A stretch of 64,000 nucleotides of DNA, taken from the NCBI RefSeq assembly GCF_000248055.1, contig NZ_BAFC01000006.1:1-64000 (forward strand). Direction: 5' to 3'. This DNA is from Gordonia sputi NBRC 100414 (GTDB lineage: Bacteria > Actinomycetota > Actinomycetes > Mycobacteriales > Mycobacteriaceae). The notes under the pieces were generated by a model, which saw only the letters and a program-made list of their open reading frames with translations, was not told the origin of the DNA and did not search any database. The translations under genes and the position numbers were made by a program. This document shows, one piece after another, positions 1 through 64,000 of the stretch (position 1 is the first letter of the stretch; each line of letters starts with the position of its first letter).

Positions 1-105
1 CTAGGCTTCGTGACGATCACCGATGAGCGAGTTGGACGGACGCATGCGCATAACAAAAGTGCGTTTCGCCGACGCCGACGCAGACTCAGTAGACAATGGT
101 CAAAC

Positions 106-534
106 ATGAGCGACTTCAATTCGCAGATCATCGACGAGTTTCATGAGAACGACGGCACCGTGTCGGCCATGGGCTTCGGACGCCACCTCGTGGTGCTGCA
201 TTCCACCGGCGCAAAGTCGGGCGCCGACCGCGTCAGTCCCCTTCTCGGACTACCAGACGGAGCGGGCGGACGGTTCATCATCGGCAGCGCAGCAGGTTCG
301 CCGAAGAATCCGTCGTGGGTCTACAACCTGCGCAAGAACCCACACGTGACCGTCGAATGGGCCTCGGACGGTAGCGGCATCGAGACACACTCCGCCACCG
401 CTACCGAGCTCGATCCGGCCGCTCGAGAGCAGGCGTGGCAGGCCTTCACGTCGATGTCGAGTCAGTTCATCGAGTACACGAAGACTGCGCAGGGCCGAGT
501 GTTCCCGATCTTCCGTCTGACTCCCACCGACTGA
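106..534 (+). CDS. Deazaflavin-dependent nitroreductase-family protein (DUF385/Ddn-like)
   Basis: This protein of about 142 residues resembles the small split-barrel F420/flavin oxidoreductases of mycobacteria (Ddn family). The family-type core is visible: STGAKSGADRVSPLLGLPDG, then GSAAGSPKNPSWVYNLRKNP and VTVEW, which form the cofactor and substrate pocket in known members. The reading frame is open further upstream, but that part is Arg-rich and unlike the family. The ATG at 106 (MSDFNSQIIDEF) therefore fits best, although no strong ribosome site precedes it. The substrate is unknown; family members reduce quinones, nitro compounds or enones. The next gene starts about 45 nt downstream on the same strand. 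Confidence 0.8.
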   Translation: MSDFNSQIIDEFHENDGTVSAMGFGRHLVVLHSTGAKSGADRVSPLLGLPDGAGGRFIIGSAAGSPKNPSWVYNLRKNPHVTVEWASDGSGIETHSATATELDPAAREQAWQAFTSMSSQFIEYTKTAQGRVFPIFRLTPTD

Positions 535-578
535 CCATCGATCGCACCGGCTGGTCACCGCACAGATACCCTGACGAG

Positions 579-1520
579 GTGTACCTGCCGGGAACCGACG
601 TGGCCGGCTACACCATCGATGCGCTGGTGGGTAGCGGCAGTAGTGCTGATGTGTACCGCGTTCATGGCGACGAGCGCACGCCAGAAGCGCTCAAAGTCCT
701 GCATTCCGACGAGACCGGCCACACCAGGGCTGCGGAACGTTTCGAGCGCGAGTTCACCATCGCGTCCCGACTCCACCACCCGAACATCGTCGAGATGTAT
801 ACGCGCGGGCAGATGCAACCCGACGCACAGTCAATCCGTCGAGCGCAGGTTCTCGGTGTCCCCGCCGACCGTGTTCCGCCGACGCTATGGATCGCCATGC
901 AATATGTCGACGGTCCCGCCGCGATCGCGCTGATCCCGTCACCCACGACAGAACCGGTGGTGCCGACCTTCGTCCGGGTAGCCCAACAGATAGCGGCGGC
1001 AATCGATTTCGCGCACTCCCGCGACGTCCTACATCGAGACGTCAAGCCCGCCAACATCTTGCTGACGTCGACACGACCCGACACCGACGCATTGCTCTCC
1101 GATTTCGGCATCGCGCAGCTAGTCGACGACAACCGGCCACTCGCGCGCAACGGCCGAGTTCAGGGATCGATCGCCTACGCGTCTCCGGAACTCCTTCAGG
1201 CCAAGCAACTCTCACCGGCAACAGACGAATACGCCTTCGCCTGCACGCTCACCGAACTCCTCACCGGCGCTCCGCCTTTCCCACGTGCGACGGCATTCGC
1301 CATCACCAACGCGCATCTGCGCGACGACCCGCCGCTGCTGACCCGACGTCGACCGTGGCTTCCGTCCGCACTCAATTCGGTGTTCGCCAAGGCCCTCGCG
1401 AAGAATCCGGCCGATCGCTATTCGACGTGTAGCGAGTTCGCCGACATCGTCGCCCGCAACCTCCGCGACGTGCCGGTCCCCCAGCCCGCTGCGGGACGTA
1501 GGCCGTGGCGTCGGACCTGA
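579..1520 (+). CDS. Soluble serine/threonine protein kinase (PknB-like kinase domain)
   Basis: This is a Hanks-type kinase of about 313 residues. In order it shows a glycine loop (VGSGSSADVYRV), the ATP-anchoring lysine in EALKVL, the catalytic loop HRDVKPANILL, the metal-binding DFG in LSDFGIA, and an activation-segment end YASPELL. The sequence stops about 25 residues after the kinase fold in an Arg-rich tail (GRRPWRRT). There is no membrane segment or PASTA/sensor region, unlike PknA/PknB, so it should be cytosolic. The chosen start is GTG at 579, because the longer upstream frame overlaps the previous gene and lacks kinase similarity. It may be coupled to that gene. Its substrates cannot be deduced. 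Confidence 0.88.
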   Translation: MYLPGTDVAGYTIDALVGSGSSADVYRVHGDERTPEALKVLHSDETGHTRAAERFEREFTIASRLHHPNIVEMYTRGQMQPDAQSIRRAQVLGVPADRVPPTLWIAMQYVDGPAAIALIPSPTTEPVVPTFVRVAQQIAAAIDFAHSRDVLHRDVKPANILLTSTRPDTDALLSDFGIAQLVDDNRPLARNGRVQGSIAYASPELLQAKQLSPATDEYAFACTLTELLTGAPPFPRATAFAITNAHLRDDPPLLTRRRPWLPSALNSVFAKALAKNPADRYSTCSEFADIVARNLRDVPVPQPAAGRRPWRRT

Positions 1521-1776
1521 GAGCACCTTTCCGAGAGGTCCGACGCCGCCTTCGGCCTGTGATGCACGACACAGTTCATCCATTGTTAAATCGGACATCG
1601 AATCGCCAGTCGAGCGGCGTCTCAAGACAATTGGGCCCGTGCGTCGTCAAATCGACGCCGATCGACCATCGAGATCGTTAACATCCTGCGTCATCTCGAT
1701 GTAGCGAAGTGTCGATAGCGTCAGGGGTCGTCCATCTTGTTCCTACGGTCTATCGTCCACAAGCGCACGGGGAGTC

Positions 1777-3258
1777 ATGACAGCCGAACCAACGACGCAG
1801 TACGACAATTCAGCGCTCGCCCACGAGGAAGAGGGCTACCAGAAGGCGCTCAAACCGCGACAGATCCAGATGATCGCCATCGGTGGCGCGATCGGAACCG
1901 GCCTGTTCATGGGTGCGGGTTCCCGCCTTCACGACGCCGGCCCCGGCCTGTTCATCACCTACGCCGTGTGCGGCGTCTTCGTCTTCTTCATCCTCCGCGC
2001 ACTCGGCGAACTCGTTCTCCACCGACCTTCGTCGGGATCATTCGTCTCCTACGCGCGCGAATTCTTCGGTGAGAAAACAGCATTCGTCACCGGCTGGCTC
2101 TACTTCTTCAACTGGGCCGCCACCGCGATCGTCGACGTCACCGCTGTGGCGCTCTACGTGCATTACTGGGGGATGTTCGGGGCGATCCCGCAGTGGCTGA
2201 TCGCGCTCATCGCACTGTGCATCGTGCTGACCATGAACATCATCTCGGTCAAACTCTTCGGTGAGATGGAATTCTGGGCGTCGATCATCAAGGTCACCGC
2301 ACTCGTGACGTTCCTCGTCGTCGGAATCGTCTTCCTCGCAGGACGTTTCGACATCGAGGGCGCATCGACCGGATTCAGCGTCATCTCCGACAACGGCGGA
2401 ATGTTCCCCACGGGATTGTTCTCGTTGGTGATCGTGACGTCGGGCGTCATCTTTGCCTATGCCGCAGTCGAATTGGTCGGCACCGCGGCGGGCGAGACGG
2501 CCGAGCCCGCGAAAGTGATGCCGCGAGCGATCAACTCGGTGATCCTGCGTATCGCCGTGTTCTACGTGGGATCCCTGATAGTTCTCGCCCTCCTCCTGCC
2601 CTACACCACCTACAAGGCGGACGAGAGTCCGTTCGTCACCTTCTTCTCGAAGATCGGTGTACCGGCGGCGGGAGGCATCATGAATCTCGTCGTGCTCACT
2701 GCGGCGATGTCGAGTCTCAACGCAGGCCTGTACTCGACGGGCCGCACCCTACGCTCCATGGCGCTCAACGGAACTGCACCGTCATTCACCGGAAAGATGA
2801 ACAAGAACGGGGTTCCGTTCGGCGGGATCGCACTGACAGGAGCGCTGACCTTCCTCGGCGTCATCCTCAACCTGTTCGTTCCCGAAGAGGCCTTCAACAT
2901 CGCGCTCGACCTCTCCGCGCTCGGAATCATCTCCACGTGGGCAATGATCGTCGCCTGTCAGATCCAGCTGTACCGGTGGGAGAAGAAGGGCATACTCACA
3001 CGGCCTTCATTCCGACTCCCGGGCACGCCGTACACCAGTTACGCCACGCTCATCTTCCTCGCGGCGGTGGTCGTCCTGATGTGTTACGACGACATCTGGA
3101 ATCTCATCGCGATCATCGTCGGAACGCCACTGCTCATCGCCGGCTGGTACGGCTGCCGGTCAAAGGTCATGACGCTCGCGGCGCAACGCCAGGGCTACAC
3201 CGGTGAGTATCCCGTCATGCCTGAGCCGCCGGTTCCGGAAGGACCCGAGGACAAATAG
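1777..3258 (+). CDS. ansP: L-asparagine-type amino acid permease (APC superfamily, AAT family)
   Basis: This integral membrane transporter of 493 residues closely matches the mycobacterial AnsP pattern. It has a cytosolic N-terminus followed by the first helix with [16 protein letters not shown], and then [38 protein letters not shown] follows helix 6, and [12 protein letters not shown] is also present. About twelve membrane segments are visible. Homologues import L-asparagine as a nitrogen source by proton symport, but substrate choice within this family cannot be read with certainty. The start ATG at 1777 follows a weak GGGGAG. It is a single gene ending in a convergent terminator shared with the amidohydrolase. 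Confidence 0.85.
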
Positions 3259-3270
3259 AAGCCCGCTGCA

Positions 3271-3304
3271 CGACGCCCCTCACGCCTGGCCGCGAGGGGC
3301 GTCG
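3271..3304. terminator. Bidirectional hairpin terminator between permease and amidohydrolase
   Basis: An inverted repeat with arms CGACGCCCCTC (3271-3281) and GAGGGGCGTCG (3294-3304) lies just past the permease stop and overlaps the last codons of the opposing amidohydrolase. The placement between convergent genes supports termination for both. There is no clear T-tract, which is usual in actinobacteria. Confidence 0.7.
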
Positions 3305-4443
3305 TCGACGTTGTACACCCGCAGGGCGTTGTCGCGGAAGATCTTTCGCAAGAAGTCGTCACCCCACGGATTGAGTACGTCGAGGAGTGCGCCGACAAGC
3401 ATCGACATCGTCGCATTGGGTCGGTCGAGGGGAAAGTTGGATCCGAAGACGAGTCGTTCCGACCCGAAATGGCTCACCAGGTGCCCGACGAGGGGACCGA
3501 TCATCTCGGCGAGAGTCTTTCGGCTCCCGATGTTGCCGTGTGGGTCGTGTCCGTAACCGAGAATCGGCATCGCCAAACCGGACAGCTTCATCACGATATT
3601 CGGTTGCGCGGCAAGGCTCACCACGCGCTCATGCCACAGGCGCATGATGTCTGCACGCGCCGCGGCGGTGTTGCCCGTCCGCACACCCATCGGACCGAAC
3701 ACACCCACCGGCGCCCCGATGTGATCGACGACGACCGTGGCCTCGGGGTACTCGCGTGCCAAACTGACCACGTCGTAGAGCTGATGCGAATACACAAACG
3801 CCTCCAGCACCAGTCCCCGACGCACCGCTTCGCCAAAGCCACGCAGCGCGGACGTCGACGCCAGCAGACCCTCGTCCGGCGTCGAATCGCGAACGCGCGG
3901 ATCGGGATGCCGTGCCGCGAGCACCCGGACCGCGCGTACGAGAGGCGTGATGTCGAGGTGTGCGTCGAGTTGCGTGGCGAAGTTGGGCGATCGAGGATCG
4001 CCGTGCACGATGAGCCCTCCCAACCGCGGGGCACCGTCGAGACCGAAGGGAAGGCCGATCACGTAGCGGGTTTCCGATAGCTCCTCGGCTTCGGCGTCTG
4101 CGATCATGTCGATGTCGCCCGCGTATGCGCGCCAGTGGGAATCGGCGACGACGACGGTGTCGATCGCGACGTCCGCGACCGTCGGGACTCCCGCGATGTC
4201 TTTGAGGTACTGCTCGGTCTCGTAGGCGCGCGCGATGACCGAGGGTGTCAGCACGTATTCTCTATCGGCCTGTGAGACCAGCAGGGTGAATGCGCGATCG
4301 CCGAGCCTCGGCGTGAGTCGTCGCACCCGCGCGAGGCCCTTTGCCCGCCAAGGAGTCTGACGCGGATTCCATTGCAACATGTGCGCGTCGACGATTCCCG
4401 GGAGCACGTTTTCCAGGGAGCCCACAAATACAGGATCCCACAT
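3280..4443 (-). CDS. Amidohydrolase-2 family metal-dependent hydrolase
   Basis: This is a TIM-barrel hydrolase of about 387 residues. Near the N-terminus GIVDAHMLQWNP replaces the usual DxHxH/W metal motif, so one metal-binding histidine appears to be missing. Further on are the barrel motif VVVDHIGAP and the C-terminal signature FGSNFPLDRP, which supplies the late aspartate region. The ATG at 4443 (MWDPVFVGSLEN) was chosen; RLIDPKIGA just upstream looks family-like but has no start codon before a distant ATG at 4602. Relatives act on lactones, decarboxylate aromatic acids or hydrolyse amides. The substrate is unknown here. The gene is divergent from the flavohemoglobin gene. Confidence 0.75.
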   Translation of the reverse strand: MWDPVFVGSLENVLPGIVDAHMLQWNPRQTPWRAKGLARVRRLTPRLGDRAFTLLVSQADREYVLTPSVIARAYETEQYLKDIAGVPTVADVAIDTVVVADSHWRAYAGDIDMIADAEAEELSETRYVIGLPFGLDGAPRLGGLIVHGDPRSPNFATQLDAHLDITPLVRAVRVLAARHPDPRVRDSTPDEGLLASTSALRGFGEAVRRGLVLEAFVYSHQLYDVVSLAREYPEATVVVDHIGAPVGVFGPMGVRTGNTAAARADIMRLWHERVVSLAAQPNIVMKLSGLAMPILGYGHDPHGNIGSRKTLAEMIGPLVGHLVSHFGSERLVFGSNFPLDRPNATMSMLVGALLDVLNPWGDDFLRKIFRDNALRVYNVDDAPRGQA

Positions 4444-4586
4444 CGCTCCGATTTTCGGATCGATTAAGCGTTCGACGGGTGCGGATTCTTTTCGACGGAC
4501 ACACCTTTCGCCACCTCGGGCACCCCGCGCCGACGAGGGGGCAGAATGGAGAGGCTGTCGACGGGGCGGCACGATCGGAGGTGAGC

Positions 4587-5738
4587 ATGGGCGGGCACTC
4601 ACGCCATGCGCTGCACCACGTGCGTCAGGTCATCGGACGCGATCCCGATGCGTTCACGCGCGGCGTCTTCACGCGCCTTTTCGCCCTCGATCCCGATCTG
4701 CGGGACCTGTTTCCCGCCCAGATGTCGCATCTGCGTGAGGCGTTCTTCGGGGTGATCGACCACGCCCTCGAGGTCATCCCGTCCGACGACGGCCACACTG
4801 ACCTGGTCGAACTACTTGCCCAGCTCGGGCGCGATCATCGCAAGTTCGGGGTGCTGCCCGCGCACTACCCACTGATGTGTACCGCGCTGATCGGAGAGTT
4901 CCGCGCGCTGCTCGACGGCTACTGGGATGGCGATACCGAGGAGACAGTCACCCAGGCGATGATGTTGACAACCGGTGTGATGCGCGGTGCTGCCGAGATG
5001 GCGTCCGGGCCGCCGACCTGGACCGCGCGGGTGGCCGAGAAGTATCGGATCACCCGCGACCTCGCAGTCGTGCGACTCCTCAGCGAGGATCCGCTGCGCT
5101 TTTCCGTCGGGCAATTCCTCGAGGTGGCGATTCCGCAATGGCCGCACGAATGGCGGCATCTCTCACCTGCGATTCCGCCCAATGAGGATGGCGAAATCGA
5201 ATTCCACGTCCGGGCCGTCCCCGGTGGCGTCGTGAGTTCTGCGATCGTGTCGACCACGCGTGTCGGCGACGTCTGGAAGCTGGCGCAGAATCACGGAACG
5301 CTGCACATCGAACGCGGCCATGATGTCCTCATGGTCGCCGGAGGTACCGGCCTCGCTCCGCTGCGCGCGCTCCTGATCGAGATGTCGAAGCGGGCAGACT
5401 CGCCGTCGACGCACATCTTCTACGGCATGCGCTACCCCGGAGAGCTCTACGATCTGGCGGTGCTCGCGCGCATCGCTTCGACCAATCCGTGGTTGCGCAT
5501 CACTGCGGTGTCGCAGGAATCCGACGACCCGTGGTGGTTGAACTCGATCGCATCACCCGAGGATCTCGGCGTCGACCATCGGATCGGCTTACTGCCAGAT
5601 GTTGTTGCGGCAGAAGGCGACTGGAGCGATCATCAGGCGCTCGTCGTCGGTTCTCCGCAGATGGTGACGGCAACGCGTCGTCGACTCATCATCGCGGGCG
5701 TGCGGGCGAGCAGAATCCAGTCGGATCCCGTCTACTGA
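4587..5738 (+). CDS. Type II flavohemoglobin-like protein (globin plus FAD/NAD reductase)
   Basis: The protein has about 383 residues: a globin domain (about 1-140) fused to a ferredoxin-reductase-like module. The proximal histidine is present in DHRKFGVLPAHY, aligning with KHxxxxIKPEQY of E. coli Hmp, and the following Tyr is kept. The distal B10 tyrosine position appears to be Phe (GVFTRLF). The FAD motif RxYS is altered to RHLS, and the NAD motif is VAGGTGLAPL. These changes are typical of the mycobacterial type II class (Rv0385), which differs from NO dioxygenases and has been linked to D-lactate oxidation. Start: ATG 4587 with GGAGGT at 4577-4582. Confidence 0.8.
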   Translation: MGGHSRHALHHVRQVIGRDPDAFTRGVFTRLFALDPDLRDLFPAQMSHLREAFFGVIDHALEVIPSDDGHTDLVELLAQLGRDHRKFGVLPAHYPLMCTALIGEFRALLDGYWDGDTEETVTQAMMLTTGVMRGAAEMASGPPTWTARVAEKYRITRDLAVVRLLSEDPLRFSVGQFLEVAIPQWPHEWRHLSPAIPPNEDGEIEFHVRAVPGGVVSSAIVSTTRVGDVWKLAQNHGTLHIERGHDVLMVAGGTGLAPLRALLIEMSKRADSPSTHIFYGMRYPGELYDLAVLARIASTNPWLRITAVSQESDDPWWLNSIASPEDLGVDHRIGLLPDVVAAEGDWSDHQALVVGSPQMVTATRRRLIIAGVRASRIQSDPVY

Positions 5739-5760
5739 CGGACTACGCCCCCACGCGACC

Positions 5761-6957
5761 TCAGTTCTCGCCTGTTCCCTGGCCCTGCTCGCCGCTGCCT
5801 TCGGACTGCCCGGGCTCAGTGACGACGACCGTGGTGGTCTGGATGACCGTCGTGGTCTCTGTCTGAGTAGCCGCCGGGGCTTCAACCGTCCTGGTGACGG
5901 TCGGCGGTCGGACCGTCGTGGTGCGGACCTCGCTCCTGGTCTCGGTCTGCGTTTCGGTGACCGCCTCGCCCTCGCGCGTGACGGTTGCCTGCTCAGGGGT
6001 GTCGGTCACGGTCACCGTGGTCGGCGTGGTGTCGGGTCTGGCGCTGGTGTCGTCGCCGCTGGCGTGCAGTGCGGTCAGTCCGATGGCGCCGAGTAGCACG
6101 GCGACCCCGATCACCGCTCCCAGCGCCCACCAACGCAGCCCCGTCGCGTCGCGAGGAGCGCGCGTGGGCGTGGCGGCGGCAAATGCGGCGGGCTCCGAGT
6201 CGCCTGCGCGCAACACCGTCGTCTTCGGCGGGGTGGCGGCAGCGCCCGCGGCGAGCGCGAGAGCAGGCATCTCGGCGATCGACACCGGACGCCCGACCGC
6301 GTACTCGAGCGCGGGCGCGACGCCGGGCAATTCTGCGCCCGACCCGGTGCAGACGACGGAACTCAACCGGGAGCCGCCGTCGGCGTCGAGGATCAGTCGA
6401 GCGACGTCATCGGCACCCCGTGCATCGGTGACCGGAATCCCCTCGACCGTCGAGTTGTCGCGGGTGTCGAGCAACTGGCCGGTGGTGTTGTCGACGAGCG
6501 CCACGCACACACCGTCAGCGGGCCCGCCTGTGCGTGCAAGGTTCACCACCGCCGTCACGCCTGCGCCGCCGGGCGACGAGCGCACGACGGCCAGCATGGC
6601 ACTCGTGATGTCATCGACGCTGGTGATCCGGTACCAGGGCGGCGTCGACGATCCTGGCGTGAACGCCTGCGCGAGGTAGTTGCGGGTGCTCGGACGCGAG
6701 CAGGAGACGATGAGGTGATCGACCTCGAACGGAACCGACTCGACCAATTCCGTGATGGCTGCGGCGGCCGATTCGGGGAGGTAATCGGGCAGATCAACGA
6801 GATTGCTGGCCGCGATCTCGTCCCTACCGCCGTTCGAGCGTATGACGACTGACGCGATCTCGTCGCCGACGACGGACACGCCAAGGGACACCGGCGCTGT
6901 TGGCTCTGCGCCTGATGCCTGTGTTCCAGTCGTCTGCGTTCCAGTCGGCTGTGTCAC
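5761..6957 (-). CDS. Single-pass membrane protein of unknown function with Thr-rich tail (DUF7159-like)
   Basis: This is a 398-residue protein. Residues about 25-250 form a soluble Val/Ala-rich region (LGVSVVGDEIASVVI) reminiscent of actinobacterial membrane-anchored proteins that look like degenerate ASKHA or DUF7159 domains. One membrane helix (WWALGAVIGVAVLLGAIGL) lies near residues 285-305. The last ~90 residues are repetitive Thr/Val/Glu sequence such as TTTVIQTTTVVV, presumably outside the membrane. Start GTG 6957 has GGGGAG upstream. It lies downstream of the chaperone operon, past a strong terminator, so it probably has its own promoter. No function can be assigned. Confidence 0.75.
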   Translation of the reverse strand: MTQPTGTQTTGTQASGAEPTAPVSLGVSVVGDEIASVVIRSNGGRDEIAASNLVDLPDYLPESAAAAITELVESVPFEVDHLIVSCSRPSTRNYLAQAFTPGSSTPPWYRITSVDDITSAMLAVVRSSPGGAGVTAVVNLARTGGPADGVCVALVDNTTGQLLDTRDNSTVEGIPVTDARGADDVARLILDADGGSRLSSVVCTGSGAELPGVAPALEYAVGRPVSIAEMPALALAAGAAATPPKTTVLRAGDSEPAAFAAATPTRAPRDATGLRWWALGAVIGVAVLLGAIGLTALHASGDDTSARPDTTPTTVTVTDTPEQATVTREGEAVTETQTETRSEVRTTTVRPPTVTRTVEAPAATQTETTTVIQTTTVVVTEPGQSEGSGEQGQGTGEN

Positions 6958-6998
6958 CGTTCACTCCCCACGTTGCTATGAGAAGTCAGCCTAACGCG

Positions 6999-7032
6999 TG
7001 CTCCCCGGCGGCCAACCGGCCGTCGGGGAGCA
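6999..7032. terminator. Strong hairpin terminator of the dnaK-hspR operon
   Basis: The arms TGCTCCCCGGCGGCC (6999-7013) and GGCCGTCGGGGAGCA (7018-7032) pair over 15 bp with a single G-T wobble around a 4-nt AACC loop. It sits 21 nt past the hspR stop and before the start of the next minus-strand gene, so it should end the chaperone transcript. Confidence 0.85.
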
Positions 7033-7052
7033 TGGGTGGAAAGAGCGTGTGA

Positions 7053-7445
7053 TCAGTCTTTACGCTTGGCGCGTCGCGGTTGCCACACGACCAGAGCGCT
7101 CGTGCGCGGAACCGGCACCAGCTCGCCGCCTCGGCGAGCGGACTGCTCGACCTGACTCTGCAGTTCGCCCACTCTCTGCTGCAGAGCGTCGACCTGATTG
7201 GTCAGGTCGATGATGCGCTTGATACCCGCGAGGTTGACGCCTTCCTCCTGCGAGAGACGTTGGATCTCCCTCAGGAGTTCGACGTCGCGCGTCGAGTAGC
7301 GGCGTCCGCCTCCGGTCGTGCGTTGCGGCGTGACGAGTCCGAGCCGGTCATACGTGCGCAATGTCTGCGCGTGCATCCCTGCCAGTTCGGCGGCGACCGA
7401 GATCATGAATGTCGCGCTCGAATCCTCGAAGTCTCGACTCGCCAT
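7053..7445 (-). CDS. hspR: Heat-shock repressor HspR (MerR family)
   Basis: This is a 130-residue MerR-type regulator. The N-terminal winged helix-turn-helix reads FMISVAAELAGMHAQTLRTY then LGLVTPQRTTGGGRRYSTRD, with the conserved RRYS wing. It is followed by a leucine-heptad helix (NQVDALQQRVGELQSQVEQ) for dimerisation and a basic tail. HspR represses the dnaK operon by binding HAIR sequences, with DnaK as co-repressor. It is the last gene of the operon, starting 3 nt after the dnaJ stop, which makes translation coupling likely. A HAIR site is visible upstream of dnaK at 11381-11401. Confidence 0.95.
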   Translation of the reverse strand: MASRDFEDSSATFMISVAAELAGMHAQTLRTYDRLGLVTPQRTTGGGRRYSTRDVELLREIQRLSQEEGVNLAGIKRIIDLTNQVDALQQRVGELQSQVEQSARRGGELVPVPRTSALVVWQPRRAKRKD

Positions 7446-7448
7446 GAC

Positions 7449-8654
7449 TCATCGCCCCCATCCTGCACGGGGGTCGAATCCGCTCGCCTTCTCGGCCTCT
7501 GCGTACTTCTTGAGCGCCTCGGTCGCGGCGTCGTCGAGTGAGCCCGGCACCTCGACCTTCACGGTGACCAAGAGGTCGCCCGCTCCGCCCGAACGCTTCG
7601 GTACACCACGTCCCCGGACACGCAGAGTGCGTCCGTCTGTGGTGTTCGGCGGAATCTTGACTCCCACCGACCCCTCGAGCGTCGGCACGGAAACCGTTGC
7701 CCCGAGCACTAATTCAGAGAAACTGACCGGAAGTTGAACCTTGAGGTCGTTGCCGCTGCGGGTGAAGATCTTGTCGGCGGTCACGTGGACGACCACATAG
7801 AGGTCGCCCGACGGAGCGCCGCGTCGACCTGCTTCACCCTGGCCTGCCAACCGAATTCGTTGTCCGTCTTCGACGCCGGCGGGGATACGCACGTTGATCG
7901 TGCGAGCCCTGACCTTCACGCCGGAGCCGTCGCAGTCGGTACACGGATCGTCGATGCGCGATCCCGTTCCCTGGCAGTCCTGGCACGGCTCACTGAAACC
8001 GAACGCGCCCTGATTGCGGCTCACCAGCCCGGACCCGTTGCAGGTCGGGCAGACTCGCGGGCTCGTCCCCGGCTTGGCGCCACTTCCGTGGCACGTCGTA
8101 CAGGGAGCGGGACTTGTTATGCGAAGCGGTACGGTCGTACCGACCGCGGCGTCTTTGAACGACAGCGTGGTCTCGGTCTCGAGATCGTTGCCGCGACGCG
8201 GCCGCGTCGCCGTCGACGAGCGCGATGAACCTCCGCGGTTGAACAGATCGCCGAACAGGTCACCGAATCCGCCGCTCGATTCACCTCCGCCGCCGAACAG
8301 GTCGCCGAGGTCGCCGATGTTGAAATCAGCGCCGTTGCTCGTCGAATAGCGGGTCCCGCCGCCTCCGGGGAACCCTCCCGGGAAACCGTTTCCGCCGCCG
8401 CGGAATTGACCGCCAGCGAACATGGCACGGGTCTCGTCGTACTCCTTACGCTTGTCGGCGTCGGAGAGCACGCTGTGGGCTTCAGACACCCGCTTGAAGC
8501 GTTCTTCGGCTTCCTTGTCTCCCGGATTGGCATCGGGATGCAGCTCGCGAGCGAGCTTGCGGTAAGCCTTCTTGATCTCTTCAGCTGAAGCGTCAGAAGC
8601 AACGCCCAGGTCCTTGTAGAAGTCGTGTTCGAGCCATTCTCGTTGTGGAGCCAC
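7449..8654 (-). CDS. dnaJ: Chaperone DnaJ (type I Hsp40)
   Basis: This 401-residue co-chaperone has all type I parts. They are a J domain with the HPD motif ([10 protein letters not shown]), a Gly/Phe-rich linker ([14 protein letters not shown]), four CxxCxGxG zinc modules ([32 protein letters not shown]) and a C-terminal substrate-binding region. It stimulates DnaK ATPase and delivers clients. Start GTG 8654 is preceded by a near-perfect AAGGAGGTGA. The spacer before it is 126 nt long and holds a 16-bp hairpin and two CTTGAGT boxes, unusual inside this operon. Confidence 0.97.
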
Positions 8655-8694
8655 CAGACGTCACCTCCTTCGTAGTTGTGTGAAGTTGTCTGGT

Positions 8695-8719
8695 CTTGAG
8701 TTGTGAAAAAGCCTTGAGT
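8695..8719. promoter_or_regulatory. Two direct CTTGAGT half-sites upstream of dnaJ (possible HspR contact)
   Basis: CTTGAGT occurs at 8695-8701 and again at 8713-8719, about 18 bp apart and in the same orientation. This heptamer is the HspR HAIR half-site (CTTGAGT-N7-ACTCAAG). A proper inverted pair is absent, so binding is speculative, but the coincidence next to an HspR-controlled gene is notable. Confidence 0.4.
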
Positions 8720-8722
8720 GCA

Positions 8723-8765
8723 CCGATGGTGCGTCGCGTCGAGTTCTCGCGCGACGCACCATCGG
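8723..8765. promoter_or_regulatory. 16-bp stem hairpin in the grpE-dnaJ spacer
   Basis: The perfect inverted repeat CCGATGGTGCGTCGCG (8723-8738) pairs with 8750-8765 around an 11-nt loop. It lies 16 nt after the grpE stop, inside the operon and before dnaJ. It could be an attenuator, an RNA-processing or mRNA-stability element lowering dnaJ/hspR relative to dnaK/grpE, or a terminator ahead of an internal dnaJ promoter. Confidence 0.65.
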
Positions 8766-8780
8766 AATATGCGCAGGTGA

Positions 8781-9359
8781 TTATTGTGCACCACTCTGCG
8801 TGTCTTGCGGTTGCGACTGACCAGCCGGGGCGGGATCGGTCACGGTCACCATCGCCGTGCGGATCACCTTGTCGCCGAGCCGATAACCGCCGCGGTAAAC
8901 CGCGCCGATGACGGGTTCTGTTCCGCTGCCGTCGTTTTGGACGGCCTCGTGCAGTTCCGGGTCGAACGGGTCGCCCGGTGCACCGAACTTCGTCAATCCT
9001 TCAGCGTCGAGTGTGGCGATGAGTTTGTCGGCCACACCCTTGAGCGGTCCGCTCTCGAGGTCGCCGTGCTCGCGGGCACGGTCGAGGTCGTCGAGAACGG
9101 GCAACAGCTTGTCGATCAGGATCTGCTTGCCGTAGGCAACGCGTCCCTGCTTCTCTTCTTCGGTTCGCCGTTTGTAGTTGGCGAACTGTGCGCGTTCGCG
9201 CTGCAGGGCGGCTGTCAGTTCGGCCACCTCGGCCGAGTTCGCGCCGGTCGCCTCTTCCGAACCCGACGCGGGGTCGACGGTCCCTTCGACCGTCGACTCC
9301 ACGTCCACTCCCGCGGCGTCTGTCGCAGTCGTGTCGAGCTCGGGCTCCGGTGAGGTCAC
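8781..9359 (-). CDS. grpE: Nucleotide exchange factor GrpE
   Basis: This is a 192-residue GrpE. An acidic, Ala/Thr-rich N-terminal stretch is followed by the long dimerisation helix ([17 protein letters not shown], with the ANYKRR family motif). The beta-domain follows ([13 protein letters not shown], then [18 protein letters not shown]), ending in the typical VxRxAMVTV segment. It drives ADP release from DnaK. Its GTG start overlaps the dnaK stop codon (GTGA), so the two are translationally coupled. Confidence 0.96.
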
Positions 9360-11209
9360 TTGGTGTCCCCGGAGTTCGGCTCGTCAACAACCTCTGCGTC
9401 GACGACGTCGCTGTCGGCGTCTGCGGTGGCACCCTCGGCGGATGCGCCGTTCTGCGACTCAGCGGCCGATGCCGCGTAGATCGCCTGGCCCATCTCCTGG
9501 GACTCCGTGGACAGCTTCTCGATCGCGCTCTTGATCGCCGAGATGTCGGTGCCCTTCAGGGCCTCGTTGGCCTCGGAGATCGCAGCGTTGACCTTGTCTT
9601 TGACCTCGCCGGGAACCTTGTCCTCGTTGTCCTTGAGGAACTTCTCGGTGTGGTTGACCAGCGACTCGGCCTGGTTGCGGGTCTCGGCCTCCTCACGACG
9701 CTTGCGGTCCTCTTCTGCGTGGGCCTCGGCGTCCTTGACCATCCGGTCGATCTCGTCCTTGCTCAGGCCCGAGCCCTCCTGGATGCGGATGGAGTTCTCC
9801 TTGCCGGTGCCCTTGTCCTTCGCGGTGACGTGCACGATGCCGTTGGCGTCGATGTCGAAGGTCACCTCGATCTGCGGAACACCCTGCGGCGCAGGAGCGA
9901 TACCGCCGAGCTCGAACGAGCCGAGCAGCTTGTTGTGCGACGCGATCTCGCGCTCACCCTGATAGACCTGGATCTGCACCGACGGCTGGTTGTCCTCGGC
10001 CGTGGTGTAGGTCTCCGACCGCTTGGTCGGGATCGTGGTGTTGCGCTCGATCAGCTTGTGCATCACGCCGCCCTTGGTCTCGATACCGAGCGACAGCGGG
10101 GTCACATCAAGCAGCAGAACGTCTTTGACCTCACCGCGGAGAACGCCGGCCTGCAGAGCAGCACCGACCGCGACGACCTCGTCGGGGTTGACGCCCTTGT
10201 TGGGCTCCTGGCCACCGGTGAGCTCCTTCACCAGATCGGTGACGGCGGGCATACGGGTCGAACCACCAACGAGCACAACGTGATCGATGTCGCCGACGGA
10301 GATGCCTGCGTCCTTGATGACAGCCTGGAACGGAGCGCGGGTGCGCTCGAGCAGATCCGAGGTGATCTTCTGGAACTCGCTGCGGCTCAACTGCTCGTCG
10401 AGGAAGAGCGGGTTCTTGTCGGCGTCGACGGTGATGTAGGGCAGGTTGATCGAGGTGCTCTGCGAGGCAGACAGTTCGATCTTGGCCTTCTCGGCAGCCT
10501 CACGCAGACGCTGCATGGCCATCTTGTCCTTGGTCAGGTCGATGCCGGAGCTGCTCTTGAACTTTTCCACGAGCCAGTCGACGATGCGCTGATCCCAGTC
10601 GTCGCCACCGAGGTTGTTGTCGCCCGAGGTCGCACGGACCTCCACGACACCGTCGCCGATCTCGAGCAGCGAGACGTCGAAGGTACCGCCACCGAGGTCG
10701 AAGACCAGGATGGTCTGTTCCTTCTCGCCCTTGTCGAGTCCGTATGCCAGTGCGGCAGCAGTGGGCTCGTTGACGATGCGCAGGACGTTGAGGCCCGCGA
10801 TCTGGCCGGCCTCCTTGGTGGCCTGACGCTGCGAGTCGTTGAAGTACGCGGGCACGGTGATGACCGCGTCGCTGACGTCTTCACCCAGGTAGGCCTCGGC
10901 GTCGCGCTTGAGCTTCATGAGCGTGCGTGCGCTGATCTCCTGCGGGGTGTACTTCTTGTCGTCGATCTCGACGTTCCAGTCCCCCTCGCCCATGTGGCGC
11001 TTGACGGACCGGATGGTGCGGTCGACGTTGGTGACGGCCTGGTTCTTGGCGGGCTGTCCGACGAGTACCTCACCGTTACGCGCGAATGCAACGACGGACG
11101 GAGTGGTCCGCGAGCCTTCGGCGTTGGCGATGACAGTCGGTTCGCCGCCCTCGAGCACGGACACCACGGAGTTGGTGGTGCCGAGGTCGATTCCAACAGC
11201 ACGAGACAT
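9356..11209 (-). CDS. dnaK: Chaperone DnaK (Hsp70)
   Basis: This Hsp70 of 617 residues begins with [11 protein letters not shown] and has the phosphate motifs [14 protein letters not shown] and [10 protein letters not shown]. The adenosine motif is [13 protein letters not shown], the linker [11 protein letters not shown], and an acidic tail ends the protein. It is the ATP-driven cytosolic chaperone and, in actinobacteria, co-repressor with HspR. The ATG at 11209 has a strong AGGAGGA site. It leads the operon dnaK-grpE-dnaJ-hspR and is preceded by a HAIR operator. Confidence 0.98.
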
Positions 11210-11355
11210 CTGTTATTTCCTCCTAGTTTGTGGGTGTGCACCCAAGTTCTCAGTCCCCTGGTCGAGCTGATGGCACGACCGAGGGGGTTGGTCGATGCAA
11301 ACCTGCGTCTGGCTGGGGACCAGAGACTTCAGCGCGTCCGACTCAAGTCCTACTG

Positions 11356-11376
11356 GTTGAGTCTCACCGCGTCAAG
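11356..11376. promoter_or_regulatory. Degenerate second HAIR-like site upstream of dnaK
   Basis: GTTGAGT (11356-11362) and CGTCAAG (11370-11376) are separated by exactly 7 nt. They match the HspR half-sites at 6/7 and 5/7 positions. The site adjoins the better HAIR at 11381, so HspR could bind cooperatively. Confidence 0.5.
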
Positions 11377-11380
11377 TCTA

Positions 11381-11401
11381 CTTGAGTCTGCCCGACTCAG
11401 G
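11381..11401. promoter_or_regulatory. HAIR operator (HspR-binding site) of the dnaK operon
   Basis: CTTGAGT-N7-ACTCAGG matches the HspR consensus CTTGAGT-N7-ACTCAAG at 13 of 14 arm positions with the correct 7-nt spacing. It lies about 170-190 bp upstream of the dnaK start. Confidence 0.88.
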
Positions 11402-11504
11402 TTTCTCGATAGGTCCAACTGTGCACAGATCCGAGTTGTTCCCGATTCGGAGAAAAAAGTTGAGCGCAGTTCGCGCAACTATGAAAGGGCCAGCAAAGCG
11501 GCTG

Positions 11505-11858
11505 TCACGGAGCAGGCGGCAGCGCGTCGCCCGGCAGGCCTTCGGCCTGATAGACCTCGAAGGTGAAGACGCCCGCCTGCACGGCAGGGTCGTCGTTCAT
11601 GATCTTGGTGACCGTGTCGACGTCGCGGTCGAAGACGCCGACGCCGTGGATGTCGGCGTTGCCCCGGATGGGCAATACGACGGCCAGCTCACCCGCCTTG
11701 CGCAGTGCGAGGGTGCGACGACCGTGCTCCTTGATGAACTGCCCGGCCTCGGGCGAGCCGAAGTTCGGACCCGATCGAAGAATCGAGACCGTGTACGGCT
11801 GGGCGTACTCGAGAATCGTCTGCATCTCGGCGTCGGTGATCTCGGGCAGGTCGGGCAT
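11505..11858 (-). CDS. YCII-related small protein
   Basis: This small protein of about 117 residues has a ferredoxin-like alpha/beta pattern of the YCII type: PYTVSILRSGPNF, then KEHGRRTLALRKAGELAVVLP, and DPAVQAGVFTFEVYQA near the C-terminus, where family members place strand 4 (DPAxxAGV). YCII proteins are small dimeric enzymes or accessory domains of uncertain function. The ATG at 11858 (MPDLPEITD) is preceded by GAGGAG; the longer frame is not family-like. It is monocistronic and shares a divergent upstream region with the DoxX gene. Confidence 0.7.
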   Translation of the reverse strand: MPDLPEITDAEMQTILEYAQPYTVSILRSGPNFGSPEAGQFIKEHGRRTLALRKAGELAVVLPIRGNADIHGVGVFDRDVDTVTKIMNDDPAVQAGVFTFEVYQAEGLPGDALPPAP

Positions 11859-12005
11859 CTCGGCTCCTCGCGATCGCAATGGCAACGTTTTCAAAGCCAG
11901 CCTACGGCCGTCCACATGCGCACGGGACCTACTCGCAGGAACGTTGCACGACGCCTGGCGGCGCTCACGGTGGCCGCGTGACCAGGGCCACGTGGCTCCT
12001 CGTCA

Positions 12006-12029
12006 CTAAGCGGACTACAGTCCTCTTAG
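12006..12029. promoter_or_regulatory. Palindromic operator upstream of DoxX gene
   Basis: The arms CTAAGCGGACT (12006-12016) and AGTCCTCTTAG (12019-12029) are inverted repeats of 11 bp with one mismatch and a 2-nt centre. They lie 25 bp before the DoxX start. The shape fits a dimeric repressor site. No regulator gene adjoins it. Confidence 0.6.
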
Positions 12030-12054
12030 GACATCTGTAGGAAGGTCAAGAATA

Positions 12055-12582
12055 ATGTCGAAGACAACAAACCACTCTCGCGCGCTCGACGCCGGTCTGC
12101 TGACCCTGCGCGTCGCCGTGGGTGCCACCCTGTTCGCGCACGGCGCCCAGAAGTTGCTCGGCTGGTTCGGCGGCCCCGGAATCGACGGCACGACTGCGGG
12201 CATGCAGCACATGGGCTTCGAGCCCGCCAAGACCTCTGCCGTAGCCGCGGGCGTCAGCGAGGCCGCAGGCGGACTCGTCGCACTCGGCGCGGGCACCCGC
12301 GTGGCAGCAGCAGCGGGCGCGGCAGCGATGATCGCGGCCGCCGACGTGCACCGCCCCAGCGGATTCTTTGCACAGGAGGGTGGCTTCGAGTACCCCGCCG
12401 TGCTCGGACTCGCTTCTGCCGCACTGGCTCTCACCGGCCCGGGTCGGTACTCCGTCGACGCGGTCATCAAACACCCGCTCTCACGCGACGGCGTAGGCGT
12501 TGCCGCGCTCATCGCGTCTGCAGCGGGAGCCGCAGGTGTCCTCACGCGCCGCAAGAAGGCGCTGGCGTCGAAGACGGCCTGA
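12055..12582 (+). CDS. DoxX family membrane protein
   Basis: This four-helix membrane protein of 175 residues has the DoxX core: GLLTLRVAVGATLFAHGAQK, then LGWFGGPGIDGT, then SEAAGGLVALGAGTR, and VLGLASAALALTGPGRYS. It has a positively charged C-terminal end (RRKKALASK). DoxX proteins occur in oxidoreductase complexes; in M. tuberculosis one member forms a membrane complex with superoxide dismutase and a thiosulfate sulfurtransferase. GGAAGG precedes the ATG. The palindrome at 12006 probably controls it. Confidence 0.82.
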   Translation: MSKTTNHSRALDAGLLTLRVAVGATLFAHGAQKLLGWFGGPGIDGTTAGMQHMGFEPAKTSAVAAGVSEAAGGLVALGAGTRVAAAAGAAAMIAAADVHRPSGFFAQEGGFEYPAVLGLASAALALTGPGRYSVDAVIKHPLSRDGVGVAALIASAAGAAGVLTRRKKALASKTA

Positions 12583-12600
12583 GCCCGACGCCGTTCGGTC

Positions 12601-12633
12601 CAGGTGGCCTGGCGTGCGACGCTAGGCCACCTG
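12601..12633. terminator. Bidirectional terminator between DoxX and molybdopterin oxidoreductase
   Basis: CAGGTGGCCT (12601-12610) pairs perfectly with AGGCCACCTG (12624-12633), and an inner GCGT/ACGC stem extends the hairpin around a 3-nt loop. It overlaps the last codons of the minus-strand oxidoreductase and follows the DoxX stop, between convergent genes. Confidence 0.8.
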
Positions 12634-14202
12634 CACGACGCGGCTGTGCCATCCCGTTGCCCCGTCGGGGATCGGAGCCACTCGCTGGTCGGTCTGCGTC
12701 TTCCCCTCGGCGTCGGTCGCCCGGCAGTACAACGTGTGCTGTCCTGGCGTCGCCTGCCAGGTCCAGCTCCACTGCCGCCACGTGTCTGTGGAGTATTCGG
12801 TGGCGAGGGTCGCGGTGTTCCACGGGCCGTCGTCGACTCTCACCTCCACCCGTCGCACACCGCGGTGTTGCGCCCATGCCGTACCGGCGACCACGACCGG
12901 CCCGACCGGATTGGTCGACAGCGGCGCGGGTTTGTCGATGCGTGACGCCGTCTTGATGGGTGCTTTCACACCCCAGCCGCGCTTCGCCCAATAAGACTGT
13001 GCGCGATCGAATCTCGTGATCTCCCAATCGACAACCCATTTGCATGCGGACACGAAGCCGTACAGGCCGGGGATCACCTGGCGTACGGGATAGCCGTGCT
13101 CCAGTGGTAACGGAGTTCCGTTCATGCCCACCGCGAGCATCGCGTCGCGTCCGTCGGTGATCGCGTCGAGCGGTGTGCCGGACGTCCAGCCGTCGACGCT
13201 CGTCGAGAGCAGCATGTCCGCGTCGGCATGCGGATTCACCATCGCGAGAATGTCGCGCATCGGATACCCGATCCACCTCGCGTTGCTGGCCAGATCGCCG
13301 CCGACCTCGTTGGAAACGCACGTCAGGGTGATGATCCGCTCCTGCGCCGACATCGCCATGAGATCGTTCCAGTCCAGCGTGATCTCACGGTCGACCATGC
13401 CGTGGATTCGCAGACGCCAATCCGACGTCGACAACTGTGGGACCTGCAATGCAGTGTCGATGCGATAGAAGTTCGCGTTGCTGGTGAGGAACGGTGTTGC
13501 CCCTTCGACGTCGATGCCTGAAGGAATCGGTGGCGCAGCAGACTGTGCGCGGGGCAACACGAGGCGGGCTCGCTCCGCGATCACTCCCCCGGCGTCGGCG
13601 ACGCGTCGAGCAACTACCAGCGAGATCGCGGATGCTCCTGCGACGACCGCCGCCGCACCAAGAAAGGCGCGCCGCGATGTTCCTATACTCTTTGTGCCAT
13701 CGCTGTTTTCGTCGACTCCATCAGGATCGCTTCGAACCTGTTGCGGCACATGCGATCTACGACTGAGCACGAAGAGTATCGCAACCGCGACCACGCCTGC
13801 GACGATCGCCGGTATCACGTAGCTCGCGTCCGCGGTGGGACGAGTGGCCGCCGCGAATGCTCCGAACGCGGCGACGAGAACGACAAGAATGACCCCCGCA
13901 GGGGGCCGCCTCACCTGCAGAATGCCCGCCAGCATGGAGAGTAGGGCGAGAGCGATTGCGACACCGATCATCAGCGCCGGTTTGTCGTTGGTACCGAACG
14001 TCGTGATCGCCCACTCACGAGCGGACGCAGGCGAGTTGTCGACGAGAAACGCGGTTACCGCCTGAAACGGGGAGGCCATGCGCGACAATGGAATAGCGAC
14101 CAACTCGCCCGCCGCGATACCACCGAGCACGGCAAGCAGGCCGGAAACCGCGGCACGAAGCCACGTTTCGGATCGCTGACGCATTTCGGACCGCTGACCC
14201 AC
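12622..14202 (-). CDS. Membrane-anchored molybdopterin-dependent oxidoreductase (sulfite oxidase family)
   Basis: The protein has about 526 residues. The N-terminal ~190 residues carry several membrane helices (LLAVLGGIAAGELVAIPLS, VAIALALLSMLAGILQV). A catalytic domain follows with the molybdenum-ligand cysteine in LTCVSNEVGGDLASNARW. YGFVSACKWVVDWEI follows, and a C-terminal dimerisation domain ends GATGWHSRVVQV. Such enzymes oxidise sulfite or reduce oxidised methionine or nitrate-like substrates outside the membrane; the substrate is not clear. Start GTG 14202 has GGAGGT at a good spacing. It is divergent from the fasciclin lipoprotein, and both have SigK-like promoters. Confidence 0.85.
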   Translation of the reverse strand: MGQRSEMRQRSETWLRAAVSGLLAVLGGIAAGELVAIPLSRMASPFQAVTAFLVDNSPASAREWAITTFGTNDKPALMIGVAIALALLSMLAGILQVRRPPAGVILVVLVAAFGAFAAATRPTADASYVIPAIVAGVVAVAILFVLSRRSHVPQQVRSDPDGVDENSDGTKSIGTSRRAFLGAAAVVAGASAISLVVARRVADAGGVIAERARLVLPRAQSAAPPIPSGIDVEGATPFLTSNANFYRIDTALQVPQLSTSDWRLRIHGMVDREITLDWNDLMAMSAQERIITLTCVSNEVGGDLASNARWIGYPMRDILAMVNPHADADMLLSTSVDGWTSGTPLDAITDGRDAMLAVGMNGTPLPLEHGYPVRQVIPGLYGFVSACKWVVDWEITRFDRAQSYWAKRGWGVKAPIKTASRIDKPAPLSTNPVGPVVVAGTAWAQHRGVRRVEVRVDDGPWNTATLATEYSTDTWRQWSWTWQATPGQHTLYCRATDAEGKTQTDQRVAPIPDGATGWHSRVVQVA

Positions 14203-14252
14203 AGCAGACCTCCTCACCGAAGTCAGCCTCGTCGGTCGTCGACTTCTGCAGT

Positions 14253-14280
14253 ACTTCGTTCGAGCGCGCTGTGCGGATGG
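14253..14280 (-). promoter_or_regulatory. SigK-like promoter for the molybdopterin oxidoreductase
   Basis: On the minus strand, CCATCC (14275-14280) is followed after 16 nt by CGAAGT (14253-14258). The mycobacterial SigK promoter, from memory, is CCATCC-N16/17-CCGAATC, so the -35 is exact and the -10 keeps CGAA. The predicted start would lie about 44 nt from the GTG. Confidence 0.55.
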
Positions 14281-14304
14281 GTCGCGAAGTATTTTTCTTT
14301 TCAC

Positions 14305-14332
14305 CCATCCGGGGTGTGGTTTCCAGCGAATG
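14305..14332 (+). promoter_or_regulatory. SigK-like promoter for the fasciclin lipoprotein
   Basis: CCATCC (14305-14310), a 16-nt spacer and CGAATG (14327-14332) match the SigK consensus well. The downstream gene resembles MPT83, a known SigK target in M. tuberculosis. The leader would be about 45 nt. Confidence 0.7.
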
Positions 14333-14384
14333 CCCTCCGAGACTCACAGCACGGTGAGTTTGTTCCTCAATGATGGGATCGATC

Positions 14385-15053
14385 ATGGTAGCCAACAGAT
14401 TTCAACGCCTGACTCTTGCAGCAGCAGGCGCCGTACTGACCGTGGGAGTGATCGCGGGATGTTCTGACGACAGCAGTTCGTCGTCCGGTTCGACGGCGTC
14501 GTCGATGGCCCCGATGTCGTCGTCGGCAATGCCGATGAGCAGCGGTACCGCCCAGCCGGCTTCGCTCGTGGGGCCGGGATGTGCCGACTATGCGAAGGCC
14601 AATCCGTCCGGAAGCGGCTCGGTCGAGGGTATGGCGATGGATCCCGTAGCCACAGCGGCATCCCACAACCCGATGCTCAAGACGCTGACTCAGGCCGTGT
14701 CGGGACAGCTCAATCCGCAGGTGAACCTGGTGGATACGCTCAACAACGGCCAGTACACCGTCTTCGCGCCGACCGACGACGCCTTTGCGAAGCTCGACGC
14801 AGCGACGATCGACAAGCTGAAGACCGATAAGGATCTGCTCACGAAAATCCTGACCTACCACGTCGTTTCGGGACAGATCGCCCCCGACGCGATTGACGGG
14901 ACACACAAGACCCTCGAGGGTCAGGACGTCACGGTCACCGGGTCGGGCAATGATCTCAAGGTCAACAACGCTGGCGTCGTCTGCGGCGGGGTCAAGACCG
15001 CAAATGCCACGGTATACATGGTCGACACCGTGCTGATGCCGCCGACCATGTGA
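14385..15053 (+). CDS. MPT83/MPT70-like fasciclin-domain lipoprotein
   Basis: This is an exported lipoprotein of about 222 residues. It has a signal peptide with lipobox VIAGC, then a Ser/Met-rich linker ([10 protein letters not shown]). One FAS1 domain follows with [35 protein letters not shown] and [14 protein letters not shown], nearly superposable on MPT83. FAS1 domains mediate adhesion and protein contacts at the cell surface. Three ATGs are possible (14370, 14373, 14385); the last gives the normal signal peptide. The SigK-like promoter and the divergent molybdoenzyme suggest joint induction. Confidence 0.88.
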
Positions 15054-15085
15054 TCGATTCCCCGATCAGGTTCTCTGGATAAAGC

Positions 15086-15117
15086 GATGGGGCGCACCGT
15101 AATCGGTGCGCCCCATC
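15086..15117. terminator. Bidirectional terminator between fasciclin lipoprotein and lon
   Basis: GATGGGGCGCACCG (15086-15099) forms a perfect 14-bp stem with 15104-15117 around the TAAT tetraloop. It sits between the convergent ends of the two genes. Confidence 0.9.
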
Positions 15118-15148
15118 TCCGATCAGAGGTCGGGTTGATCCTCCGGGA

Positions 15149-17485
15149 TCAGGCGGCTGTCCTCGCCGCGTCGGCGACCGGCTCGAGAGCCTGTGCGACG
15201 ACATCGGCAACGTCGGCCACCGGGGTGACCGTGACGGCGTCGAGGATCTCAGCCGGGACGTCGTCGAGGTCGGCCTCGTTACGCGGTGAGATGAACACCT
15301 GCGTCAGCCCGTTACGTTGTGCCGCAAGCAGTTTCTGCTTGAGCCCGCCGATCGGGAGCACGCGGCCGTTGAGCGTGACCTCGCCGGTCATGCCCACCTC
15401 GGCACGGACCTTGCGACCCGTCGCCATCGACACCAGGGCTGTCACCATCGTGATGCCGGCACTCGGACCGTCCTTAGGCACCGCGCCCGCCGGGACATGC
15501 ACGTGGATCGTGCCCTCCAGGTTCTTCGGGTCGACGCCGAGTTCGCGGGCGTGCGCACGGACATACGACAGCGCGATCTGCGCGGACTCCTTCATGACGT
15601 CGCCGAGTTGGCCGGTCAGTTGCAGACCACCCTTGCCCTCGCCCGTATCGGTGCGGTTGGCCTCGATGAACAGCACGTCGCCGCCCATTCCGGTCACGGC
15701 AAGTCCGGTGGCAACACCGGGGACTGCCGTACGCTCCTCGGACTCCGGCGTGAACCGGGCGCGGCCGAGATACTCCTTGAGATCGGACTCCTCGATCGTG
15801 ACAGGCGTTGTGGCCTTACCACTTTCGACGTTCGTCGCGACCTTGCGGAACAGCTTGGCGAGCAGTCGCTCGTACTGGCGCACACCCGGTTCCCGGGTGT
15901 AGTTGGCAGCGATCTCGCGCAGCGCATCCTCGGTCACCGACACCTCGTCGTTTGTCAGCGCAGCGCGCTCCTCCTGCCGCGGGAGCAGGAAGTCGCGGGC
16001 GATGGCCACCTTGTCGTCCTCGGTGTAGCCGTCGATCGTGACGAGCTCCATACGGTCGAGCAGGGCCGACGGGATGTTCTCGATGACGTTGGCTGTCGCG
16101 AGGAACACGACGTCGGACAGGTCGAGGTCGAGATCGAGGTAGTGATCGCGGAACGTGTGGTTCTGCGCGGGGTCGAGGACCTCGAGCAGCGCGGCCGCGG
16201 GATCGCCACGGAAGTCGGAACCGACCTTGTCGATCTCATCCAGCAGCACAACGGGATTCATCGATCCCGCCTCGCCGATGGCACGCACGATGCGGCCCGG
16301 CAGTGCGCCGACGTAGGTACGACGGTGACCGCGGATCTCGGCCTCGTCGCGCACACCGCCGAGAGCGACGCGCACGAACTTGCGACCGAGCGCACGGGCA
16401 ACAGACTCACCCAGCGACGTCTTGCCGACACCGGGAGGACCGGCCAGCACCATCACGGCACCGGACCCGCGTCCGCCGACGACCTGCAGCTTGCGCTCGG
16501 CACGTCGGGCACGCACCGCCAGATACTCGACGATGCGATCCTTCACGTCGTCGAGACCGTGGTGATCGGCGTCGAGGATCTCACGGGCACCCTTGATGTC
16601 CGTCGAATCCTCGGTGGTGACGCTCCACGGCAGATCGAGAACGGTGTCCAACCATGTTCTGATCCAACCGGTTTCGGGCGACTGATCACTGGCGCGCTCG
16701 AGTTTGCCGACCTCACGCAGTGCGGCTTCTCGCACGTTATCGGGAAGATCGGCCGTTTCGACGCGACCGCGGTAGTCGTCGGCACCGTCGGGTTCGTCCT
16801 CACCGAGTTCCTTGCGGATCGCGGCGAGTTGCTGGCGGAGCAGGAATTCCTTCTGCTGCTTCTCCATCCCGTTCCGAACGTCGTCGGCGATCTTGTCGGA
16901 GACCTCGGTCTCGGCGATGTGCTCGCTGGTCCAGTCGATCAGCAGTTGCAGACGTTCGCCGACGTCCGGCGTCTCGAGAAGTTGTCGCTTCTGGACGTCG
17001 TCGAGCCACGACGAGTAGCCCGACGTGTCGGCGAGATCGGACGGGTCGGTCATCTTGTTCACCGCGTCGATGATCTGCCACGCCTCACGACGCTGCAGCA
17101 TGGCCAGCACGAGTTTCTTGTACTCCGCGGCCAGCGCCTTGGTCTCGGGCGTCGCCTCGGCGTCGTCGACCTCGGTCACCTCGACCCACAGCGCGTTGCC
17201 GTGGCCAGTGGTCCCGGTGCCGATGTGGGCACGTGTCTCGCCCTTGACGACGGCAGCTTGCACACCGCCGGGCATACGTCCGACCTGCACGATCGACGCC
17301 AGAACGCCATAGGTGGGATACCGGTCGTCCAGGCGGGGAGCGACCAGCAGTTTTCCGGACTCACTGGCCCGGGCCGCGTCCACTGTCGCCTGCGCAGCGT
17401 CGTCGAGAGGCACCGGCACAACCATGCCGGGCAGGACGACCAGATCAGGAACGAAGAGGACGGGCACTGAATACGTGTCAGACAT
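15149..17485 (-). CDS. lon: ATP-dependent protease Lon
   Basis: This is a full-length LonA of about 778 residues. It has an N-terminal substrate domain (VLFVPDLVVLPGMVVPVPL), then a coiled region. The AAA module follows with Walker A GPPGVGKTS and Walker B VVLLDEIDKVG. The serine-lysine protease domain has PKDGPSAGITMV and GGLKQKLLAAQRNG. It degrades misfolded and some regulatory proteins in the cytosol. The frame is open for 70 more codons, but that extension runs through the 70-bp palindrome. The ATG at 17485 with GGAGGT is the real start. A HAIR-like site lies 13 nt upstream, so HspR control is plausible. Confidence 0.96.
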   Translation of the reverse strand: MSDTYSVPVLFVPDLVVLPGMVVPVPLDDAAQATVDAARASESGKLLVAPRLDDRYPTYGVLASIVQVGRMPGGVQAAVVKGETRAHIGTGTTGHGNALWVEVTEVDDAEATPETKALAAEYKKLVLAMLQRREAWQIIDAVNKMTDPSDLADTSGYSSWLDDVQKRQLLETPDVGERLQLLIDWTSEHIAETEVSDKIADDVRNGMEKQQKEFLLRQQLAAIRKELGEDEPDGADDYRGRVETADLPDNVREAALREVGKLERASDQSPETGWIRTWLDTVLDLPWSVTTEDSTDIKGAREILDADHHGLDDVKDRIVEYLAVRARRAERKLQVVGGRGSGAVMVLAGPPGVGKTSLGESVARALGRKFVRVALGGVRDEAEIRGHRRTYVGALPGRIVRAIGEAGSMNPVVLLDEIDKVGSDFRGDPAAALLEVLDPAQNHTFRDHYLDLDLDLSDVVFLATANVIENIPSALLDRMELVTIDGYTEDDKVAIARDFLLPRQEERAALTNDEVSVTEDALREIAANYTREPGVRQYERLLAKLFRKVATNVESGKATTPVTIEESDLKEYLGRARFTPESEERTAVPGVATGLAVTGMGGDVLFIEANRTDTGEGKGGLQLTGQLGDVMKESAQIALSYVRAHARELGVDPKNLEGTIHVHVPAGAVPKDGPSAGITMVTALVSMATGRKVRAEVGMTGEVTLNGRVLPIGGLKQKLLAAQRNGLTQVFISPRNEADLDDVPAEILDAVTVTPVADVADVVAQALEPVADAARTAA

Positions 17486-17497
17486 GTAACCTCCAAA

Positions 17498-17518
17498 GTT
17501 CAGTCTGATGGACTCAAC
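17498..17518 (-). promoter_or_regulatory. HAIR-like HspR site at lon
   Basis: Read toward lon, GTTGAGT-N7-ACTGAAC matches the HspR consensus CTTGAGT-N7-ACTCAAG at 6/7 and 5/7 positions with exact spacing. In Streptomyces lon belongs to the HspR regulon, which supports the assignment. Confidence 0.6.
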
Positions 17519-17616
17519 CTGGGTGGCAGGATGTTTGTTCCCGGGCAGATTTCGCCTGGGGCGGAATTGGGAGGCTCCGCTCTGCCGCCTGGCCCACGCT
17601 GGCCGCCGATGCGGGG

Positions 17617-17686
17617 CTAAATGTGTGTCGTATCCAAGGATGTGGGTGCTGCAACGCCCACATCCTTCGATTGGACACTCATTCAG
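17617..17686 (+). repeat. 70-bp palindromic repeat, copy R1
   Basis: This near-perfect palindrome has the core AGGATGTGGGTGCTGCA near its centre and ends CTAAAT/ATTCAG. Two changes (A and G in the right half of the core) weaken the central symmetry. The arm reading GTGTCGTAT is on the left, giving the same orientation as R2. It stands upstream of both lon and the toxin gene, so it is not simply a terminator. Confidence 0.92.
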
Positions 17687-17810
17687 GCGCAGCACCCCAT
17701 CACTCCCCCAAGCTGAGTGAACGGACGACTTTCACACCTGCCGGAACATTTCGGGTGGCCGGACGAATCGAACTGACACATACAGATTCGACGTCAAGGA
17801 AGGTCCGACA

Positions 17811-19340
17811 ATGTCTCGAAGCACGAGCGCTCGCCCACCATCGACAGCGGAGACGGGGAGCCTGCTCAGATCAGGTCGACGAGCCCTCGTCGGCGTGATT
17901 CTCGCCGTGATGGCGTCGATCGCCCTGATCGTGGCAGCGCCGACGCAGGCCTTCGCCGCGCCCGCACCGGACTGCTCGACGCTCCCCTCGCGGGTCCAGG
18001 CACTCCAGTCGCAGGCGAACACACTCAAGGGCCAGATCGACGCGCACAACTCCCGCGGCGGAAGCGTCGACACGACGAACGCCGGAGCCGTCGGCGCCTA
18101 CAACGCCGAGGCCCAGCAACTCACCGGCCAGCGCGATGCCCTACAGGCACAGGCCAACGGGCTGCAGTCGGAGCTTTCAGCCTGCGGTTCGAAGGAGACC
18201 GCACCGGCGATCCCGAATACCGACGGCAGCGCACCTGCGCCTCCCGCGCCGGCGAAGCCAGCAAAGCCAGAGGCGCCAGCTAAGCCCGCGCCCGCGAAGC
18301 CGGCGCCCCCGAAGTCGGACGCCACGCCCGCGCCTGCGCCCGCGAAGCCGGCGGCCCCGAAGTCGGACGCCAAGCCTGCACCGCAGAACTCCGCACCCGC
18401 GCAGCCCGCGGCACCCAAACCCGCCGCACCCGCGCAGCCCGCATCACCCAAACCCTCGCAACCCGCCGCGCCGGCGCCTGAGCAGTCCGCGCAACCGAAG
18501 CCGACCGGCGTCGAGCAGCGCAACGCTCCGATGCAGAGCAAGATCAACGATCCGGAGTATCGCGCGAAGTACTACCAGCAGCAGGGATCGAACGGCGTCA
18601 TCAAGCGGAAGCCGGGAAGCGGCGTCGACGCCAATGGCGAGCTGGTTCCGGCCATCCGCGAGAATCCGAAGCAGCCCGGGAGCTTCGTCGAATCCCAGTC
18701 GTCGCCGACGGTCCGTGCCACATACGACGGTCCCGCTCAGCAGCGCGCGCCGACCAGTGCCGAATCGTCGCAGATGCGCGAGAACGTCGTGGCCCGCAAT
18801 CAAGCTGTCCGCGACGTGCAGCGACTCAAGGCCGAAAGTGCGGCCCAGCAGACGACGGGTGGCAAGGTCGATCCACGGACCGAGTCCGAGCTGAAGGACG
18901 CCTATGTTCGGCAAACCGCACAGGGCGAGGGGCTCGGCGAGGCGGCCGGCCGACAGGCCATCGCACGTGACTATCCGGCGTCGAAGTACGACGTCCGTGA
19001 GCTGACGAGCCCCCGTGGCCGATCCGGTCCGGGTGACCCGGACCAGGTATTCGTGGTGCGAGCCAAAACCGGAGGCTCCGAGCGAATGGTGGTTCAGGAG
19101 GTCAAGGGGCCGTCGGCCAAGTCGGGGTCTCGGATCGGCCTCGACGGCCAGCGGTACGAACAGGGAACCCGTGGCTACCTGGATTCACTCATCGACGAGA
19201 TGGCCCGAAACGGCGACCCACGCGCATTGAGCATGCGGAGCGCGCTCAACCGCGGTGCACTCAGCTACCGTCTCGTGAAGGCGCGCGTGTCGGGTGACGA
19301 GTGGGCAGGCTATAGCGTTCGTAACTTCGACATCGGATAG
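17811..19340 (+). CDS. Secreted multidomain toxin-like protein with candidate nuclease C-terminal domain
   Basis: The protein has 509 residues. It has a Sec signal peptide (VGVILAVMASIALIVAAPTQ, cleavage near AFA-AP). A coiled-coil-like segment follows (PSRVQALQSQANTLKGQIDA, about 60-125), then a long Pro/Ala/Lys linker to about residue 230. A C-terminal region of about 280 residues ends the protein. Its last ~120 residues hold GDPDQVFVVRA and VVQEVKGPSA, an Asp...Glu-x-Lys spacing seen in PD-(D/E)XK nuclease folds. This is an inference from pattern only. The architecture matches polymorphic toxins. The downstream gene, 10 nt away, resembles Imm49 immunity proteins. The repeats R1 and R2 bracket the pair. 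Confidence 0.65.
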   Translation: MSRSTSARPPSTAETGSLLRSGRRALVGVILAVMASIALIVAAPTQAFAAPAPDCSTLPSRVQALQSQANTLKGQIDAHNSRGGSVDTTNAGAVGAYNAEAQQLTGQRDALQAQANGLQSELSACGSKETAPAIPNTDGSAPAPPAPAKPAKPEAPAKPAPAKPAPPKSDATPAPAPAKPAAPKSDAKPAPQNSAPAQPAAPKPAAPAQPASPKPSQPAAPAPEQSAQPKPTGVEQRNAPMQSKINDPEYRAKYYQQQGSNGVIKRKPGSGVDANGELVPAIRENPKQPGSFVESQSSPTVRATYDGPAQQRAPTSAESSQMRENVVARNQAVRDVQRLKAESAAQQTTGGKVDPRTESELKDAYVRQTAQGEGLGEAAGRQAIARDYPASKYDVRELTSPRGRSGPGDPDQVFVVRAKTGGSERMVVQEVKGPSAKSGSRIGLDGQRYEQGTRGYLDSLIDEMARNGDPRALSMRSALNRGALSYRLVKARVSGDEWAGYSVRNFDIG

Positions 19341-19349
19341 GACCACACG

Positions 19350-20219
19350 ATGCACTCTGTAACCAGGCACGAACTTGGCCGATCGATCGACGAATTGCGC
19401 GAACTGGCAACCGAATCCGACGACGCGCTGGTGTCGCACTTCGAGGACATCAGCCTGTACCCGGAGTCGACGATGCCGACCGCGGCACTCGCGGCCACCA
19501 GCGCCGCAGCACTCCACTTCGGATCGGACCCGTCCGGATCACGCGCCGAGACCCGCGTCGCGGCCCGTCGGGCCGAGCAGATCTACCTCGGGATGTACCA
19601 ACTCGCAGCGCTCCCGCCTGGCCAACCATTCGTCCTCGAGATGGACTCTGCGGGTCTAGCCAGTCACGGCACCGGGCACAATCCCCGCGCGGTGAACGCA
19701 CAGACCTGGCTCGACGCGTACTGGTGGGCACGCGCCACACGCAACGGGACGGCACGCGAGACGCTCGACGCCGTCGACCCCGCACTGTTGACGCAGGGCA
19801 GCCGCAACGACCGTGCGCTGCTCGGACTCGTCGAGGCGCTGCAGGCACGCGACCGCAAAGACCCCGAGTGGGCTGAGACACTGAAATCTGCTGTTTCCCA
19901 AGTCAACTCGCCAACAGTCTCGACGAAGGAGGAGGCTCGGCTGCTGCAGCTGGACCTGTTCGGCGTGCTGGGCACCATCGGCAATGAACCCGACGACCAG
20001 GCCAACTTCACCGAGCAGCTGACCGACGCCCTGACCGACCACCGGACGTACTGGAGTGCGAACGAAGCACGCAGCGACACTCCCCGTGGCTTCTTCTCGC
20101 TTCCACTGTTCGGCCTGTGCGCGATGGCATTCGACGAGGGCATGACGATCGACGTCGAATCCGACTATCTCCCCGTCGAACTCATTCAGAACCCGCCCTG
20201 GATGTTCGAGCTGGACTAG
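19350..20219 (+). CDS. Probable immunity protein (Imm49-like)
   Basis: This is an all-alpha, acidic cytosolic protein of 289 residues without signal peptide or membrane segment. It has features of the Imm49 family: an Ala-rich helix with AATSAAALHFGSD, PPGQPFVLEM, a central W-rich helix (TWLDAYWWARAT), and a C-terminal MTIDVESDYLPVELIQ, close to the family ending ESxYLPxxL. It starts 10 nt after the toxin-like gene, as immunity genes usually do. By analogy it should bind and neutralise the neighbouring C-terminal domain. Family assignment is from memory of the pattern. Confidence 0.6.
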   Translation: MHSVTRHELGRSIDELRELATESDDALVSHFEDISLYPESTMPTAALAATSAAALHFGSDPSGSRAETRVAARRAEQIYLGMYQLAALPPGQPFVLEMDSAGLASHGTGHNPRAVNAQTWLDAYWWARATRNGTARETLDAVDPALLTQGSRNDRALLGLVEALQARDRKDPEWAETLKSAVSQVNSPTVSTKEEARLLQLDLFGVLGTIGNEPDDQANFTEQLTDALTDHRTYWSANEARSDTPRGFFSLPLFGLCAMAFDEGMTIDVESDYLPVELIQNPPWMFELD

Positions 20220-20257
20220 AGCGCTCCGAAGCATCGCCTTCCGCGCCAACCCGCCAG

Positions 20258-20327
20258 CTGAATATGTGTCGTATTGGAGGATGTGGGTGCTGCAGCACCC
20301 ACATCCTTCGATTAGACACACATTCAG
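20258..20327 (+). repeat. 70-bp palindromic repeat, copy R2
   Basis: The core AGGATGTGGGTGCTGCA reads into a perfect inverted half around a CTGCAG centre, with ends CTGAAT/ATTCAG. The GTGTCGTAT arm is on the left, the same orientation as R1. It lies between the convergent immunity and SDR genes and could also act as a terminator there. Confidence 0.93.
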
Positions 20328-20347
20328 GGCGCACCCGGAGCCCGATC

Positions 20348-21178
20348 TCACGTGATCGCAGCGATGGTCCTATCCGACATCCGTGGTGACACGAGGTCGA
20401 TCGCAGGCAGCAGGTAGCGCACGACGGCCGGCGACACCTCTTCGGGTCGGTGGGTGATCGCGCGGACGATCCAGCTCGCCGCCTCGTCGACCTCCAGCGC
20501 GCCGACGTCGTCGTATTCGGCTGTGGGAGCGATCATCTCGGTACGCACCAGCGGGAAGTAGACGTTGGTCGCTGTAACACCTTCTGGCCGTTCGGCATTC
20601 AGGCTGCGACCGAAGATGGCGAGTGCGCTTTTCGACCCCGCGTAGGCCGAGAACCGCGGAAACGTATTGGCGTGCAGCGCCCAGGTGCACACATTGACGA
20701 ACTGCCCCTCACCGCGTTCGACCATGCCTGGCAACAGTCCGAGTGAGAGCTGCACGGCGGCAAGGTAGTTGAGTCGTGCGGTGCGCTGGTAGTCGTGGAA
20801 TCGTTCGGTCGAGTCGACGATGGTGCGTCGAATCGAGTGGCCTGCATTGTTGACCAGAACGTCCACGGATTCGTCGGCGAGGTCGGCGATGAGTTGGTCG
20901 GTCGACGCCTCGTCGGAGAGATCGCACACCCGGTACTCGCAGCCGGTCTCGGCCGCCAGCTCGCGCAGCTTCTCCTCGCCGCGCGCCACACCGATCACAC
21001 GTGCTCCGCGCGCGGCGAGCTGGCGCGCCGACTCCCGACCGATCCCCGCCGACGCCCCGGTGATCACGACGGTGAGACCTGCGACGTCGCGGCCGCGTCC
21101 CGCCAGCGCGGCGTCGACGAATCCCGGGACGAAGCTACGGCGTTGAACCAGAGCCTGAACCCTGCGCTGAATGGACAT
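20348..21178 (-). CDS. Short-chain dehydrogenase/reductase
   Basis: This is a 276-residue SDR with the Rossmann dinucleotide motif TGASAGIGRESARQLAARGA, the NNAG structural motif (VLVNNAGHS) and the catalytic YxxxK in SAYAGSKSAL. Residues beyond 190 (FPLVRTEMIAPTAEY, RPEEVSPAVVRYLLPA) resemble acyl-chain or sterol-type SDRs common in mycobacteria. The substrate is unknown. The ATG at 21178 follows AGGGGGAA. It is separated from the MarR gene by about 70 nt on the same strand and may be co-transcribed with it. Confidence 0.85.
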   Translation of the reverse strand: MSIQRRVQALVQRRSFVPGFVDAALAGRGRDVAGLTVVITGASAGIGRESARQLAARGARVIGVARGEEKLRELAAETGCEYRVCDLSDEASTDQLIADLADESVDVLVNNAGHSIRRTIVDSTERFHDYQRTARLNYLAAVQLSLGLLPGMVERGEGQFVNVCTWALHANTFPRFSAYAGSKSALAIFGRSLNAERPEGVTATNVYFPLVRTEMIAPTAEYDDVGALEVDEAASWIVRAITHRPEEVSPAVVRYLLPAIDLVSPRMSDRTIAAIT

Positions 21179-21248
21179 CGATTCCCCCTATCAGGCGGCA
21201 CATCTGCGTGCGCGACGTACACATCGTCCTCGTGCCTACCCCTGAAAC

Positions 21249-21734
21249 CTAGCCTTCGCGCTCGAGAACATCGGCGACGTCGGGTGCGATCTCGCGAAGG
21301 ATGCAGCGCGCAGACCTCCCGAGTGCGGCGAGGTCGTCGGGGCTGAGCGGGTCGACGACCGTCCGACGCACCTCGGCCGCATGGCCGGGGGCGCACTCGG
21401 TCAGCTTGCGCACGCCGTCATCGGTGATCTGCGCCAGCGTGTGCCTCCCGCCGCCGGGGTTGGCAATGCGTGCCACCCAGCCCGAACGTTCGAGTCTCGT
21501 CATCGCATGCGACAGCCGCGACAGTGAACTCTGCGTCAGTAGAGCGAGGTCGGACAGCGGGCGGGTGCGGTCGGGCGACGACTCCAAACGGACCAGTACG
21601 TGGTACTCGAACATGTTCAGTCCGGCGTCGCGTTTGAGTTGCGAGTCGAGCACGGCAGGCAGCGTCGTCAGGAGTGCCATCACCGATTTCCACTCCCTGA
21701 GCTGCGCGTCGTCGAGCCATGGTGCATCAGACAT
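21249..21734 (-). CDS. MarR family transcriptional regulator
   Basis: This MarR-type dimeric repressor has about 161 residues. It has an N-terminal dimerisation helix (WKSVMALLTTLPAVLDSQLK), NMFEYHVLVRLESSPDRTRP, a recognition helix (LTQSSLSRLSHAMTRLERSG) and a wing (WVARIANPGGGRHTLAQITD). The ATG at 21734 (MSDAPWLDD) fits the family; longer starts are less likely. Two TTGAACATTCAA operators lie between it and the divergent DoxX-like gene, pointing to autoregulation and control of that gene. Confidence 0.88.
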   Translation of the reverse strand: MSDAPWLDDAQLREWKSVMALLTTLPAVLDSQLKRDAGLNMFEYHVLVRLESSPDRTRPLSDLALLTQSSLSRLSHAMTRLERSGWVARIANPGGGRHTLAQITDDGVRKLTECAPGHAAEVRRTVVDPLSPDDLAALGRSARCILREIAPDVADVLEREG

Positions 21735-21752
21735 GGCGCCCAGCATACGCCG

Positions 21753-21768
21753 ACTTGAACATTCAAGT
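21753..21768. promoter_or_regulatory. MarR operator 1
   Basis: ACTTGAACATTCAAGT has 7-bp perfect arms around CA, just upstream of the MarR start. It shares the core TTGAACATTCAA with the second site. Confidence 0.75.
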
Positions 21769-21785
21769 AAGCCCGCGTAGCTTTG

Positions 21786-21799
21786 GTTGAACATTCAAC
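21786..21799. promoter_or_regulatory. MarR operator 2
   Basis: GTTGAACATTCAAC repeats the same core, with its centre 32 bp from operator 1, about three helical turns. Both dimers would thus sit on the same DNA face. It lies about 40 bp before the DoxX-like gene. Confidence 0.75.
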
Positions 21800-21838
21800 A
21801 ACCCGTCTGCCACCGCAGCGGTTTACTCAGGAGCTGTC

Positions 21839-22186
21839 ATGTTCATCGCCACCGTCGTCATCGCCATCGTGTTCGCACTGATGCTCGTCTTCTCGGGAGT
21901 GGGCAAACTGCGCCACGACCCCAAGCAGATGGGCGTGATGACCGAGGTCGGATTCCCCGAGGACAAGGTGGGCCTCCTCGCACTCGCCGAGTTCGCGGGA
22001 GCAATCGGCCTCATCGTCGGCCTGTTCTGGTGGCCGATCGGCGTCGCAGCAGCGATCGGAACCTTCCTCTACTTCCTCGGCGCAGCGATCTTCCACCTAC
22101 GCGCAGGCGACAAGAACATCGCGCCCGTCGTCGTGCTGATGCTCGTCTCGATCGCCTACATCGTCCTGCGTCTGCTGAGCATCTGA
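21839..22186 (+). CDS. DoxX-like small membrane protein
   Basis: This is a four-helix membrane protein of 115 residues: FIATVVIAIVFALMLVFSGV, then GKLRHDPKQMGVMTEVGFPE, LALAEFAGAIGLIVGLFWWP, and a last helix VVVLMLVSIAYIVLRLLSI. The GKL...MTxVGF and LAxxEFAGAIGL elements are DoxX-like. A GGAG precedes the ATG. It is divergently paired with the MarR gene and two operators lie between them, so it is the probable target of that repressor, perhaps in a response to electrophiles or quinones as for similar pairs. Confidence 0.82.
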   Translation: MFIATVVIAIVFALMLVFSGVGKLRHDPKQMGVMTEVGFPEDKVGLLALAEFAGAIGLIVGLFWWPIGVAAAIGTFLYFLGAAIFHLRAGDKNIAPVVVLMLVSIAYIVLRLLSI

Positions 22187-22228
22187 CAGCTATATCTGAA
22201 AGCGAGCGCTGACCACAGCGAAGGCGCC

Positions 22229-23067
22229 TCAGCCGCCCGCGAAGAACAAGCTGAGCGCCCGCGCGGGTTCCAGCGCGCTCGATACGTTGGCGACGCAGAG
22301 CACCAGCACCGCCGCGGCCACCGTCAACGTGGCTGCGCGGTTGCGGTTGCCGAACGCGTCGAATAGCTCAGTGCGCCAACGCCATTCAAGCCAGGACGAT
22401 GGCCGCGCCACAGTCGAACCGCAAGTACGCCGAGCAGCGCCGCGAATACCGCGGACAGGACCGCCACCACGACGTGGTAGCGCGCGAAGTCGGCGACGAG
22501 GTGATCGGTAACCGGCGACGCACCCGGCGTGGCGATCCCGTGACGCACAGCGTCGACTGCCGCCGCCAGGGACGAATCACGTTGCGCGGGCAGCAATGAC
22601 ACCGCCGACGACAGTGGTGCAATCGCACCCTGGATGTTGGCCATCAGCAACGCAGCGGCACTGATCGTTCCGAGCGAAGCAGCCAGGCCGGCGACCACAT
22701 ACGCCACCGTCCGCCCGCGCCCATCAGCCCGGCGCCCCTGATACGACGTGCCCTGATACGACGCCCAGAGCCGTCGGCACGCCGAGCACAACACGAGCAG
22801 CGCCAAGGCGGAGATCACCGCTTTCGCGACGTGATAGCGCGCCCAGTACTCGACGACGGTCTCGAGGCTGTCCGGCAGAGTTGCACTCCCCGAGCTCGAA
22901 TAGTCGATGAATGCGACACGCATGGACTGCACAAGGCGCGCGTTGTCGCCGTACCCGCCGTACTGGCCGCCCGCGAGATAGGCGGGCGCGAACACGAAGG
23001 CGATGCCGAGCACCGCGAGTATCCCCGCATACGTTCCGGCCCACTTACCCGATGATGTTGACGTCAC
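22229..23067 (-). pseudogene. Multi-pass membrane protein, apparently frameshifted
   Basis: Translation from GTG 23067 gives four membrane helices (AGILAVLGIAFVFAPAYLAG, AVISALALLVLCSACRRLW, VVAGLAASLGTISAAALLM, VVVAVLSAVFAALLGVLAV). It then runs out of frame into low-quality sequence ending at 22324. A different frame begins exactly where quality drops (LEWRWRTELFDAFG, about 22400) and supplies a fifth helix (LTVAAAVLVLCVANVSSAL) to a stop at 22229. The total span is one base short of a multiple of three, so one base appears lost near 22390-22400. The family is not recognised. Copy R3 lies 87 nt upstream of its start. Confidence 0.65.
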
Positions 23068-23153
23068 CCGATCGACAGTAGCGCCGCGTACGCGGCCATG
23101 GCCTTGCCGGACGAGATGAGCGGATCGCGAGACCTCAACGTGCGCGCCACGCC

Positions 23154-23223
23154 CTGAATGTGTGTGCAATCGAAGGATGTGGGTGCTGCAGCACCCACAT
23201 CCTTCGATACGACACATATTCAG
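23154..23223 (-). repeat. 70-bp palindromic repeat, copy R3 (inverted)
   Basis: It has the same CTGAAT/ATTCAG ends and CTGCAG centre as R2. The GTGTCGTAT arm is on the right side, so it is inverted relative to R1 and R2. It lies between the MFS gene and the membrane protein gene, both on the minus strand. Confidence 0.93.
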
Positions 23224-23240
23224 GTGGCAGGTTGGCCCCG

Positions 23241-24725
23241 TCAGCCCGACGTCGACGAACGCACCCGCGTCGCGGGGTCCTGACACGCGGCGTTCACCGT
23301 GGGCGTCACCTGTGGTCGGAAGCCGGTACCCGAGCGGATCGTGAAGGCCGCGACCAGTCCGCCGAGGGCGCAGAAGACCGCGGAGATGAGCATCGCCGTC
23401 GTGAAGCCGGGACCGAGCGGCTGGCCCGGTCCCGCGCTGATTCCCGCAACAGCAGGAAGAACCGCGACGGCGAGCAGTCCCGCAATCCTCGACACGGCGT
23501 TGTTGACGCCCGACGCCGCGCCGGCGTGCGCGTCGTCGACCGCAGCGAGCGCCGCGGCGGTCAGGGGCGCGACCGTGATGGTCATACCCACGCCGAACAG
23601 GATCACCGCGGGGAACACCGCACCGAGATAGCTTGCCCCCGGGACGATCCGCGCCATCAACGCCAGCCCGATGCCCGCGATGACCGGACCCACGGTCATC
23701 GGAATGCGAGGACCAGTCTTCTGCGCAACCCGCCCCGACAGGGATGACCCGAAGAGCATCACGACGGTGTTCGGCACCATCGCAGCGCCGGCTTCCAATG
23801 CCGAGTACCCCAGGCTTTGTTGCAGTTGCAGCGCAACAAGAAACAGCGCTCCGCCGAGCGCGGCATAGACGAGCAGCGTCGTCGCATTTGCTCCGGTGAA
23901 CTGGGCCGAGCGGAACATCGACAACTCGAGAAGCGGTGCAGGCGTGCGTAGTTCGATCAGCACGAACACCACCAGAAGCACAACTCCTGCGATTCCTATG
24001 GCGATGATCCACGGCGTCCACCCGCGCGACGGCCCCTCGATCAGCGCAACGATCACGCCCGCAAGTCCCAGCATGATGGTGACGGCACCGGGTATGTCGG
24101 GACGCCCAGCCACGCCCGGCTCTTTCGATTCGTCTATGTGCCGCAACGTGATTGCCACCGCAACGAGCGCGATCGGGACGCTGAGGAAGAAGACCCACCG
24201 CCACGACGCGGCGTCGACAAGCCATCCGCCGACGAACGGCCCGAGTGCACTCGTCGCCCCGGACATCCCCGCCCACAGCCCGACTGCCTGTCCTCGCTCC
24301 TCTTCACGGATACCGGCGTTGACCAGTGCAAGGCTGCCCGGCACGAGTGCTGCCGCCGCGACGCCCTGCACGAGACGCGCCACCACCAACCACTCGATGG
24401 TCGGTGCGAGACCACACGCGATCGAGGCGATAGCGAACACGATCAGTCCGCCGACGAATACGGCTCTGCGGCCGTACCGATCCCCCGCGACACCGCCGGT
24501 CAGCAGCAGCGCGCTGAGCGTGAGCATGTACCCGTCGACGACCCACTGCTGTCCGGCGAGCCCGGTATCGAGGTCACGCGCGATGGTCGGCAACGCGACG
24601 TTCACGACGGTGCCGTCGAGGAAGGCGACCCCCGAACCGAGCACAGCCGAGGCGATCAGCCATCGCCCCTTCGCCGACGATGCGCTGACTCCCGGCATGC
24701 CATCGTTCGGCGCAGACGTGTGCAT
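23241..24725 (-). CDS. MFS multidrug exporter, DHA2 (14-helix) type
   Basis: This is a 494-residue major facilitator. Helix 1 carries VAFLDGTVVNVALPTIARDL, the DHA2 hallmark. The loop motif GDRYGRRAVFVGG (motif A) and motif C-like SGATSALGPFVGGWLVDA follow, with fourteen predicted helices in all. Such proteins use the proton gradient to export drugs, dyes or antibiotics; the substrate is unknown. The start ATG 24725 is followed by a short cytosolic N-terminus. An 11-bp inverted repeat lies 44 nt upstream. The gene is read toward R3 and the frameshifted membrane gene. Confidence 0.88.
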   Translation of the reverse strand: MHTSAPNDGMPGVSASSAKGRWLIASAVLGSGVAFLDGTVVNVALPTIARDLDTGLAGQQWVVDGYMLTLSALLLTGGVAGDRYGRRAVFVGGLIVFAIASIACGLAPTIEWLVVARLVQGVAAAALVPGSLALVNAGIREEERGQAVGLWAGMSGATSALGPFVGGWLVDAASWRWVFFLSVPIALVAVAITLRHIDESKEPGVAGRPDIPGAVTIMLGLAGVIVALIEGPSRGWTPWIIAIGIAGVVLLVVFVLIELRTPAPLLELSMFRSAQFTGANATTLLVYAALGGALFLVALQLQQSLGYSALEAGAAMVPNTVVMLFGSSLSGRVAQKTGPRIPMTVGPVIAGIGLALMARIVPGASYLGAVFPAVILFGVGMTITVAPLTAAALAAVDDAHAGAASGVNNAVSRIAGLLAVAVLPAVAGISAGPGQPLGPGFTTAMLISAVFCALGGLVAAFTIRSGTGFRPQVTPTVNAACQDPATRVRSSTSG

Positions 24726-24768
24726 GTCGTTGCCCGTCTCTCACAGTCGTGGTGCAGTGGTGTCGGCG

Positions 24769-24809
24769 GCATTCGGAGCCGCTCGTTGTCCCCACGATGC
24801 TCCGAATGC
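24769..24809. promoter_or_regulatory. Inverted repeat upstream of the MFS exporter
   Basis: GCATTCGGAGC (24769-24779) and GCTCCGAATGC (24799-24809) are perfect 11-bp inverted arms 19 nt apart, with a small CGT/ACG pair inside. It could be an operator or a leader hairpin for the exporter, whose start is at 24725. Confidence 0.55.
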
Positions 24810-24865
24810 ACGCAACTCGCCAATGAACGCCAGTCAGCCAGTGTTGACCACCACAGGAGCCGACG

Positions 24866-25407
24866 ATGACCACCGCCGCTAGACGCTTACTGACCGCGTT
24901 CGTTCTCGTCGCATTGGCCCTGGTCAGCGGACCGGCCCTGGCGAATGCCGCGCCGACGGCACCCGCGCGATCAGACGGCTGACATTCTCGATCCCCGCGA
25001 TCGGCGGCGTCGAGGCCGGTCCGGCCGGCGTGCCCGGCGGATCGCTTCGTCCGGTCACTGTCGTCGCGCAACCGGCGCCGCGCACCCTGCAGTTCCCGCC
25101 ACCGCCTTCCGCCGTCACCTTCTCGGTGCCGTCGCCTGCGCAGTATCACTACCAGTGCTCGTATCGGTACCTGTCGATCTCGTGGAACAACCTGCGGACC
25201 GGCAAGCACGGCGTGGTGTCTCTGCGTCACTGGCAGCTGCCGAGTTATCCGGTGAGCGGCTACCCGTCGACGCTGAAGACGTCGGCGGTCGCTGTGACCG
25301 GGTCGGGACCCGTCGTCGCGACGGTCAGCGTGCTGCGTGAGCAGCCGAATGCCGCACCACAGGTGATCAGCGTGATCCCAGGCGTGAACGCGATTCAACT
25401 GCCCTGA
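24866..25407 (+). pseudogene. Small secreted protein, apparently frameshifted
   Basis: AGGAG and ATG 24866 begin a clean signal peptide (LLTAFVLVALALVSGPALA, then NAAPTAP), but the frame stops at 24982. The next frame carries a plausible mature domain (RLTFSIPAIGGVEAGPAG, then YHYQCSYRYLSISWNNLRTG and PQVISVIPGVNAIQLP) to 25407. The span is one base short of a multiple of three, so one base seems missing near 24960-24980. Restored, the product would have about 180 residues. The family is not recognised. Its end overlaps the SRPBCC gene by 13 nt, tail to tail. Confidence 0.6.
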
Positions 25408-25892
25408 TCGGCATGGTTGCGCCGTGCCGTGATCGCCGACGCCGCACTGCGGAGGTCTAGGCGAACGGCAGGCGGGACGACCACTGCCAGAGGGATGAAG
25501 ACCGGCGCGAGCACGATCGGCAGCGTGAGCACGGCCCGCGCCCCGACGGTCGTCGAGCCGTCGGTTGCGCGGTCGACGGTGAGCACGAGCGCGGCGTCGA
25601 CAAATCTCCACTGCCCGATCTCGACCCAACGCTGCGGTCGCGCACTTCGCACGACCTCCATCCGCGGACGAACACCCGGCACGACGGTGACGTCTGTCCA
25701 CGACGTCCCGACGTCGCCGGGGCGATCGCCCAGCGGCATCAGATCGGCGATTGCCCGGAGGCTGGCTTGCCACTGTGGACGATTCGCCGGGTCGACGAGG
25801 TAGTCGAAGACCTCGTCGGGCGGGGCGTCGAAGGCGACTGACACGTCGGCGACGGCGCGGCGAACGGTCGACGGAATACGCATGGGTGCCAC
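25395..25892 (-). CDS. SRPBCC (START-like) family protein
   Basis: This protein of about 165 residues has the polyketide-cyclase/SRPBCC pattern: ADVSVAFDAPPDEVFDYLVD, PANRPQWQASL, GTSWTDVTVVPG and a C-terminal helix with a Pro/Val-rich segment (VLAPVFIPLAVVVPPAV). The fold makes a hydrophobic ligand cavity, so lipid or polyketide binding is possible. GTG 25892 and ATG 25883 are alternative starts. It follows zwf by 3 nt and is probably in the same operon. Confidence 0.75.
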   Translation of the reverse strand: MAPMRIPSTVRRAVADVSVAFDAPPDEVFDYLVDPANRPQWQASLRAIADLMPLGDRPGDVGTSWTDVTVVPGVRPRMEVVRSARPQRWVEIGQWRFVDAALVLTVDRATDGSTTVGARAVLTLPIVLAPVFIPLAVVVPPAVRLDLRSAASAITARRNHADQGS

Positions 25893-25895
25893 CGT

Positions 25896-27314
25896 CTACA
25901 GCGGCAACGTCGGCCAGGCGTCGGGTCCGGCACTGCCCGCGGCGTAGCCGTCGATCGGCACCTTGTTGGCACGCCACGCGTCGACGATGGGATCGACGAT
26001 GCGCCAACACTCTTCGGCGGCGTCGCCGCGAACAGCAAGTGTCTCATCGCCTTTGATGATCCCCGACAGCACCTCGGCGTATGCGCGCATCGACGCGTTG
26101 CCGAAATCGGCATCGAGGTCAACAGTCTTGAGCGCGAAGGGATGTGAGCCACGGTGGACGTTGAGCCGCACCGACATCGCGTCATGACCGAACGTGAAAC
26201 GCAGGACGTTGGGCTCGACCTGGTCCTCGAATTGCTCGGGGACATGCCGCAGCGGACGGAAGGTCAGCACGATCTCCTTCGCCTCCGGGTCGAGCGCCTT
26301 GCCCGAGCGCAGCGTGAACGGCACCCCCTGCCATCTGTTGGTGCGCACCTCGAACGTGGCTTCCGCCAGCGTCTCGGTGTTGTTCGACGCGTCGACGCCG
26401 TCTTCGTCGACGTAGTTGGGCAACTGCTCGCCGCCCGCTTCGCCCGCCGTGTAGCGGGCTCGCCGCGACGATGCCACGGCGTCGTCGTCCCAGATGTGCA
26501 CCGCACGCAGGGCAGCACCGATCGCATCACGCAGATCGCGTTCGCCAAGTGTCGCAGGCGGTTCCATCGCGACCACGGCAACCAGTTGCAGCAGGTGACT
26601 CTGGATCATGTCCTGCAGCGCGCCGACCCCGTCGTAATAGCCTGCGCGGCCTTCTAATCCGAGGCTCTCGTCGTATCGGATGACGACCGACTCGATATGC
26701 GTTCCCGACCAGACCGGCTCGAAGACGCGGTTGGCCAGGCGCACACCGAGCAGGTCGAGCAACACCGACTGGCCGAGGAAGTGATCGACGCGGTAGATCT
26801 GGTTCTCGGGTACCAGCTCCAGCAGGAGCTCGTTGAGTTCGCGAGCCGACTTCTGGTCGCTCCCGAAGGGCTTCTCGGGGGCAAGAGTGGTGCCGGGCGG
26901 AAGGTCGACGTCGCGCAGCGCCTCGCACGCCTTGCGCGTCACCGACGGCGGCACCGCGAAGTACAGCACGGGACGACCGTCGATATCGCTGAGAACACTT
27001 CTGAGATCGTCGGCGTCAGTCGGGTCGCCCCGGCGGTACACGGTCTGCTCGGCCACCCGGTCGCCTGCGTCCGACCGCTCGTCGGCGAAGGCCTCGCGAA
27101 CCTTGTCCCGCCACTGATCGTCGGTCAGGTCGTGTCTACCGACGCCGATCAGACGCACATTCAGATCTGGTTCGAGACCGAGCAACTGGCCGAGCGCAGG
27201 CAGGAGCAGCCGCTTGGTCAGGTCGCCCGTCGCGCCGAAGATGATCAACGTCGTCACCTGCGGTGACGTCTGGTCATCAGCGCTCGAGGTGTTGTCCGAC
27301 GCCGGTCCGGTCAC
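25896..27314 (-). CDS. zwf: Glucose-6-phosphate 1-dehydrogenase
   Basis: The enzyme has about 472 residues and catalyses NADP-dependent oxidation of glucose 6-phosphate to 6-phosphogluconolactone, the entry to the oxidative pentose phosphate path. The N-terminal nucleotide motif is IFGATGDLTKRLLLPAL, EKPFGSD follows, and the active-site signature is YRVDHFLGQSV. GTG 27314 with GAGGAG starts the family region. It resembles the M. tuberculosis Zwf1 type. It is divergent from the GH15 gene (about 100 nt apart). Confidence 0.9.
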   Translation of the reverse strand: MTGPASDNTSSADDQTSPQVTTLIIFGATGDLTKRLLLPALGQLLGLEPDLNVRLIGVGRHDLTDDQWRDKVREAFADERSDAGDRVAEQTVYRRGDPTDADDLRSVLSDIDGRPVLYFAVPPSVTRKACEALRDVDLPPGTTLAPEKPFGSDQKSARELNELLLELVPENQIYRVDHFLGQSVLLDLLGVRLANRVFEPVWSGTHIESVVIRYDESLGLEGRAGYYDGVGALQDMIQSHLLQLVAVVAMEPPATLGERDLRDAIGAALRAVHIWDDDAVASSRRARYTAGEAGGEQLPNYVDEDGVDASNNTETLAEATFEVRTNRWQGVPFTLRSGKALDPEAKEIVLTFRPLRHVPEQFEDQVEPNVLRFTFGHDAMSVRLNVHRGSHPFALKTVDLDADFGNASMRAYAEVLSGIIKGDETLAVRGDAAEECWRIVDPIVDAWRANKVPIDGYAAGSAGPDAWPTLPL

Positions 27315-27417
27315 GTAGTCCTCCTCGACGATGAGCCCGTCGGTGCGGGCTCTATTGGCGTGTGCCCGACTCGCGAAGTTTCGTCGGACAACTGCGATCA
27401 CAGGCAGAATCGAGTGC

Positions 27418-29196
27418 ATGGCCGCCTATATCGAAGACTACGCACTCGTCGGGGATTGCCGCACCGGAGCGCTGATCTCCCGCACCGGTGACGTCGACTG
27501 GTTGTGCGTTCCGCGCTTCGACAGCGCCTCCATCTTCGGCAGTCTCCTCGGCAAACCCGACCACGGATCGTGGCATCTGGCGCCAACCGACCTCGACGCG
27601 ACGGTGAGCCGACGCTACGACGACGAGACGCTGATCCTCGTGACGCGGTGGCAGACCGCGACGGGGGTCGTCGAGGTCCACGAGTTCATGCCGATCGACG
27701 GCGGGCGCGTCGATCTCGTCCGGCGAGTGGTCGGGATCAGCGGCCACGTCGAGATCGACACCGAACTCCGCATGCGCTTCGACTATTCGCGGGTCGTCCC
27801 GTGGGTGCTGCAGCACGGCGACGACGAGCACCCGGCGCTGAGGGCTGTCGCAGGCCCGGACGCCGTGATCGTCCGAGGTATCGCGTTGAAGGCCACCGAC
27901 CATGTACACCGCGCGACGACGACAGTGCGTGAGGGCCAGACGCTCGACTTGGTGTTGACCTGGTATCACTCGTACCGCGAAGAGCCCGAACCACTCGACG
28001 TCGACAAGGCGCTGCGCGAAACACGCGACTGGTGGACGGAGTGGGCCGGACGTATCGACCACACCGGATCGCGCGACGCGGCGATCGTGCGATCGCTGAT
28101 CACGTTGCGCGCGTTGAGTAACCTCGACACCGGCGGGATCGTTGCCGCAGCAACCACGTCGCTCCCCGAATCCATTGGTGGATCACGTAATTGGGACTAC
28201 CGCTACGTGTGGCTACGCGACGCCGCACTGACACTCGACGTCCTCGTCTGTCACGGATTCGTCCGCGTCGCCGAGCACTGGCGGATGTGGTTGCTGCGCG
28301 CCATCGCCGGAGATCCCAGTCAACTGCAGATCATGTACGGCATCGCGGGCGAGCGTGAACTGCCCGAAATCGAGATGCCCCAGTTCCCCGGATACGAGGG
28401 CTCCGCACCGGTGCGGGTCGGCAACGGGGCCGTCGATCAGTTCCAGGCCGACACCATCGGAGAGGTGCTCGTCGCGCTCGACGCCGCCCGCGCGGCAGGG
28501 CTACCGGAGAACAAAATCTCGTGGTCGCTGCAACGCGAACTACTCAAACGGGCCGAGGAGAACATCGACAAGCCCGACAACGGCATCTGGGAGATCCGCG
28601 GACCGCTACGCAAGTTCACACACTCGCGGGCGATGGTGTGGGCGGCGTTCGACCGCGGCGTCCGAGCCGTCGAAGAACACGGACTCAAGGGGCCTGCCAA
28701 CCATTGGAAAGCGTTGCGCGACAAGATTCGTGCCGAGATCGAGGAGACCATGGTCGACCCGGACACCGGTCGGTTCGTCCAGTACCCGGGCACCACGGAG
28801 GTCGACGCCTCGCTCCTGCAACTCCCCCAGGTCGGCTTCTGCGACTTCGACGATCCGCGCATGCTCGCCACGGTCGAGGGCATCGAACAAACCCTGATGC
28901 AGGGCGGATTGGTGCTGCGCTACCGGACGTCGTCGCACGTCGACGGGCTCGACGGCACCGAGCACCCCTTCATGGCGTGTACTTTCTGGCTTGCCGAGCA
29001 ATACGCCCGCAGCGGCAGGCGCGGCGACGCCGAGAAAGTGATGGCCCAGGGTATGGCGACGGCCAACGATGTCGGACTGTTCTCCGAGGAGTACGACGTC
29101 GACGCGCGTAGGCAGGTCGGAAACACGCCACAGGCGCTGTCGCACTTGGCATTTGTGCGCGCCGCGGATGCGTTCGCCGACTATCCGGACAACTGA
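27418..29196 (+). CDS. Glycoside hydrolase family 15 protein (trehalase/glucoamylase type)
   Basis: The protein has about 592 residues. It has an N-terminal beta-sandwich start (YIEDYALVGDCRTGALISR, then GDVDWLCVPRFDS) and a six-hairpin alpha/alpha barrel with the GH15 signature GSRNWDYRYVWLRDA. ETMVDPDTGRFVQYPGT and the late FSEEYD glutamate, which fits a catalytic base, follow. Mycobacterial relatives include a phosphate-dependent trehalase (TreH), but GH15 paralogues next to zwf have other alpha-glucosidic substrates, so specificity is open. No signal peptide is present, so it is cytosolic. Confidence 0.88.
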   Translation: MAAYIEDYALVGDCRTGALISRTGDVDWLCVPRFDSASIFGSLLGKPDHGSWHLAPTDLDATVSRRYDDETLILVTRWQTATGVVEVHEFMPIDGGRVDLVRRVVGISGHVEIDTELRMRFDYSRVVPWVLQHGDDEHPALRAVAGPDAVIVRGIALKATDHVHRATTTVREGQTLDLVLTWYHSYREEPEPLDVDKALRETRDWWTEWAGRIDHTGSRDAAIVRSLITLRALSNLDTGGIVAAATTSLPESIGGSRNWDYRYVWLRDAALTLDVLVCHGFVRVAEHWRMWLLRAIAGDPSQLQIMYGIAGERELPEIEMPQFPGYEGSAPVRVGNGAVDQFQADTIGEVLVALDAARAAGLPENKISWSLQRELLKRAEENIDKPDNGIWEIRGPLRKFTHSRAMVWAAFDRGVRAVEEHGLKGPANHWKALRDKIRAEIEETMVDPDTGRFVQYPGTTEVDASLLQLPQVGFCDFDDPRMLATVEGIEQTLMQGGLVLRYRTSSHVDGLDGTEHPFMACTFWLAEQYARSGRRGDAEKVMAQGMATANDVGLFSEEYDVDARRQVGNTPQALSHLAFVRAADAFADYPDN

Positions 29197-29247
29197 GTCC
29201 GTCCTAAACGGACAACTGGCCCCGTCCTAACCGGACAATTGCCCCCG
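29185..29247 (+). repeat. 23-bp tandem repeat spanning the GH15 stop codon
   Basis: About 2.7 copies of a 23-bp unit start at 29185, 29208 and 29231. The first copy contains the TGA stop (29194-29196). Each unit begins (C/A)CGGACAA(C/T)TG, and the first two end CGTCCTAA. Confidence 0.8.
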
Positions 29248-29264
29248 CCGCCCCGCGAGCAGCC

Positions 29265-29699
29265 TCAGCGGTGAGACCCCAACGGGGAGTTCACAAACCA
29301 CACGATCTCCTCGCGCATCGACCGACTGCGCCAGCCATCTTCGGTGCGGACGAGTTCATGGTGGTAGTAGCCGCCACACGAACTCTGCTCGCCGAGCCCC
29401 GGTATCTGCATGGGGTTGAAGAACTGTGCGCGGACGGTAGCCTTGTCGCCGCTGATCTCGGCGTCGATGTTCATCACGTAGTGCATCGTCATCTCCAACG
29501 ACGACAGCCCCCGCTCGAGCCAATCGACAACATCGCCGACGCCGCCGACGATTCCGAACGGCGATGCCGTGTAGTCGATTTCGGCGTCGTCGGTGAAAAC
29601 CGTACGATAGAGCGACCAATCCCTTGCGTCGACCGCGGTTGCGTACCGAGTCAGCAACTGCCGGATCTCAAGCGTGTCCCCGAGGGTCTGGGTGTCCAC
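29265..29699 (-). CDS. SnoaL-like/NTF2-fold protein
   Basis: This protein of about 144 residues has the SnoaL pattern: LEIRQLLTRYATAVDARDWS, then TDDAEIDYTASPFGIVGG, followed by strands EMTMHYVMNIDAEISGDKA and a C-terminal GYYHHELVRTEDGWR. The fold forms a cone-shaped cavity found in dehydratases, isomerases and ring hydroxylase subunits. Start GTG 29699 has AGGAG nearby. The next gene upstream on the same strand is DUF427, 17 nt away, so the two are likely co-transcribed. Confidence 0.8.
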   Translation of the reverse strand: MDTQTLGDTLEIRQLLTRYATAVDARDWSLYRTVFTDDAEIDYTASPFGIVGGVGDVVDWLERGLSSLEMTMHYVMNIDAEISGDKATVRAQFFNPMQIPGLGEQSSCGGYYHHELVRTEDGWRSRSMREEIVWFVNSPLGSHR

Positions 29700-29716
29700 T
29701 TCGCTCCTCCCCCTGC

Positions 29717-30097
29717 TCAATTCGGTGTGATCTCGATGGTCACCGCGTCGGGATAGAACGCGACGTGGCCTGCGATCTCGCCGACCGCGGGGTACGGCTG
29801 GTCGTAGAACCACACCTTGTCGGCGAGAGTCGCACCGTCGGCACCGACTATCCCGTGGTATCCGGCCTCCCCCTTGTAGGGACAGTAGGTCTGATGCGTG
29901 CTCGGAGTGAGGACGTCGGCGTCGAGGTCGTGGCGCGGTATGTAGTAGACCGGCGGATACGACGCCTCACGCAGAATGAGCGCGGCGTCGGTCTCGGCAA
30001 TGACGCGATCGCCGACGCGTACTCGCACATGTTCTGCGGTGGGTTCGACGGTGATCGGGTGGTCTTCGGTCGGCAATAGCACCTGGCGTTCGCTCAT
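29717..30097 (-). CDS. DUF427 domain protein
   Basis: A 126-residue protein with one DUF427 domain: VRVRVGDRVIAETDAALIL, then YPPVYYIPRHDLD, TYCPYKGEAGYHGI and WFYDQPYPAVGEIAGHVAFY. The domain is a small beta-barrel with conserved Tyr, Cys and Lys residues and no established reaction. The ATG at 30097 has an AGGAG that lies within the third copy of a 17-bp tandem repeat. It sits between a nitroreductase and a SnoaL-like gene, on one strand. Confidence 0.85.
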   Translation of the reverse strand: MSERQVLLPTEDHPITVEPTAEHVRVRVGDRVIAETDAALILREASYPPVYYIPRHDLDADVLTPSTHQTYCPYKGEAGYHGIVGADGATLADKVWFYDQPYPAVGEIAGHVAFYPDAVTIEITPN

Positions 30098-30101
30098 GAG
30101 T

Positions 30102-30152
30102 CTCCTGTGTCGGTCCTGCTTGTGTGTCGGTCCTGCTTGTGTGTCAGTCCTG
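30102..30152 (-). repeat. 17-bp tandem triplication spanning the nitroreductase stop and supplying a ribosome site
   Basis: Three 17-bp units lie end to end. On the minus strand they read CAGGACTGACACACAAG, then a copy with C for T, then CAGGACCGACACAGGAG. The first holds the nitroreductase TGA, and the last provides the GGAG in front of DUF427. Confidence 0.85.
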
Positions 30153-30845
30153 TGTGGCCCGCAGCGGCGGACCGTCGAATCTCTCGATCGTGACGAACTC
30201 GTCGACGGGTTGCCTGCGCAGCTTCGTGAGCTGTTTGACCGGCTTGCCGATGGGCAACACGGCGGCGACCGCGTGCGTCGTCGGCAACCCGAGAAGTTCT
30301 TGGACGGCAGGCTCGCTCGCCGCGGCCATCGTCGTGACCGTGCCGCCGAAGCCGTGGGCACGAGCCTGTAGCAGGATGTTCCACACCAGCGGATAGATCG
30401 ACGCACCGCTGATGACGCCGATACGGTCGAGATCCTGGTCGGTCGCCGCGACGACGGCGAGGTCGACCGACACGACGAGCACAACCGGAGCGTTGATGAG
30501 TGGCGAGACGAATGCGTCGACACCGTCGACGGCTTCGAGGTCGGCCTCGGTGACCGACGTCGGGTTGACCGGATTCCACGGACTCTCGCCTGCCGCCTTT
30601 TGTGCGAGATAGCGCCGGGCCGCCGGTTTGCTGAGGTCAGCGATCCGACGTTTCGTCTCGGCGTCGCGGACCACGGTCACGTGCGCGCCCTGACGGTTAC
30701 CGCCGCTCGGGGCGAAGCGCGCGACGTCGAGGATGTCGAAGAGCACGTCGTCGGGAAGTGGGTCGTCGGTGTACGACCGCGATGCGAACGTCGTGCGCAT
30801 CGCCTCGCTCAGGTCGAAGCCGCTCGTGCTCGTGTCGGAGTCCAC
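30144..30845 (-). CDS. Nitroreductase family protein
   Basis: This is a 233-residue FMN enzyme of the nitroreductase fold: RTTFASRSYTDDPLPDDVL, DVARFAPSGGNRQGAHVTVV (FMN-binding Arg/Ser region), ISGASIYPLVWNILLQARAH and GFGGTVTTMAA, then LLGLPTTHAVAAVLPIG. Members reduce nitro compounds, quinones or enones with NAD(P)H. The natural substrate is unknown. The C-terminus is short (LRATQD) and its stop lies in a tandem repeat. It leads a likely three-gene operon with DUF427 and SnoaL-like genes. Confidence 0.85.
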   Translation of the reverse strand: MDSDTSTSGFDLSEAMRTTFASRSYTDDPLPDDVLFDILDVARFAPSGGNRQGAHVTVVRDAETKRRIADLSKPAARRYLAQKAAGESPWNPVNPTSVTEADLEAVDGVDAFVSPLINAPVVLVVSVDLAVVAATDQDLDRIGVISGASIYPLVWNILLQARAHGFGGTVTTMAAASEPAVQELLGLPTTHAVAAVLPIGKPVKQLTKLRRQPVDEFVTIERFDGPPLRATQD

Positions 30846-30985
30846 CTCTTCACTATGCCAATCCGGTCAACCGGCGGGAGCGGTACTCGACGATCCGGCG
30901 CACTCGCGCGCCCGTGCTGATTGAATGGCTGTCGAGACGCGACGGCCATTCGACGGTCGATGCGGACAGAATGCGGGGGTGAGGC

Positions 30986-32032
30986 GTGAGCCGACGTTCG
31001 ACGCTGCAGCGACTCGACCCGATCGGTTCGTGGGGCGGGCTGCACACCGTGAGTCGACTCGTCTACTCCACTCCTGGACCGGATGGAACGTCGGTCACCG
31101 CAACGGGATTGGTGTGCCTCCCAGATGGTCCGGCCCCCGCCGAGGGATGGCGGGTGGTCGCGTGGACCCACGGGACGTCGGGGTTGTCGGAGCATTGTGG
31201 GTTGACCGGCTCGCCAGATCTCGAGGCCGGGACCGGCGAGGTGATCGGCCGTCTCAACGCCGCCGGGTACGCCGTCGTCGCCCCGGACTACCTCGGCCTC
31301 GGGCCCGGCACCATCGGACCGCATCCGTATCTGCACACCGACACCGAATCGACCGCGACGATCGACGCAGTGGCCGCAGCACGCGCGGGCATCCATGAGC
31401 TGTCGCGGCACTGGGCCGTCGCCGGTCAGTCGCAGGGCGGTCACGCGGCACTCGCGGCGGGGCACCGCGCGGCGACGTATGCACCCGACCTGATCTTCCA
31501 CGGCACCGCGGCCCTGGCCCCGGCGTCGAACATCGAGCACGTCTTCGCGATGGCCCGACCCGGGATGCCCTCAATCCCCGGCTTTCCCGTGGGCAGCCTG
31601 CTCGCGGTGCTGACCGGGATGACGGCGACGCCGACCAAGGTGGACGTCCGCGCCTACCTCACCCCTGCCGGCCAGCGAATCTCCGACGAGATGACCGGTG
31701 TGTGCAGCGCCGCGTGGCCGCAACTGGTTGCGGGTGTATCCACGGGTTCGGTAGTGGCGAAACCCCTGGGCGACAGCGATTTTCGACGCTCCCTCGCCGA
31801 ATACATGGCCGTGCCCACCGGCGACTACGGCGCTCCGGTGTTGATCGTGCACGGCTGGAAGGACTCTCGCGTACCACTGCCGCTGACGCTACGTCTGCTC
31901 CGACAGTTCCGGCGAGCGGGCACGCGCTTCGAGTTCCACGCCGTCAACGCGGGCCACGACGACGTCCGCGACGGGGCCGGCCTCATGTACCTCCTGGCGT
32001 TCCTCCACCGCATCCTGCCCGCGCAGGGTTGA
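30986..32032 (+). CDS. Secretory-lipase-like alpha/beta hydrolase
   Basis: This 348-residue hydrolase resembles the LIP family. The oxyanion region is WTHGTSGLSEHC, YLGLGPG follows, the nucleophile elbow is VAGQSQGGHAAL, and the late acid and histidine are in LIVHGWKDSRVP and AVNAGHDDVRDG. It acts on triacylglycerols or other esters in relatives. No obvious signal peptide precedes the core (MSRRSTLQRLDPIGSW), so export is uncertain. The GTG start follows GGGGGTGAG. It ends next to a dense block of repeats and a terminator. Confidence 0.8.
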   Translation: MSRRSTLQRLDPIGSWGGLHTVSRLVYSTPGPDGTSVTATGLVCLPDGPAPAEGWRVVAWTHGTSGLSEHCGLTGSPDLEAGTGEVIGRLNAAGYAVVAPDYLGLGPGTIGPHPYLHTDTESTATIDAVAAARAGIHELSRHWAVAGQSQGGHAALAAGHRAATYAPDLIFHGTAALAPASNIEHVFAMARPGMPSIPGFPVGSLLAVLTGMTATPTKVDVRAYLTPAGQRISDEMTGVCSAAWPQLVAGVSTGSVVAKPLGDSDFRRSLAEYMAVPTGDYGAPVLIVHGWKDSRVPLPLTLRLLRQFRRAGTRFEFHAVNAGHDDVRDGAGLMYLLAFLHRILPAQG

Positions 32033-32048
32033 GCGGACGCACAGTCGG

Positions 32049-32090
32049 CCGGACAGAGCGCCCACTCGGCCTGACAGAGCGCCCACTCGA
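32049..32090 (+). repeat. 21-bp tandem pair just after the lipase stop
   Basis: Two 21-bp copies (32049-32069, 32070-32090) share GACAGAGCGCCCACTCG. They start 16 nt after the stop and lead into the hairpin at 32094. Confidence 0.75.
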
Positions 32091-32093
32091 CGA

Positions 32094-32141
32094 AATAAGG
32101 CGCACAGTCGGCGGGAGTTCCCGTCGACTGTGCGCCTTATT
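32094..32141. terminator. Hairpin terminator between lipase and catalase
   Basis: AATAAGGCGCACAGTCG (32094-32110) pairs perfectly over 17 bp with 32125-32141, with an extra GGGA/CCC inner pairing. The placement between convergent genes fits a bidirectional terminator. Confidence 0.85.
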
Positions 32142-32180
32142 CAGCCCACTGTGCGCCGTATTCAGCCCACTGTGCGCTCG
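32127..32180. repeat. 21-bp tandem repeat overlapping the terminator
   Basis: About 2.5 copies of a 21-bp unit beginning ACTGTGCGCC and ending TTCAGCCC start at 32127, 32148 and 32169. The first copy overlaps the right arm of the hairpin, so the terminator may have seeded the array. Confidence 0.75.
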
Positions 32181-32199
32181 AGGCAGGCGAGTGGGCGTC

Positions 32200-33720
32200 T
32201 CAGACCTTCTGCTGCATCGACGATCGGGCTGGGTTGCCCTGGTCGGCGGCCTTGGGGTCGGGCTCGTCGGCCTTCTCCGTGACGCCCTTCTTGATCTTGG
32301 CGCCGAGGTCGGTGTCGACGCGGCTCCAGTAGTCGAACGCTCGGGCCAGCACCGGCTCGGTCACTCCGTTGAGTAGATGGCCGACGACGTTGTCCACCAA
32401 TCGATCTCGCGCAGCGTCGTCGAGTACCTCACGGACCAGGGTGCCCGCCTGACTCCAGTCGTCGTCCTCGGGATGGTCGACATAGGCGCTGCGGATGATC
32501 TCGCCGTCGGCTGCCCACTGAGGCTCCGGCTGACCCGAGAACGTCGCGGCGGGACCACCTTTCGAGTTCGGTGCATAGACCGGGTCGGTCACCGGATTGA
32601 TCCGCATCGCACCGTCTTTGGAGTAGGTGTGGACGTCGTTACGAGGCGCGTTGACCGGGATCTGCTTGTAGTTCACGCCGAGTCGGGCACGGTGCGCGTC
32701 GGCGTAGGCGAACACGCGGCCGAGCAGCATGCGGTCGGGGCTGAATCCGATACCGGGCACGACGTTGTTCGGCTCGAATGCCGCCTGCTCGATCTGTGCA
32801 TGGTTGTCGGTCGGGTTGGTGTGCAACGTCATCTTCCCGACCTCGTGCAGCGGGTAGTCGCCGTGCGGCCACACCTTGGTCAGGTCAAAGGGATTGAACC
32901 GATACGAGACCGCGTCGTCGTATGGCATCAGTTGCACCTTGAGCGTCCAGCTCGGCCGACCTCCGCCAGCGATGTTCTCGAAGAGGTCGCGGGTGTGGAA
33001 ATCGGTGTCGGCAGAAGCCATTTGGTCGGCTTCGTCCTGGGTGAAGAACTCGACGCCCTGATCGGAAATGAAGTGATACCTCACCCAGTGCTTGACGCCC
33101 TGGGCATTCACCCACAGATAGGTGTGCGAGCTGTAGCCGTTCATGTGGCGCCAGGTCTTCGGAATGCCGCGGTCGCCCATGAGCCAGGTGACCTGGTGCG
33201 CCGACTCCGGAGACAACGTCCAGAAGTCCCACTGCATGTCGTGGTCGCGAAGGTTGTTGTCGGCGCGGCGTTTCTGCGACCGGATGAAGTGCTGGAACTT
33301 CAGCGGATCCTTGATGAAGAAGACCGGCGTGTTGTTGCCGACCATGTCGTAGATGCCCTCTGAGGTATAGAACTTCAACGCGAAGCCGCGCGGGTCGCGC
33401 CAGGTGTCCGGACTGCCCCGCTCTCCGGCGACGGTCGAGAATCTCGCGACCATCTCCGTCTTCACGCCCGGCTGGAACAGTGCCGCGCAGGTGTACGCCG
33501 AGACGTCTTCGGTTGTCTCGAACGTGCCGAATGCACCGCTCCCCTTGGCGTGGGGCTGACGCTCGGGAATGCGTTCGCGGTTGAACTGGGCCATCTGCTC
33601 GATCAGGTAGTGATCGTGCAGGACGATGGGACCACCGGCACCGACGGTGAGCGAATGCTCATCGCTTCCGGCAGGAGCTCCGGAGTCTCTGGTTGTGTAG
33701 AAATCGTTCTGATCCGACAT
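32200..33720 (-). CDS. katA: Monofunctional heme catalase
   Basis: This is a 506-residue small-subunit (clade 3) catalase that splits hydrogen peroxide. The distal histidine is in [12 protein letters not shown], the conserved Asn region is in [12 protein letters not shown], and the proximal heme-ligand tyrosine is in the signature [23 protein letters not shown] is also present. The ATG at 33720 ([10 protein letters not shown]) has GGAGG; the longer frame adds an unlikely extension. It has no signal peptide and is cytosolic. No regulator box is recognisable upstream. The IclR gene follows a 150-nt gap. Confidence 0.95.
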
Positions 33721-33862
33721 ATCGCCTCCAAGGGGCTGGTGCGGGCGAAAAGTTGTCAACGAGGCGTCGGGCTGTTTCAACGCCGTGCCCTCGACACTAG
33801 ACGCCGGGCCGATATGGCGCAGAAACTTTCACTGACCAGCAAGAAGGGGCTGGACGGCAAAA

Positions 33863-33892
33863 TCAGTACAGCAGGAGTCAGTACAGCAGGGG
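33863..33892 (-). repeat. 15-bp tandem duplication across the IclR stop codon
   Basis: TCAGTACAGCAGGAG (33863-33877) is repeated as TCAGTACAGCAGGGG (33878-33892). The minus-strand TGA stop is in the second unit; the first repeats the last codons and a second in-frame TGA. Confidence 0.85.
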
Positions 33893-34615
33893 GCCGAGTT
33901 CGGCGGCGAGTTCACGACAGCGGGGCACGAGGGAGGTGATGGCATCCAGACGCGCAGAGAACCCCTTCACCGTGACCGCGCCACGGACCACGCCCTCGAC
34001 GTCGAGGATCGGTACGGCGATCGACGCCTCGCCGTCGAGCATCTCGTCGACCGAGACCGCGTAGCCACGTTGGCGGGTCTCCTCTACCTGTGCTGCGAGT
34101 TCACGCATCTCGACGACGGTCGACTGTGTCAGCGCGGGAAGCGTTGGTGGCAGGAGCTCGCGCCACTGCGAATCCGCTGCGAGCAGAAGCTTTCCCGCGG
34201 CCGATGCGTGTAGCGACCGGATCATCTCGTGCTCGGCGGCCAACGGATGGTCGGGGTCCATGTCGACGATCCGCAGGGTCGCGGGCCGAAAGTGCATGAC
34301 GTACACACCGAAACGCACTGATGCGCGGAACTTCTCGCAGAGTTCTTGTGCGCGACTGGACATGTACGGGGTAACCGCGGAGTGCACCATGGTGTTCAAT
34401 CTGTTGCCCAGCGCGAAACCCCGCAGATCCGCGGTCCGCACGAGGTACTCCTCGACGGCCAACGTGTTCAACAGGCGATAGATGTTAGCGGGCGGCAGAT
34501 CCAGGCGGTCCGCGATCTCGCGGCTCGTCGCTCCCGGCCCGAGATCGCCGACCGCCTCGATGATCTGCATTGCCCGCGCTATCGACTCCCCTGCGCCGGG
34601 ACGTCCCATCCCCAT
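33878..34615 (-). CDS. IclR family transcriptional regulator
   Basis: This regulator of about 245 residues has an N-terminal winged helix (SREIADRLDLPPANIYRLLN) and a C-terminal effector domain (VYVMHFRPATLRIVDM, HASAAGKLLLAADSQW, then YAVSVDEMLDGEASIAVPI). IclR proteins sense small organic acids and control catabolic genes. The ATG at 34615 overlaps the permease stop (TGATG), so the two genes are translationally coupled. The likely targets are that permease and the divergent amidase, both broken, so the regulator may be a relic still intact. Confidence 0.88.
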   Translation of the reverse strand: MGMGRPGAGESIARAMQIIEAVGDLGPGATSREIADRLDLPPANIYRLLNTLAVEEYLVRTADLRGFALGNRLNTMVHSAVTPYMSSRAQELCEKFRASVRFGVYVMHFRPATLRIVDMDPDHPLAAEHEMIRSLHASAAGKLLLAADSQWRELLPPTLPALTQSTVVEMRELAAQVEETRQRGYAVSVDEMLDGEASIAVPILDVEGVVRGAVTVKGFSARLDAITSLVPRCRELAAELGPLLY

Positions 34616-36108
34616 CAGCGCATTCCCGGTAACGCCAGCACGTCGTCGCGGCTCGTCTCGTCGAACACCCCGACCCGCGCGAACCGTGCGGGCCACCGCG
34701 CATAGATCATGACCACCGCGACGGCCACGACCGCCACCGAGCCGAAGAAGCACAGGAACATCACGCGATCACCGGTGTCCGACATCGTTGCGCCCAAACC
34801 GAGAAGGATCACCAGGCACGACGCCGTTCCCCAACTCGCCACCAGCAGGGGTCGGGTCGGCTCCCCCATGCGTCGCAACAACCGTGGCGCCGCGAGGCAT
34901 GCCGCGACATAACTACCCATGTAGCCCAGTGCGCTGAGGGTGAGGAAGTCACGGACGCCTTCCTCGGGATCGCCACCGCACCACAGGAACACCAACGGGC
35001 CGAGAGCCACCACCGATGTCGCGATCGCGGTGGCGACCGCAGGTGTGTGAAGTCGACGATGCGTGTCGCCGAACTGACGCGGGATGATGTGCTAGCGCCC
35101 CAGCGTGAACAGCACGCGCACAAGCGCATTCACCGACGCAAGCGCGCACGCCAGGAACGACGTCGCGATACCGACGTCGAGAATCACTGCGGCGAAGGGA
35201 CTTCCGTCCGCGAGGAAGAGCGCCGCGAGCGGTGTGCTGCTCTCCCGTACCGAATCCGGCGCTCCCGCCATCGCCGCCGACTGACTCGACACGGCAAGCA
35301 GATAGATCACGCCTGCGAACAACGGTGTCCACAGCAGTGCACGCGGTACCGACCGGAAGGGTCGACGCGCCTCGGCGGACAGCGTCGTCGAACTCTCGAA
35401 TCCGACGAATGCACTCACTGCGACAACCACACTCAGCGCCAGCGAGCCATCAGGATTCGGGTGCGCACTGGATAGCCGCCATGGTTGGTCACGATGGGTG
35501 TAGCCGAGCCACACCATCAGACCGGCCATCACGACCACCGCGAGCAGCTCGATGCAGAGGGTCACCACCGCCGAGACCTTCACCCCTCTGATCATGACGA
35601 AGGCCATGGCCACGGCGGCGAGAACAACGATCACGCTCATCGTGACGTGCGATACCTGTTGTGTCACACCGACGCTGATCGCGAGATGATTCGTGTACAG
35701 GCCGACGGCCATGAGACCGGCGATACTCACGGCGGTGTAGCCGACGACCGCCGACCATGCCGTCACCATCGCCGTCCTCGCGCCATACGCCTGAGCCACA
35801 TAGGAATAGAGACCACCGACCACAGCAACGCGTTGCGCCATCGGCCGGATGCAGAGTGAGACGAACATGATCACCACGAGCGCGGTCAGGAATGCCGCAA
35901 TACTTCTCACCCCACCTGCCGCCACGATCACGAAGAGTGGCGTCACGGCGGACGTACCGGCAGGCGCGATCGCCGCGACAGACTGCGCGACAACCGCTAC
36001 GAACGGGAGCTGCCTGCGGGTGAGCCCGCCTACCGGCGACTCGTCGGCGATCAGTGGTACCGAAGGCACGGGCGGCGAGGGAACCGATGAGGAGGAAGTC
36101 GAGGTCAT
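34615..36108 (-). pseudogene. APC-family amino acid/amine permease with internal amber codon
   Basis: A full-length permease frame of 498 codons is visible: FVAVVAQSVAAIAPAGTSAV, VAVVGGLYSYVAQAYGART, GFESSTTLSAEARRPFRSVP, then VRVLFTLGR, a TAG at 35092-35094, and in the same frame HIIPRQFGDTHRRLHTPAVA, SALGYMGSYVAACLAAPRL and on to the stop. Relatives read Gly-Arg-Gln/Glu at this place, so a CAG or GAG to TAG change is likely. The product would lose its last ~159 residues, several helices. Starts: ATG 36108. The substrate is probably an amino acid or amine. It is coupled to the IclR gene. Confidence 0.8.
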
Positions 36109-36422
36109 GATCGCGTTCACAGTGGACCCCCGACGTTGCGTCGCGGCTACTCGAGGTCACGGCCGCGTTAACCGGAGTGAGATACGTACTACCCGGCAGT
36201 GAGCAATAGATCCAGGTCACGAGAGCCACGCCACTCGGACGTCACTCTCCGGACCCGCGTGTGACAGACAGGTAAATCCACTCGCGAGCGGCCGCTGACG
36301 ATCTTCGCAACCAGTGCAACGTTGAGGCGATCCGCCGGTCACACCTGCCTCCTAGAGTCATGCCATCGCTGCCGGATCGCGGTGGCGGTGACGAATCACG
36401 ACGGCCGGGGCAAAGGGGAACC
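36109..36422. other. Divergent permease/amidase promoter region
   Basis: These 314 nt contain no gene. They should hold promoters for both the permease and the amidase, and the IclR operator, but I could not identify a convincing palindrome. AAGGGG before ATG 36423 is the amidase ribosome site. Confidence 0.6.
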
Positions 36423-38065
36423 ATGTCGGCATCACAGGCGGTACGGGGCGTTGGAAGTGCCCCCCATCCACACGAGCACTCAACGGGGACAGGATCACAT
36501 GACACGCCTGGGAGCGTCCAGCGCTCAGGCTTCCGCAGACGTTCCGTCCTCGTCGGGGGAGTTGCCGCGGCGGCGGTGGGTGCGGTTGCGCTGCAAGGCG
36601 TGACGGGGGCCGCACCCGCTGCGGCTGCGGGCCGCGACCTCGACCCACACGACAAAGACATCGCGTTCGCAGGTGTCGTCGAGATCGCCAAACGCATTGC
36701 GGCAGGCGAGTTCACCGCACGACAGATCACCGACTTCTTCCTGGCTCGGATCGACATGCTCAATCCGACGTTGCGCGCGTGGACAATTCCGCTTCACGAG
36801 CGCGCCCGCGCCGAGGCCGACGCTCTCGACGCGAAGAAGGCCAGCGGCGCACGCCTCGGTCCACTGCACGGCGTGCCGATCGGGATCAAAGCCGAAAATC
36901 ACGTCAAAGGCGTCCCGACGACCTACGGCGGCGCGGCGTTCACCAAACCCTCGACCGACGACGCCGAGGTGGTGAAGCGCCTGCGCGCGGCGGGTGCGGT
37001 CATCCTCGGGATCACGGCCATGCCGGAGTTCGGCATCTGGCCGTTCACAGAGACGTCGGCACATGGATACACCCGAAACCCGTGGAACATCCTGCACTCC
37101 ACCGCAGGGTCGTCGGGAGGGACCGCGTCGGCGGTGGCGTCGGGCATGGTTCCCGCAGCGATCGGTGGCGACGGTGGCGGATCGATTCGCCTGCCGTCGT
37201 CCTGGTGCGGCTTGTACGGGCTGAAACTCCAGCGTGGGCGAGTGTCGGCAGCACCCAACGTCGACCTGTGGAAGTCTCTCGTGTGATCGGCCCGCTGTGC
37301 CGGAAGGTCGAAGACACCGCGCTGATTCTCGACTGCATCCACGGCAGTGTCGCCGGGGTGGATCTCTACAAGGCCGATCCGTGGCCGTACACACTCACCG
37401 AGGCGTTGACGAAACCTGTTCGGTCACTACGGATTGCGATCTCCACCGCGCAGCCCGCCGGCACGCACCTCGACGACGACACACGTCGCGCCGTGCTGCA
37501 GACCGGCGCCATACTCGGCAAGCTGGGCCACCGCGTCGTCGCACACGATCCGGTCTACCCTGCGACACTCACCGCAGCGTTCCAACCGCAGGTTCTCGGC
37601 GGATTCAGCACCGAAGCCCGCCGCGCCGACCACTACGAGCTGCTCGAGCGACGCACCCGCGAAGGCGTCGACATCGGGCGCAGCACCGGCCTGGCGTCGG
37701 ATATCGCAGTGGCCAAGGCCATCGAACTCAGCAAGACCGTCGGAAAGCAGATCCTGGCGTCGGTGTTTCCCGCCTACGATCTGCTGATCTGTCCGACAAC
37801 GCCCGGAAAGGCTTATCCCATAGGACAACTCGACGGCGCGGGGTTCGTCGAGGCATCGTCCAAGGCGTCACCGGTCGCGGCATACACCTCCGTGTGGAAC
37901 GTCGTGGGCAACCCGGCAGCAGCGGTACCCGCAGGCTTCTCCGGAGGCCTGCCGTTGAGCGTGCAGGTCGTCGGCCCCAACAACAGCGAACCCCTGATCT
38001 GTCAGGTCGCGGCGCAGCTGCAAAAGGCTCGGCGCTGGCCCGACCAGACGCCGCCGAACAGCTGA
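36423..38065 (+). pseudogene. Tat-exported amidase (amidase signature family), frameshifted
   Basis: The N-terminal Tat signal has FRRRSVLVGGVAAAAVGAVA. The amidase core has the catalytic lysine in GVPIGIKAENHVKG and the serine motif SSGGTASAVASGMVPAAIGG with GGGSIRLPSSWCGLYGLK. The frame stops at 37286 after VDLWKSLV. The rest continues in another frame from VIGPLCRKVEDTALILD to 38065 (NPAAAVPAGFSGGLPLSVQV). The span is one base short of a multiple of three; one G missing near 37281 would restore LWKSLGVIGPL. Intact, the product has about 547 residues. It is divergent from the permease and IclR genes, likely a catabolic set for an amide. Confidence 0.8.
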
Positions 38066-38077
38066 GGCCGGGACTCC

Positions 38078-38699
38078 ATGCGCCGTTACCTCACAACGCT
38101 GTTCACCGTCGCGATCGCGACCGTCGCCGCACTGGCAGCGACGGGCGCCCGCGACACCCACCGCCGCTGCGGGCGGCGTGCTCATCCGTCGTTACCTCAA
38201 GTACATGGGCGGTGCCGATCCCGCCGACCCCGCGCACAACGTGATCGCGCACGTGGTGACACTCGGCGCCACCAATCACGGGACAACACTGAGTGGCCCG
38301 GGCGCGCTCGCCGCGGTGCTGCGCGACGCAGGCGTCAACGTCGAACCATCCATCACGGCCATTGCGGGAAGTGCGGGGTACGAGCAACTCGTCGGGTCGT
38401 CGATGATCACCGAACTCAACCGTGGCGGTGAGACTTTCGCGGGTGTCGACTACACGGTGATCGCCACCCGCTTCGACCAGTTCTCGACTCCGTATACCGC
38501 CACGTTCCTGACTGCCGGTCCCGGCGCGAGGGTCAACAACGTCCTGCTCCAGGACGGCTGTCCGGTCGATGTCTCGGGGCACTCCGTGATGACGTACTCA
38601 CCGCGGGCGATCTCCGTGACGCTGCGCGCACTGGGAGTCTCGACGCCGCTCGTCTGCACCGTCCATCCGTGGAATCAGGACTGGGGGTTGACCGGATAG
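38078..38699 (+). pseudogene. Secreted class-2-type lipase remnant with internal deletion
   Basis: ATG 38078 encodes a signal peptide (LTTLFTVAIATVAALAATGA). The sequence then jumps to the C-terminal part of an alpha/beta lipase (GGVLIRRYLKYMGGADPAD, ATLGATNHGT-like VTLGATNHGTTLSG, and the histidine in VDVSGHSVMTYSPRAI) in a different frame. The middle of the enzyme, including the nucleophile GHSxGG, is missing. ATPTAAAG, typical of the start of a mature secreted lipase, runs directly into GGVLIRRYLKY. This suggests a deletion between two GCGGGC stretches. It cannot be active. Its end overlaps the SDR gene tail to tail by 25 nt. Confidence 0.75.
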
Positions 38700-39667
38700 C
38701 CCGGTAGGTCGAAACCGACGCCCGTCGCCTTCTCCGCAGCTTCCCAGAGTGCGCGGGCGAGGCGGAGGTCGTCGGTCTCCTCCGGTGGCGCGACCAATAC
38801 CGGCGCGCCAGACAGTTCCAGGAATCCTCCCGGGCCGATGTACTGACCACCGAGCAATCCGGGATCGGTGGCGGCACGCACACTCGACAGCGCGCCCTCG
38901 GCGGGGTCCATGATGAACGTGCGTCGCACCCACCGCAGGGTCGGTGTGGTGAACAGCCAGCTCAGCATGCCCTGATCGCGCATCACGCCGCTATGGGTGG
39001 CACCCGGATGCGCCAGGACCGACGACGGCGCACCGTCGCCGAGCAACGCGAGCCGACGCTGCAGCGCGATAGCGAAGATCGCCTGCGCCAGTTTCGACCG
39101 CGAGTACGCGGCCGCGGCGCTGTAGCCGACGTCCATCGCGAGGTCGTCGGGGTCGAGTCGCCCCACCGACGACAACTTCGAGCACACCGACACGATGCGG
39201 GCGTTACGAGCTGCACACAGCGGGCCGAGCAGCAGCCCGGTGAGCGCGAAGTGTCCGAGGAAGTTGGTGGCGAAGTCCAGCTCCACGCCGTCTTTCGTCA
39301 GTTCACGCTCCGCGCGCATCACCCCGGCGTTGTTGACGAGAATGTCGATCGCCGGAAAACGCTCGGCCAACTCGTCGGCGGCGCGGCGCACCGAAACCAG
39401 CTCACTCAGGTCGACCTGGACGATCTCGATGTTGCGAGCGATGTGGTTGTCAGGAGCGATTGGGCCACCGGAACCGCCCTCCGCGACGATCGCATCCCGC
39501 GCGCCTTGTGCGGCCTCGACGTTGCGGCACGCCAGTACGACCCTCGCTCCGAGACCTGCCAGGTGGCCCGCTGTCGCCAGACCAACGCCCGAATTCGCAC
39601 CCGTGACCACGGCGGTACGTCCGGACAGATCCGGCGCATCGGACAACGACCACCGCGATTCACCCAT
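38675..39667 (-). CDS. SDR family oxidoreductase (retinol-dehydrogenase-like)
   Basis: This 330-residue SDR has TGANSGVGLATAGHLAGLGA (coenzyme site), VVLACRN, NNAGVM and an active-site YSRSKLAQ, the pattern of RDH/WWOX-like classical SDRs frequent in mycobacteria. The late ATDPGLLGGQYIGPGGFLEL is also typical. The substrate is unknown, perhaps a lipid or sterol. ATG 39667 follows GGAGGAG; the longer frame adds unlikely sequence. The gene is divergent from the esterase lipoprotein. Confidence 0.85.
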   Translation of the reverse strand: MGESRWSLSDAPDLSGRTAVVTGANSGVGLATAGHLAGLGARVVLACRNVEAAQGARDAIVAEGGSGGPIAPDNHIARNIEIVQVDLSELVSVRRAADELAERFPAIDILVNNAGVMRAERELTKDGVELDFATNFLGHFALTGLLLGPLCAARNARIVSVCSKLSSVGRLDPDDLAMDVGYSAAAAYSRSKLAQAIFAIALQRRLALLGDGAPSSVLAHPGATHSGVMRDQGMLSWLFTTPTLRWVRRTFIMDPAEGALSSVRAATDPGLLGGQYIGPGGFLELSGAPVLVAPPEETDDLRLARALWEAAEKATGVGFDLPGYPVNPQS

Positions 39668-39822
39668 CGCTGACTCCTCCCACGTCGGATATTCGTACGA
39701 TCTCACACGCTCACGTAAGGATCGGGCGCAGTCCTGCGGGCACAATGGACACGCGAACTCTTCGCCGAGCCATGTGCCCGCCCGCCTTGACCCGACACCC
39801 CGACACCCCCCACCCGACACCA

Positions 39823-40872
39823 ATGCCGAGGACCTTGTCTCACGTGGCCACCCCCCGCACCGTGCCGTCACCCCGCCGCGCCCTGACGATCGCGGCGCTG
39901 GCTTTCGCGTGCACGGTGGCCGCGGCGTGCTCGACGCCGTCGCACGAGTCGGTCGGTGCCTCGACTCCTGCTCCCTCAGGTGCCGTACCCGCGACCGCCA
40001 AGGTGTCGGCCGCTGTTCCCCGAGGCGCAGCAGCCAAGGACATAAACAATCAGGCGACCGGGTCGAAGATCGCGCTGCATCGCTACTTCTACGCGGTATC
40101 GACCGGGCAGGCCGATCCTCGACAGAACTGGATGGACCTCTACCTTCCGCCTCGGCAGGGCAAGGTCCCGCTGGTCGTGCTCATCCACGGCGGGGCATGG
40201 CAGGCCAAGATCGGGGCGGGCACGTTCGCCACCTTCGCGCGACGCCTGGCCGAACGCGGACTCGCCGTGGTCAACGTCGAGTACCGCCGGGTCGGCAATG
40301 GCGGCGGCTGGCCGACGACCTTCGTCGACGTCGCGTCGGCAATGGATGCCATCCCCGACCTCGCGAAGGCCTATCCCCAACTCAACCTCAGCAACGCCGT
40401 CGCCGTCGGACACTCGGCGGGCGCGCAGCTCGCTGTGTGGGCGAGTACGCGACAGGATCTGCGTCCAGGCGAGGTCGGCGCATCCCCGACGTTCCGTCCG
40501 ACGACCGTCGTCTCGCTCGCGGGTCCACTCGACATGCGTCGAGCCGTCGCGATGGGCGACAAGCGCATCGTGCGCGTACTCGGCGGCACTCCTGCCCAGG
40601 TTCCGGACCGATACGCATCGGTCGACCCGATCCAGAATCTCGATCCGCAGACACCGGTCATAGCGATCGCCGGAACATCGGATCATGTGGTGCCGCACGT
40701 ACTCTCGCAGGATTACGTCGCGGCGGATGCGAAGGCGGGTGGGCGCGCACAGGCGATTATCATGCCGGGACAAACACATTCGTCGCTGGTCGATCCGAAA
40801 TCAAAGGCATTCGAGCAGATCCTCGAGCTGATCACCCGCGTCACCAACGACGCGCACGCCAACGGTTCCTGA
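39823..40872 (+). CDS. Alpha/beta hydrolase lipoprotein (carboxylesterase/HSL type)
   Basis: The exported protein has a signal peptide (ALTIAALAFACTVAAAC, with lipobox VAAAC) and a low-complexity linker. An HSL-like hydrolase follows with an oxyanion motif VLIHGGAWQ, a nucleophile elbow VGHSAGAQLAVW, an acid in AGTSDHVVP and a histidine in PGQTHSSLV. It should cleave small esters at the outer membrane face. ATG 39823 or GTG 39844 gives a normal signal; ATG 39745 would add an odd Pro-rich lead. No ribosome site decides it. Confidence 0.8.
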   Translation: MPRTLSHVATPRTVPSPRRALTIAALAFACTVAAACSTPSHESVGASTPAPSGAVPATAKVSAAVPRGAAAKDINNQATGSKIALHRYFYAVSTGQADPRQNWMDLYLPPRQGKVPLVVLIHGGAWQAKIGAGTFATFARRLAERGLAVVNVEYRRVGNGGGWPTTFVDVASAMDAIPDLAKAYPQLNLSNAVAVGHSAGAQLAVWASTRQDLRPGEVGASPTFRPTTVVSLAGPLDMRRAVAMGDKRIVRVLGGTPAQVPDRYASVDPIQNLDPQTPVIAIAGTSDHVVPHVLSQDYVAADAKAGGRAQAIIMPGQTHSSLVDPKSKAFEQILELITRVTNDAHANGS

Positions 40873-40907
40873 GGCCCCCCGCACCGGCCGGCTCCACGGA
40901 CACGAAC

Positions 40908-40945
40908 AACGGGCCCCGACCACAGATGTGTGGCCGGAACCCGTT
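40908..40945. terminator. Bidirectional terminator between esterase and StyA-like gene
   Basis: The outer arms AACGGG (40908-40913) and CCCGTT (40940-40945) and the inner CCACA/TGTGG pairs form a hairpin with small internal bulges between the two convergent genes. Confidence 0.75.
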
Positions 40946-40970
40946 GCGTCAGAGAAGTGTTGCGAGTTGA

Positions 40971-42341
40971 TCAGGCGGGAACTGCGCGCGAGCTGAAGCT
41001 TCCCACCGGTTCGAACCGGCCGAGCACGTCGTCGGCAGGCTCGCCCGACACGGCCGAGATGAAGCCGAGCACGTCGTCGCGATCACCAAGTGTGAGAAGC
41101 GGATTGGGATCGGACAGCAGGCCGAACAGCGCCGAGGCGACGTCGACGTTGACCGCTGCGGCCGGGAAGGCCAGTTCGAGGTGGGTCGCGTAATCGGGGT
41201 CGCCGAGGTAGAGCCTCGTCACCTCGACGGACGCGTGTCCTCTTCTCTCCCAATGCTTCTCGAACTCGTCGACCAGCCACTGCGCGGAGAACTCAGCCGA
41301 CGGGTCGTCGTCGAGGCGCGCCTTGGCGGCCTGCACCAGTTCGGCGACTTGGATCAGTGAGTTCTGCGCACCCTGCCCGGCAACCGGATCGACGGCGATC
41401 GCGGTGTCGCCGATCGCCGCGACGACGTGCCCGCTCTTCGTCGTGCCGACGGGCTTGCGGACGGTCGGGGTGACACCACCCTTCAACCATGAGTAGGGGT
41501 CGGACTCGATGACGGCGAGCTCGCGGATCGCGGGAGCATCCGCGGGGAACCACTCGTCGAAGATGTCGACGATCGCCTGGCGCGCCGACGCGGCGTCGGT
41601 CACCTCGTCGATCTTCGGCGCCCACGCGCCGTCGGGCTTGGCGAAGACGATGAACGACCATGTGGCGCCCGCATCCTTGTGCAGGAAGGGTCCGACGAAG
41701 ATCTCACCGTTGTCACTGTCGAGGTTGAACAGCGACTGACGTCCGCCGTCGGCCGCACGGTAGGCGAACGTGTCGGGACCGTGGTCGAGCCCGGTCAGCG
41801 TGACCTGCAACAGCCGACGTTGCGGCTCACGGTAGTGGGTGCGCTCGTCGTCGACGGGGAAGAACGAGGCCAGCCCACCCTTGCCCGTGGCGACGAGGGT
41901 CAGGTCGTTGTCGGCCGCGATCTCGTCGAGACGGTCGGGGTCGACGGCCTCGACCTCGAAGCGTCCGCCGCGCTCGAGGAACCGGCCGAGCCTGTCGTCG
42001 GCGCGCAGCCGTAGGTCGACGGCCTGTGCGACATAGCCGTAGTCGGGATTGAACTCGAGGACGTCCACACGCTCGGCACCCTCACCAGACGACAGCCGGA
42101 CGCTGATTCCGGTGGTGTTGCCCACCTCGTAGAGGTCGTCGATGATCTGCGCGTCCCAGTCGCGTGAGCTGCCGAACAGCACGCCGACGCCGGTCGGTGG
42201 GACCTTGTCTCGCAACGACTCTCGATCGCGGTCGCTGTAGAGAGTGACGTCGAATCCCGCGTCGAGGAAGCCGAGCGCAGCGCTCGTACCGGTTACTCCC
42301 GCGCCGACGATCGCAACGGATCGACGTTTCTGGTCTGCCAT
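40971..42341 (-). CDS. StyA-like flavoprotein monooxygenase (styrene/indole monooxygenase type)
   Basis: This is a 456-residue FAD enzyme. It has an N-terminal Rossmann motif VAIVGAGVTGTSAALGFLDA, TLYSDRD, a central STY-type region (FNPDYGYVAQAVDLRL), and the late FAD motif GDTAIAVDPVAGQGAQNSLI. It resembles StyA, which epoxidises alkenes with FADH2 from a separate reductase (StyB). No flavin reductase of that kind adjoins it. AAGGAG precedes ATG 42341. It is divergent from the first acyltransferase gene. Confidence 0.8.
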   Translation of the reverse strand: MADQKRRSVAIVGAGVTGTSAALGFLDAGFDVTLYSDRDRESLRDKVPPTGVGVLFGSSRDWDAQIIDDLYEVGNTTGISVRLSSGEGAERVDVLEFNPDYGYVAQAVDLRLRADDRLGRFLERGGRFEVEAVDPDRLDEIAADNDLTLVATGKGGLASFFPVDDERTHYREPQRRLLQVTLTGLDHGPDTFAYRAADGGRQSLFNLDSDNGEIFVGPFLHKDAGATWSFIVFAKPDGAWAPKIDEVTDAASARQAIVDIFDEWFPADAPAIRELAVIESDPYSWLKGGVTPTVRKPVGTTKSGHVVAAIGDTAIAVDPVAGQGAQNSLIQVAELVQAAKARLDDDPSAEFSAQWLVDEFEKHWERRGHASVEVTRLYLGDPDYATHLELAFPAAAVNVDVASALFGLLSDPNPLLTLGDRDDVLGFISAVSGEPADDVLGRFEPVGSFSSRAVPA

Positions 42342-42491
42342 GTGTGCTCCTTTGGGTCTGGACTTTTCGACGATGGACACAGCGTGCGCGATGCACTGTG
42401 GTGGGAAAAGATTTAGAAGCACGAAGGCGCAAACCTCCCGCGCCGACGGGGTCCGCAGACCGGGTCGTTCGCCGCGCTACCATCGCTGCCT

Positions 42492-44660
42492 GTGAGTTCC
42501 ACGCTTTCCGACGCCGGGATCGCCGCCGGCACCCCGAACGAGGACGCCGCCACCGGCAACACCTCGGGGTACCGCCTCGACCTCGACGGTCTGCGGGGTA
42601 TCGCGATCGCGCTCGTCGCGATCTTCCATGTGTGGTTCGGCCGGGTGTCCGGCGGCGTCGACGTGTTCCTCACCCTGTCCGGCTACTTCTTCATCGCCTC
42701 ATTGCTCAAGCACGTCATCGCGACCAACCCGCCGAACGTGTCGTGGCGACGGGCGGTGAATCCGTGGCCCCGCTTCTGGCGGCTGGTACGTCGCCTCTTG
42801 CCCGCGCTGCTCGTCGTACTGGCTGTCATCACCGCCCTGATCGCACTGATCATGCCCAGAACCCGTTGGGGCCCTTTGGGTTCGGAAATCCAGGCGAGTG
42901 CGCTCTATTACCAGAACTGGCACCTCGCGTTCGACTCACAGGACTACGCCGCCGCGGATTCGGCGAACAGTCCGATGCAGCATCTGTGGTCGATGTCGAT
43001 GCAGGGCCAGTTCTTCGTGCTCACGCTCGTGTGCATGCTCGCGCTCGGCGGCGTCCTGAAGTTGCTCGCGCGTCGCACCTCGGTGTTCGGCGAGGCCCGC
43101 GTCATTCGTGGCATCGTCGGCGTCGCATTGCTGGCCGTCGCAGTCGTCTCGTTCGCCTGGGCGGTGTACCGCCACGGCGTCAATCAGCCGTTCAACTACT
43201 ACGACACGGTCGCGAGGCTGTGGGAGCCGCTCGCAGGCGGGCTGTTGGCCGTCGCCATCCCTCAACGACTCACGCAGGTACATCGCAACCGACTGGCGGT
43301 GCCCGGTTGGCTGCGCGACGTCGTCGGTGTTGGGGCCCTCGCGCTCATCGTGAGCTGCGGCTGGTGGATCAGCGGGGTGTCGGAGTATCCGGGCGTCTGG
43401 ACGTGGATTCCCGTCGGCGCAACGCTCGCGCTGATCTGGACGGGTTCACCCGCCGCCCGCGACGCGGCGTCGAACGACGCAGGACTGATCAGCCGAGCGC
43501 TCGCGCACCCGCGTCTGGTGTGGCTCGGTTCGGTGGCCTACGCGCTCTACCTGTGGCATTGGCCGCTGCTCATCTTCTACCTCGCGTGGCGCTTCCAGGA
43601 CGACGTGAGCTGGTACGAGGGCACTGCGATTCTCGCCGTATCGCTGCTGCTCGCGTGGCTGACGACCCGGTACATCGAGGCTCCGCTGCGATCCGGACGG
43701 AACACCGGTTTCGGCCGCTCGTATCGTGTCGCGCTCACCGCCCTGCTCGTAATCGCGACGATCATCGCAGGCACGACGGCCGTCGTCTGGCAGCGGAACG
43801 CAGCGAACGCGACGGTCAACACCGACAACCTCGACCCCCGGCTCTACCCCGGTGCGCGCGCGTACCTCGACGGCGCGCCGACGCCCCGCGTCGACCCGCA
43901 GCCCAGCCCGGAGGTCGTCGACAAGGACTGGCCGATCACCTCGTACGACTCGATGATCAGCGGCTGGAAGGATCCGGCGATCAAGGTCGGCGTCTACGGC
44001 GATCCCGCCGCCACACGCACCGTCGCGCTGGTCGGCGGATCGCACGCGGAACAGTGGATCACCGCGCTCGACGCCGTCGGCAAGCAGCGCGGATTCCGGG
44101 TCACCACCTACCTGAAGGTCGGCTGCGCGTTGACCACCTCCCACGTATTCACCTGGTTCGGGCAGAAGTACTACCAGTGCAACGACTGGTCACGACGCGT
44201 GATGGGCCGGTTGGCCGTCGACAAACCCGACGTCGTGTTCACCAACAGCACACGGCCCGTCGAGAACGGTCCCGGCGACACCGTTCCCAAGGACTACACC
44301 GACATCTTCACGCAGTTCCGTGACCGGGGACAGCGGGTCGTCGCGGTGCGCGACAACCCCTGGGCGCACGGCAAACTCAAGCCCCCGGAATGCCTCGCAC
44401 AGGGCAAGAAACCGCAGGTCTGCGGCGTCGACCGGGATGTGGCGATGGCGGAGGCAGACCCCGCGCAGGCCATCGCATCGCAGTATCCGAACATGTCATT
44501 TCTCGACTACACCGACGCGATGTGCAGCCCGACCTACTGCCCGGCTGTCGTCGGCAACATCCTGGTCTGGCACGACTACCACCACCTGTCGGCGACGTTC
44601 GTGCGCAGCCTCATCCCCGCGGTCGACGCCGATCTGGGCCGTGCGCTGCGGTGGTGGTGA
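42492..44660 (+). CDS. OafA/YrhL-type membrane acyltransferase with SGNH domain
   Basis: This is a 722-residue protein. The N-terminal half is an acyltransferase-3 membrane domain: YRLDLDGLRGIAIALVAIFH, then GGVDVFLTLSGYFFIASLL and RLLPALLVVL. About ten helices are followed by an extracellular domain (from about 450) with VALVGGSHAEQWITALDAVG (SGNH serine block) and a late IVWHDYHHLS histidine block. Such enzymes add acetyl groups to cell-envelope sugars. GTG 42492 is the start; no clear ribosome site is visible. A second acyltransferase follows 220 nt later on the same strand. Confidence 0.88.
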   Translation: MSSTLSDAGIAAGTPNEDAATGNTSGYRLDLDGLRGIAIALVAIFHVWFGRVSGGVDVFLTLSGYFFIASLLKHVIATNPPNVSWRRAVNPWPRFWRLVRRLLPALLVVLAVITALIALIMPRTRWGPLGSEIQASALYYQNWHLAFDSQDYAAADSANSPMQHLWSMSMQGQFFVLTLVCMLALGGVLKLLARRTSVFGEARVIRGIVGVALLAVAVVSFAWAVYRHGVNQPFNYYDTVARLWEPLAGGLLAVAIPQRLTQVHRNRLAVPGWLRDVVGVGALALIVSCGWWISGVSEYPGVWTWIPVGATLALIWTGSPAARDAASNDAGLISRALAHPRLVWLGSVAYALYLWHWPLLIFYLAWRFQDDVSWYEGTAILAVSLLLAWLTTRYIEAPLRSGRNTGFGRSYRVALTALLVIATIIAGTTAVVWQRNAANATVNTDNLDPRLYPGARAYLDGAPTPRVDPQPSPEVVDKDWPITSYDSMISGWKDPAIKVGVYGDPAATRTVALVGGSHAEQWITALDAVGKQRGFRVTTYLKVGCALTTSHVFTWFGQKYYQCNDWSRRVMGRLAVDKPDVVFTNSTRPVENGPGDTVPKDYTDIFTQFRDRGQRVVAVRDNPWAHGKLKPPECLAQGKKPQVCGVDRDVAMAEADPAQAIASQYPNMSFLDYTDAMCSPTYCPAVVGNILVWHDYHHLSATFVRSLIPAVDADLGRALRWW

Positions 44661-44880
44661 GTCTGTATAGCGGTGAGACTCCCTGACAGCCACGTCTCAG
44701 GGGGCGTCCAGACTGCACTGATAAGCTCATAGTCGATAACGGGAGGATCACGGCCCATCAACGCGATGGTGCCGCAACGTTGACGCAAGGGGCGGGCATC
44801 GAGGCTCGGGTACCCGGTCGACGTGACGAGATCCGGCCACGAACACCGTCCACGAGAACTGTCAGGGGCTGAGTCTGAGT

Positions 44881-46122
44881 ATGTCGACGACGTTGGTTTC
44901 GCGTGCAAACGAGTCGACGGCCGACGCCGACGCCTCGATTACGCGACCGACTCGCCGCCCCTATCTACACCAGGTCGACCTGATCCGAACGGTGACATTC
45001 TCACTGGTCATCTTCGTGCACTGCCTCACGCAGACCACCAACGAGTTCACCAGCATGCCGGTCAACACCACGTCGCTGCTGCTGCACTTCACGCGCAACA
45101 CGTTCTTCGCCCTCACCGGCTTTGTGTTGATGTACCAGAACTTCGACAAGCAAGACTTCAGTGCGCCGACGTTCTGGAAGCGTCGAATCAAGCTGGTGAT
45201 CTATCCGTACGTGATCTGGTCGGCCGTCTACTGGGTGGTCAACATGTGGCTGGCGGGCAAGCTCACCGAGATCCCGACGAGCCTGACCAACTTCTTCTAC
45301 CAGCTCAGTTGGGGCCTCTCCGGGTTCCAGATGTACTTCCTGTTCGTGATGCTGCAGGTCTACCTGATCTTCCCGCTGGTGGTCTGGCTGCTGCGCGCAA
45401 CCACCGGGCATCACCTGGCGCTACTGGGTGTCAGCCTGGTGCTGCAGTTCGCCGTCGCCGCGACCATCACGCATTGGAATCCGCCCGCGACCGTCGCGGC
45501 CCGCTGGTGGCACAACTACGCCACGTTCGTCCCCTATCAGTTCTTCATCCTGTACGGCGCTGTCGCCGCGGTGCACCGCAAGCAGATCGGCGCATGGCTG
45601 CAGGGCAAGGGCTGGTGGTTGTTCGGTGCGCTGCTCGTGACCGCGGCGATCGCCGTCGGCTCGTACATCGGGGGCGTCTGGTTCGCGGGCAAACCGGTGC
45701 ACGACAACAACTCCGCGTTCTACCCCGCCTTGGTTCCGTTCCTGGTCGTCGCGATGACCTGCCTATACGCGGTTGCCCTGCACTGGGCCGAGAACCGACG
45801 TGAGTTCACCCCGCGGTTCGCGCGGGCCGTGAAGTACGCGTCCAATCGCTCGTTCCCGGTGTTCCTCGTCCATGTGCTGGTGCTGACGATGATCATGTAC
45901 CCGCAGCGCAACGGCACATCGTGGGTGCGTGAAGCCATGGGCCAGCCGTGGTCGACCATCGTCGTCTACCTGGCCACATTGGCCGGGTCGCTACTGCTCG
46001 TCGAGATTCTGCGCCGACTCCCCGGCGCGCTGTACCTGACCGGCCGCCCGCGGATTCCGTTCCGTAGCCCGCGCGCCGACTCCGCGCCGAGTGCACCTGC
46101 CGTCGTAGGGGCGTCGTCGTAG
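44881..46122 (+). CDS. Membrane acyltransferase (acyltransferase-3 family)
   Basis: This is a 413-residue integral membrane protein with about ten helices. It starts with a basic cytosolic end then YLHQVDLIRTVTFSLVIFVH, where the His at the end of helix 1 aligns with the catalytic-type His of acyltransferase-3. HFTRNTFFALTGFVLMYQNF, FWKRRIKLVIYPYVIWSAVY and RSFPVFLVHVLVLTMIMYP follow. It resembles sugar O-acyltransferases of glycolipids or polysaccharides. No SGNH domain is present. The last codons lie in a 14-bp tandem repeat. The preceding 220 nt hold no gene that I can see. Confidence 0.85.
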   Translation: MSTTLVSRANESTADADASITRPTRRPYLHQVDLIRTVTFSLVIFVHCLTQTTNEFTSMPVNTTSLLLHFTRNTFFALTGFVLMYQNFDKQDFSAPTFWKRRIKLVIYPYVIWSAVYWVVNMWLAGKLTEIPTSLTNFFYQLSWGLSGFQMYFLFVMLQVYLIFPLVVWLLRATTGHHLALLGVSLVLQFAVAATITHWNPPATVAARWWHNYATFVPYQFFILYGAVAAVHRKQIGAWLQGKGWWLFGALLVTAAIAVGSYIGGVWFAGKPVHDNNSAFYPALVPFLVVAMTCLYAVALHWAENRREFTPRFARAVKYASNRSFPVFLVHVLVLTMIMYPQRNGTSWVREAMGQPWSTIVVYLATLAGSLLLVEILRRLPGALYLTGRPRIPFRSPRADSAPSAPAVVGASS

Positions 46123-46142
46123 GGGCGTCGTCGTAGGGGTTT
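46101..46142 (+). repeat. 14-bp tandem triplication spanning the acyltransferase stop
   Basis: CGTCGTAGGGGCGT occurs at 46101-46114 and 46115-46128, then 46129-46142 as CGTCGTAGGGGTTT. The TAG stop (46120-46122) is in the second unit, so a copy-number change would shift the last codons. Confidence 0.85.
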
Positions 46143-46228
46143 CGTAGACGCGGCTCGTTCTGGTGAACGCGGTCGGTACACCAGACGCGTCTGCCGAATC
46201 GGGCGGCGTTTGGCGGGCAGGCGCGGCG

Positions 46229-46843
46229 TCAGAGAACACTGAGCAACGCTCGGGGTCGAGCGAGGAACGTCTCCCGAATGTGGTTGCGCGCCAACGTCCA
46301 CCACGAGCACGGGCACTGCGCCTCGACGCCGAGCGCGTCGATCCCACGTGCACGACACAGTGCGATGGCGCGCGAGACGTGAAAGTCCTGCGTGACGATC
46401 ACCACCGGATTCGACGCCGCCCCGCCGATCACCTCGGGTAGCCGTCGGCAACTGCGTTCGGTGTCGTACCCGGCGGGGTCGTCGACGATCACTGACGCGG
46501 GCACGCCGTGCGCCTCGAGGTAGTCACGCATCACGGCCGGCTCGTCGCCGGCATCCGCATCGCCGTTGCCGGAGACGACGACGCGGGCGACGGCGCCCGT
46601 CCGGTACAGATCGAGCGCCGTGTCGAGGCGTCCCCGCACATACGAACCCGGCTCGCCGTCGGAGACCAGGGAGCCGAGGACGAGCAGGGTCGACCGGTTC
46701 GGGATGCCCTGCGCGTCGACGATTCGGCCCGACGACGCCACGAACACCCAGGTCGCGGCTACCGTCACGATGAGTTCGCCGAGCACGAGGAGCACAAGCA
46801 ACAATCGACCCGCAACGCTGCTGATCCGCGATCCGGTGTTCAC
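46229..46843 (-). CDS. SanA/YdcF-type DUF218 membrane protein
   Basis: This is a 204-residue protein with one N-terminal membrane helix (LLLVLLVLGELIVTVAATW) and a DUF218 domain: LLVLGSLVSDGEPGSYVRGR, then ARVVVSGNGDADAGDEPAVM, then SCRRLPEVIGG, and VVIVTQDFHVSRAIALCRARG. In E. coli, SanA is tied to envelope barrier function. The reaction is unknown. GTG 46843 is the start. It is divergent from the WS/DGAT gene. Confidence 0.85.
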   Translation of the reverse strand: MNTGSRISSVAGRLLLVLLVLGELIVTVAATWVFVASSGRIVDAQGIPNRSTLLVLGSLVSDGEPGSYVRGRLDTALDLYRTGAVARVVVSGNGDADAGDEPAVMRDYLEAHGVPASVIVDDPAGYDTERSCRRLPEVIGGAASNPVVIVTQDFHVSRAIALCRARGIDALGVEAQCPCSWWTLARNHIRETFLARPRALLSVL

Positions 46844-46937
46844 CGCTCACACGCTAATCAACAGCGATCGGGGCGATCTGACGTGTGGTCCATACGGCAC
46901 GGTGGATACTGGTGTGATCGACGACTGCTGCTCTGGT

Positions 46938-46975
46938 CGTTGTGACCATCATCAATCGTTGTGACCATCATCGTC
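46938..46975 (+). repeat. 19-bp tandem pair upstream of WS/DGAT gene
   Basis: CGTTGTGACCATCATCAAT (46938-46956) is repeated as CGTTGTGACCATCATCGTC (46957-46975), between the divergent SanA-like and WS/DGAT genes. It may separate or duplicate promoter elements. Confidence 0.7.
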
Positions 46976-46999
46976 GTCGAAGAGAACCCAGGGGGCCTC

Positions 47000-48394
47000 A
47001 TGTCATACATGCCCGTTACCGCGTCGATGTTTCTGCTGGCAGAGACCCGCGATCAACCGATCCACGTCGGCGGACTGCAACTGTTCATTCCTCGCGAGGG
47101 CCAGTCATCTACCGAACTGGCCGAGGAGATCTTCGAGACCTTCTACTCCTGCACCGACGTGCATCCGCTGTTCCGCAAGCGGCCGGCCCAACCTGTCAGC
47201 CTCGTCGGGTCGTTGATGTGGTCGTTCGACGACGAGATCGACTTCGACTATCACGTCCGCCGTGCCGTCCTGCCCCGTCCCGGGCGCATCCGCGAACTGT
47301 TCCGCTATGTCTCGCTCCATCACGGCACACTGCTCGACCGGAACCGTCCGATGTGGGAGGTCCACGTCATCGACGGTCTTGAAGACGGTCGCGTCGCGCT
47401 GTACACCAGGATTCACCATTCGATCGTCGACGGCGTATCGGCTCTGCGGCTACTGGAACGAACACTGAGCGAGGACCCCGACGACCGATCGGGTACCGCG
47501 CCGTGGAATCCGTCCTTGATGCGACGACGCCCCAAACCGACGGCGCCCGCCAAGGGGCTGCTGTCGCGAATCGGCGACATCGCAGGCACCGCAACGGGAC
47601 TCGCGGGTGAGGTCGTCGGACTGGGCGCGGCCGCGGCAAAGGTCGCATACACCGCGTTCACCGATGATGCCTTCGTCCCGCCACTGCATGCCGCACCGAA
47701 GACAATTCTCGACGTCCCCATCGGCAGTGCCCGGCGGTTCGCCGCACAGCGGTGGGAGCTCACACGCCTACGTGCGATCGCCGACGCAATGCAGATCACG
47801 ATCAATGACGTCATGGTCGCGATGTGCTCGGGTGCGATGCGCGCCTACCTGATCGACCAGGACGCCCTTCCCGACGCACCACTCATCGCTGCGATGCCGG
47901 TCTCGCTGCACACCGACAACGACGCCGACGGCAACAACATCACCGCGATCATGGTGAATCTTGCTACCGATCAGCCGGATCCGGAACGACGCCTGGCCAC
48001 GATCATCGCGTCGACGCGCAAGAGCAAAGAACTGGTGCGGAGCTTGTCTCCGGTGCAGTCAATGGCGTTGGGCGCGGCCAACTTTGCGCCGCTGGCTCTC
48101 GCCACCGTTCCGGGATTCGTGCGGTACACGCCTCCGCAGTTCAACCTGATCATCAGCAACGTTCCCGGCCCGAAAACCGACTTGTATTGGAACGGGGCCA
48201 AACTCGACGGCGTCTACCCGGCATCGATTCCGCTGGGCGGGCAGGCGATCAACATCACCGTCGCCACCACTGCCGACCATATCAACTTCGGGCTGACGGG
48301 CGCCCGCAAGGAAGTGCCGAGCCTGCAGCGGCTACTCACCCACCTCGACACCTCGCTCGAGGAGCTCGAGAAGGTCGCGGACGTGCAGACATAA
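47000..48394 (+). CDS. Wax ester synthase/acyl-CoA:diacylglycerol acyltransferase (WS/DGAT)
   Basis: This 464-residue acyltransferase has the start SYMPVTASMFLLAE, LLDRNRPMWEVHVIDGLEDG, the catalytic motif HHSIVDG (family HHxxxDG), and a late NLIISNVPGPKTDLYWNGAK. It makes wax esters or triacylglycerols from acyl-CoA, the storage lipids of these bacteria. The ATG at 47000 was chosen because family members begin MSYMPxTxSMFL. A tandem pair precedes it. No other lipid gene adjoins, and GH26 genes follow on the opposite strand. Confidence 0.93.
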   Translation: MSYMPVTASMFLLAETRDQPIHVGGLQLFIPREGQSSTELAEEIFETFYSCTDVHPLFRKRPAQPVSLVGSLMWSFDDEIDFDYHVRRAVLPRPGRIRELFRYVSLHHGTLLDRNRPMWEVHVIDGLEDGRVALYTRIHHSIVDGVSALRLLERTLSEDPDDRSGTAPWNPSLMRRRPKPTAPAKGLLSRIGDIAGTATGLAGEVVGLGAAAAKVAYTAFTDDAFVPPLHAAPKTILDVPIGSARRFAAQRWELTRLRAIADAMQITINDVMVAMCSGAMRAYLIDQDALPDAPLIAAMPVSLHTDNDADGNNITAIMVNLATDQPDPERRLATIIASTRKSKELVRSLSPVQSMALGAANFAPLALATVPGFVRYTPPQFNLIISNVPGPKTDLYWNGAKLDGVYPASIPLGGQAINITVATTADHINFGLTGARKEVPSLQRLLTHLDTSLEELEKVADVQT

Positions 48395-48445
48395 TCCCTG
48401 CGCCGGGTAGGTTGGCGTACCACATAGGTTGCAGGGCAATGTTTT

Positions 48446-49705
48446 TCAGCACGGATGCACCGAGTTGGCATAGTCGAGCCACTTCGGTAGGCTGCTGACG
48501 AATGCGCTCCTGGTATCCGGTGAACCGGCGGCACGCCAGTCGACGACATCTTTGATCTCGATCTCGTACTTGCGCCACTCGAACCAGTTGATCATCTTGA
48601 GCATCGGGTAACGCGACGGTATGTCGGCGGCGAAGACCTGCCGCCACCACGTCGACTTCACCGCGAGCTCTGAGGCGCCCTGAGCCGCACGCGCCGGGGT
48701 GTAGATCGCGGCCGTCTCGACAATCGCCACTGGCTTCTGGTGCTGCGTGCCGTAGATCTGATAAAAGTTCGGCACCGTGAGGTCGTGGCCGGCAGTCCCG
48801 TTATAGCGACCCTCGAGCATCGCCGTGAACTTTCCGGGTTCGCTCACATCGTTGTTGCCCCACGGACGGCGATTTCCCCAGTGATACAACGAAATCCCCA
48901 CCCAATCGACCGCGTCGTCGCCCGGATAGTACGGCGCATATGAGTCGTCGGATGCTGTGAGCTTTCCGTCGTGATTGGTGTCGGCCAACCGGTAGTTGTC
49001 TGTTCCTCTGCGCGCCACGTACTTTCCGCCTTCGAACGGATACCCGCCGCCGTAGTTCGGCGCCCACATCATCGCCGTCCCCGGCGCTTTCCGATGGACC
49101 ATCGCAGCCACTCGGCGGAATGTCTCGACGTAGGCTCGGGGTTGCTGGCCCCATGCGTACCAGGAACCGTTCATCTCGTGTGCGAATCGCAGGATAACCG
49201 GTACGCCCGAATCGTTCAGCTTGCGCAGGTCGTCACCCAGACGGCCGACGACACCCTCCGTGATCGTGGCCAATCCAGCGTGCGGCTCCAAAGTCAGCAC
49301 CATGATGCCGCGTTCATCACGCACCTGATTGGCAGCCGCGACTGTGTGTGACCACGTCTGATTGTTGTACGGGATGTCGGAGAACTGCACTGCGACCGCG
49401 GGAGCGTGCCCAAGGTTGTCGTGATGTTCTCGCAGGCTCTCGGACTGCCAGTCGAGGTTGACGCCGAACAGGATCCCTGAGTTCGGAACGGCCCGATGGA
49501 AGTCGGTGACCGCACAGGGCGGCGTGGGCTCGGGCAAGTAGTGCTGGAACAGTGCGCCCGCGGTCCCGACACCGATCAGCATCGCGATGACCGGGATCAG
49601 CGCCGACGGCCGACGGCGCCTGCGCCGCGACCACCGCTCCGCGAATCCTGGTTCCGCGATGTCATCCGGACTCGTTGTCTTGCTATCGATTGGCGGGCTG
49701 CTCAT
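48446..49705 (-). CDS. GH26-like glycoside hydrolase with EF-hand loop, membrane anchored
   Basis: The protein has about 419 residues. A cytosolic basic end and one helix (LIPVIAMLIGVGTAGALFQH) anchor it. The catalytic domain has the acid/base in RFAHEMNGSWYAWG, WAPNYGGGYP, and a nucleophile candidate in VAIVETAAIY, the GH26 pattern. Between them lies DTNHDGKLTASD, a full 12-residue EF-hand loop next to SYAPYYPGDD, so it probably binds calcium. GH26 enzymes cut beta-mannans or mixed beta-glucans. ATG 49705 is the start. It is divergent from a second GH26 gene and near the BcsA-like synthase. Confidence 0.82.
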   Translation of the reverse strand: MSSPPIDSKTTSPDDIAEPGFAERWSRRRRRRPSALIPVIAMLIGVGTAGALFQHYLPEPTPPCAVTDFHRAVPNSGILFGVNLDWQSESLREHHDNLGHAPAVAVQFSDIPYNNQTWSHTVAAANQVRDERGIMVLTLEPHAGLATITEGVVGRLGDDLRKLNDSGVPVILRFAHEMNGSWYAWGQQPRAYVETFRRVAAMVHRKAPGTAMMWAPNYGGGYPFEGGKYVARRGTDNYRLADTNHDGKLTASDDSYAPYYPGDDAVDWVGISLYHWGNRRPWGNNDVSEPGKFTAMLEGRYNGTAGHDLTVPNFYQIYGTQHQKPVAIVETAAIYTPARAAQGASELAVKSTWWRQVFAADIPSRYPMLKMINWFEWRKYEIEIKDVVDWRAAGSPDTRSAFVSSLPKWLDYANSVHPC

Positions 49706-49757
49706 GTCATGCCACACTTTCCTCACCAGTGCTACCGAGCGAAACGGAACTGTTGTG

Positions 49758-50744
49758 GGACCACGAATACAGACAGACAATGTCGACGTCGCGCGTATCG
49801 CCATGCCGCTCGTTGCACTGATCCTGGTGCTCACGCTTGGCGCGTGCAGCGACGGTGGCGACTCCGCCGGTCCGCACCATATTCGTTGGGGCGCTTATCT
49901 TCCCGACCTGAAGGGGAGTGACGTCGACTCCGATGCCGGAGTAGTCGGGGTCACTACCCTCGCTGATCGCCCGTTGGATCTGATCCTCACCTTCAGCGGA
50001 CTCCGCGAACCGGTACCACACGCGGATCTGACCAGAATCGCCGAGACCGGCGCTGTTCCGATCGTGAGTATCGAACCGTGGAACCCATCCGGCGGTGTCA
50101 ACCAGCCGGACTATCGGCTGTCGCGCATCGCCGACGGCGCCTTCGATAACGACCTCCGACGGTGGGCGAACGGCCTGAAGGAATTCGGCCGGCCGGTGAT
50201 CGTGCGATTCGCCCACGAAATGAACGGCGATTGGTACCCGTGGGGGGTGCACGTGAACGGCAACACTCCGCAGTCCTACATCGACGCCTGGCGTCATGTC
50301 CGATCGATCCTGAATTCGATTGATCCGCATAATATCTCGATGGTTTGGGCGCCAATGGCGGCGATTTCGGGCATCCCTGGATTCGACGCGGCCTACCCCG
50401 GCGACAACGAGGTCGACTACCTGGGGATCGACGGCTACAACTGGGGCAACGACGGCCAACATGGCTGGGCCTCACCTGGATTCATCTTCTCGAACGCATT
50501 CGCCGGCCTCCGTCGACTCGGCGACAAGCCGATTCTCGTCACCGAGGTCGCATCCGCCGACGACCCGGATCCGACACGGAAAGCCACGTGGATCCATGAT
50601 TTCGTCTCGCTCGTCAGCCGTGAGGCAGGCGTCGACGGGTTCGTGTGGTTCCAGGCGAACAAGGAGCGAGACTGGCGCTTCAATTCGAACCCTCAGAGCG
50701 AGAACGCTTTCCGGTCCGCATTAGACGCAGTCCCCGCGACCTAG
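49758..50744 (+). CDS. GH26-like glycoside hydrolase lipoprotein
   Basis: The protein has about 328 residues with a lipoprotein signal (MPLVALILVLTLGAC). The hydrolase domain has RFAHEMNGDWYPWGVHVNGN (acid/base Glu), SMVWAPMAAISGIPG, VDYLGIDGYNWGNDGQHGW and a nucleophile in LVTEVASAD, all as in GH26. It lacks the EF-hand of its neighbour. GTG 49758 or ATG 49803 may start it. The two GH26 genes are head to head, with 52 nt between starts. Its last 65 nt overlap the convergent STAS gene. Confidence 0.82.
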   Translation, partial: GPRIQTDNVDVARIAMPLVALILVLTLGACSDGGDSAGPHHIRWGAYLPDLKGSDVDSDAGVVGVTTLADRPLDLILTFSGLREPVPHADLTRIAETGAVPIVSIEPWNPSGGVNQPDYRLSRIADGAFDNDLRRWANGLKEFGRPVIVRFAHEMNGDWYPWGVHVNGNTPQSYIDAWRHVRSILNSIDPHNISMVWAPMAAISGIPGFDAAYPGDNEVDYLGIDGYNWGNDGQHGWASPGFIFSNAFAGLRRLGDKPILVTEVASADDPDPTRKATWIHDFVSLVSREAGVDGFVWFQANKERDWRFNSNPQSENAFRSALDAVPAT

Positions 50745-51630
50745 TGTCGGGCACGCGTCGATCACAGATCAGCGCCGCGCTTCTATCCGGATAGAGCACA
50801 AGAATTTTGCCCAACTCGAGCGCGTCAAAGGCATCGGCTACAGCGGGTGAGTGCCCGAAGATCCGTAGGTCGGCGCGGAGTCTCCGCGCCGACCGAACCG
50901 CATGCATGAGATCGGCCATGCCCGACGGCGTCACGGAAGAGACACCACCAACGTCCACCAGCACCAGCTTCGCACCCGAGGCGCACAACCGGCCCACTTG
51001 GTGGTGGACACTCGAGGAGACACCCCACAGGCCACTCACGGCGACATCGGCGATACCCGACGCGCCCCCGTCAACAGCGCCGACGGCCTCGCGATCATCA
51101 ACGGCGGCAGGGGAATCCGAGTGAACTGAGCGATCCACGTCGAGCCGTGTCACCACCTCTGCTGGCGCAGGGACCGTTTCATCCCGACCGCTGCTGGGCC
51201 ACACCGACGCATCCGGCGTCGCGCGAGCGACCGGAGGCAGACGCCTCCGGCGCGTGAACCGCGTTGTACGCGTGACGGTTTCGACCCGTCCGTGATCGCG
51301 GTCAATCGCTGCGGTGCGGTCGGTGTAGAGAACCATCACCCTGCCGAGATCAAGTGCGTCCAGCGCATCGAGCAATGCCACGGATTTTCCGTGGACGCGC
51401 AGATCGGCGCGTCGCGACCTTGCCCACCGCACGGCGTGCATCAGCTCAGCCATGCCGGACGGCGTGACACCGCTGAGGTCGCCGACGTCGACGAGTACGG
51501 GACGTGCACCGGCCGCACAGGCACCGGCGACGTCGTCACACAGACGTGATGTCACATCGAGCCGGCCGGACACCCGGACGTCGGCAGTCTGGTCGTCGAA
51601 CTCTGCGAATGTTTCGTGGGCCAGTGACAT
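50680..51630 (-). CDS. Double STAS-domain protein
   Basis: This 316-residue cytosolic protein has two STAS domains. Domain 1 (about 5-100) has ADVRVSGRLDVTS, PVLVDVGDLSGVTPSGMAEL and VALLDALDALDLGRVMVLY. Domain 2 (about 190-290) has DVAVSGLWGV, LVLVDVGGVSSVTPSGMADL and AVADAFDALELGKILVLYPD. The near repetition indicates internal duplication, with an Arg- and Pro-rich linker between. STAS domains act as anti-sigma antagonists or signal inputs, with a target Ser/Thr at the loop seen here as VTPSG. It precedes no kinase, but is downstream of the BcsA-like gene by 37 nt on one strand, suggesting co-transcription and control of polysaccharide synthesis. ATG 51630 has GGAGAAG. Confidence 0.82.
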   Translation of the reverse strand: MSLAHETFAEFDDQTADVRVSGRLDVTSRLCDDVAGACAAGARPVLVDVGDLSGVTPSGMAELMHAVRWARSRRADLRVHGKSVALLDALDALDLGRVMVLYTDRTAAIDRDHGRVETVTRTTRFTRRRRLPPVARATPDASVWPSSGRDETVPAPAEVVTRLDVDRSVHSDSPAAVDDREAVGAVDGGASGIADVAVSGLWGVSSSVHHQVGRLCASGAKLVLVDVGGVSSVTPSGMADLMHAVRSARRLRADLRIFGHSPAVADAFDALELGKILVLYPDRSAALICDRRVPDTRSRGLRLMRTGKRSRSEGSN

Positions 51631-51667
51631 GTTCTTCTCCAGGGTTTGGCGGGCTGGGAGTCGTAGA

Positions 51668-53602
51668 TCAGGTGGAACGCTGTGGCGCGGGGCTTTCGGC
51701 CAACACAGAACCCTCGATGTAGTCGTCGACCGATCCGATGGGTGTCGGACGATAGTGGGCGGCACGGACGACGGACGAAAGCAAGAGCAGATCCAGGCCG
51801 ACCCACCCGAGCGACAGGAAGGTCGGGAAGGTCTCGGCGTCGCCGTGAAGCCAGCGAAGGATGCCCACTCCGGACGATGCGACTAGTGCCACCATCGCGA
51901 CCAGCTGCGGGATGATCGGCCGGTAGTCGACCCGCGCGTCGATCTGCTCCTTGGAGGTCACCGAGAAGGAGATGTGCCGTCGGAAGAAGACCGCCGCGGC
52001 AGCCGAGAGGGTGGCCGATATCCAGACCGGGAACAGCGCGAACGATATCTGCTGCCCACGCCACAGCCCCCCGGACCGGTACCCGGCCACTTGGAACAGC
52101 AACTGGCAACAGACGAAGAAGGGAATGAACCGTGCGAAGAAGTCCAGTGGGTAAGCGTTCATGGGGAACACACCGAGCGTGAAGTAGATGATCGGCGCGG
52201 CGATGTAGACCACCGCTGCGAACCCGTTGAGATACGAGGTCATGGTGGCCAGGTACATCAGCCGCTGCGCAAACGTCAGCCCGGATTGGAAGAGCGGGTT
52301 GTTGGCGAAAAATACCTGCATCGACCCGGTGGCCCATCGCTGACGCTGGCCGAGCATTGTCGCGAGGTCGTCGGGTGCAAGCCCCTCCACCAAGACCTCG
52401 TGGTGGTAGACGCTCTCCCAGCCCATGGCGTGCAGATGCATCGCGGTCGCCATGTCCTCGGTGACCGTGGCGGTGTTGATGGGCTGGATCGCCAAGGCCT
52501 GGTCGATCCGGGACACTTCAACCGTGTCCATCGTCTTGTGCAGTTGTTCGACGATCTCCTCGGGTAGCCACGCGTGTGAATCGAGGATGTCGTGGATACC
52601 GGCACGCAATTCGAAGGCGACCTCGCCCACCGGCGCGCCACGCCGCAAACTGCGTCGCGCGCCACGCACCACATCGAGCGCATCCTCGAGTGGGACGCGC
52701 AGTCCCGATCCATGCCCGACTTCGTTGATCAGGCCCTCAAGACGCGCCCATTCGTCCCGAATAGCCCTTCTGACCTGCGGATCAGCACCGCGCGAGTACG
52801 TGCGCAAGCCGAGTGCCATCAGGGCCTCGCGCCGCAGGACAGCGTTCGAGCCGCAGAAGAATGCAGCACCCCAGCCGTCCTTACCCTGCTGGATGGGGCC
52901 ATAGAACAGTTCGGCCTGACTACCCAGCGGATCGGAATCAGGGACATTCCAGAAGTACTGCGGGGTCTGCACGAAGGCCACCGCATCGTCGTCAAAGTAG
53001 CCGAGGACGGCGTCGAGAAACTGCGGCTTGGGGACCTGGTCGGCGTCGAGAATCGCCACGAACTCCGCGTCGGTCAGAAACAGCGCGTTGTTGATGTTGC
53101 CGGCCTTGGCGTGTCGCTGACGCCCGTTCCACTCCTCACCGCGAGTGAGGTATCCGACACCCAGCCGAGCCGCCGCGATCCGGAACTCCTCGCGATCGCC
53201 GTCGTCAAGGATCCAGGTGTTGTGGGGGTAGGAGATCTCGCGCGCGCCGATCGCGGTTCGTACCACCAGCTCGAGCGGCTCGTTATATGTGGTGATGAAT
53301 ACGTCGACCGTGAGACCTGGTCGCGCCACCGGCGGTAAAGGTCGCTCGCGCGCATTCCACATCATAAATGCGAAAAGAATGGATTCGGAAAGCGAATATG
53401 TTTCCGCAATAACCAATGGAATAGCAATCCACCAGGCGGACCATGCGATGGTGTCGCTCCATCGCCAGAAAATGTAAGCGCAGCCGAATGAAACAACAAG
53501 AACAGCAATGATTCTGACAGCAAACAACCGCGCTGGCCCCACAGTCCCCACCTCCGAGTTGGCATCGATCCCACAACATCGACCCGCCCCGTCGCAGCTC
53601 AC
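51668..53602 (-). CDS. BcsA-like family 2 glycosyltransferase (processive polysaccharide synthase)
   Basis: This 644-residue membrane enzyme starts with two helices (AVRIIAVLVVSFGCAYIFWR, WWIAIPLVIAETYSLSESIL). The GT-A domain has the motifs WILDDGD, VAILDADQVP (DxD), TVTEDMATAMHLHAMGWES and QRQRWATGSMQ, the D,D,D,QxxRW set of cellulose synthase-like enzymes. About six more helices follow. No PilZ domain is visible, so control by c-di-GMP as in BcsA is unlikely. The polymer is unknown; nearby GH26 genes suggest a beta-mannan or beta-glucan. The 5' end is unusually AT-rich. GTG 53602 is the start. Confidence 0.85.
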   Translation of the reverse strand: MSCDGAGRCCGIDANSEVGTVGPARLFAVRIIAVLVVSFGCAYIFWRWSDTIAWSAWWIAIPLVIAETYSLSESILFAFMMWNARERPLPPVARPGLTVDVFITTYNEPLELVVRTAIGAREISYPHNTWILDDGDREEFRIAAARLGVGYLTRGEEWNGRQRHAKAGNINNALFLTDAEFVAILDADQVPKPQFLDAVLGYFDDDAVAFVQTPQYFWNVPDSDPLGSQAELFYGPIQQGKDGWGAAFFCGSNAVLRREALMALGLRTYSRGADPQVRRAIRDEWARLEGLINEVGHGSGLRVPLEDALDVVRGARRSLRRGAPVGEVAFELRAGIHDILDSHAWLPEEIVEQLHKTMDTVEVSRIDQALAIQPINTATVTEDMATAMHLHAMGWESVYHHEVLVEGLAPDDLATMLGQRQRWATGSMQVFFANNPLFQSGLTFAQRLMYLATMTSYLNGFAAVVYIAAPIIYFTLGVFPMNAYPLDFFARFIPFFVCCQLLFQVAGYRSGGLWRGQQISFALFPVWISATLSAAAAVFFRRHISFSVTSKEQIDARVDYRPIIPQLVAMVALVASSGVGILRWLHGDAETFPTFLSLGWVGLDLLLLSSVVRAAHYRPTPIGSVDDYIEGSVLAESPAPQRST

Positions 53603-54092
53603 CTACTATTCTTGCCCAGTCGACCGACGCCCGCAACCCGCTGCAGTCGTTGTAGTCCATCTGATGACATATCGAATTTATCGCGCTAAAACCAACTTCG
53701 TGCGCAATACGAAAAAGATTAGTGACCCCAATTTTCGGGGCATAATTTTGGATTTCTACTGAGATGTACGACGCTTTATCATTCATTCGTGACACACGTC
53801 ACCTCTTTTGCAATGGATGCGGCGCCCGCACACGGCAAGTCGCCTGGTTCATCAGAACGGCAGCGACCGAGCAGCGGGAGAGGTTCACGTCACCCGGAAC
53901 TGACTGGATAGTCAGTTACTCATGAGTATCATTCCCTTATCGCAACGCCTACAGTCCACACCAGGTAAGGGCAACCTTGGCAGCGCGAGGTACCCGTGAA
54001 GAATTACGGTTACCTGTAGTAGACGTCCGACCCCGCGCACGTCAGCCCTGCGCGACTAGGTCGATGATCAACATGAGAGGGGCCGGGACGCC
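53603..54092. other. Intergenic region between BcsA-like gene and etfD, AT-rich part and operator
   Basis: These 490 nt hold no convincing gene. From about 53640 to 53800 the sequence is markedly AT-rich for this genome (many TTTT, AATT runs), and the low-GC character extends into the synthase 5' coding part from about 53340. A 20-bp TetR-like palindrome lies at 53898-53917. The remainder holds the etfD leader. Confidence 0.65.
53898..53917. promoter_or_regulatory. TetR-like palindromic operator upstream of etfD
   Basis: AACTGACT and AGTCAGTT are perfect 8-bp inverted arms separated by GGAT. The sequence style (TGACT...AGTCA) is that of TetR-family operators of lipid-metabolism genes. A second 10-bp palindrome ACTCATGAGT adjoins at 53918-53927. 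Confidence 0.65.
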
Positions 54093-57000
54093 GTGAATGC
54101 CACGACGATCACCATCGGCACTATTGCCGCGGTCATCAGCTTGTTCTGTTGGGCCAGCTTCCTACGCGGCGTGTGGACCATGGTGCGCGCGATCGCCCAG
54201 GGCCAGAAGGTCGACAGCACCCGCTACTGGCCTGTCGGTCCACGACTGTGGACGATGCTCAAGGAATTCGTCGGCCACACGCGCATGGTGAAGTTCCGGA
54301 CCGTCGGCTGGGCGCACTGGCTGGTGATGTTCGGCTTCATGATCGGTGCGATCTTCTGGTTCGAGGCATACGGCCAGATCTTCGACCCCGAATTCCACTG
54401 GCCGGTGATCGGCGCGTGGAACGTCTACATCTTCGCCGACGAGGTGCTCGGCCTCGGCACCGTGATCGGCATCATGGCGCTGATCATCATCCGTCAGCTC
54501 AACCACCCGCGGATGCCCGCGCGCCTGTCCCGCTTCTCGGGTTCACGCTTCGGCGCCGCATACTTCGTCGAGCTCGTGGTCCTGATCGAGGGCCTCGGCA
54601 TGATCTTCGTGAAGACGTTCAAGATCTCGTCGGGCATCGAGGACCCGCCGATCTGGACGTCGTTCTTCACCCACTACTTCGCGCAGCTCTTCGAGGGTTC
54701 GTCGGTCTACTGGGTGACCGCAGCTGCTGTCGTCAAGCTGATGAGCGGCATGATCTGGCTGGCAGTCGTGGGCGCGAACATCGACTGGGGCGTCGCGTGG
54801 CACCGCTTCGCGGCGTTCTTCAACATCTATCTCAAGCGTGAGCAGGACGGCGGGGTCGCACTCGGTGCTGCCAAGCCGATGATGAGCCAGGGCAAGGTCC
54901 TCGACATGGAGACCGCCGACCCTGACGTCGACGCGTTCGGTGCAGGCAAGGTCGAGGACTTCTCGTGGAAGGGCTGGCTCGACTTCACGACGTGTACCGA
55001 GTGTGGTCGCTGCCAGAGTCAGTGCCCGGCGTGGAATACCGGAAAGCCGTTGAGCCCCAAGCTGCTCATCATGTCGCTGCGCGATCACGCACAGGCCAAG
55101 GCGCCGTATCTGATCGCCGGTGGCCGCAAGGACATGGGCGGCGACGAGGTCGGACTCGTCGACGCCGAGGGCAACGTCGACGAGGCGAAGCTCGCCAAGA
55201 TTCCCGAGGCCGCGCGCGCTGAGGCGTCGCGCAAACTGGTCGGCGAGTCGAAGGGCGCGATGGGCGGCGGCGAGGGCATCGTCGACGAGGACGGCGCATT
55301 CGACCCCGAACAGCTTGGTGCGGTCATCGACACCGAAACCCTGTGGAGCTGCACCACCTGCGGTGCGTGCGTCGAGCAGTGTCCCGTCGACATCGAGCAC
55401 GTCGACCACATCATCGACATGCGTCGCTACCAGGTGCTCATCGAGTCCGACTTCCCGACCGAGCTCGCGGGCATGTTCAAGAACCTCGAGAACAAGGGCA
55501 ACCCCTGGGGTCAGAACGCGTCGGCACGCATCAATTGGATCGACGAGATGGACATCGAGATCCCGGTCTTCGGTGCCGACGTCGAATCGTTCGAGGGTTT
55601 CGAGTACCTCTTCTGGGTCGGTTGCGCAGGCGCGTACGAGGATCGCGCGAAGAAGACCACGAAGGCTGTCGCGGAACTCCTCGACATCGCCGCGGTGAAC
55701 TTCATGGTTCTCGGCGAGGGCGAGACCTGTACCGGCGATTCGGCACGACGTGCCGGCAACGAGTTCCTGTTCCAGATGCTGGCGCAGCAGAACATCGAGA
55801 CCATCAACGGGGTCTTCGAGACGGCGCCGACGCAGCGCAAGAAGGTCGTCGTGACCTGTGCGCACTGCTTCAACACGCTGTCCAACGAGTATCCGCAGCT
55901 CGGCGCGAAGTACGAGGTGGTGCACCACACGCAGCTTCTCAACCGCCTGGTGCGGGAGAAGCGCCTGGTGCCGGTGGCACCGATGGGCGAGGGCGTCACT
56001 TACCACGACCCCTGCTACCTGGGACGCCACAACAAGGTCTACGACGCTCCGCGTGAGCTGATGGAAGCATCCGGTTCGACGCTGCGCGAGATGCCTCGCC
56101 ACGGCGAACGGTCCATGTGCTGTGGCGCCGGTGGTGCGCGCATGTGGATGGAAGAGCAGATCGGCAAGCGGATCAATATCGACCGCGTCGACGAGGCTCT
56201 CGACACCCTGGCTTCCGCGAAGGGTGGTCCCGCCAATGGCGCTTCGGGCAGCAACGACGAGGCACCGCAGAAGATCGCGACGGGCTGCCCGTTCTGCCGC
56301 GTGATGCTGACCGACGGCGTGACCGCACGGACGTCGGGCACCGAGAACGAGGGCAAGATCGAGGTCGTCGACGTCTCGCAGATGCTGCTCGATTCGGTCA
56401 AGCGTGGTCTGCCAGAGGTCAAGCGGGGCGGACGTTTCCTCGGACCGGGCTCCAAGCCCGCGCCCGAGCCGGAACCCGAGCCCGAGAAGGAAAAGGTGGC
56501 TGCCGCCGCGCCCGCCGCAGCTGCCGCGGGCGCTGCTACCGACGCCAAGCCCAAGCCCAAGGTCGGGTTGGGGATGAAGGGCGGCAAGAAGCCCGGCGCA
56601 GGCAGCGCAGCGACCAAGGCCCCGGCAGCGTCGGCTCCCGCAGCGTCGACGGAGACAGCGTCGGCACCTGCTGCATCGGCGGAGACGACCGAAAAGAAGC
56701 CTGCCTCCAAGGGCTTCGGCATGAAGGGCGGCATGAAGAAGCCGGGCGCGGCGGCCAAGCCTGCGTCCGCGCAGCCCGCTCCTGCGCAGGCCGAGTCGTC
56801 GGCGGCAGTCGAGGACGCGGCGAGTGATACCGCAGCGGCAAGTGATGCAGGCGCGGCAAGCGCCACGGCCGATGCGCCGAAACCGGCCAAGGCCAAGGGA
56901 TTCGGCATGGCTGCGGGCAAGCGGCCCGGGGCGAAGAAGCCCGGCGCAGCGAGCACCGCGAATGCGGCCGCAGCCGACGCCGGAGTCACAGCCGCCGCGG

Positions 57001-57758
57001 AGAACAAGGTGGCAGAGACCGAATCCGCACCCGACGCCGCTCCGACCGCCGACACCGAATCGGCCACGGCTGCAAGCACTTCCGCAGCCGCAGTGACCGA
57101 GGACAAGCCCGCCAAGGCGAAGGGCTTCGGCATGGCCGCGGGCAAGAAGCGCCCGGGAGGCACCGGGTCGGGGGCTGCGAAGCCTGCCGCCCCGGCTGCA
57201 GAGGCGTCGGCACCTGCGGCAGCTGAGTCCGCTCCGGCTGAGAGCACGGCGGCGGAATCCGCTCCGACACAGCCCGAGACCGGTGGCGAGGCCAGCGCTC
57301 CGGAAGAGACAACTGCCTCGACGACGTCGACTGCTACGGCCTCGGCCGCAGCGGTGACGGAGGAGAAGCCCGCCAAGGCCAAGGGCTTCGGCATGGCCGC
57401 AGGCAAGAAGCGGCCGGGCGGGGCGTCGGCACCCAAGGCCGCAGCTCCCGCAGCGTCGACTCCCGAGCCGGAAGCCGCTGCTGCAGCGGAAGCCGAGGTG
57501 CCGGAAGCTGGATCGGCCGACGCAGCGTCGGAGACTCCGGCGGAAGCACCGGCAGAGTCGGCCGAGGCGTCCACGAACGCCGCGGGCGAGGGCGAGGCAG
57601 TGTCGTCGAACGGCAGTGCAGCAGAAACCGGCGCAGCAGAAACCGGTACAGCAGAAGCCGGTGCAGCCGATGGCGGCCGCACGATCGCCGAGACCGGAGC
57701 GTCGAAGGCCAAGGGCTTCGGCATGGCCGCGGGCAAGAAGCGACCCGGCCAGCGCTGA
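54093..57758 (+). CDS. etfD: EtfD-like membrane iron-sulfur oxidoreductase with repetitive C-terminal tail
   Basis: This 1221-residue protein has an N-terminal set of five or more helices (TIGTIAAVISLFCWASFL, HWLVMFGFMIGAIFWFEAYG) and two 4Fe-4S motifs CTECGRCQSQCPAW and CTTCGACVEQCPVD. Two CCG-type cysteine regions follow (VTCAHCFNTLSNEYP, YHDPCYLGRHNK with RSMCCGAGGARMW). Relatives (Rv0338c, EtfD) reoxidise electron-transfer flavoprotein and pass electrons to menaquinone in fatty acid oxidation. After about residue 790 there is a tail of Ala/Glu-rich spacers with six copies of KGFGMAAGKKRPG-like motifs (near 821, 871, 933, 1007, 1094, 1205). It is longer than the ~880-residue M. tuberculosis homologue. 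GTG 54093. Confidence 0.88.
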   Translation: MNATTITIGTIAAVISLFCWASFLRGVWTMVRAIAQGQKVDSTRYWPVGPRLWTMLKEFVGHTRMVKFRTVGWAHWLVMFGFMIGAIFWFEAYGQIFDPEFHWPVIGAWNVYIFADEVLGLGTVIGIMALIIIRQLNHPRMPARLSRFSGSRFGAAYFVELVVLIEGLGMIFVKTFKISSGIEDPPIWTSFFTHYFAQLFEGSSVYWVTAAAVVKLMSGMIWLAVVGANIDWGVAWHRFAAFFNIYLKREQDGGVALGAAKPMMSQGKVLDMETADPDVDAFGAGKVEDFSWKGWLDFTTCTECGRCQSQCPAWNTGKPLSPKLLIMSLRDHAQAKAPYLIAGGRKDMGGDEVGLVDAEGNVDEAKLAKIPEAARAEASRKLVGESKGAMGGGEGIVDEDGAFDPEQLGAVIDTETLWSCTTCGACVEQCPVDIEHVDHIIDMRRYQVLIESDFPTELAGMFKNLENKGNPWGQNASARINWIDEMDIEIPVFGADVESFEGFEYLFWVGCAGAYEDRAKKTTKAVAELLDIAAVNFMVLGEGETCTGDSARRAGNEFLFQMLAQQNIETINGVFETAPTQRKKVVVTCAHCFNTLSNEYPQLGAKYEVVHHTQLLNRLVREKRLVPVAPMGEGVTYHDPCYLGRHNKVYDAPRELMEASGSTLREMPRHGERSMCCGAGGARMWMEEQIGKRINIDRVDEALDTLASAKGGPANGASGSNDEAPQKIATGCPFCRVMLTDGVTARTSGTENEGKIEVVDVSQMLLDSVKRGLPEVKRGGRFLGPGSKPAPEPEPEPEKEKVAAAAPAAAAAGAATDAKPKPKVGLGMKGGKKPGAGSAATKAPAASAPAASTETASAPAASAETTEKKPASKGFGMKGGMKKPGAAAKPASAQPAPAQAESSAAVEDAASDTAAASDAGAASATADAPKPAKAKGFGMAAGKRPGAKKPGAASTANAAAADAGVTAAAENKVAETESAPDAAPTADTESATAASTSAAAVTEDKPAKAKGFGMAAGKKRPGGTGSGAAKPAAPAAEASAPAAAESAPAESTAAESAPTQPETGGEASAPEETTASTTSTATASAAAVTEEKPAKAKGFGMAAGKKRPGGASAPKAAAPAASTPEPEAAAAAEAEVPEAGSADAASETPAEAPAESAEASTNAAGEGEAVSSNGSAAETGAAETGTAEAGAADGGRTIAETGASKAKGFGMAAGKKRPGQR

Positions 57759-57795
57759 TCGGCCAGGGCTGATCGGCCAGGGCTGATCGGCCAGG
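57754..57795 (+). repeat. 14-bp tandem triplication spanning the etfD stop
   Basis: GCTGATCGGCCAGG occurs three times from 57754. The first copy contains the etfD TGA (57756-57758). Two degenerate copies follow to about 57830. Confidence 0.9.
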
Positions 57796-57838
57796 GCTAC
57801 GGCCCGCACTGATCGGCCAGCACTGATCGACCGTCCGT

Positions 57839-57906
57839 CAGAAACACGCGTTTCTGACGCCTGCGAGTGAAGTTTTCCTCGCACGTGTCAGAGGCGCGTG
57901 TTTCTG
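57839..57906. repeat. 68-bp imperfect palindrome between etfD and aminotransferase
   Basis: CAGAAACACGCG (57839-57850), TCTGAC (57853-57858) and TGCGAG (57862-57867) pair in register with CTCGCA, GTCAGA and CGCGTGTTTCTG (57878-57906) around a 10-nt loop. A shorter alternative hairpin GTCAGAAA/TTTCTGAC (57837-57858) would compete. It can act as the etfD terminator, and its sequence differs from R1-R3. Confidence 0.8.
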
Positions 57907-57960
57907 CATTTCCGACGGCCCGAAAAAATCGATTTGCCTGCGGCTGAGACAATTGAACCC

Positions 57961-59214
57961 GTGAGTAGGCCGTATGTATCGCACCTGAACCAGAACCTCA
58001 AGCCGTTGGAGCAGTCCGAGAAGCTGCAGAACGTCTGCTACGAGATCCGTGGGCCTGTGCACGCGCATGCGGCGCGACTCGAGGCCGAGGGCCATCGGAT
58101 CATGAAGCTGAACATCGGCAACCCGGCGCTGTTCGGCTTCGAGGCGCCAGACGTGATCATGCGCGACATGATCCACGCGCTGCCGTACTCGCAGGGCTAT
58201 TCGGAATCGGCCGGCGTGCTCTCGGCCCGACGCGCGGTGGTCACCCGCTATGAGCTCCTCCCCGACTTCCCGTACTTCGACGTCGACGACGTGATCCTCG
58301 GCAACGGTGTCTCCGAGCTCATCACCATGACGATGCAGGCGCTTCTCAACAACGGCGACGAGGTGCTGATCCCCGCGCCCGACTATCCCCTCTGGACGGC
58401 CATGACGGCCCTCTCCGGCGGCACGGCCGTGCATTATCGCTGCGACGAGGACAACGACTGGAACCCCGACATCGCCGACATCGAGGCGAAGATCACCGAC
58501 CGCACCAAGGCGATCGTCGTCATCAATCCCAACAACCCCACGGGAGCTGTCTACTCGCGCGAGGTGCTCGAGCAACTCGTAGACGTCGCCCGACGCCACT
58601 CGCTGCTCATCCTCGCCGACGAGATATACGACAAGATCCTCTACGACGACGCTGAGCACATCAACATCGCGTCGCTTGCCCCCGACCTGTTCTGCCTGAC
58701 GTTCAACGGGCTCTCGAAGGCGTACCGGGTCTGTGGCTATCGGGCTGGCTGGGTGGTGCTCACCGGCCCCAAGGACCACGCCAAGGGCTTCATCGAGGGC
58801 CTGGGCATCCTGGCGTCGACGCGCCTGTGTGCGAACGTCCCCGGCCAGCATGCGATCCAGGTGGCCCTCGGCGGGTACCAGAGCATCGAGGCTCTCGTGG
58901 CGCCCGGTGGACGCCTCTACGAGCAGCGCAACGTGACGTGGGAGAAGCTCAACGAGATCCCCGGCGTCAGTTGCGTCAAGCCCAAGGGTGCGCTCTACGC
59001 GTTCCCCCGCCTCGATCCCGAGGTCTACGAGATCCACAACGACGAGCTCTTCGTCCAGGACCTGCTGCTGCAGGAGAAGATCCTGGTGGTGCAGGGCAGC
59101 GGGTTCAACCTCGACGATCAGAACCACTTCCGCATCGTCACGCTCCCCTGGTCGCGCGATCTCAAGGACGCCGTCGAACGGATCGGCAACTTCCTGTCGT
59201 CCTATCGCCAGTAG
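57961..59214 (+). CDS. alaA: PLP-dependent alanine/aspartate-type aminotransferase
   Basis: This is a 417-residue fold type I aminotransferase. It has KLNIGNPALFGFEAPD, a substrate-site YSQGYSESAG, the cofactor-binding NPNNPTGAVY and DEIYDKILYDD, the Schiff-base lysine in FNGLSKAYRVCGYRAGW, and a C-terminal arginine segment FRIVTLPW. It resembles AlaA of E. coli and AspC (Rv0337c) of M. tuberculosis, which lies beside the EtfD gene there as well. Its role is transamination between pyruvate or oxaloacetate and glutamate. GTG 57961 fits the family start. Confidence 0.9.
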   Translation: MSRPYVSHLNQNLKPLEQSEKLQNVCYEIRGPVHAHAARLEAEGHRIMKLNIGNPALFGFEAPDVIMRDMIHALPYSQGYSESAGVLSARRAVVTRYELLPDFPYFDVDDVILGNGVSELITMTMQALLNNGDEVLIPAPDYPLWTAMTALSGGTAVHYRCDEDNDWNPDIADIEAKITDRTKAIVVINPNNPTGAVYSREVLEQLVDVARRHSLLILADEIYDKILYDDAEHINIASLAPDLFCLTFNGLSKAYRVCGYRAGWVVLTGPKDHAKGFIEGLGILASTRLCANVPGQHAIQVALGGYQSIEALVAPGGRLYEQRNVTWEKLNEIPGVSCVKPKGALYAFPRLDPEVYEIHNDELFVQDLLLQEKILVVQGSGFNLDDQNHFRIVTLPWSRDLKDAVERIGNFLSSYRQ

Positions 59215-59236
59215 TGTCGTATCGCCAGTAGTTTCG
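59203..59236 (+). repeat. 17-bp tandem duplication spanning the aminotransferase stop
   Basis: TATCGCCAGTAGTGTCG (59203-59219) is repeated as TATCGCCAGTAGTTTCG (59220-59236). The TAG stop (59212-59214) is in the first unit. Confidence 0.85.
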
Positions 59237-59310
59237 CCAGCAGAAGCACCCCCGATGACCTGCGGCGCAGCACCTTCTGCGCGATTCGCCGATCCCTGCC
59301 CGCGCGTTAT

Positions 59311-59330
59311 GTGACACTCTTCGTTGTCAC
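59311..59330. promoter_or_regulatory. Inverted repeat upstream of the hydrolase operon
   Basis: GTGACA (59311-59316) and TGTCAC (59325-59330) are inverted with an 8-nt spacer. A second small palindrome GGTTACGTTAACC lies at 59357-59369. Either could be an operator of the three-gene operon; no regulator adjoins. Confidence 0.4.
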
Positions 59331-59394
59331 CGTCTCTGGACATAGCTGTGACGCTCGGTTACGTTAACCAGATCACGGTTCGAAGGGGTCACGT

Positions 59395-60396
59395 ATGAAG
59401 CAGTGGGTCGAACGACTCATCGACGTCGACGGCGTACGGCTCGCGACTTTCGAGTTCGACGATCCTGCCGGCGACACGTCGGCCGTCGCAGGCGCAGGCA
59501 ACCCAGCGGACCCAGACGGTACCGATGCAGCCGACCGTCCGACGGTGCTGTTCGTGCACGGCTGGCCGGATACGCATCACGTGTGGACCGAGGTCGCGGA
59601 GCGTCTTTCCGACGACTTCCGGGTCGTCGCGTACGACACCCGCGGACTCGGCGTCTCCGATAATCCGCGTGGGGTGTCGGCATACCGCATCGAAACGCTC
59701 GCGGACGACCTGTACGCGGTCGCCGCCGCGGTGAGCCCCGACGCGCCAGTCCATGTGGTAGCGCACGACTGGGGCTCCATCCAGTCATGGGAGGCGATGT
59801 CGCGCCCCGACGCCACAGATCACTTCGCGTCGTTCACCACCATCTCTGGCCCGTGCCTGGACCACGTGGGAGTGCTCCTGCGCGAGAACATCTCTCATCC
59901 GACGCCACGTCGAGCGCTCGACACCCTGCTGCAATCGTTCTTCTCGACCTACATCGTGCTGCTGCACCTACCGTTCGGTCCGACGCTGATCTCCGCGACA
60001 CTCGGCTCACCGGGCGCGTGGCGACGATTCCTGCGGCTCATGGACGGTACGCCTGCCGAGCAGATCGTCACCGCGCCCTCGCTGCGGAACGACATGCGTT
60101 CCGGCGCGCGGTATTACCGAGCGAACATGGTGCGTAAGGTCGGCAAACCCAACCCGCGCACGACTCACGTTCCGGTTCTGGAGATGGTCAATACCCGCGA
60201 CTTCGCGGTGCGAACTCACCTGCTGCGCAACACGAACCGATTCGCGCCCGATCTCACACGTCTCGAGTCACCGACCCCGCACTGGGCTCCGACGACCAAC
60301 CCCGGTTACGTTGCCGACTCGATCCGCGAGTTCGTACGACGCATCGCCGCCCGAACATCCACCGCGACGACCCCCGACCGCGCCGCTATCCGCTGA
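59395..60396 (+). CDS. Alpha/beta hydrolase (epoxide hydrolase/dehalogenase type)
   Basis: This is a 333-residue hydrolase with the oxyanion motif FVHGWPDTHHVW, VVAYDTRGLGVSDNP, an aspartate nucleophile in VAHDWGSIQSWEAM, and a late histidine region (TPHWAPTTNPGYVADSI). The Asp nucleophile points to epoxide hydrolase or haloalkane dehalogenase chemistry rather than a serine esterase. The substrate is unknown; paralogues in mycobacteria also sit with PF10118 and PDR reductases. It starts the operon, with the next gene 26 nt downstream. Confidence 0.82.
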   Translation: MKQWVERLIDVDGVRLATFEFDDPAGDTSAVAGAGNPADPDGTDAADRPTVLFVHGWPDTHHVWTEVAERLSDDFRVVAYDTRGLGVSDNPRGVSAYRIETLADDLYAVAAAVSPDAPVHVVAHDWGSIQSWEAMSRPDATDHFASFTTISGPCLDHVGVLLRENISHPTPRRALDTLLQSFFSTYIVLLHLPFGPTLISATLGSPGAWRRFLRLMDGTPAEQIVTAPSLRNDMRSGARYYRANMVRKVGKPNPRTTHVPVLEMVNTRDFAVRTHLLRNTNRFAPDLTRLESPTPHWAPTTNPGYVADSIREFVRRIAARTSTATTPDRAAIR

Positions 60397-60422
60397 CCTG
60401 CCATCGCGAAGGAGTTTCTCCC

Positions 60423-61364
60423 GTGCACTCACACGCCGAGAGGGTGAACACCACCTCAGCATTCGCACCGCACCCATCCACGCCACAAGACAACGACACC
60501 GATCCCGGTGATGTCGAGCTTCACGCACGCAACGTGGCATTCGACTGGAGCGACGTTCCGCTGCACTGGATTCCGGGTCATCCAATCGCTTCCGACTTCA
60601 TCAGCGTGCTCAATCTGCTTCTCCCCGAGGGAGAGCGCTGGTTTGTCCAGACCTACAACGAAGCGCTCCCCCTGGTTCGTGACGAAGAACTGGCTGCGAC
60701 GATGCGCGGCTTCATCGGCCAGGAGGCCATGCACGCGGAGGCACACGACCACGTGCTCTGGGAATTCCTCGACCACCACGGAATCGACCCACGGCCGTAC
60801 TGTCGCCAGATGGAGTGGGTCTTCCGAAAGGTGTTGGGCCCGTTGGAGAAGGGCAGCGTGGAGGCCAAGCAGAAGCACCTCATCGAGCGCCTGTGGCTCA
60901 TCGCAGCCATAGAGCACTACACCGCGATCCTCGGCGATTTCGCGCTGAACAACACCTGGACTGAGGTCGGCGCCAACCCGACAATGACCGACCTGTTCGT
61001 CTGGCATGGCGCTGAAGAGGTCGAACACCGAGCTGTCGCACACGACGTCGCGGTCTACTTCGGCGACAGCTATCTACGCCGTGGCCGAGCGATGCTGATC
61101 GCATTGCCCACCCTGTTACTCCTGCTGTTCCGTGGCTTCCGATTCATCACTCATCAAGATCAGTCGATTCGCCACAACAACTACTTCTTTCGGCAGTACC
61201 ACTACTGGCGCGGGGTGCGCGCGGGCGTGTTACCGACGGTTCGCAGCGTGCTCTTCGCGACGGTGAGCTACTTCCGCCCTGGATTCCATCCCAGCGAAAT
61301 CGGTTCCACTGCACAGGCTGTCGCCTACCTGGCCTCATCGCCCGCAGCACGCAACGCCTCCTGA
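60423..61364 (+). CDS. PF10118 metal-dependent hydrolase family protein (ferritin-like di-iron)
   Basis: This 313-residue protein has a helical bundle with iron-type ligands: EGERWFVQTYNEALPLVRDE, QEAMHAEAHDHVL, IEHYTAILGDFALNN and HGAEEVEHRAVAHDVAVYF, spaced like a ferritin-like di-iron centre. The C-terminal part has a hydrophobic helix (MLIALPTLLLLLFRGFRFI) and may be membrane associated. It is annotated as a hydrolase in databases, but the ligand set and the reductase partner suggest oxygen chemistry. GTG 60423 has GAAGGAG. Confidence 0.8.
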   Translation: MHSHAERVNTTSAFAPHPSTPQDNDTDPGDVELHARNVAFDWSDVPLHWIPGHPIASDFISVLNLLLPEGERWFVQTYNEALPLVRDEELAATMRGFIGQEAMHAEAHDHVLWEFLDHHGIDPRPYCRQMEWVFRKVLGPLEKGSVEAKQKHLIERLWLIAAIEHYTAILGDFALNNTWTEVGANPTMTDLFVWHGAEEVEHRAVAHDVAVYFGDSYLRRGRAMLIALPTLLLLLFRGFRFITHQDQSIRHNNYFFRQYHYWRGVRAGVLPTVRSVLFATVSYFRPGFHPSEIGSTAQAVAYLASSPAARNAS

Positions 61365-61386
61365 GTACCCACGAGAACACGAGACC

Positions 61387-62526
61387 ATGAATCAACGTGC
61401 TCATCCGCACACCACCGAGATGACCTCGCCGCCACCCCATCTCTATGGACGGTGGCGCCACGACCCGCTGATGCGGTTCGGCACCGTTTTGTCCAAGACG
61501 TGGCTACCGTTTTGGCGTCCGTTCTCGCCGCTGCGGCCGACGGCCGAGAACGACGGTGTCACCACGCTGCGCATTGTGCGACGAGAGGTCGTCGCGCAAG
61601 ACGAGAACGTCGTCGCGTTGACGTTCGCAGGCCTCGACGATCAGATGCTTGAACGTTGGCATGCCGGAGCACATCTCGACCTCCTACTGCCGTCGGGAAG
61701 AATGCGCGAGTACTCGCTGTGCGGCGACCCTGCCGATCGATACAACTACCGCATCGCCGTGCGGCGCATCCCCGACGGCGGTGGCGGTTCGATCGAGGTA
61801 CACGACACCCTGCGCGTCGGCGACACCGTGTCGATCAAAGGGCCGCGCAACGCTTTTCCGATCGCATTGCCCGGCTATGGATCTCGTGCCAGCTCGCTCC
61901 GGTTCGTCGCTGCGGGCATTGGCATCACGCCGATCCTGCCCATGCTGGCGGCCGCCGAGCGCCTCGGTCTCGACTGGTCGATGATCTACACCGGTCGCAG
62001 CATGGACTCGATCCCGTTCCGCGACGAGGTCGCGCGATTCGGCGACAAGATCACCATCCGCACCGACGACGAGCACGGTCTGCCGAGTATGGAGGAGTTG
62101 CTCGGACCGATCGACCCCCAGACCGGAAGAGCCCCATCAGGTCTCGCGGTCTACTGCTGCGGCCCGGTACCGATGTTGGAATCGTTGCGGCGCCATCTAC
62201 ACGACCGCCCCGACATCGAACTGCACTATGAGCGTTTCAGTCCGCCGCCGGTGGAGAACGGTCGTCCGTTCACCGTGACGATCGCGTCGACCGGGCAGCA
62301 GATCGACGTCGCGGCAAACGAGACCTTGCTGAGCGCGCTGCGCGAAGAGGTTCCGTCAGTGCCGTATTCATGCCGCCAGGGTTTCTGTGGCACATGCAAG
62401 ATCAGGACGTTGTCGGGGGCAATCGACCACCGCGACAACATCCTGACCGAGCCGGAGCGCGCAGCGGGCTCCATACTCACCTGCGTCTCACGCGCCGGTG
62501 GCGATCACCTGACCGTCGACCTCTGA
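61387..62526 (+). CDS. PDR/VanB-type ferredoxin reductase (FMN or FAD, NAD, 2Fe-2S)
   Basis: This 379-residue electron-transfer protein has a flavin domain (MREYSLCGDPADRYNYRI, with RxYSLC), an NAD site (FVAAGIGITPILPMLAA, and YCCGPVPMLESL) and a C-terminal 2Fe-2S ferredoxin domain with SCRQGFCGTCKIRTLSG and a late Cys (ILTCVSRAGGD). It passes electrons from NAD(P)H to a partner oxygenase, here most likely the PF10118 protein 22 nt upstream. Its end overlaps the MFS gene by 39 nt, tail to tail. Confidence 0.88.
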   Translation: MNQRAHPHTTEMTSPPPHLYGRWRHDPLMRFGTVLSKTWLPFWRPFSPLRPTAENDGVTTLRIVRREVVAQDENVVALTFAGLDDQMLERWHAGAHLDLLLPSGRMREYSLCGDPADRYNYRIAVRRIPDGGGGSIEVHDTLRVGDTVSIKGPRNAFPIALPGYGSRASSLRFVAAGIGITPILPMLAAAERLGLDWSMIYTGRSMDSIPFRDEVARFGDKITIRTDDEHGLPSMEELLGPIDPQTGRAPSGLAVYCCGPVPMLESLRRHLHDRPDIELHYERFSPPPVENGRPFTVTIASTGQQIDVAANETLLSALREEVPSVPYSCRQGFCGTCKIRTLSGAIDHRDNILTEPERAAGSILTCVSRAGGDHLTVDL

Positions 62527-64000
62527 GTGCGCTTCCGACGTGAGTTCGACAGCGCGCGAATGACTTTCGCCGCGCAGGAGAACCGCAGCGGCAACGGCGG
62601 CCACGGCTGTCACCGAAACCGCCACCCAGACCGCGCTGTGTAGCCCTTCGACGAAGACCTCCTGCACGGCGATGGTCATACGGCCGGAGATCGACTCAGG
62701 GGCGCGGGCAGCGACCTCCGCTCCGCTCATCACCGACTGTTCGGCCATCTCGGCAATCTGGCGTGGAAGTCCCAGTGCTCCAATCCTTTCCGATACGGTC
62801 GACGCGTACACCGAGGTGAGCACCGAGCCGAGCACGGCCACGCCCAGTGTTCCACCGATCTCGCGCGTCGTGTCGTTGACGGCACTGCCAGCGCCCGCCT
62901 GCTCCGGTTGCAGCGAGCTCATGATCACGTGCGTGCACGGACCCGTGATCGCGGCTAGGCCCGTAGCCATCAGCGCCATCGACCAGATGATGAGTTCCCA
63001 GTATCCCGACATCCGTGACGAGATCTCTACCAGCGCAAAGCCTGCCGACATCAGGACAGCTCCCGAGGTCACCACCCACCGTGGCCCGAATCGGTGTGCC
63101 AGCGCCATGGCGACCGGCGAGCAGACCGCGGTCACGAGCGCGAAAGGCAGTGTGCGCAGGCCCGCTTCGAACGGTCCGTACCCCTTCACCGCCTGGAAGA
63201 CCTGGGTGATCAGGAAGATGAAACCGAACAGCGAGAAGAACGCGACTGCCACCATCCCCGCTGCTGCCGCGAACCTGCGGTTGGCGAACAGCGTGAGGTC
63301 GAGGATCGGGTGCGCGACCACGAGTTCACGCCACACGAAGAGTCCGATAACTACAATCGCCACAACGAGTCCCACGATGGTTCGAGCATCGGTCCACCCG
63401 TGGTGAGGACCTTCGATCACCGAATAGGTGAGCAGGCCGAGTCCGATGACCGACAGCACCAGGCCGACGACGTCGAACCGCGACACCGATTCCGGTCGCG
63501 TGCCGGGTACCACCGCGAGTACCGCGATTGCGGTCACCGCCGCGATGGGCAGGCTGACCCAGAACACCGACGCCCACGAGTAATGCTCGAGCAGCCACCC
63601 TCCGAGCACCGGCCCGATCGCCACGGCGATTCCCGACGTCGCACCCCAGATGCCGACCGCCGTGGCACGTTGCTTCCCTTCCGGGAAGATCGCGACGATC
63701 AGAGCAAGCGTCGCGGGAAAGACCAGTGCCGCGAACACCCCCAGTCCGGCACGCGCGGCGATCAGTTGACCCAGCGTGTTCGACGACGCGGCCAGGGCCG
63801 ACACCCCGGCGAAGCCCGCGATACCCACCAGGAGCATCCGGCGATGCCCGAACCGGTCGCCGAGGTAGCCGCCGGTGAGAAGCAGCCCGGCGAAGACGAG
63901 CGTGTACGCGTCGACGATCCACTGCAATCCCGAGATCCCCGCCCCGAGATCGCGCGACATCGTCGGCAACGCGACATTGACGATCGTGTTGTCGACCATC
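62488..64000 (-). CDS. MFS multidrug exporter, DHA2 type (5' end beyond window)
   Basis: At least 503 residues of a 14-helix major facilitator are visible. The frame begins at the window edge with VDNTIVNVALPTMSRDLGAG, the end of helix 1, so the first ~20-30 residues are missing. GGYLGDRFGHRRMLLVG (motif A) and GIWGATSGIAVAIGPVLGGW (motif C) are present. It resembles EmrB/QacA-like drug and antiseptic exporters. It resembles the exporter at 23.2-24.7 kb, though longer at the C-terminus. The substrate is unknown. Confidence 0.88.
   Translation of the reverse strand, partial: MVDNTIVNVALPTMSRDLGAGISGLQWIVDAYTLVFAGLLLTGGYLGDRFGHRRMLLVGIAGFAGVSALAASSNTLGQLIAARAGLGVFAALVFPATLALIVAIFPEGKQRATAVGIWGATSGIAVAIGPVLGGWLLEHYSWASVFWVSLPIAAVTAIAVLAVVPGTRPESVSRFDVVGLVLSVIGLGLLTYSVIEGPHHGWTDARTIVGLVVAIVVIGLFVWRELVVAHPILDLTLFANRRFAAAAGMVAVAFFSLFGFIFLITQVFQAVKGYGPFEAGLRTLPFALVTAVCSPVAMALAHRFGPRWVVTSGAVLMSAGFALVEISSRMSGYWELIIWSMALMATGLAAITGPCTHVIMSSLQPEQAGAGSAVNDTTREIGGTLGVAVLGSVLTSVYASTVSERIGALGLPRQIAEMAEQSVMSGAEVAARAPESISGRMTIAVQEVFVEGLHSAVWVAVSVTAVAAVAAAVLLRGESHSRAVELTSEAHSEVDGQVIATGA

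Follow-up and report, generated by a model that had tools for sequence, protein, structure and literature searches.

A putative STAS docking insert in a BcsA-like synthase lineage without PilZ: an exopolysaccharide locus of Gordonia sputi and its actinobacterial relatives

Introduction

Nearly everything known about the activation of cellulose-type synthases runs through cyclic di-GMP (c-di-GMP) and the PilZ domain. The first 64,000 nucleotides of contig NZ_BAFC01000006.1 of Gordonia sputi NBRC 100414, a stretch to which we refer as the window, hold a locus that does not follow this scheme, in which a BcsA-like synthase without PilZ is followed by a gene for a protein with two STAS domains. 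A preliminary description of the window had proposed an exopolysaccharide locus free of c-di-GMP control, governed by a STAS-based partner switch and producing either a mannan or a mixed-linkage glucan. What, then, does a STAS protein do at such a synthase, through which part of the enzyme might it act, and which polymer is made?

Genes of the Locus

The locus comprises four genes, found where the preliminary description had placed them and with domain searches in agreement. The first (51668..53602, minus strand) encodes a processive, BcsA-like GT2 synthase of 644 amino acids, in which Pfam detects Cellulose_synt (2.3e-20) as well as GT2, and both halves of which are matched by the NCBIfam model CelA (TIGR03030) at 351 bits, under the curated cut-off of 699.1. 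The DDG, DAD, TED and QRQRW motifs are present, as is a gating loop (FSVTSK) of the FxVTxK type. The protein aligns with E. coli BcsA as two blocks (residues 23-265 and 375-613), and a model of the Gordonia aichiensis orthologue superimposes on E. coli BcsA with a Z score of 32.9 and 2.4 Å over 488 residues; the nearest match, the synthase of G. jacobaea, is 95% identical. No PilZ match was found by Pfam in the protein, nor was one found in the whole genome, which encodes four GGDEF proteins. The proposal of an exopolysaccharide locus without c-di-GMP control is thus borne out, with PilZ missing from synthase and genome alike.

Downstream lies the double-STAS gene (50680..51630, minus strand), for which Pfam finds both STAS domains in the open reading frame (ORF) at 50680-51765. 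The gene begins with the ATG at 51630, preceded by a Shine-Dalgarno ribosome site (GGAGAA, 51640-51635), and this start stands 37 nt past the synthase stop, exactly the gap first described. STAS domain 1 (51295..51618, minus strand) and domain 2 (50761..51078, minus strand) both read VTPSG in place of the DSSG phosphosite, and the phosphorylatable serine is absent from each.

The remaining two genes encode GH26 hydrolases, with Pfam GH26 matches of 3e-11 in the ORF at 48446-49834 (minus strand) and 3.5e-12 in the ORF at 49587-50744 (plus strand). These ORFs overlap by 248 nt because the longest frames were taken; the likely starts are the ATG at 49705 for GH26A (48446..49705, minus strand) and the ATG at 49803 for GH26B (49803..50744, plus strand), which would leave a divergent intergenic region (49706..49802) of 97 nt. 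With these refined starts, the two secreted, divergently transcribed GH26 enzymes of the preliminary description hold up. GH26A is a membrane-anchored or secreted hydrolase in which both candidate catalytic glutamates are present (HEMNG and IVET), and GH26B is a probable lipoprotein of the lichenase type with the lipobox LTLGAC. The 3' ends of GH26B and the STAS gene overlap by 65 nt. No RNA families or tRNAs were found across the window, and promoter and terminator scans gave results near chance level.

A Helical Insert in the Synthase Catalytic Domain

The synthase carries, in its catalytic domain, an insert of 120 amino acids (52469..52828, minus strand) that separates FFCGSNAVLRR from TVTED and is predicted to form a four-helix bundle. 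The preliminary description had overlooked this segment of about 120 residues. In alignments of relatives, the stretch from FFCGSNAxLRR to TVTED measures 119-172 residues in the window's group, compared with mostly 12 residues in other BcsA-like synthases and 44-47 in one small group; the insert is found in both of the clades described below, but neither in BcsA nor in insert-less relatives. The insert is all-helical, and varies in sequence as well as in length. AlphaFold2 models it as helical in the G. aichiensis orthologue (pLDDT about 80-94), and the window's insert modeled alone folds as a four-helix bundle (mean pLDDT 80). A Pfam search with the insert returned weak scattered matches and assigned no family, and a sequence search of the PDB with an insert profile returned chance helical matches and no CESA chain. 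Fold comparison likewise retrieved generic bundles, the best at a Z score of 10.6, which is below the meaningful level for helical bundles, with no plant CESA chain among the structures listed. The insert may sit at the position that the class-specific region holds in plant CESA. For that region, a role in inter-subunit contacts has been proposed (PMC8306620).

A profile of the insert matches 24 of 393 Actinomycetes genomes, and outside this class a single weak match of 25 bits (G679) was obtained. In a synthase tree built without the insert, all insert-bearing proteins fall into one clade, the sole row scored otherwise (L062) being a broken gene; the insert has a single origin.

The Insert Travels with STAS

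The association between insert and STAS was counted in a sample of 393 genomes spread over the class Actinomycetes, from which 23 intact insert loci were taken, together with 40 control loci from the same genome sample, BcsA-like and insert-less, found through the CelA model. A STAS gene lies within about 130 nt in all 23 insert loci. At a distance of up to 5 kb, STAS is found in 23/23 insert loci and 0/40 insert-less loci (Fisher p 1e-17, a value that ignores relatedness); a kinase gene accompanies 22/23 and a SpoIIE gene 21/23 of the former, and neither accompanies any of the 40 controls. Over all insert loci, 62 of 64 have STAS. The two exceptions, L055 and L059, are insert-bearing paralogues with no STAS gene within 8 kb, and the genome of L055 has a second, STAS-linked copy (L060). 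As the insert arose once, its association with STAS represents one evolutionary event that has long been retained, rather than many origins. Nevertheless, the link has outlasted deep divergence, changes in gene order and dispersal to many genera, which is good evidence for a functional coupling.

GH26 genes follow the same synthases. Within 8 kb they occur in 14/23 insert loci and 4/40 controls (p 3e-5, again with relatedness ignored), and over the whole collection they occur in 48/64 insert-type loci. Secreted hydrolases often serve in scavenging, so the locus might conceivably be degradative or wall-remodelling, with a neighborhood that is coincidental. This enrichment near insert-type synthases, as well as a gene order conserved over several families, speaks against such a reading, which we regard as barely credible.

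Two Clades, One with a Complete Partner Switch

The insert-bearing loci belong to two groups. Clade I, the window's own, comprises relatives at about 60-95% synthase identity and includes loci from Gordonia, Paenarthrobacter/Arthrobacter, Oerskovia, Cellulosimicrobium, Sediminihabitans, Schumannella, Lacisediminihabitans and Granulicoccus. The order synthase, STAS, GH26A is found in all, with a divergent GH26B in some; synthase and STAS are present in 26/26 window-type loci and so is GH26A, although one of the 26 (L044) ends at a contig edge inside that gene. The arrangement is beyond chance and recurs across several other actinobacterial families. The preliminary description had named a lack of co-occurrence between GH26 genes and the synthase in related genomes as grounds for its rejection; the two co-occur in every window-type locus, and the description passes this check.

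Clade II comprises relatives at about 45-50% synthase identity. Here Pfam identifies three proteins encoded beside the synthase: a SpoIIE phosphatase bearing receiver, GAF or membrane sensor parts, an RsbW-like HATPase_c_2 kinase and one single-domain STAS protein, whose phosphosite reads D-S-S/T-G in all loci. The genes usually run phosphatase, synthase, STAS, kinase, with GH26A next in many loci, such that the synthase mostly sits between phosphatase and STAS, and adjacent frames overlap or are separated by a few nucleotides. In the class-wide sample, STAS is present in 22/22 clade II loci, the kinase in 22/22 and the phosphatase in 21/22. A complete switch of the RsbV/RsbW/RsbU type is clearly present. 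A sigma factor was also considered as a hidden partner, and was rejected: none is conserved nearby, and just 2 of 96 neighbor proteins have Sigma70 domains. When pairwise distances in 33 clade II loci were compared with distances in the insert beyond those of the synthase core, partial correlations were 0.41 for STAS, 0.19 for the kinase and 0.27 for the phosphatase, which weakly suggests that STAS distances track insert distances more than those of the other two proteins do.

The same switch is incomplete in clade I. No kinase or phosphatase genes occur in its loci, and the phosphosite acceptor is alanine or proline in every clade I STAS protein (GASG, TPSG, SPSG, TASG, APSG, LPSG, RPSG). At the window locus itself, of the parts of an RsbV/RsbW/RsbU-type switch, STAS alone is found: the phosphosite is altered, no cognate kinase lies within 8 kb, and no SpoIIE match exceeds the Pfam cut-off anywhere in the genome. 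A few HATPase_c_2 proteins are encoded elsewhere in the genome, and a distant kinase is conceivable. Because DSSG is the general STAS phosphosite motif, we infer that kinase, phosphatase and phosphoserine were lost in clade I rather than gained in clade II. The partner-switch control envisaged in the preliminary description thus fits clade II, where a single operon holds STAS, kinase and SpoIIE phosphatase. At the window's own locus no working switch of this kind is seen, and the switch looks permanently set. Taken together, this is a widespread actinobacterial synthase lineage without PilZ that travels with STAS, half of whose tree has the full kinase/phosphatase switch.

Where STAS persists although its kinase is gone, it must have some other partner. 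That STAS acts on the synthase itself is the simplest reading, as a protein that did nothing but titrate a kinase or anti-sigma factor should have disappeared as well. The gene content of the two clades therefore suggests that STAS works on the synthase, probably via the insert, and that it is locked unphosphorylated in clade I. The canonical role of RsbV/RsbW/RsbU modules is of course a different one, and the STAS protein, with kinase and phosphatase in clade II, might be an ordinary anti-sigma switch whose target, a sigma factor encoded far away, controls transcription of the locus, the insert having an unrelated role such as oligomerisation. The STAS and kinase of clade II are canonical in sequence, and the HATPase_c_2 proteins elsewhere in the window's genome could be anti-sigma factors. 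However, no sigma gene is conserved nearby, STAS is never beside insert-less synthases of the same class, and window-type STAS proteins stand beside every synthase even though their usual phosphosite has no acceptor residue and the window's genome yields no SpoIIE match over the cut-off. We consider this explanation unlikely, albeit the most serious of the rivals.

It is less probable still that the insert mediates multimerisation or acts as a scaffold, as in the plant class-specific region with its proposed inter-subunit contacts, and that STAS is a structural subunit without signaling meaning. The all-helical nature of the insert, its variability in sequence and length and its presumed correspondence to the CESA slot would all suit such a role, as would the unswitchable STAS of clade I; a complete, switchable kinase/phosphatase pair in the clade II operon would nonetheless be hard to explain if STAS were purely structural there.

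The Polymer

The linkage of the polymer is not readable from the synthase sequence, as cellulose and mixed-linkage synthases have these motifs in common and RiGT2, likewise BcsA-like, can make mixed-linkage glucan (PMC10374906). The hydrolases are more informative. GH26B aligns over the whole domain with CtLic26A of Clostridium thermocellum (1.4e-35 by single sequence, 1.5e-65 by profile), compared with 9.5e-15 for its best mannanase match by profile, and its catalytic glutamate pair (E133 and E242 of the alignment) is invariant among relatives. Published GH26 trees separate lichenases from mannanases (PMC6556568), and by its sequence GH26B belongs to the lichenase branch. CtLic26A (EglH) is a cellulosomal enzyme, whereas GH26B is a probable lipoprotein encoded beside a synthase. 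GH26A is too divergent to place (2.2e-7 against lichenase, 3.5e-7 against mannanase).

With a lichenase-type GH26B and a BcsA-type synthase, the best guess for the product is a beta-glucan of mixed-linkage or cellulose-like type. Many clade II loci add a fusion of GH26A to an OpgC acyltransferase (checked with Pfam in L058), a family whose name comes from glucan succinylation. Of the two products first envisaged, then, the evidence favors the glucan and turns against mannan. Mannanases make up most of the characterised GH26 enzymes, and the near-equal scores of GH26A would accommodate them; yet for the product to be mannan or another non-glucan, with mannanases as the GH26 enzymes, one would have to set aside the 50 orders of magnitude that put GH26B in the lichenase branch, the kinship of the synthase with cellulose synthases and the fusion of clade II GH26A to an acyltransferase of glucan-related name. 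We deem this very unlikely.

Proposed Mechanism

We propose that the products of the locus synthesise and trim an extracellular beta-glucan. The membrane synthase would polymerise UDP-glucose and extrude the chain as BcsA does, but independently of c-di-GMP and with BcsB absent from the cluster. The four-helix insert would be the place where the STAS protein, encoded directly behind the synthase, docks to regulate it, and unphosphorylated STAS would bind the synthase and permit its activity. In the sister systems, the RsbW-like kinase would phosphorylate STAS and so turn the enzyme off, and the SpoIIE phosphatase would reverse this and turn it on. In the window's clade, with kinase, phosphatase and phosphoserine gone, STAS would be a constant subunit locked in its active form, and GH26B and GH26A may trim or release the polymer outside. 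The genes, the insert, its link with STAS, the motif losses and the kinship of GH26B with the lichenase branch are observed, whereas we infer the contact between STAS and insert, activation over inhibition and the exact polymer; the STAS of clade I could be inhibitory or structural instead. As a whole, we hold this mechanism to be evenly balanced between right and wrong. The more general proposition, that an anti-sigma-type switch gates a BcsA-family enzyme post-translationally through STAS on the insert, replacing PilZ and c-di-GMP, and that a clade including Gordonia has been hard-wired on, is put forward more tentatively, at somewhat less than even confidence. If true, it would provide a first direct enzymatic target for STAS proteins of polysaccharide loci. 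The clade that has naturally lost its kinase, phosphatase and phosphoserine offers a ready-made locked-on control.

Comparison with Known Systems

The window synthase shares with BcsA of E. coli and Rhodobacter sphaeroides the GT2 fold, catalytic motifs, membrane architecture and FxVTxK gating loop, but differs from it in the absence of PilZ and of BcsB from the cluster, in the 120-aa helical insert, in having STAS in the operon and in GH26 rather than GH8 enzymes. RiGT2, the (1,3;1,4)-beta-glucan synthase of Romboutsia ilealis, is likewise a Gram-positive, BcsA-like enzyme with reported c-di-GMP-independent activity (PMC10374906), although it keeps a PilZ domain needed for that activity and the window synthase has none. 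In Nostoc punctiforme, HmpU/V/W similarly ties a partner switch to polysaccharide output (reviewed in PMC8256260). Unlike the loci described here, it governs motility and hormogonium polysaccharide. We know of no dedicated synthase insert for that system.

A literature search found no paper joining GH26, cellulose synthase and actinobacterial exopolysaccharide, nor any joining STAS with BcsA, and matches to "partner switch" with "cellulose synthase" were off topic by their titles and abstracts. What is new here is the four-helix insert of about 120 amino acids and its association with STAS, of which we found no description in the literature searched.

The closest parallel is SypA/SypE, of the symbiosis polysaccharide locus of Vibrio fischeri, where a STAS protein is also encoded in an exopolysaccharide locus; in the sister loci described here, STAS is likewise under an RsbW-type kinase and a SpoIIE phosphatase. 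Non-phosphorylatable SypA-S56A is active in V. fischeri by a mechanism that was not determined (PMC4517449), and the non-phosphorylatable STAS of clade I would parallel this variant. As a concrete candidate for the partner of unphosphorylated STAS where a polysaccharide is made, the helical insert addresses a point that had been left unanswered for SypA (PMC4517449). In contrast with syp, a large multi-gene locus, essentially one synthase stands in the operon here, itself carrying the co-occurring insert, and the window STAS has no phosphosite. The layout of SypE is itself matched in one clade II locus (L084), where one protein has its kinase and phosphatase parts on either side of a receiver-like stretch.

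Distribution of the insert-type synthase and its associated genes

The BcsA-like synthase that carries a predicted four-helix insert of about 120 residues in its catalytic domain is an accessory trait of patchy distribution inside the genus Gordonia, being present in only 12 of the 59 genomes surveyed. Three of these are of the window type, with synthase and STAS protein but neither kinase nor phosphatase, and nine carry the full switch (STAS protein, RsbW-like kinase and SpoIIE phosphatase) of the sister clade, clade II. Insert-type synthases appear broken on a plasmid of Pseudarthrobacter NamE5 (L062) and in genome G370 (L126), which suggests that the system is occasionally lost. At L084:8703-10762, a STAS gene is followed by a single fused protein of RsbW-like kinase, receiver-like stretch and SpoIIE phosphatase, the same layout as that of SypE in the STAS-based SypA/SypE switch of Vibrio fischeri.

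The window's genome also encodes a second, insert-less BcsA-like synthase (L081; G000:C36:16000-34000), accompanied by an acyltransferase and a third, lichenase-type GH26 about 2.6 kb away. Since GH26 is again paired with an insert-less synthase in L082, L091 and L092, this pairing is not confined to the insert clade. In other actinobacteria (L072-L080), GH81-type and HlyD-type genes adjoin insert-less BcsA-like synthases (Pfam check: L080 and L074), gene sets that perhaps represent another beta-glucan pathway.

Possible polymer acylation and a putative operator

The cluster's polymer may be acylated, as hinted by two AT3 acyltransferases a few kb away (window 42492-46122), one of them a SucT-like AT3-SGNH protein, and by the fusion of GH26A to an OpgC-type acyltransferase in clade II loci such as L058. 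Upstream of the synthase, an AT-rich stretch contains the inverted repeat CCCC-GAAAATT-GGGG (window 53726-53740), a possible operator.
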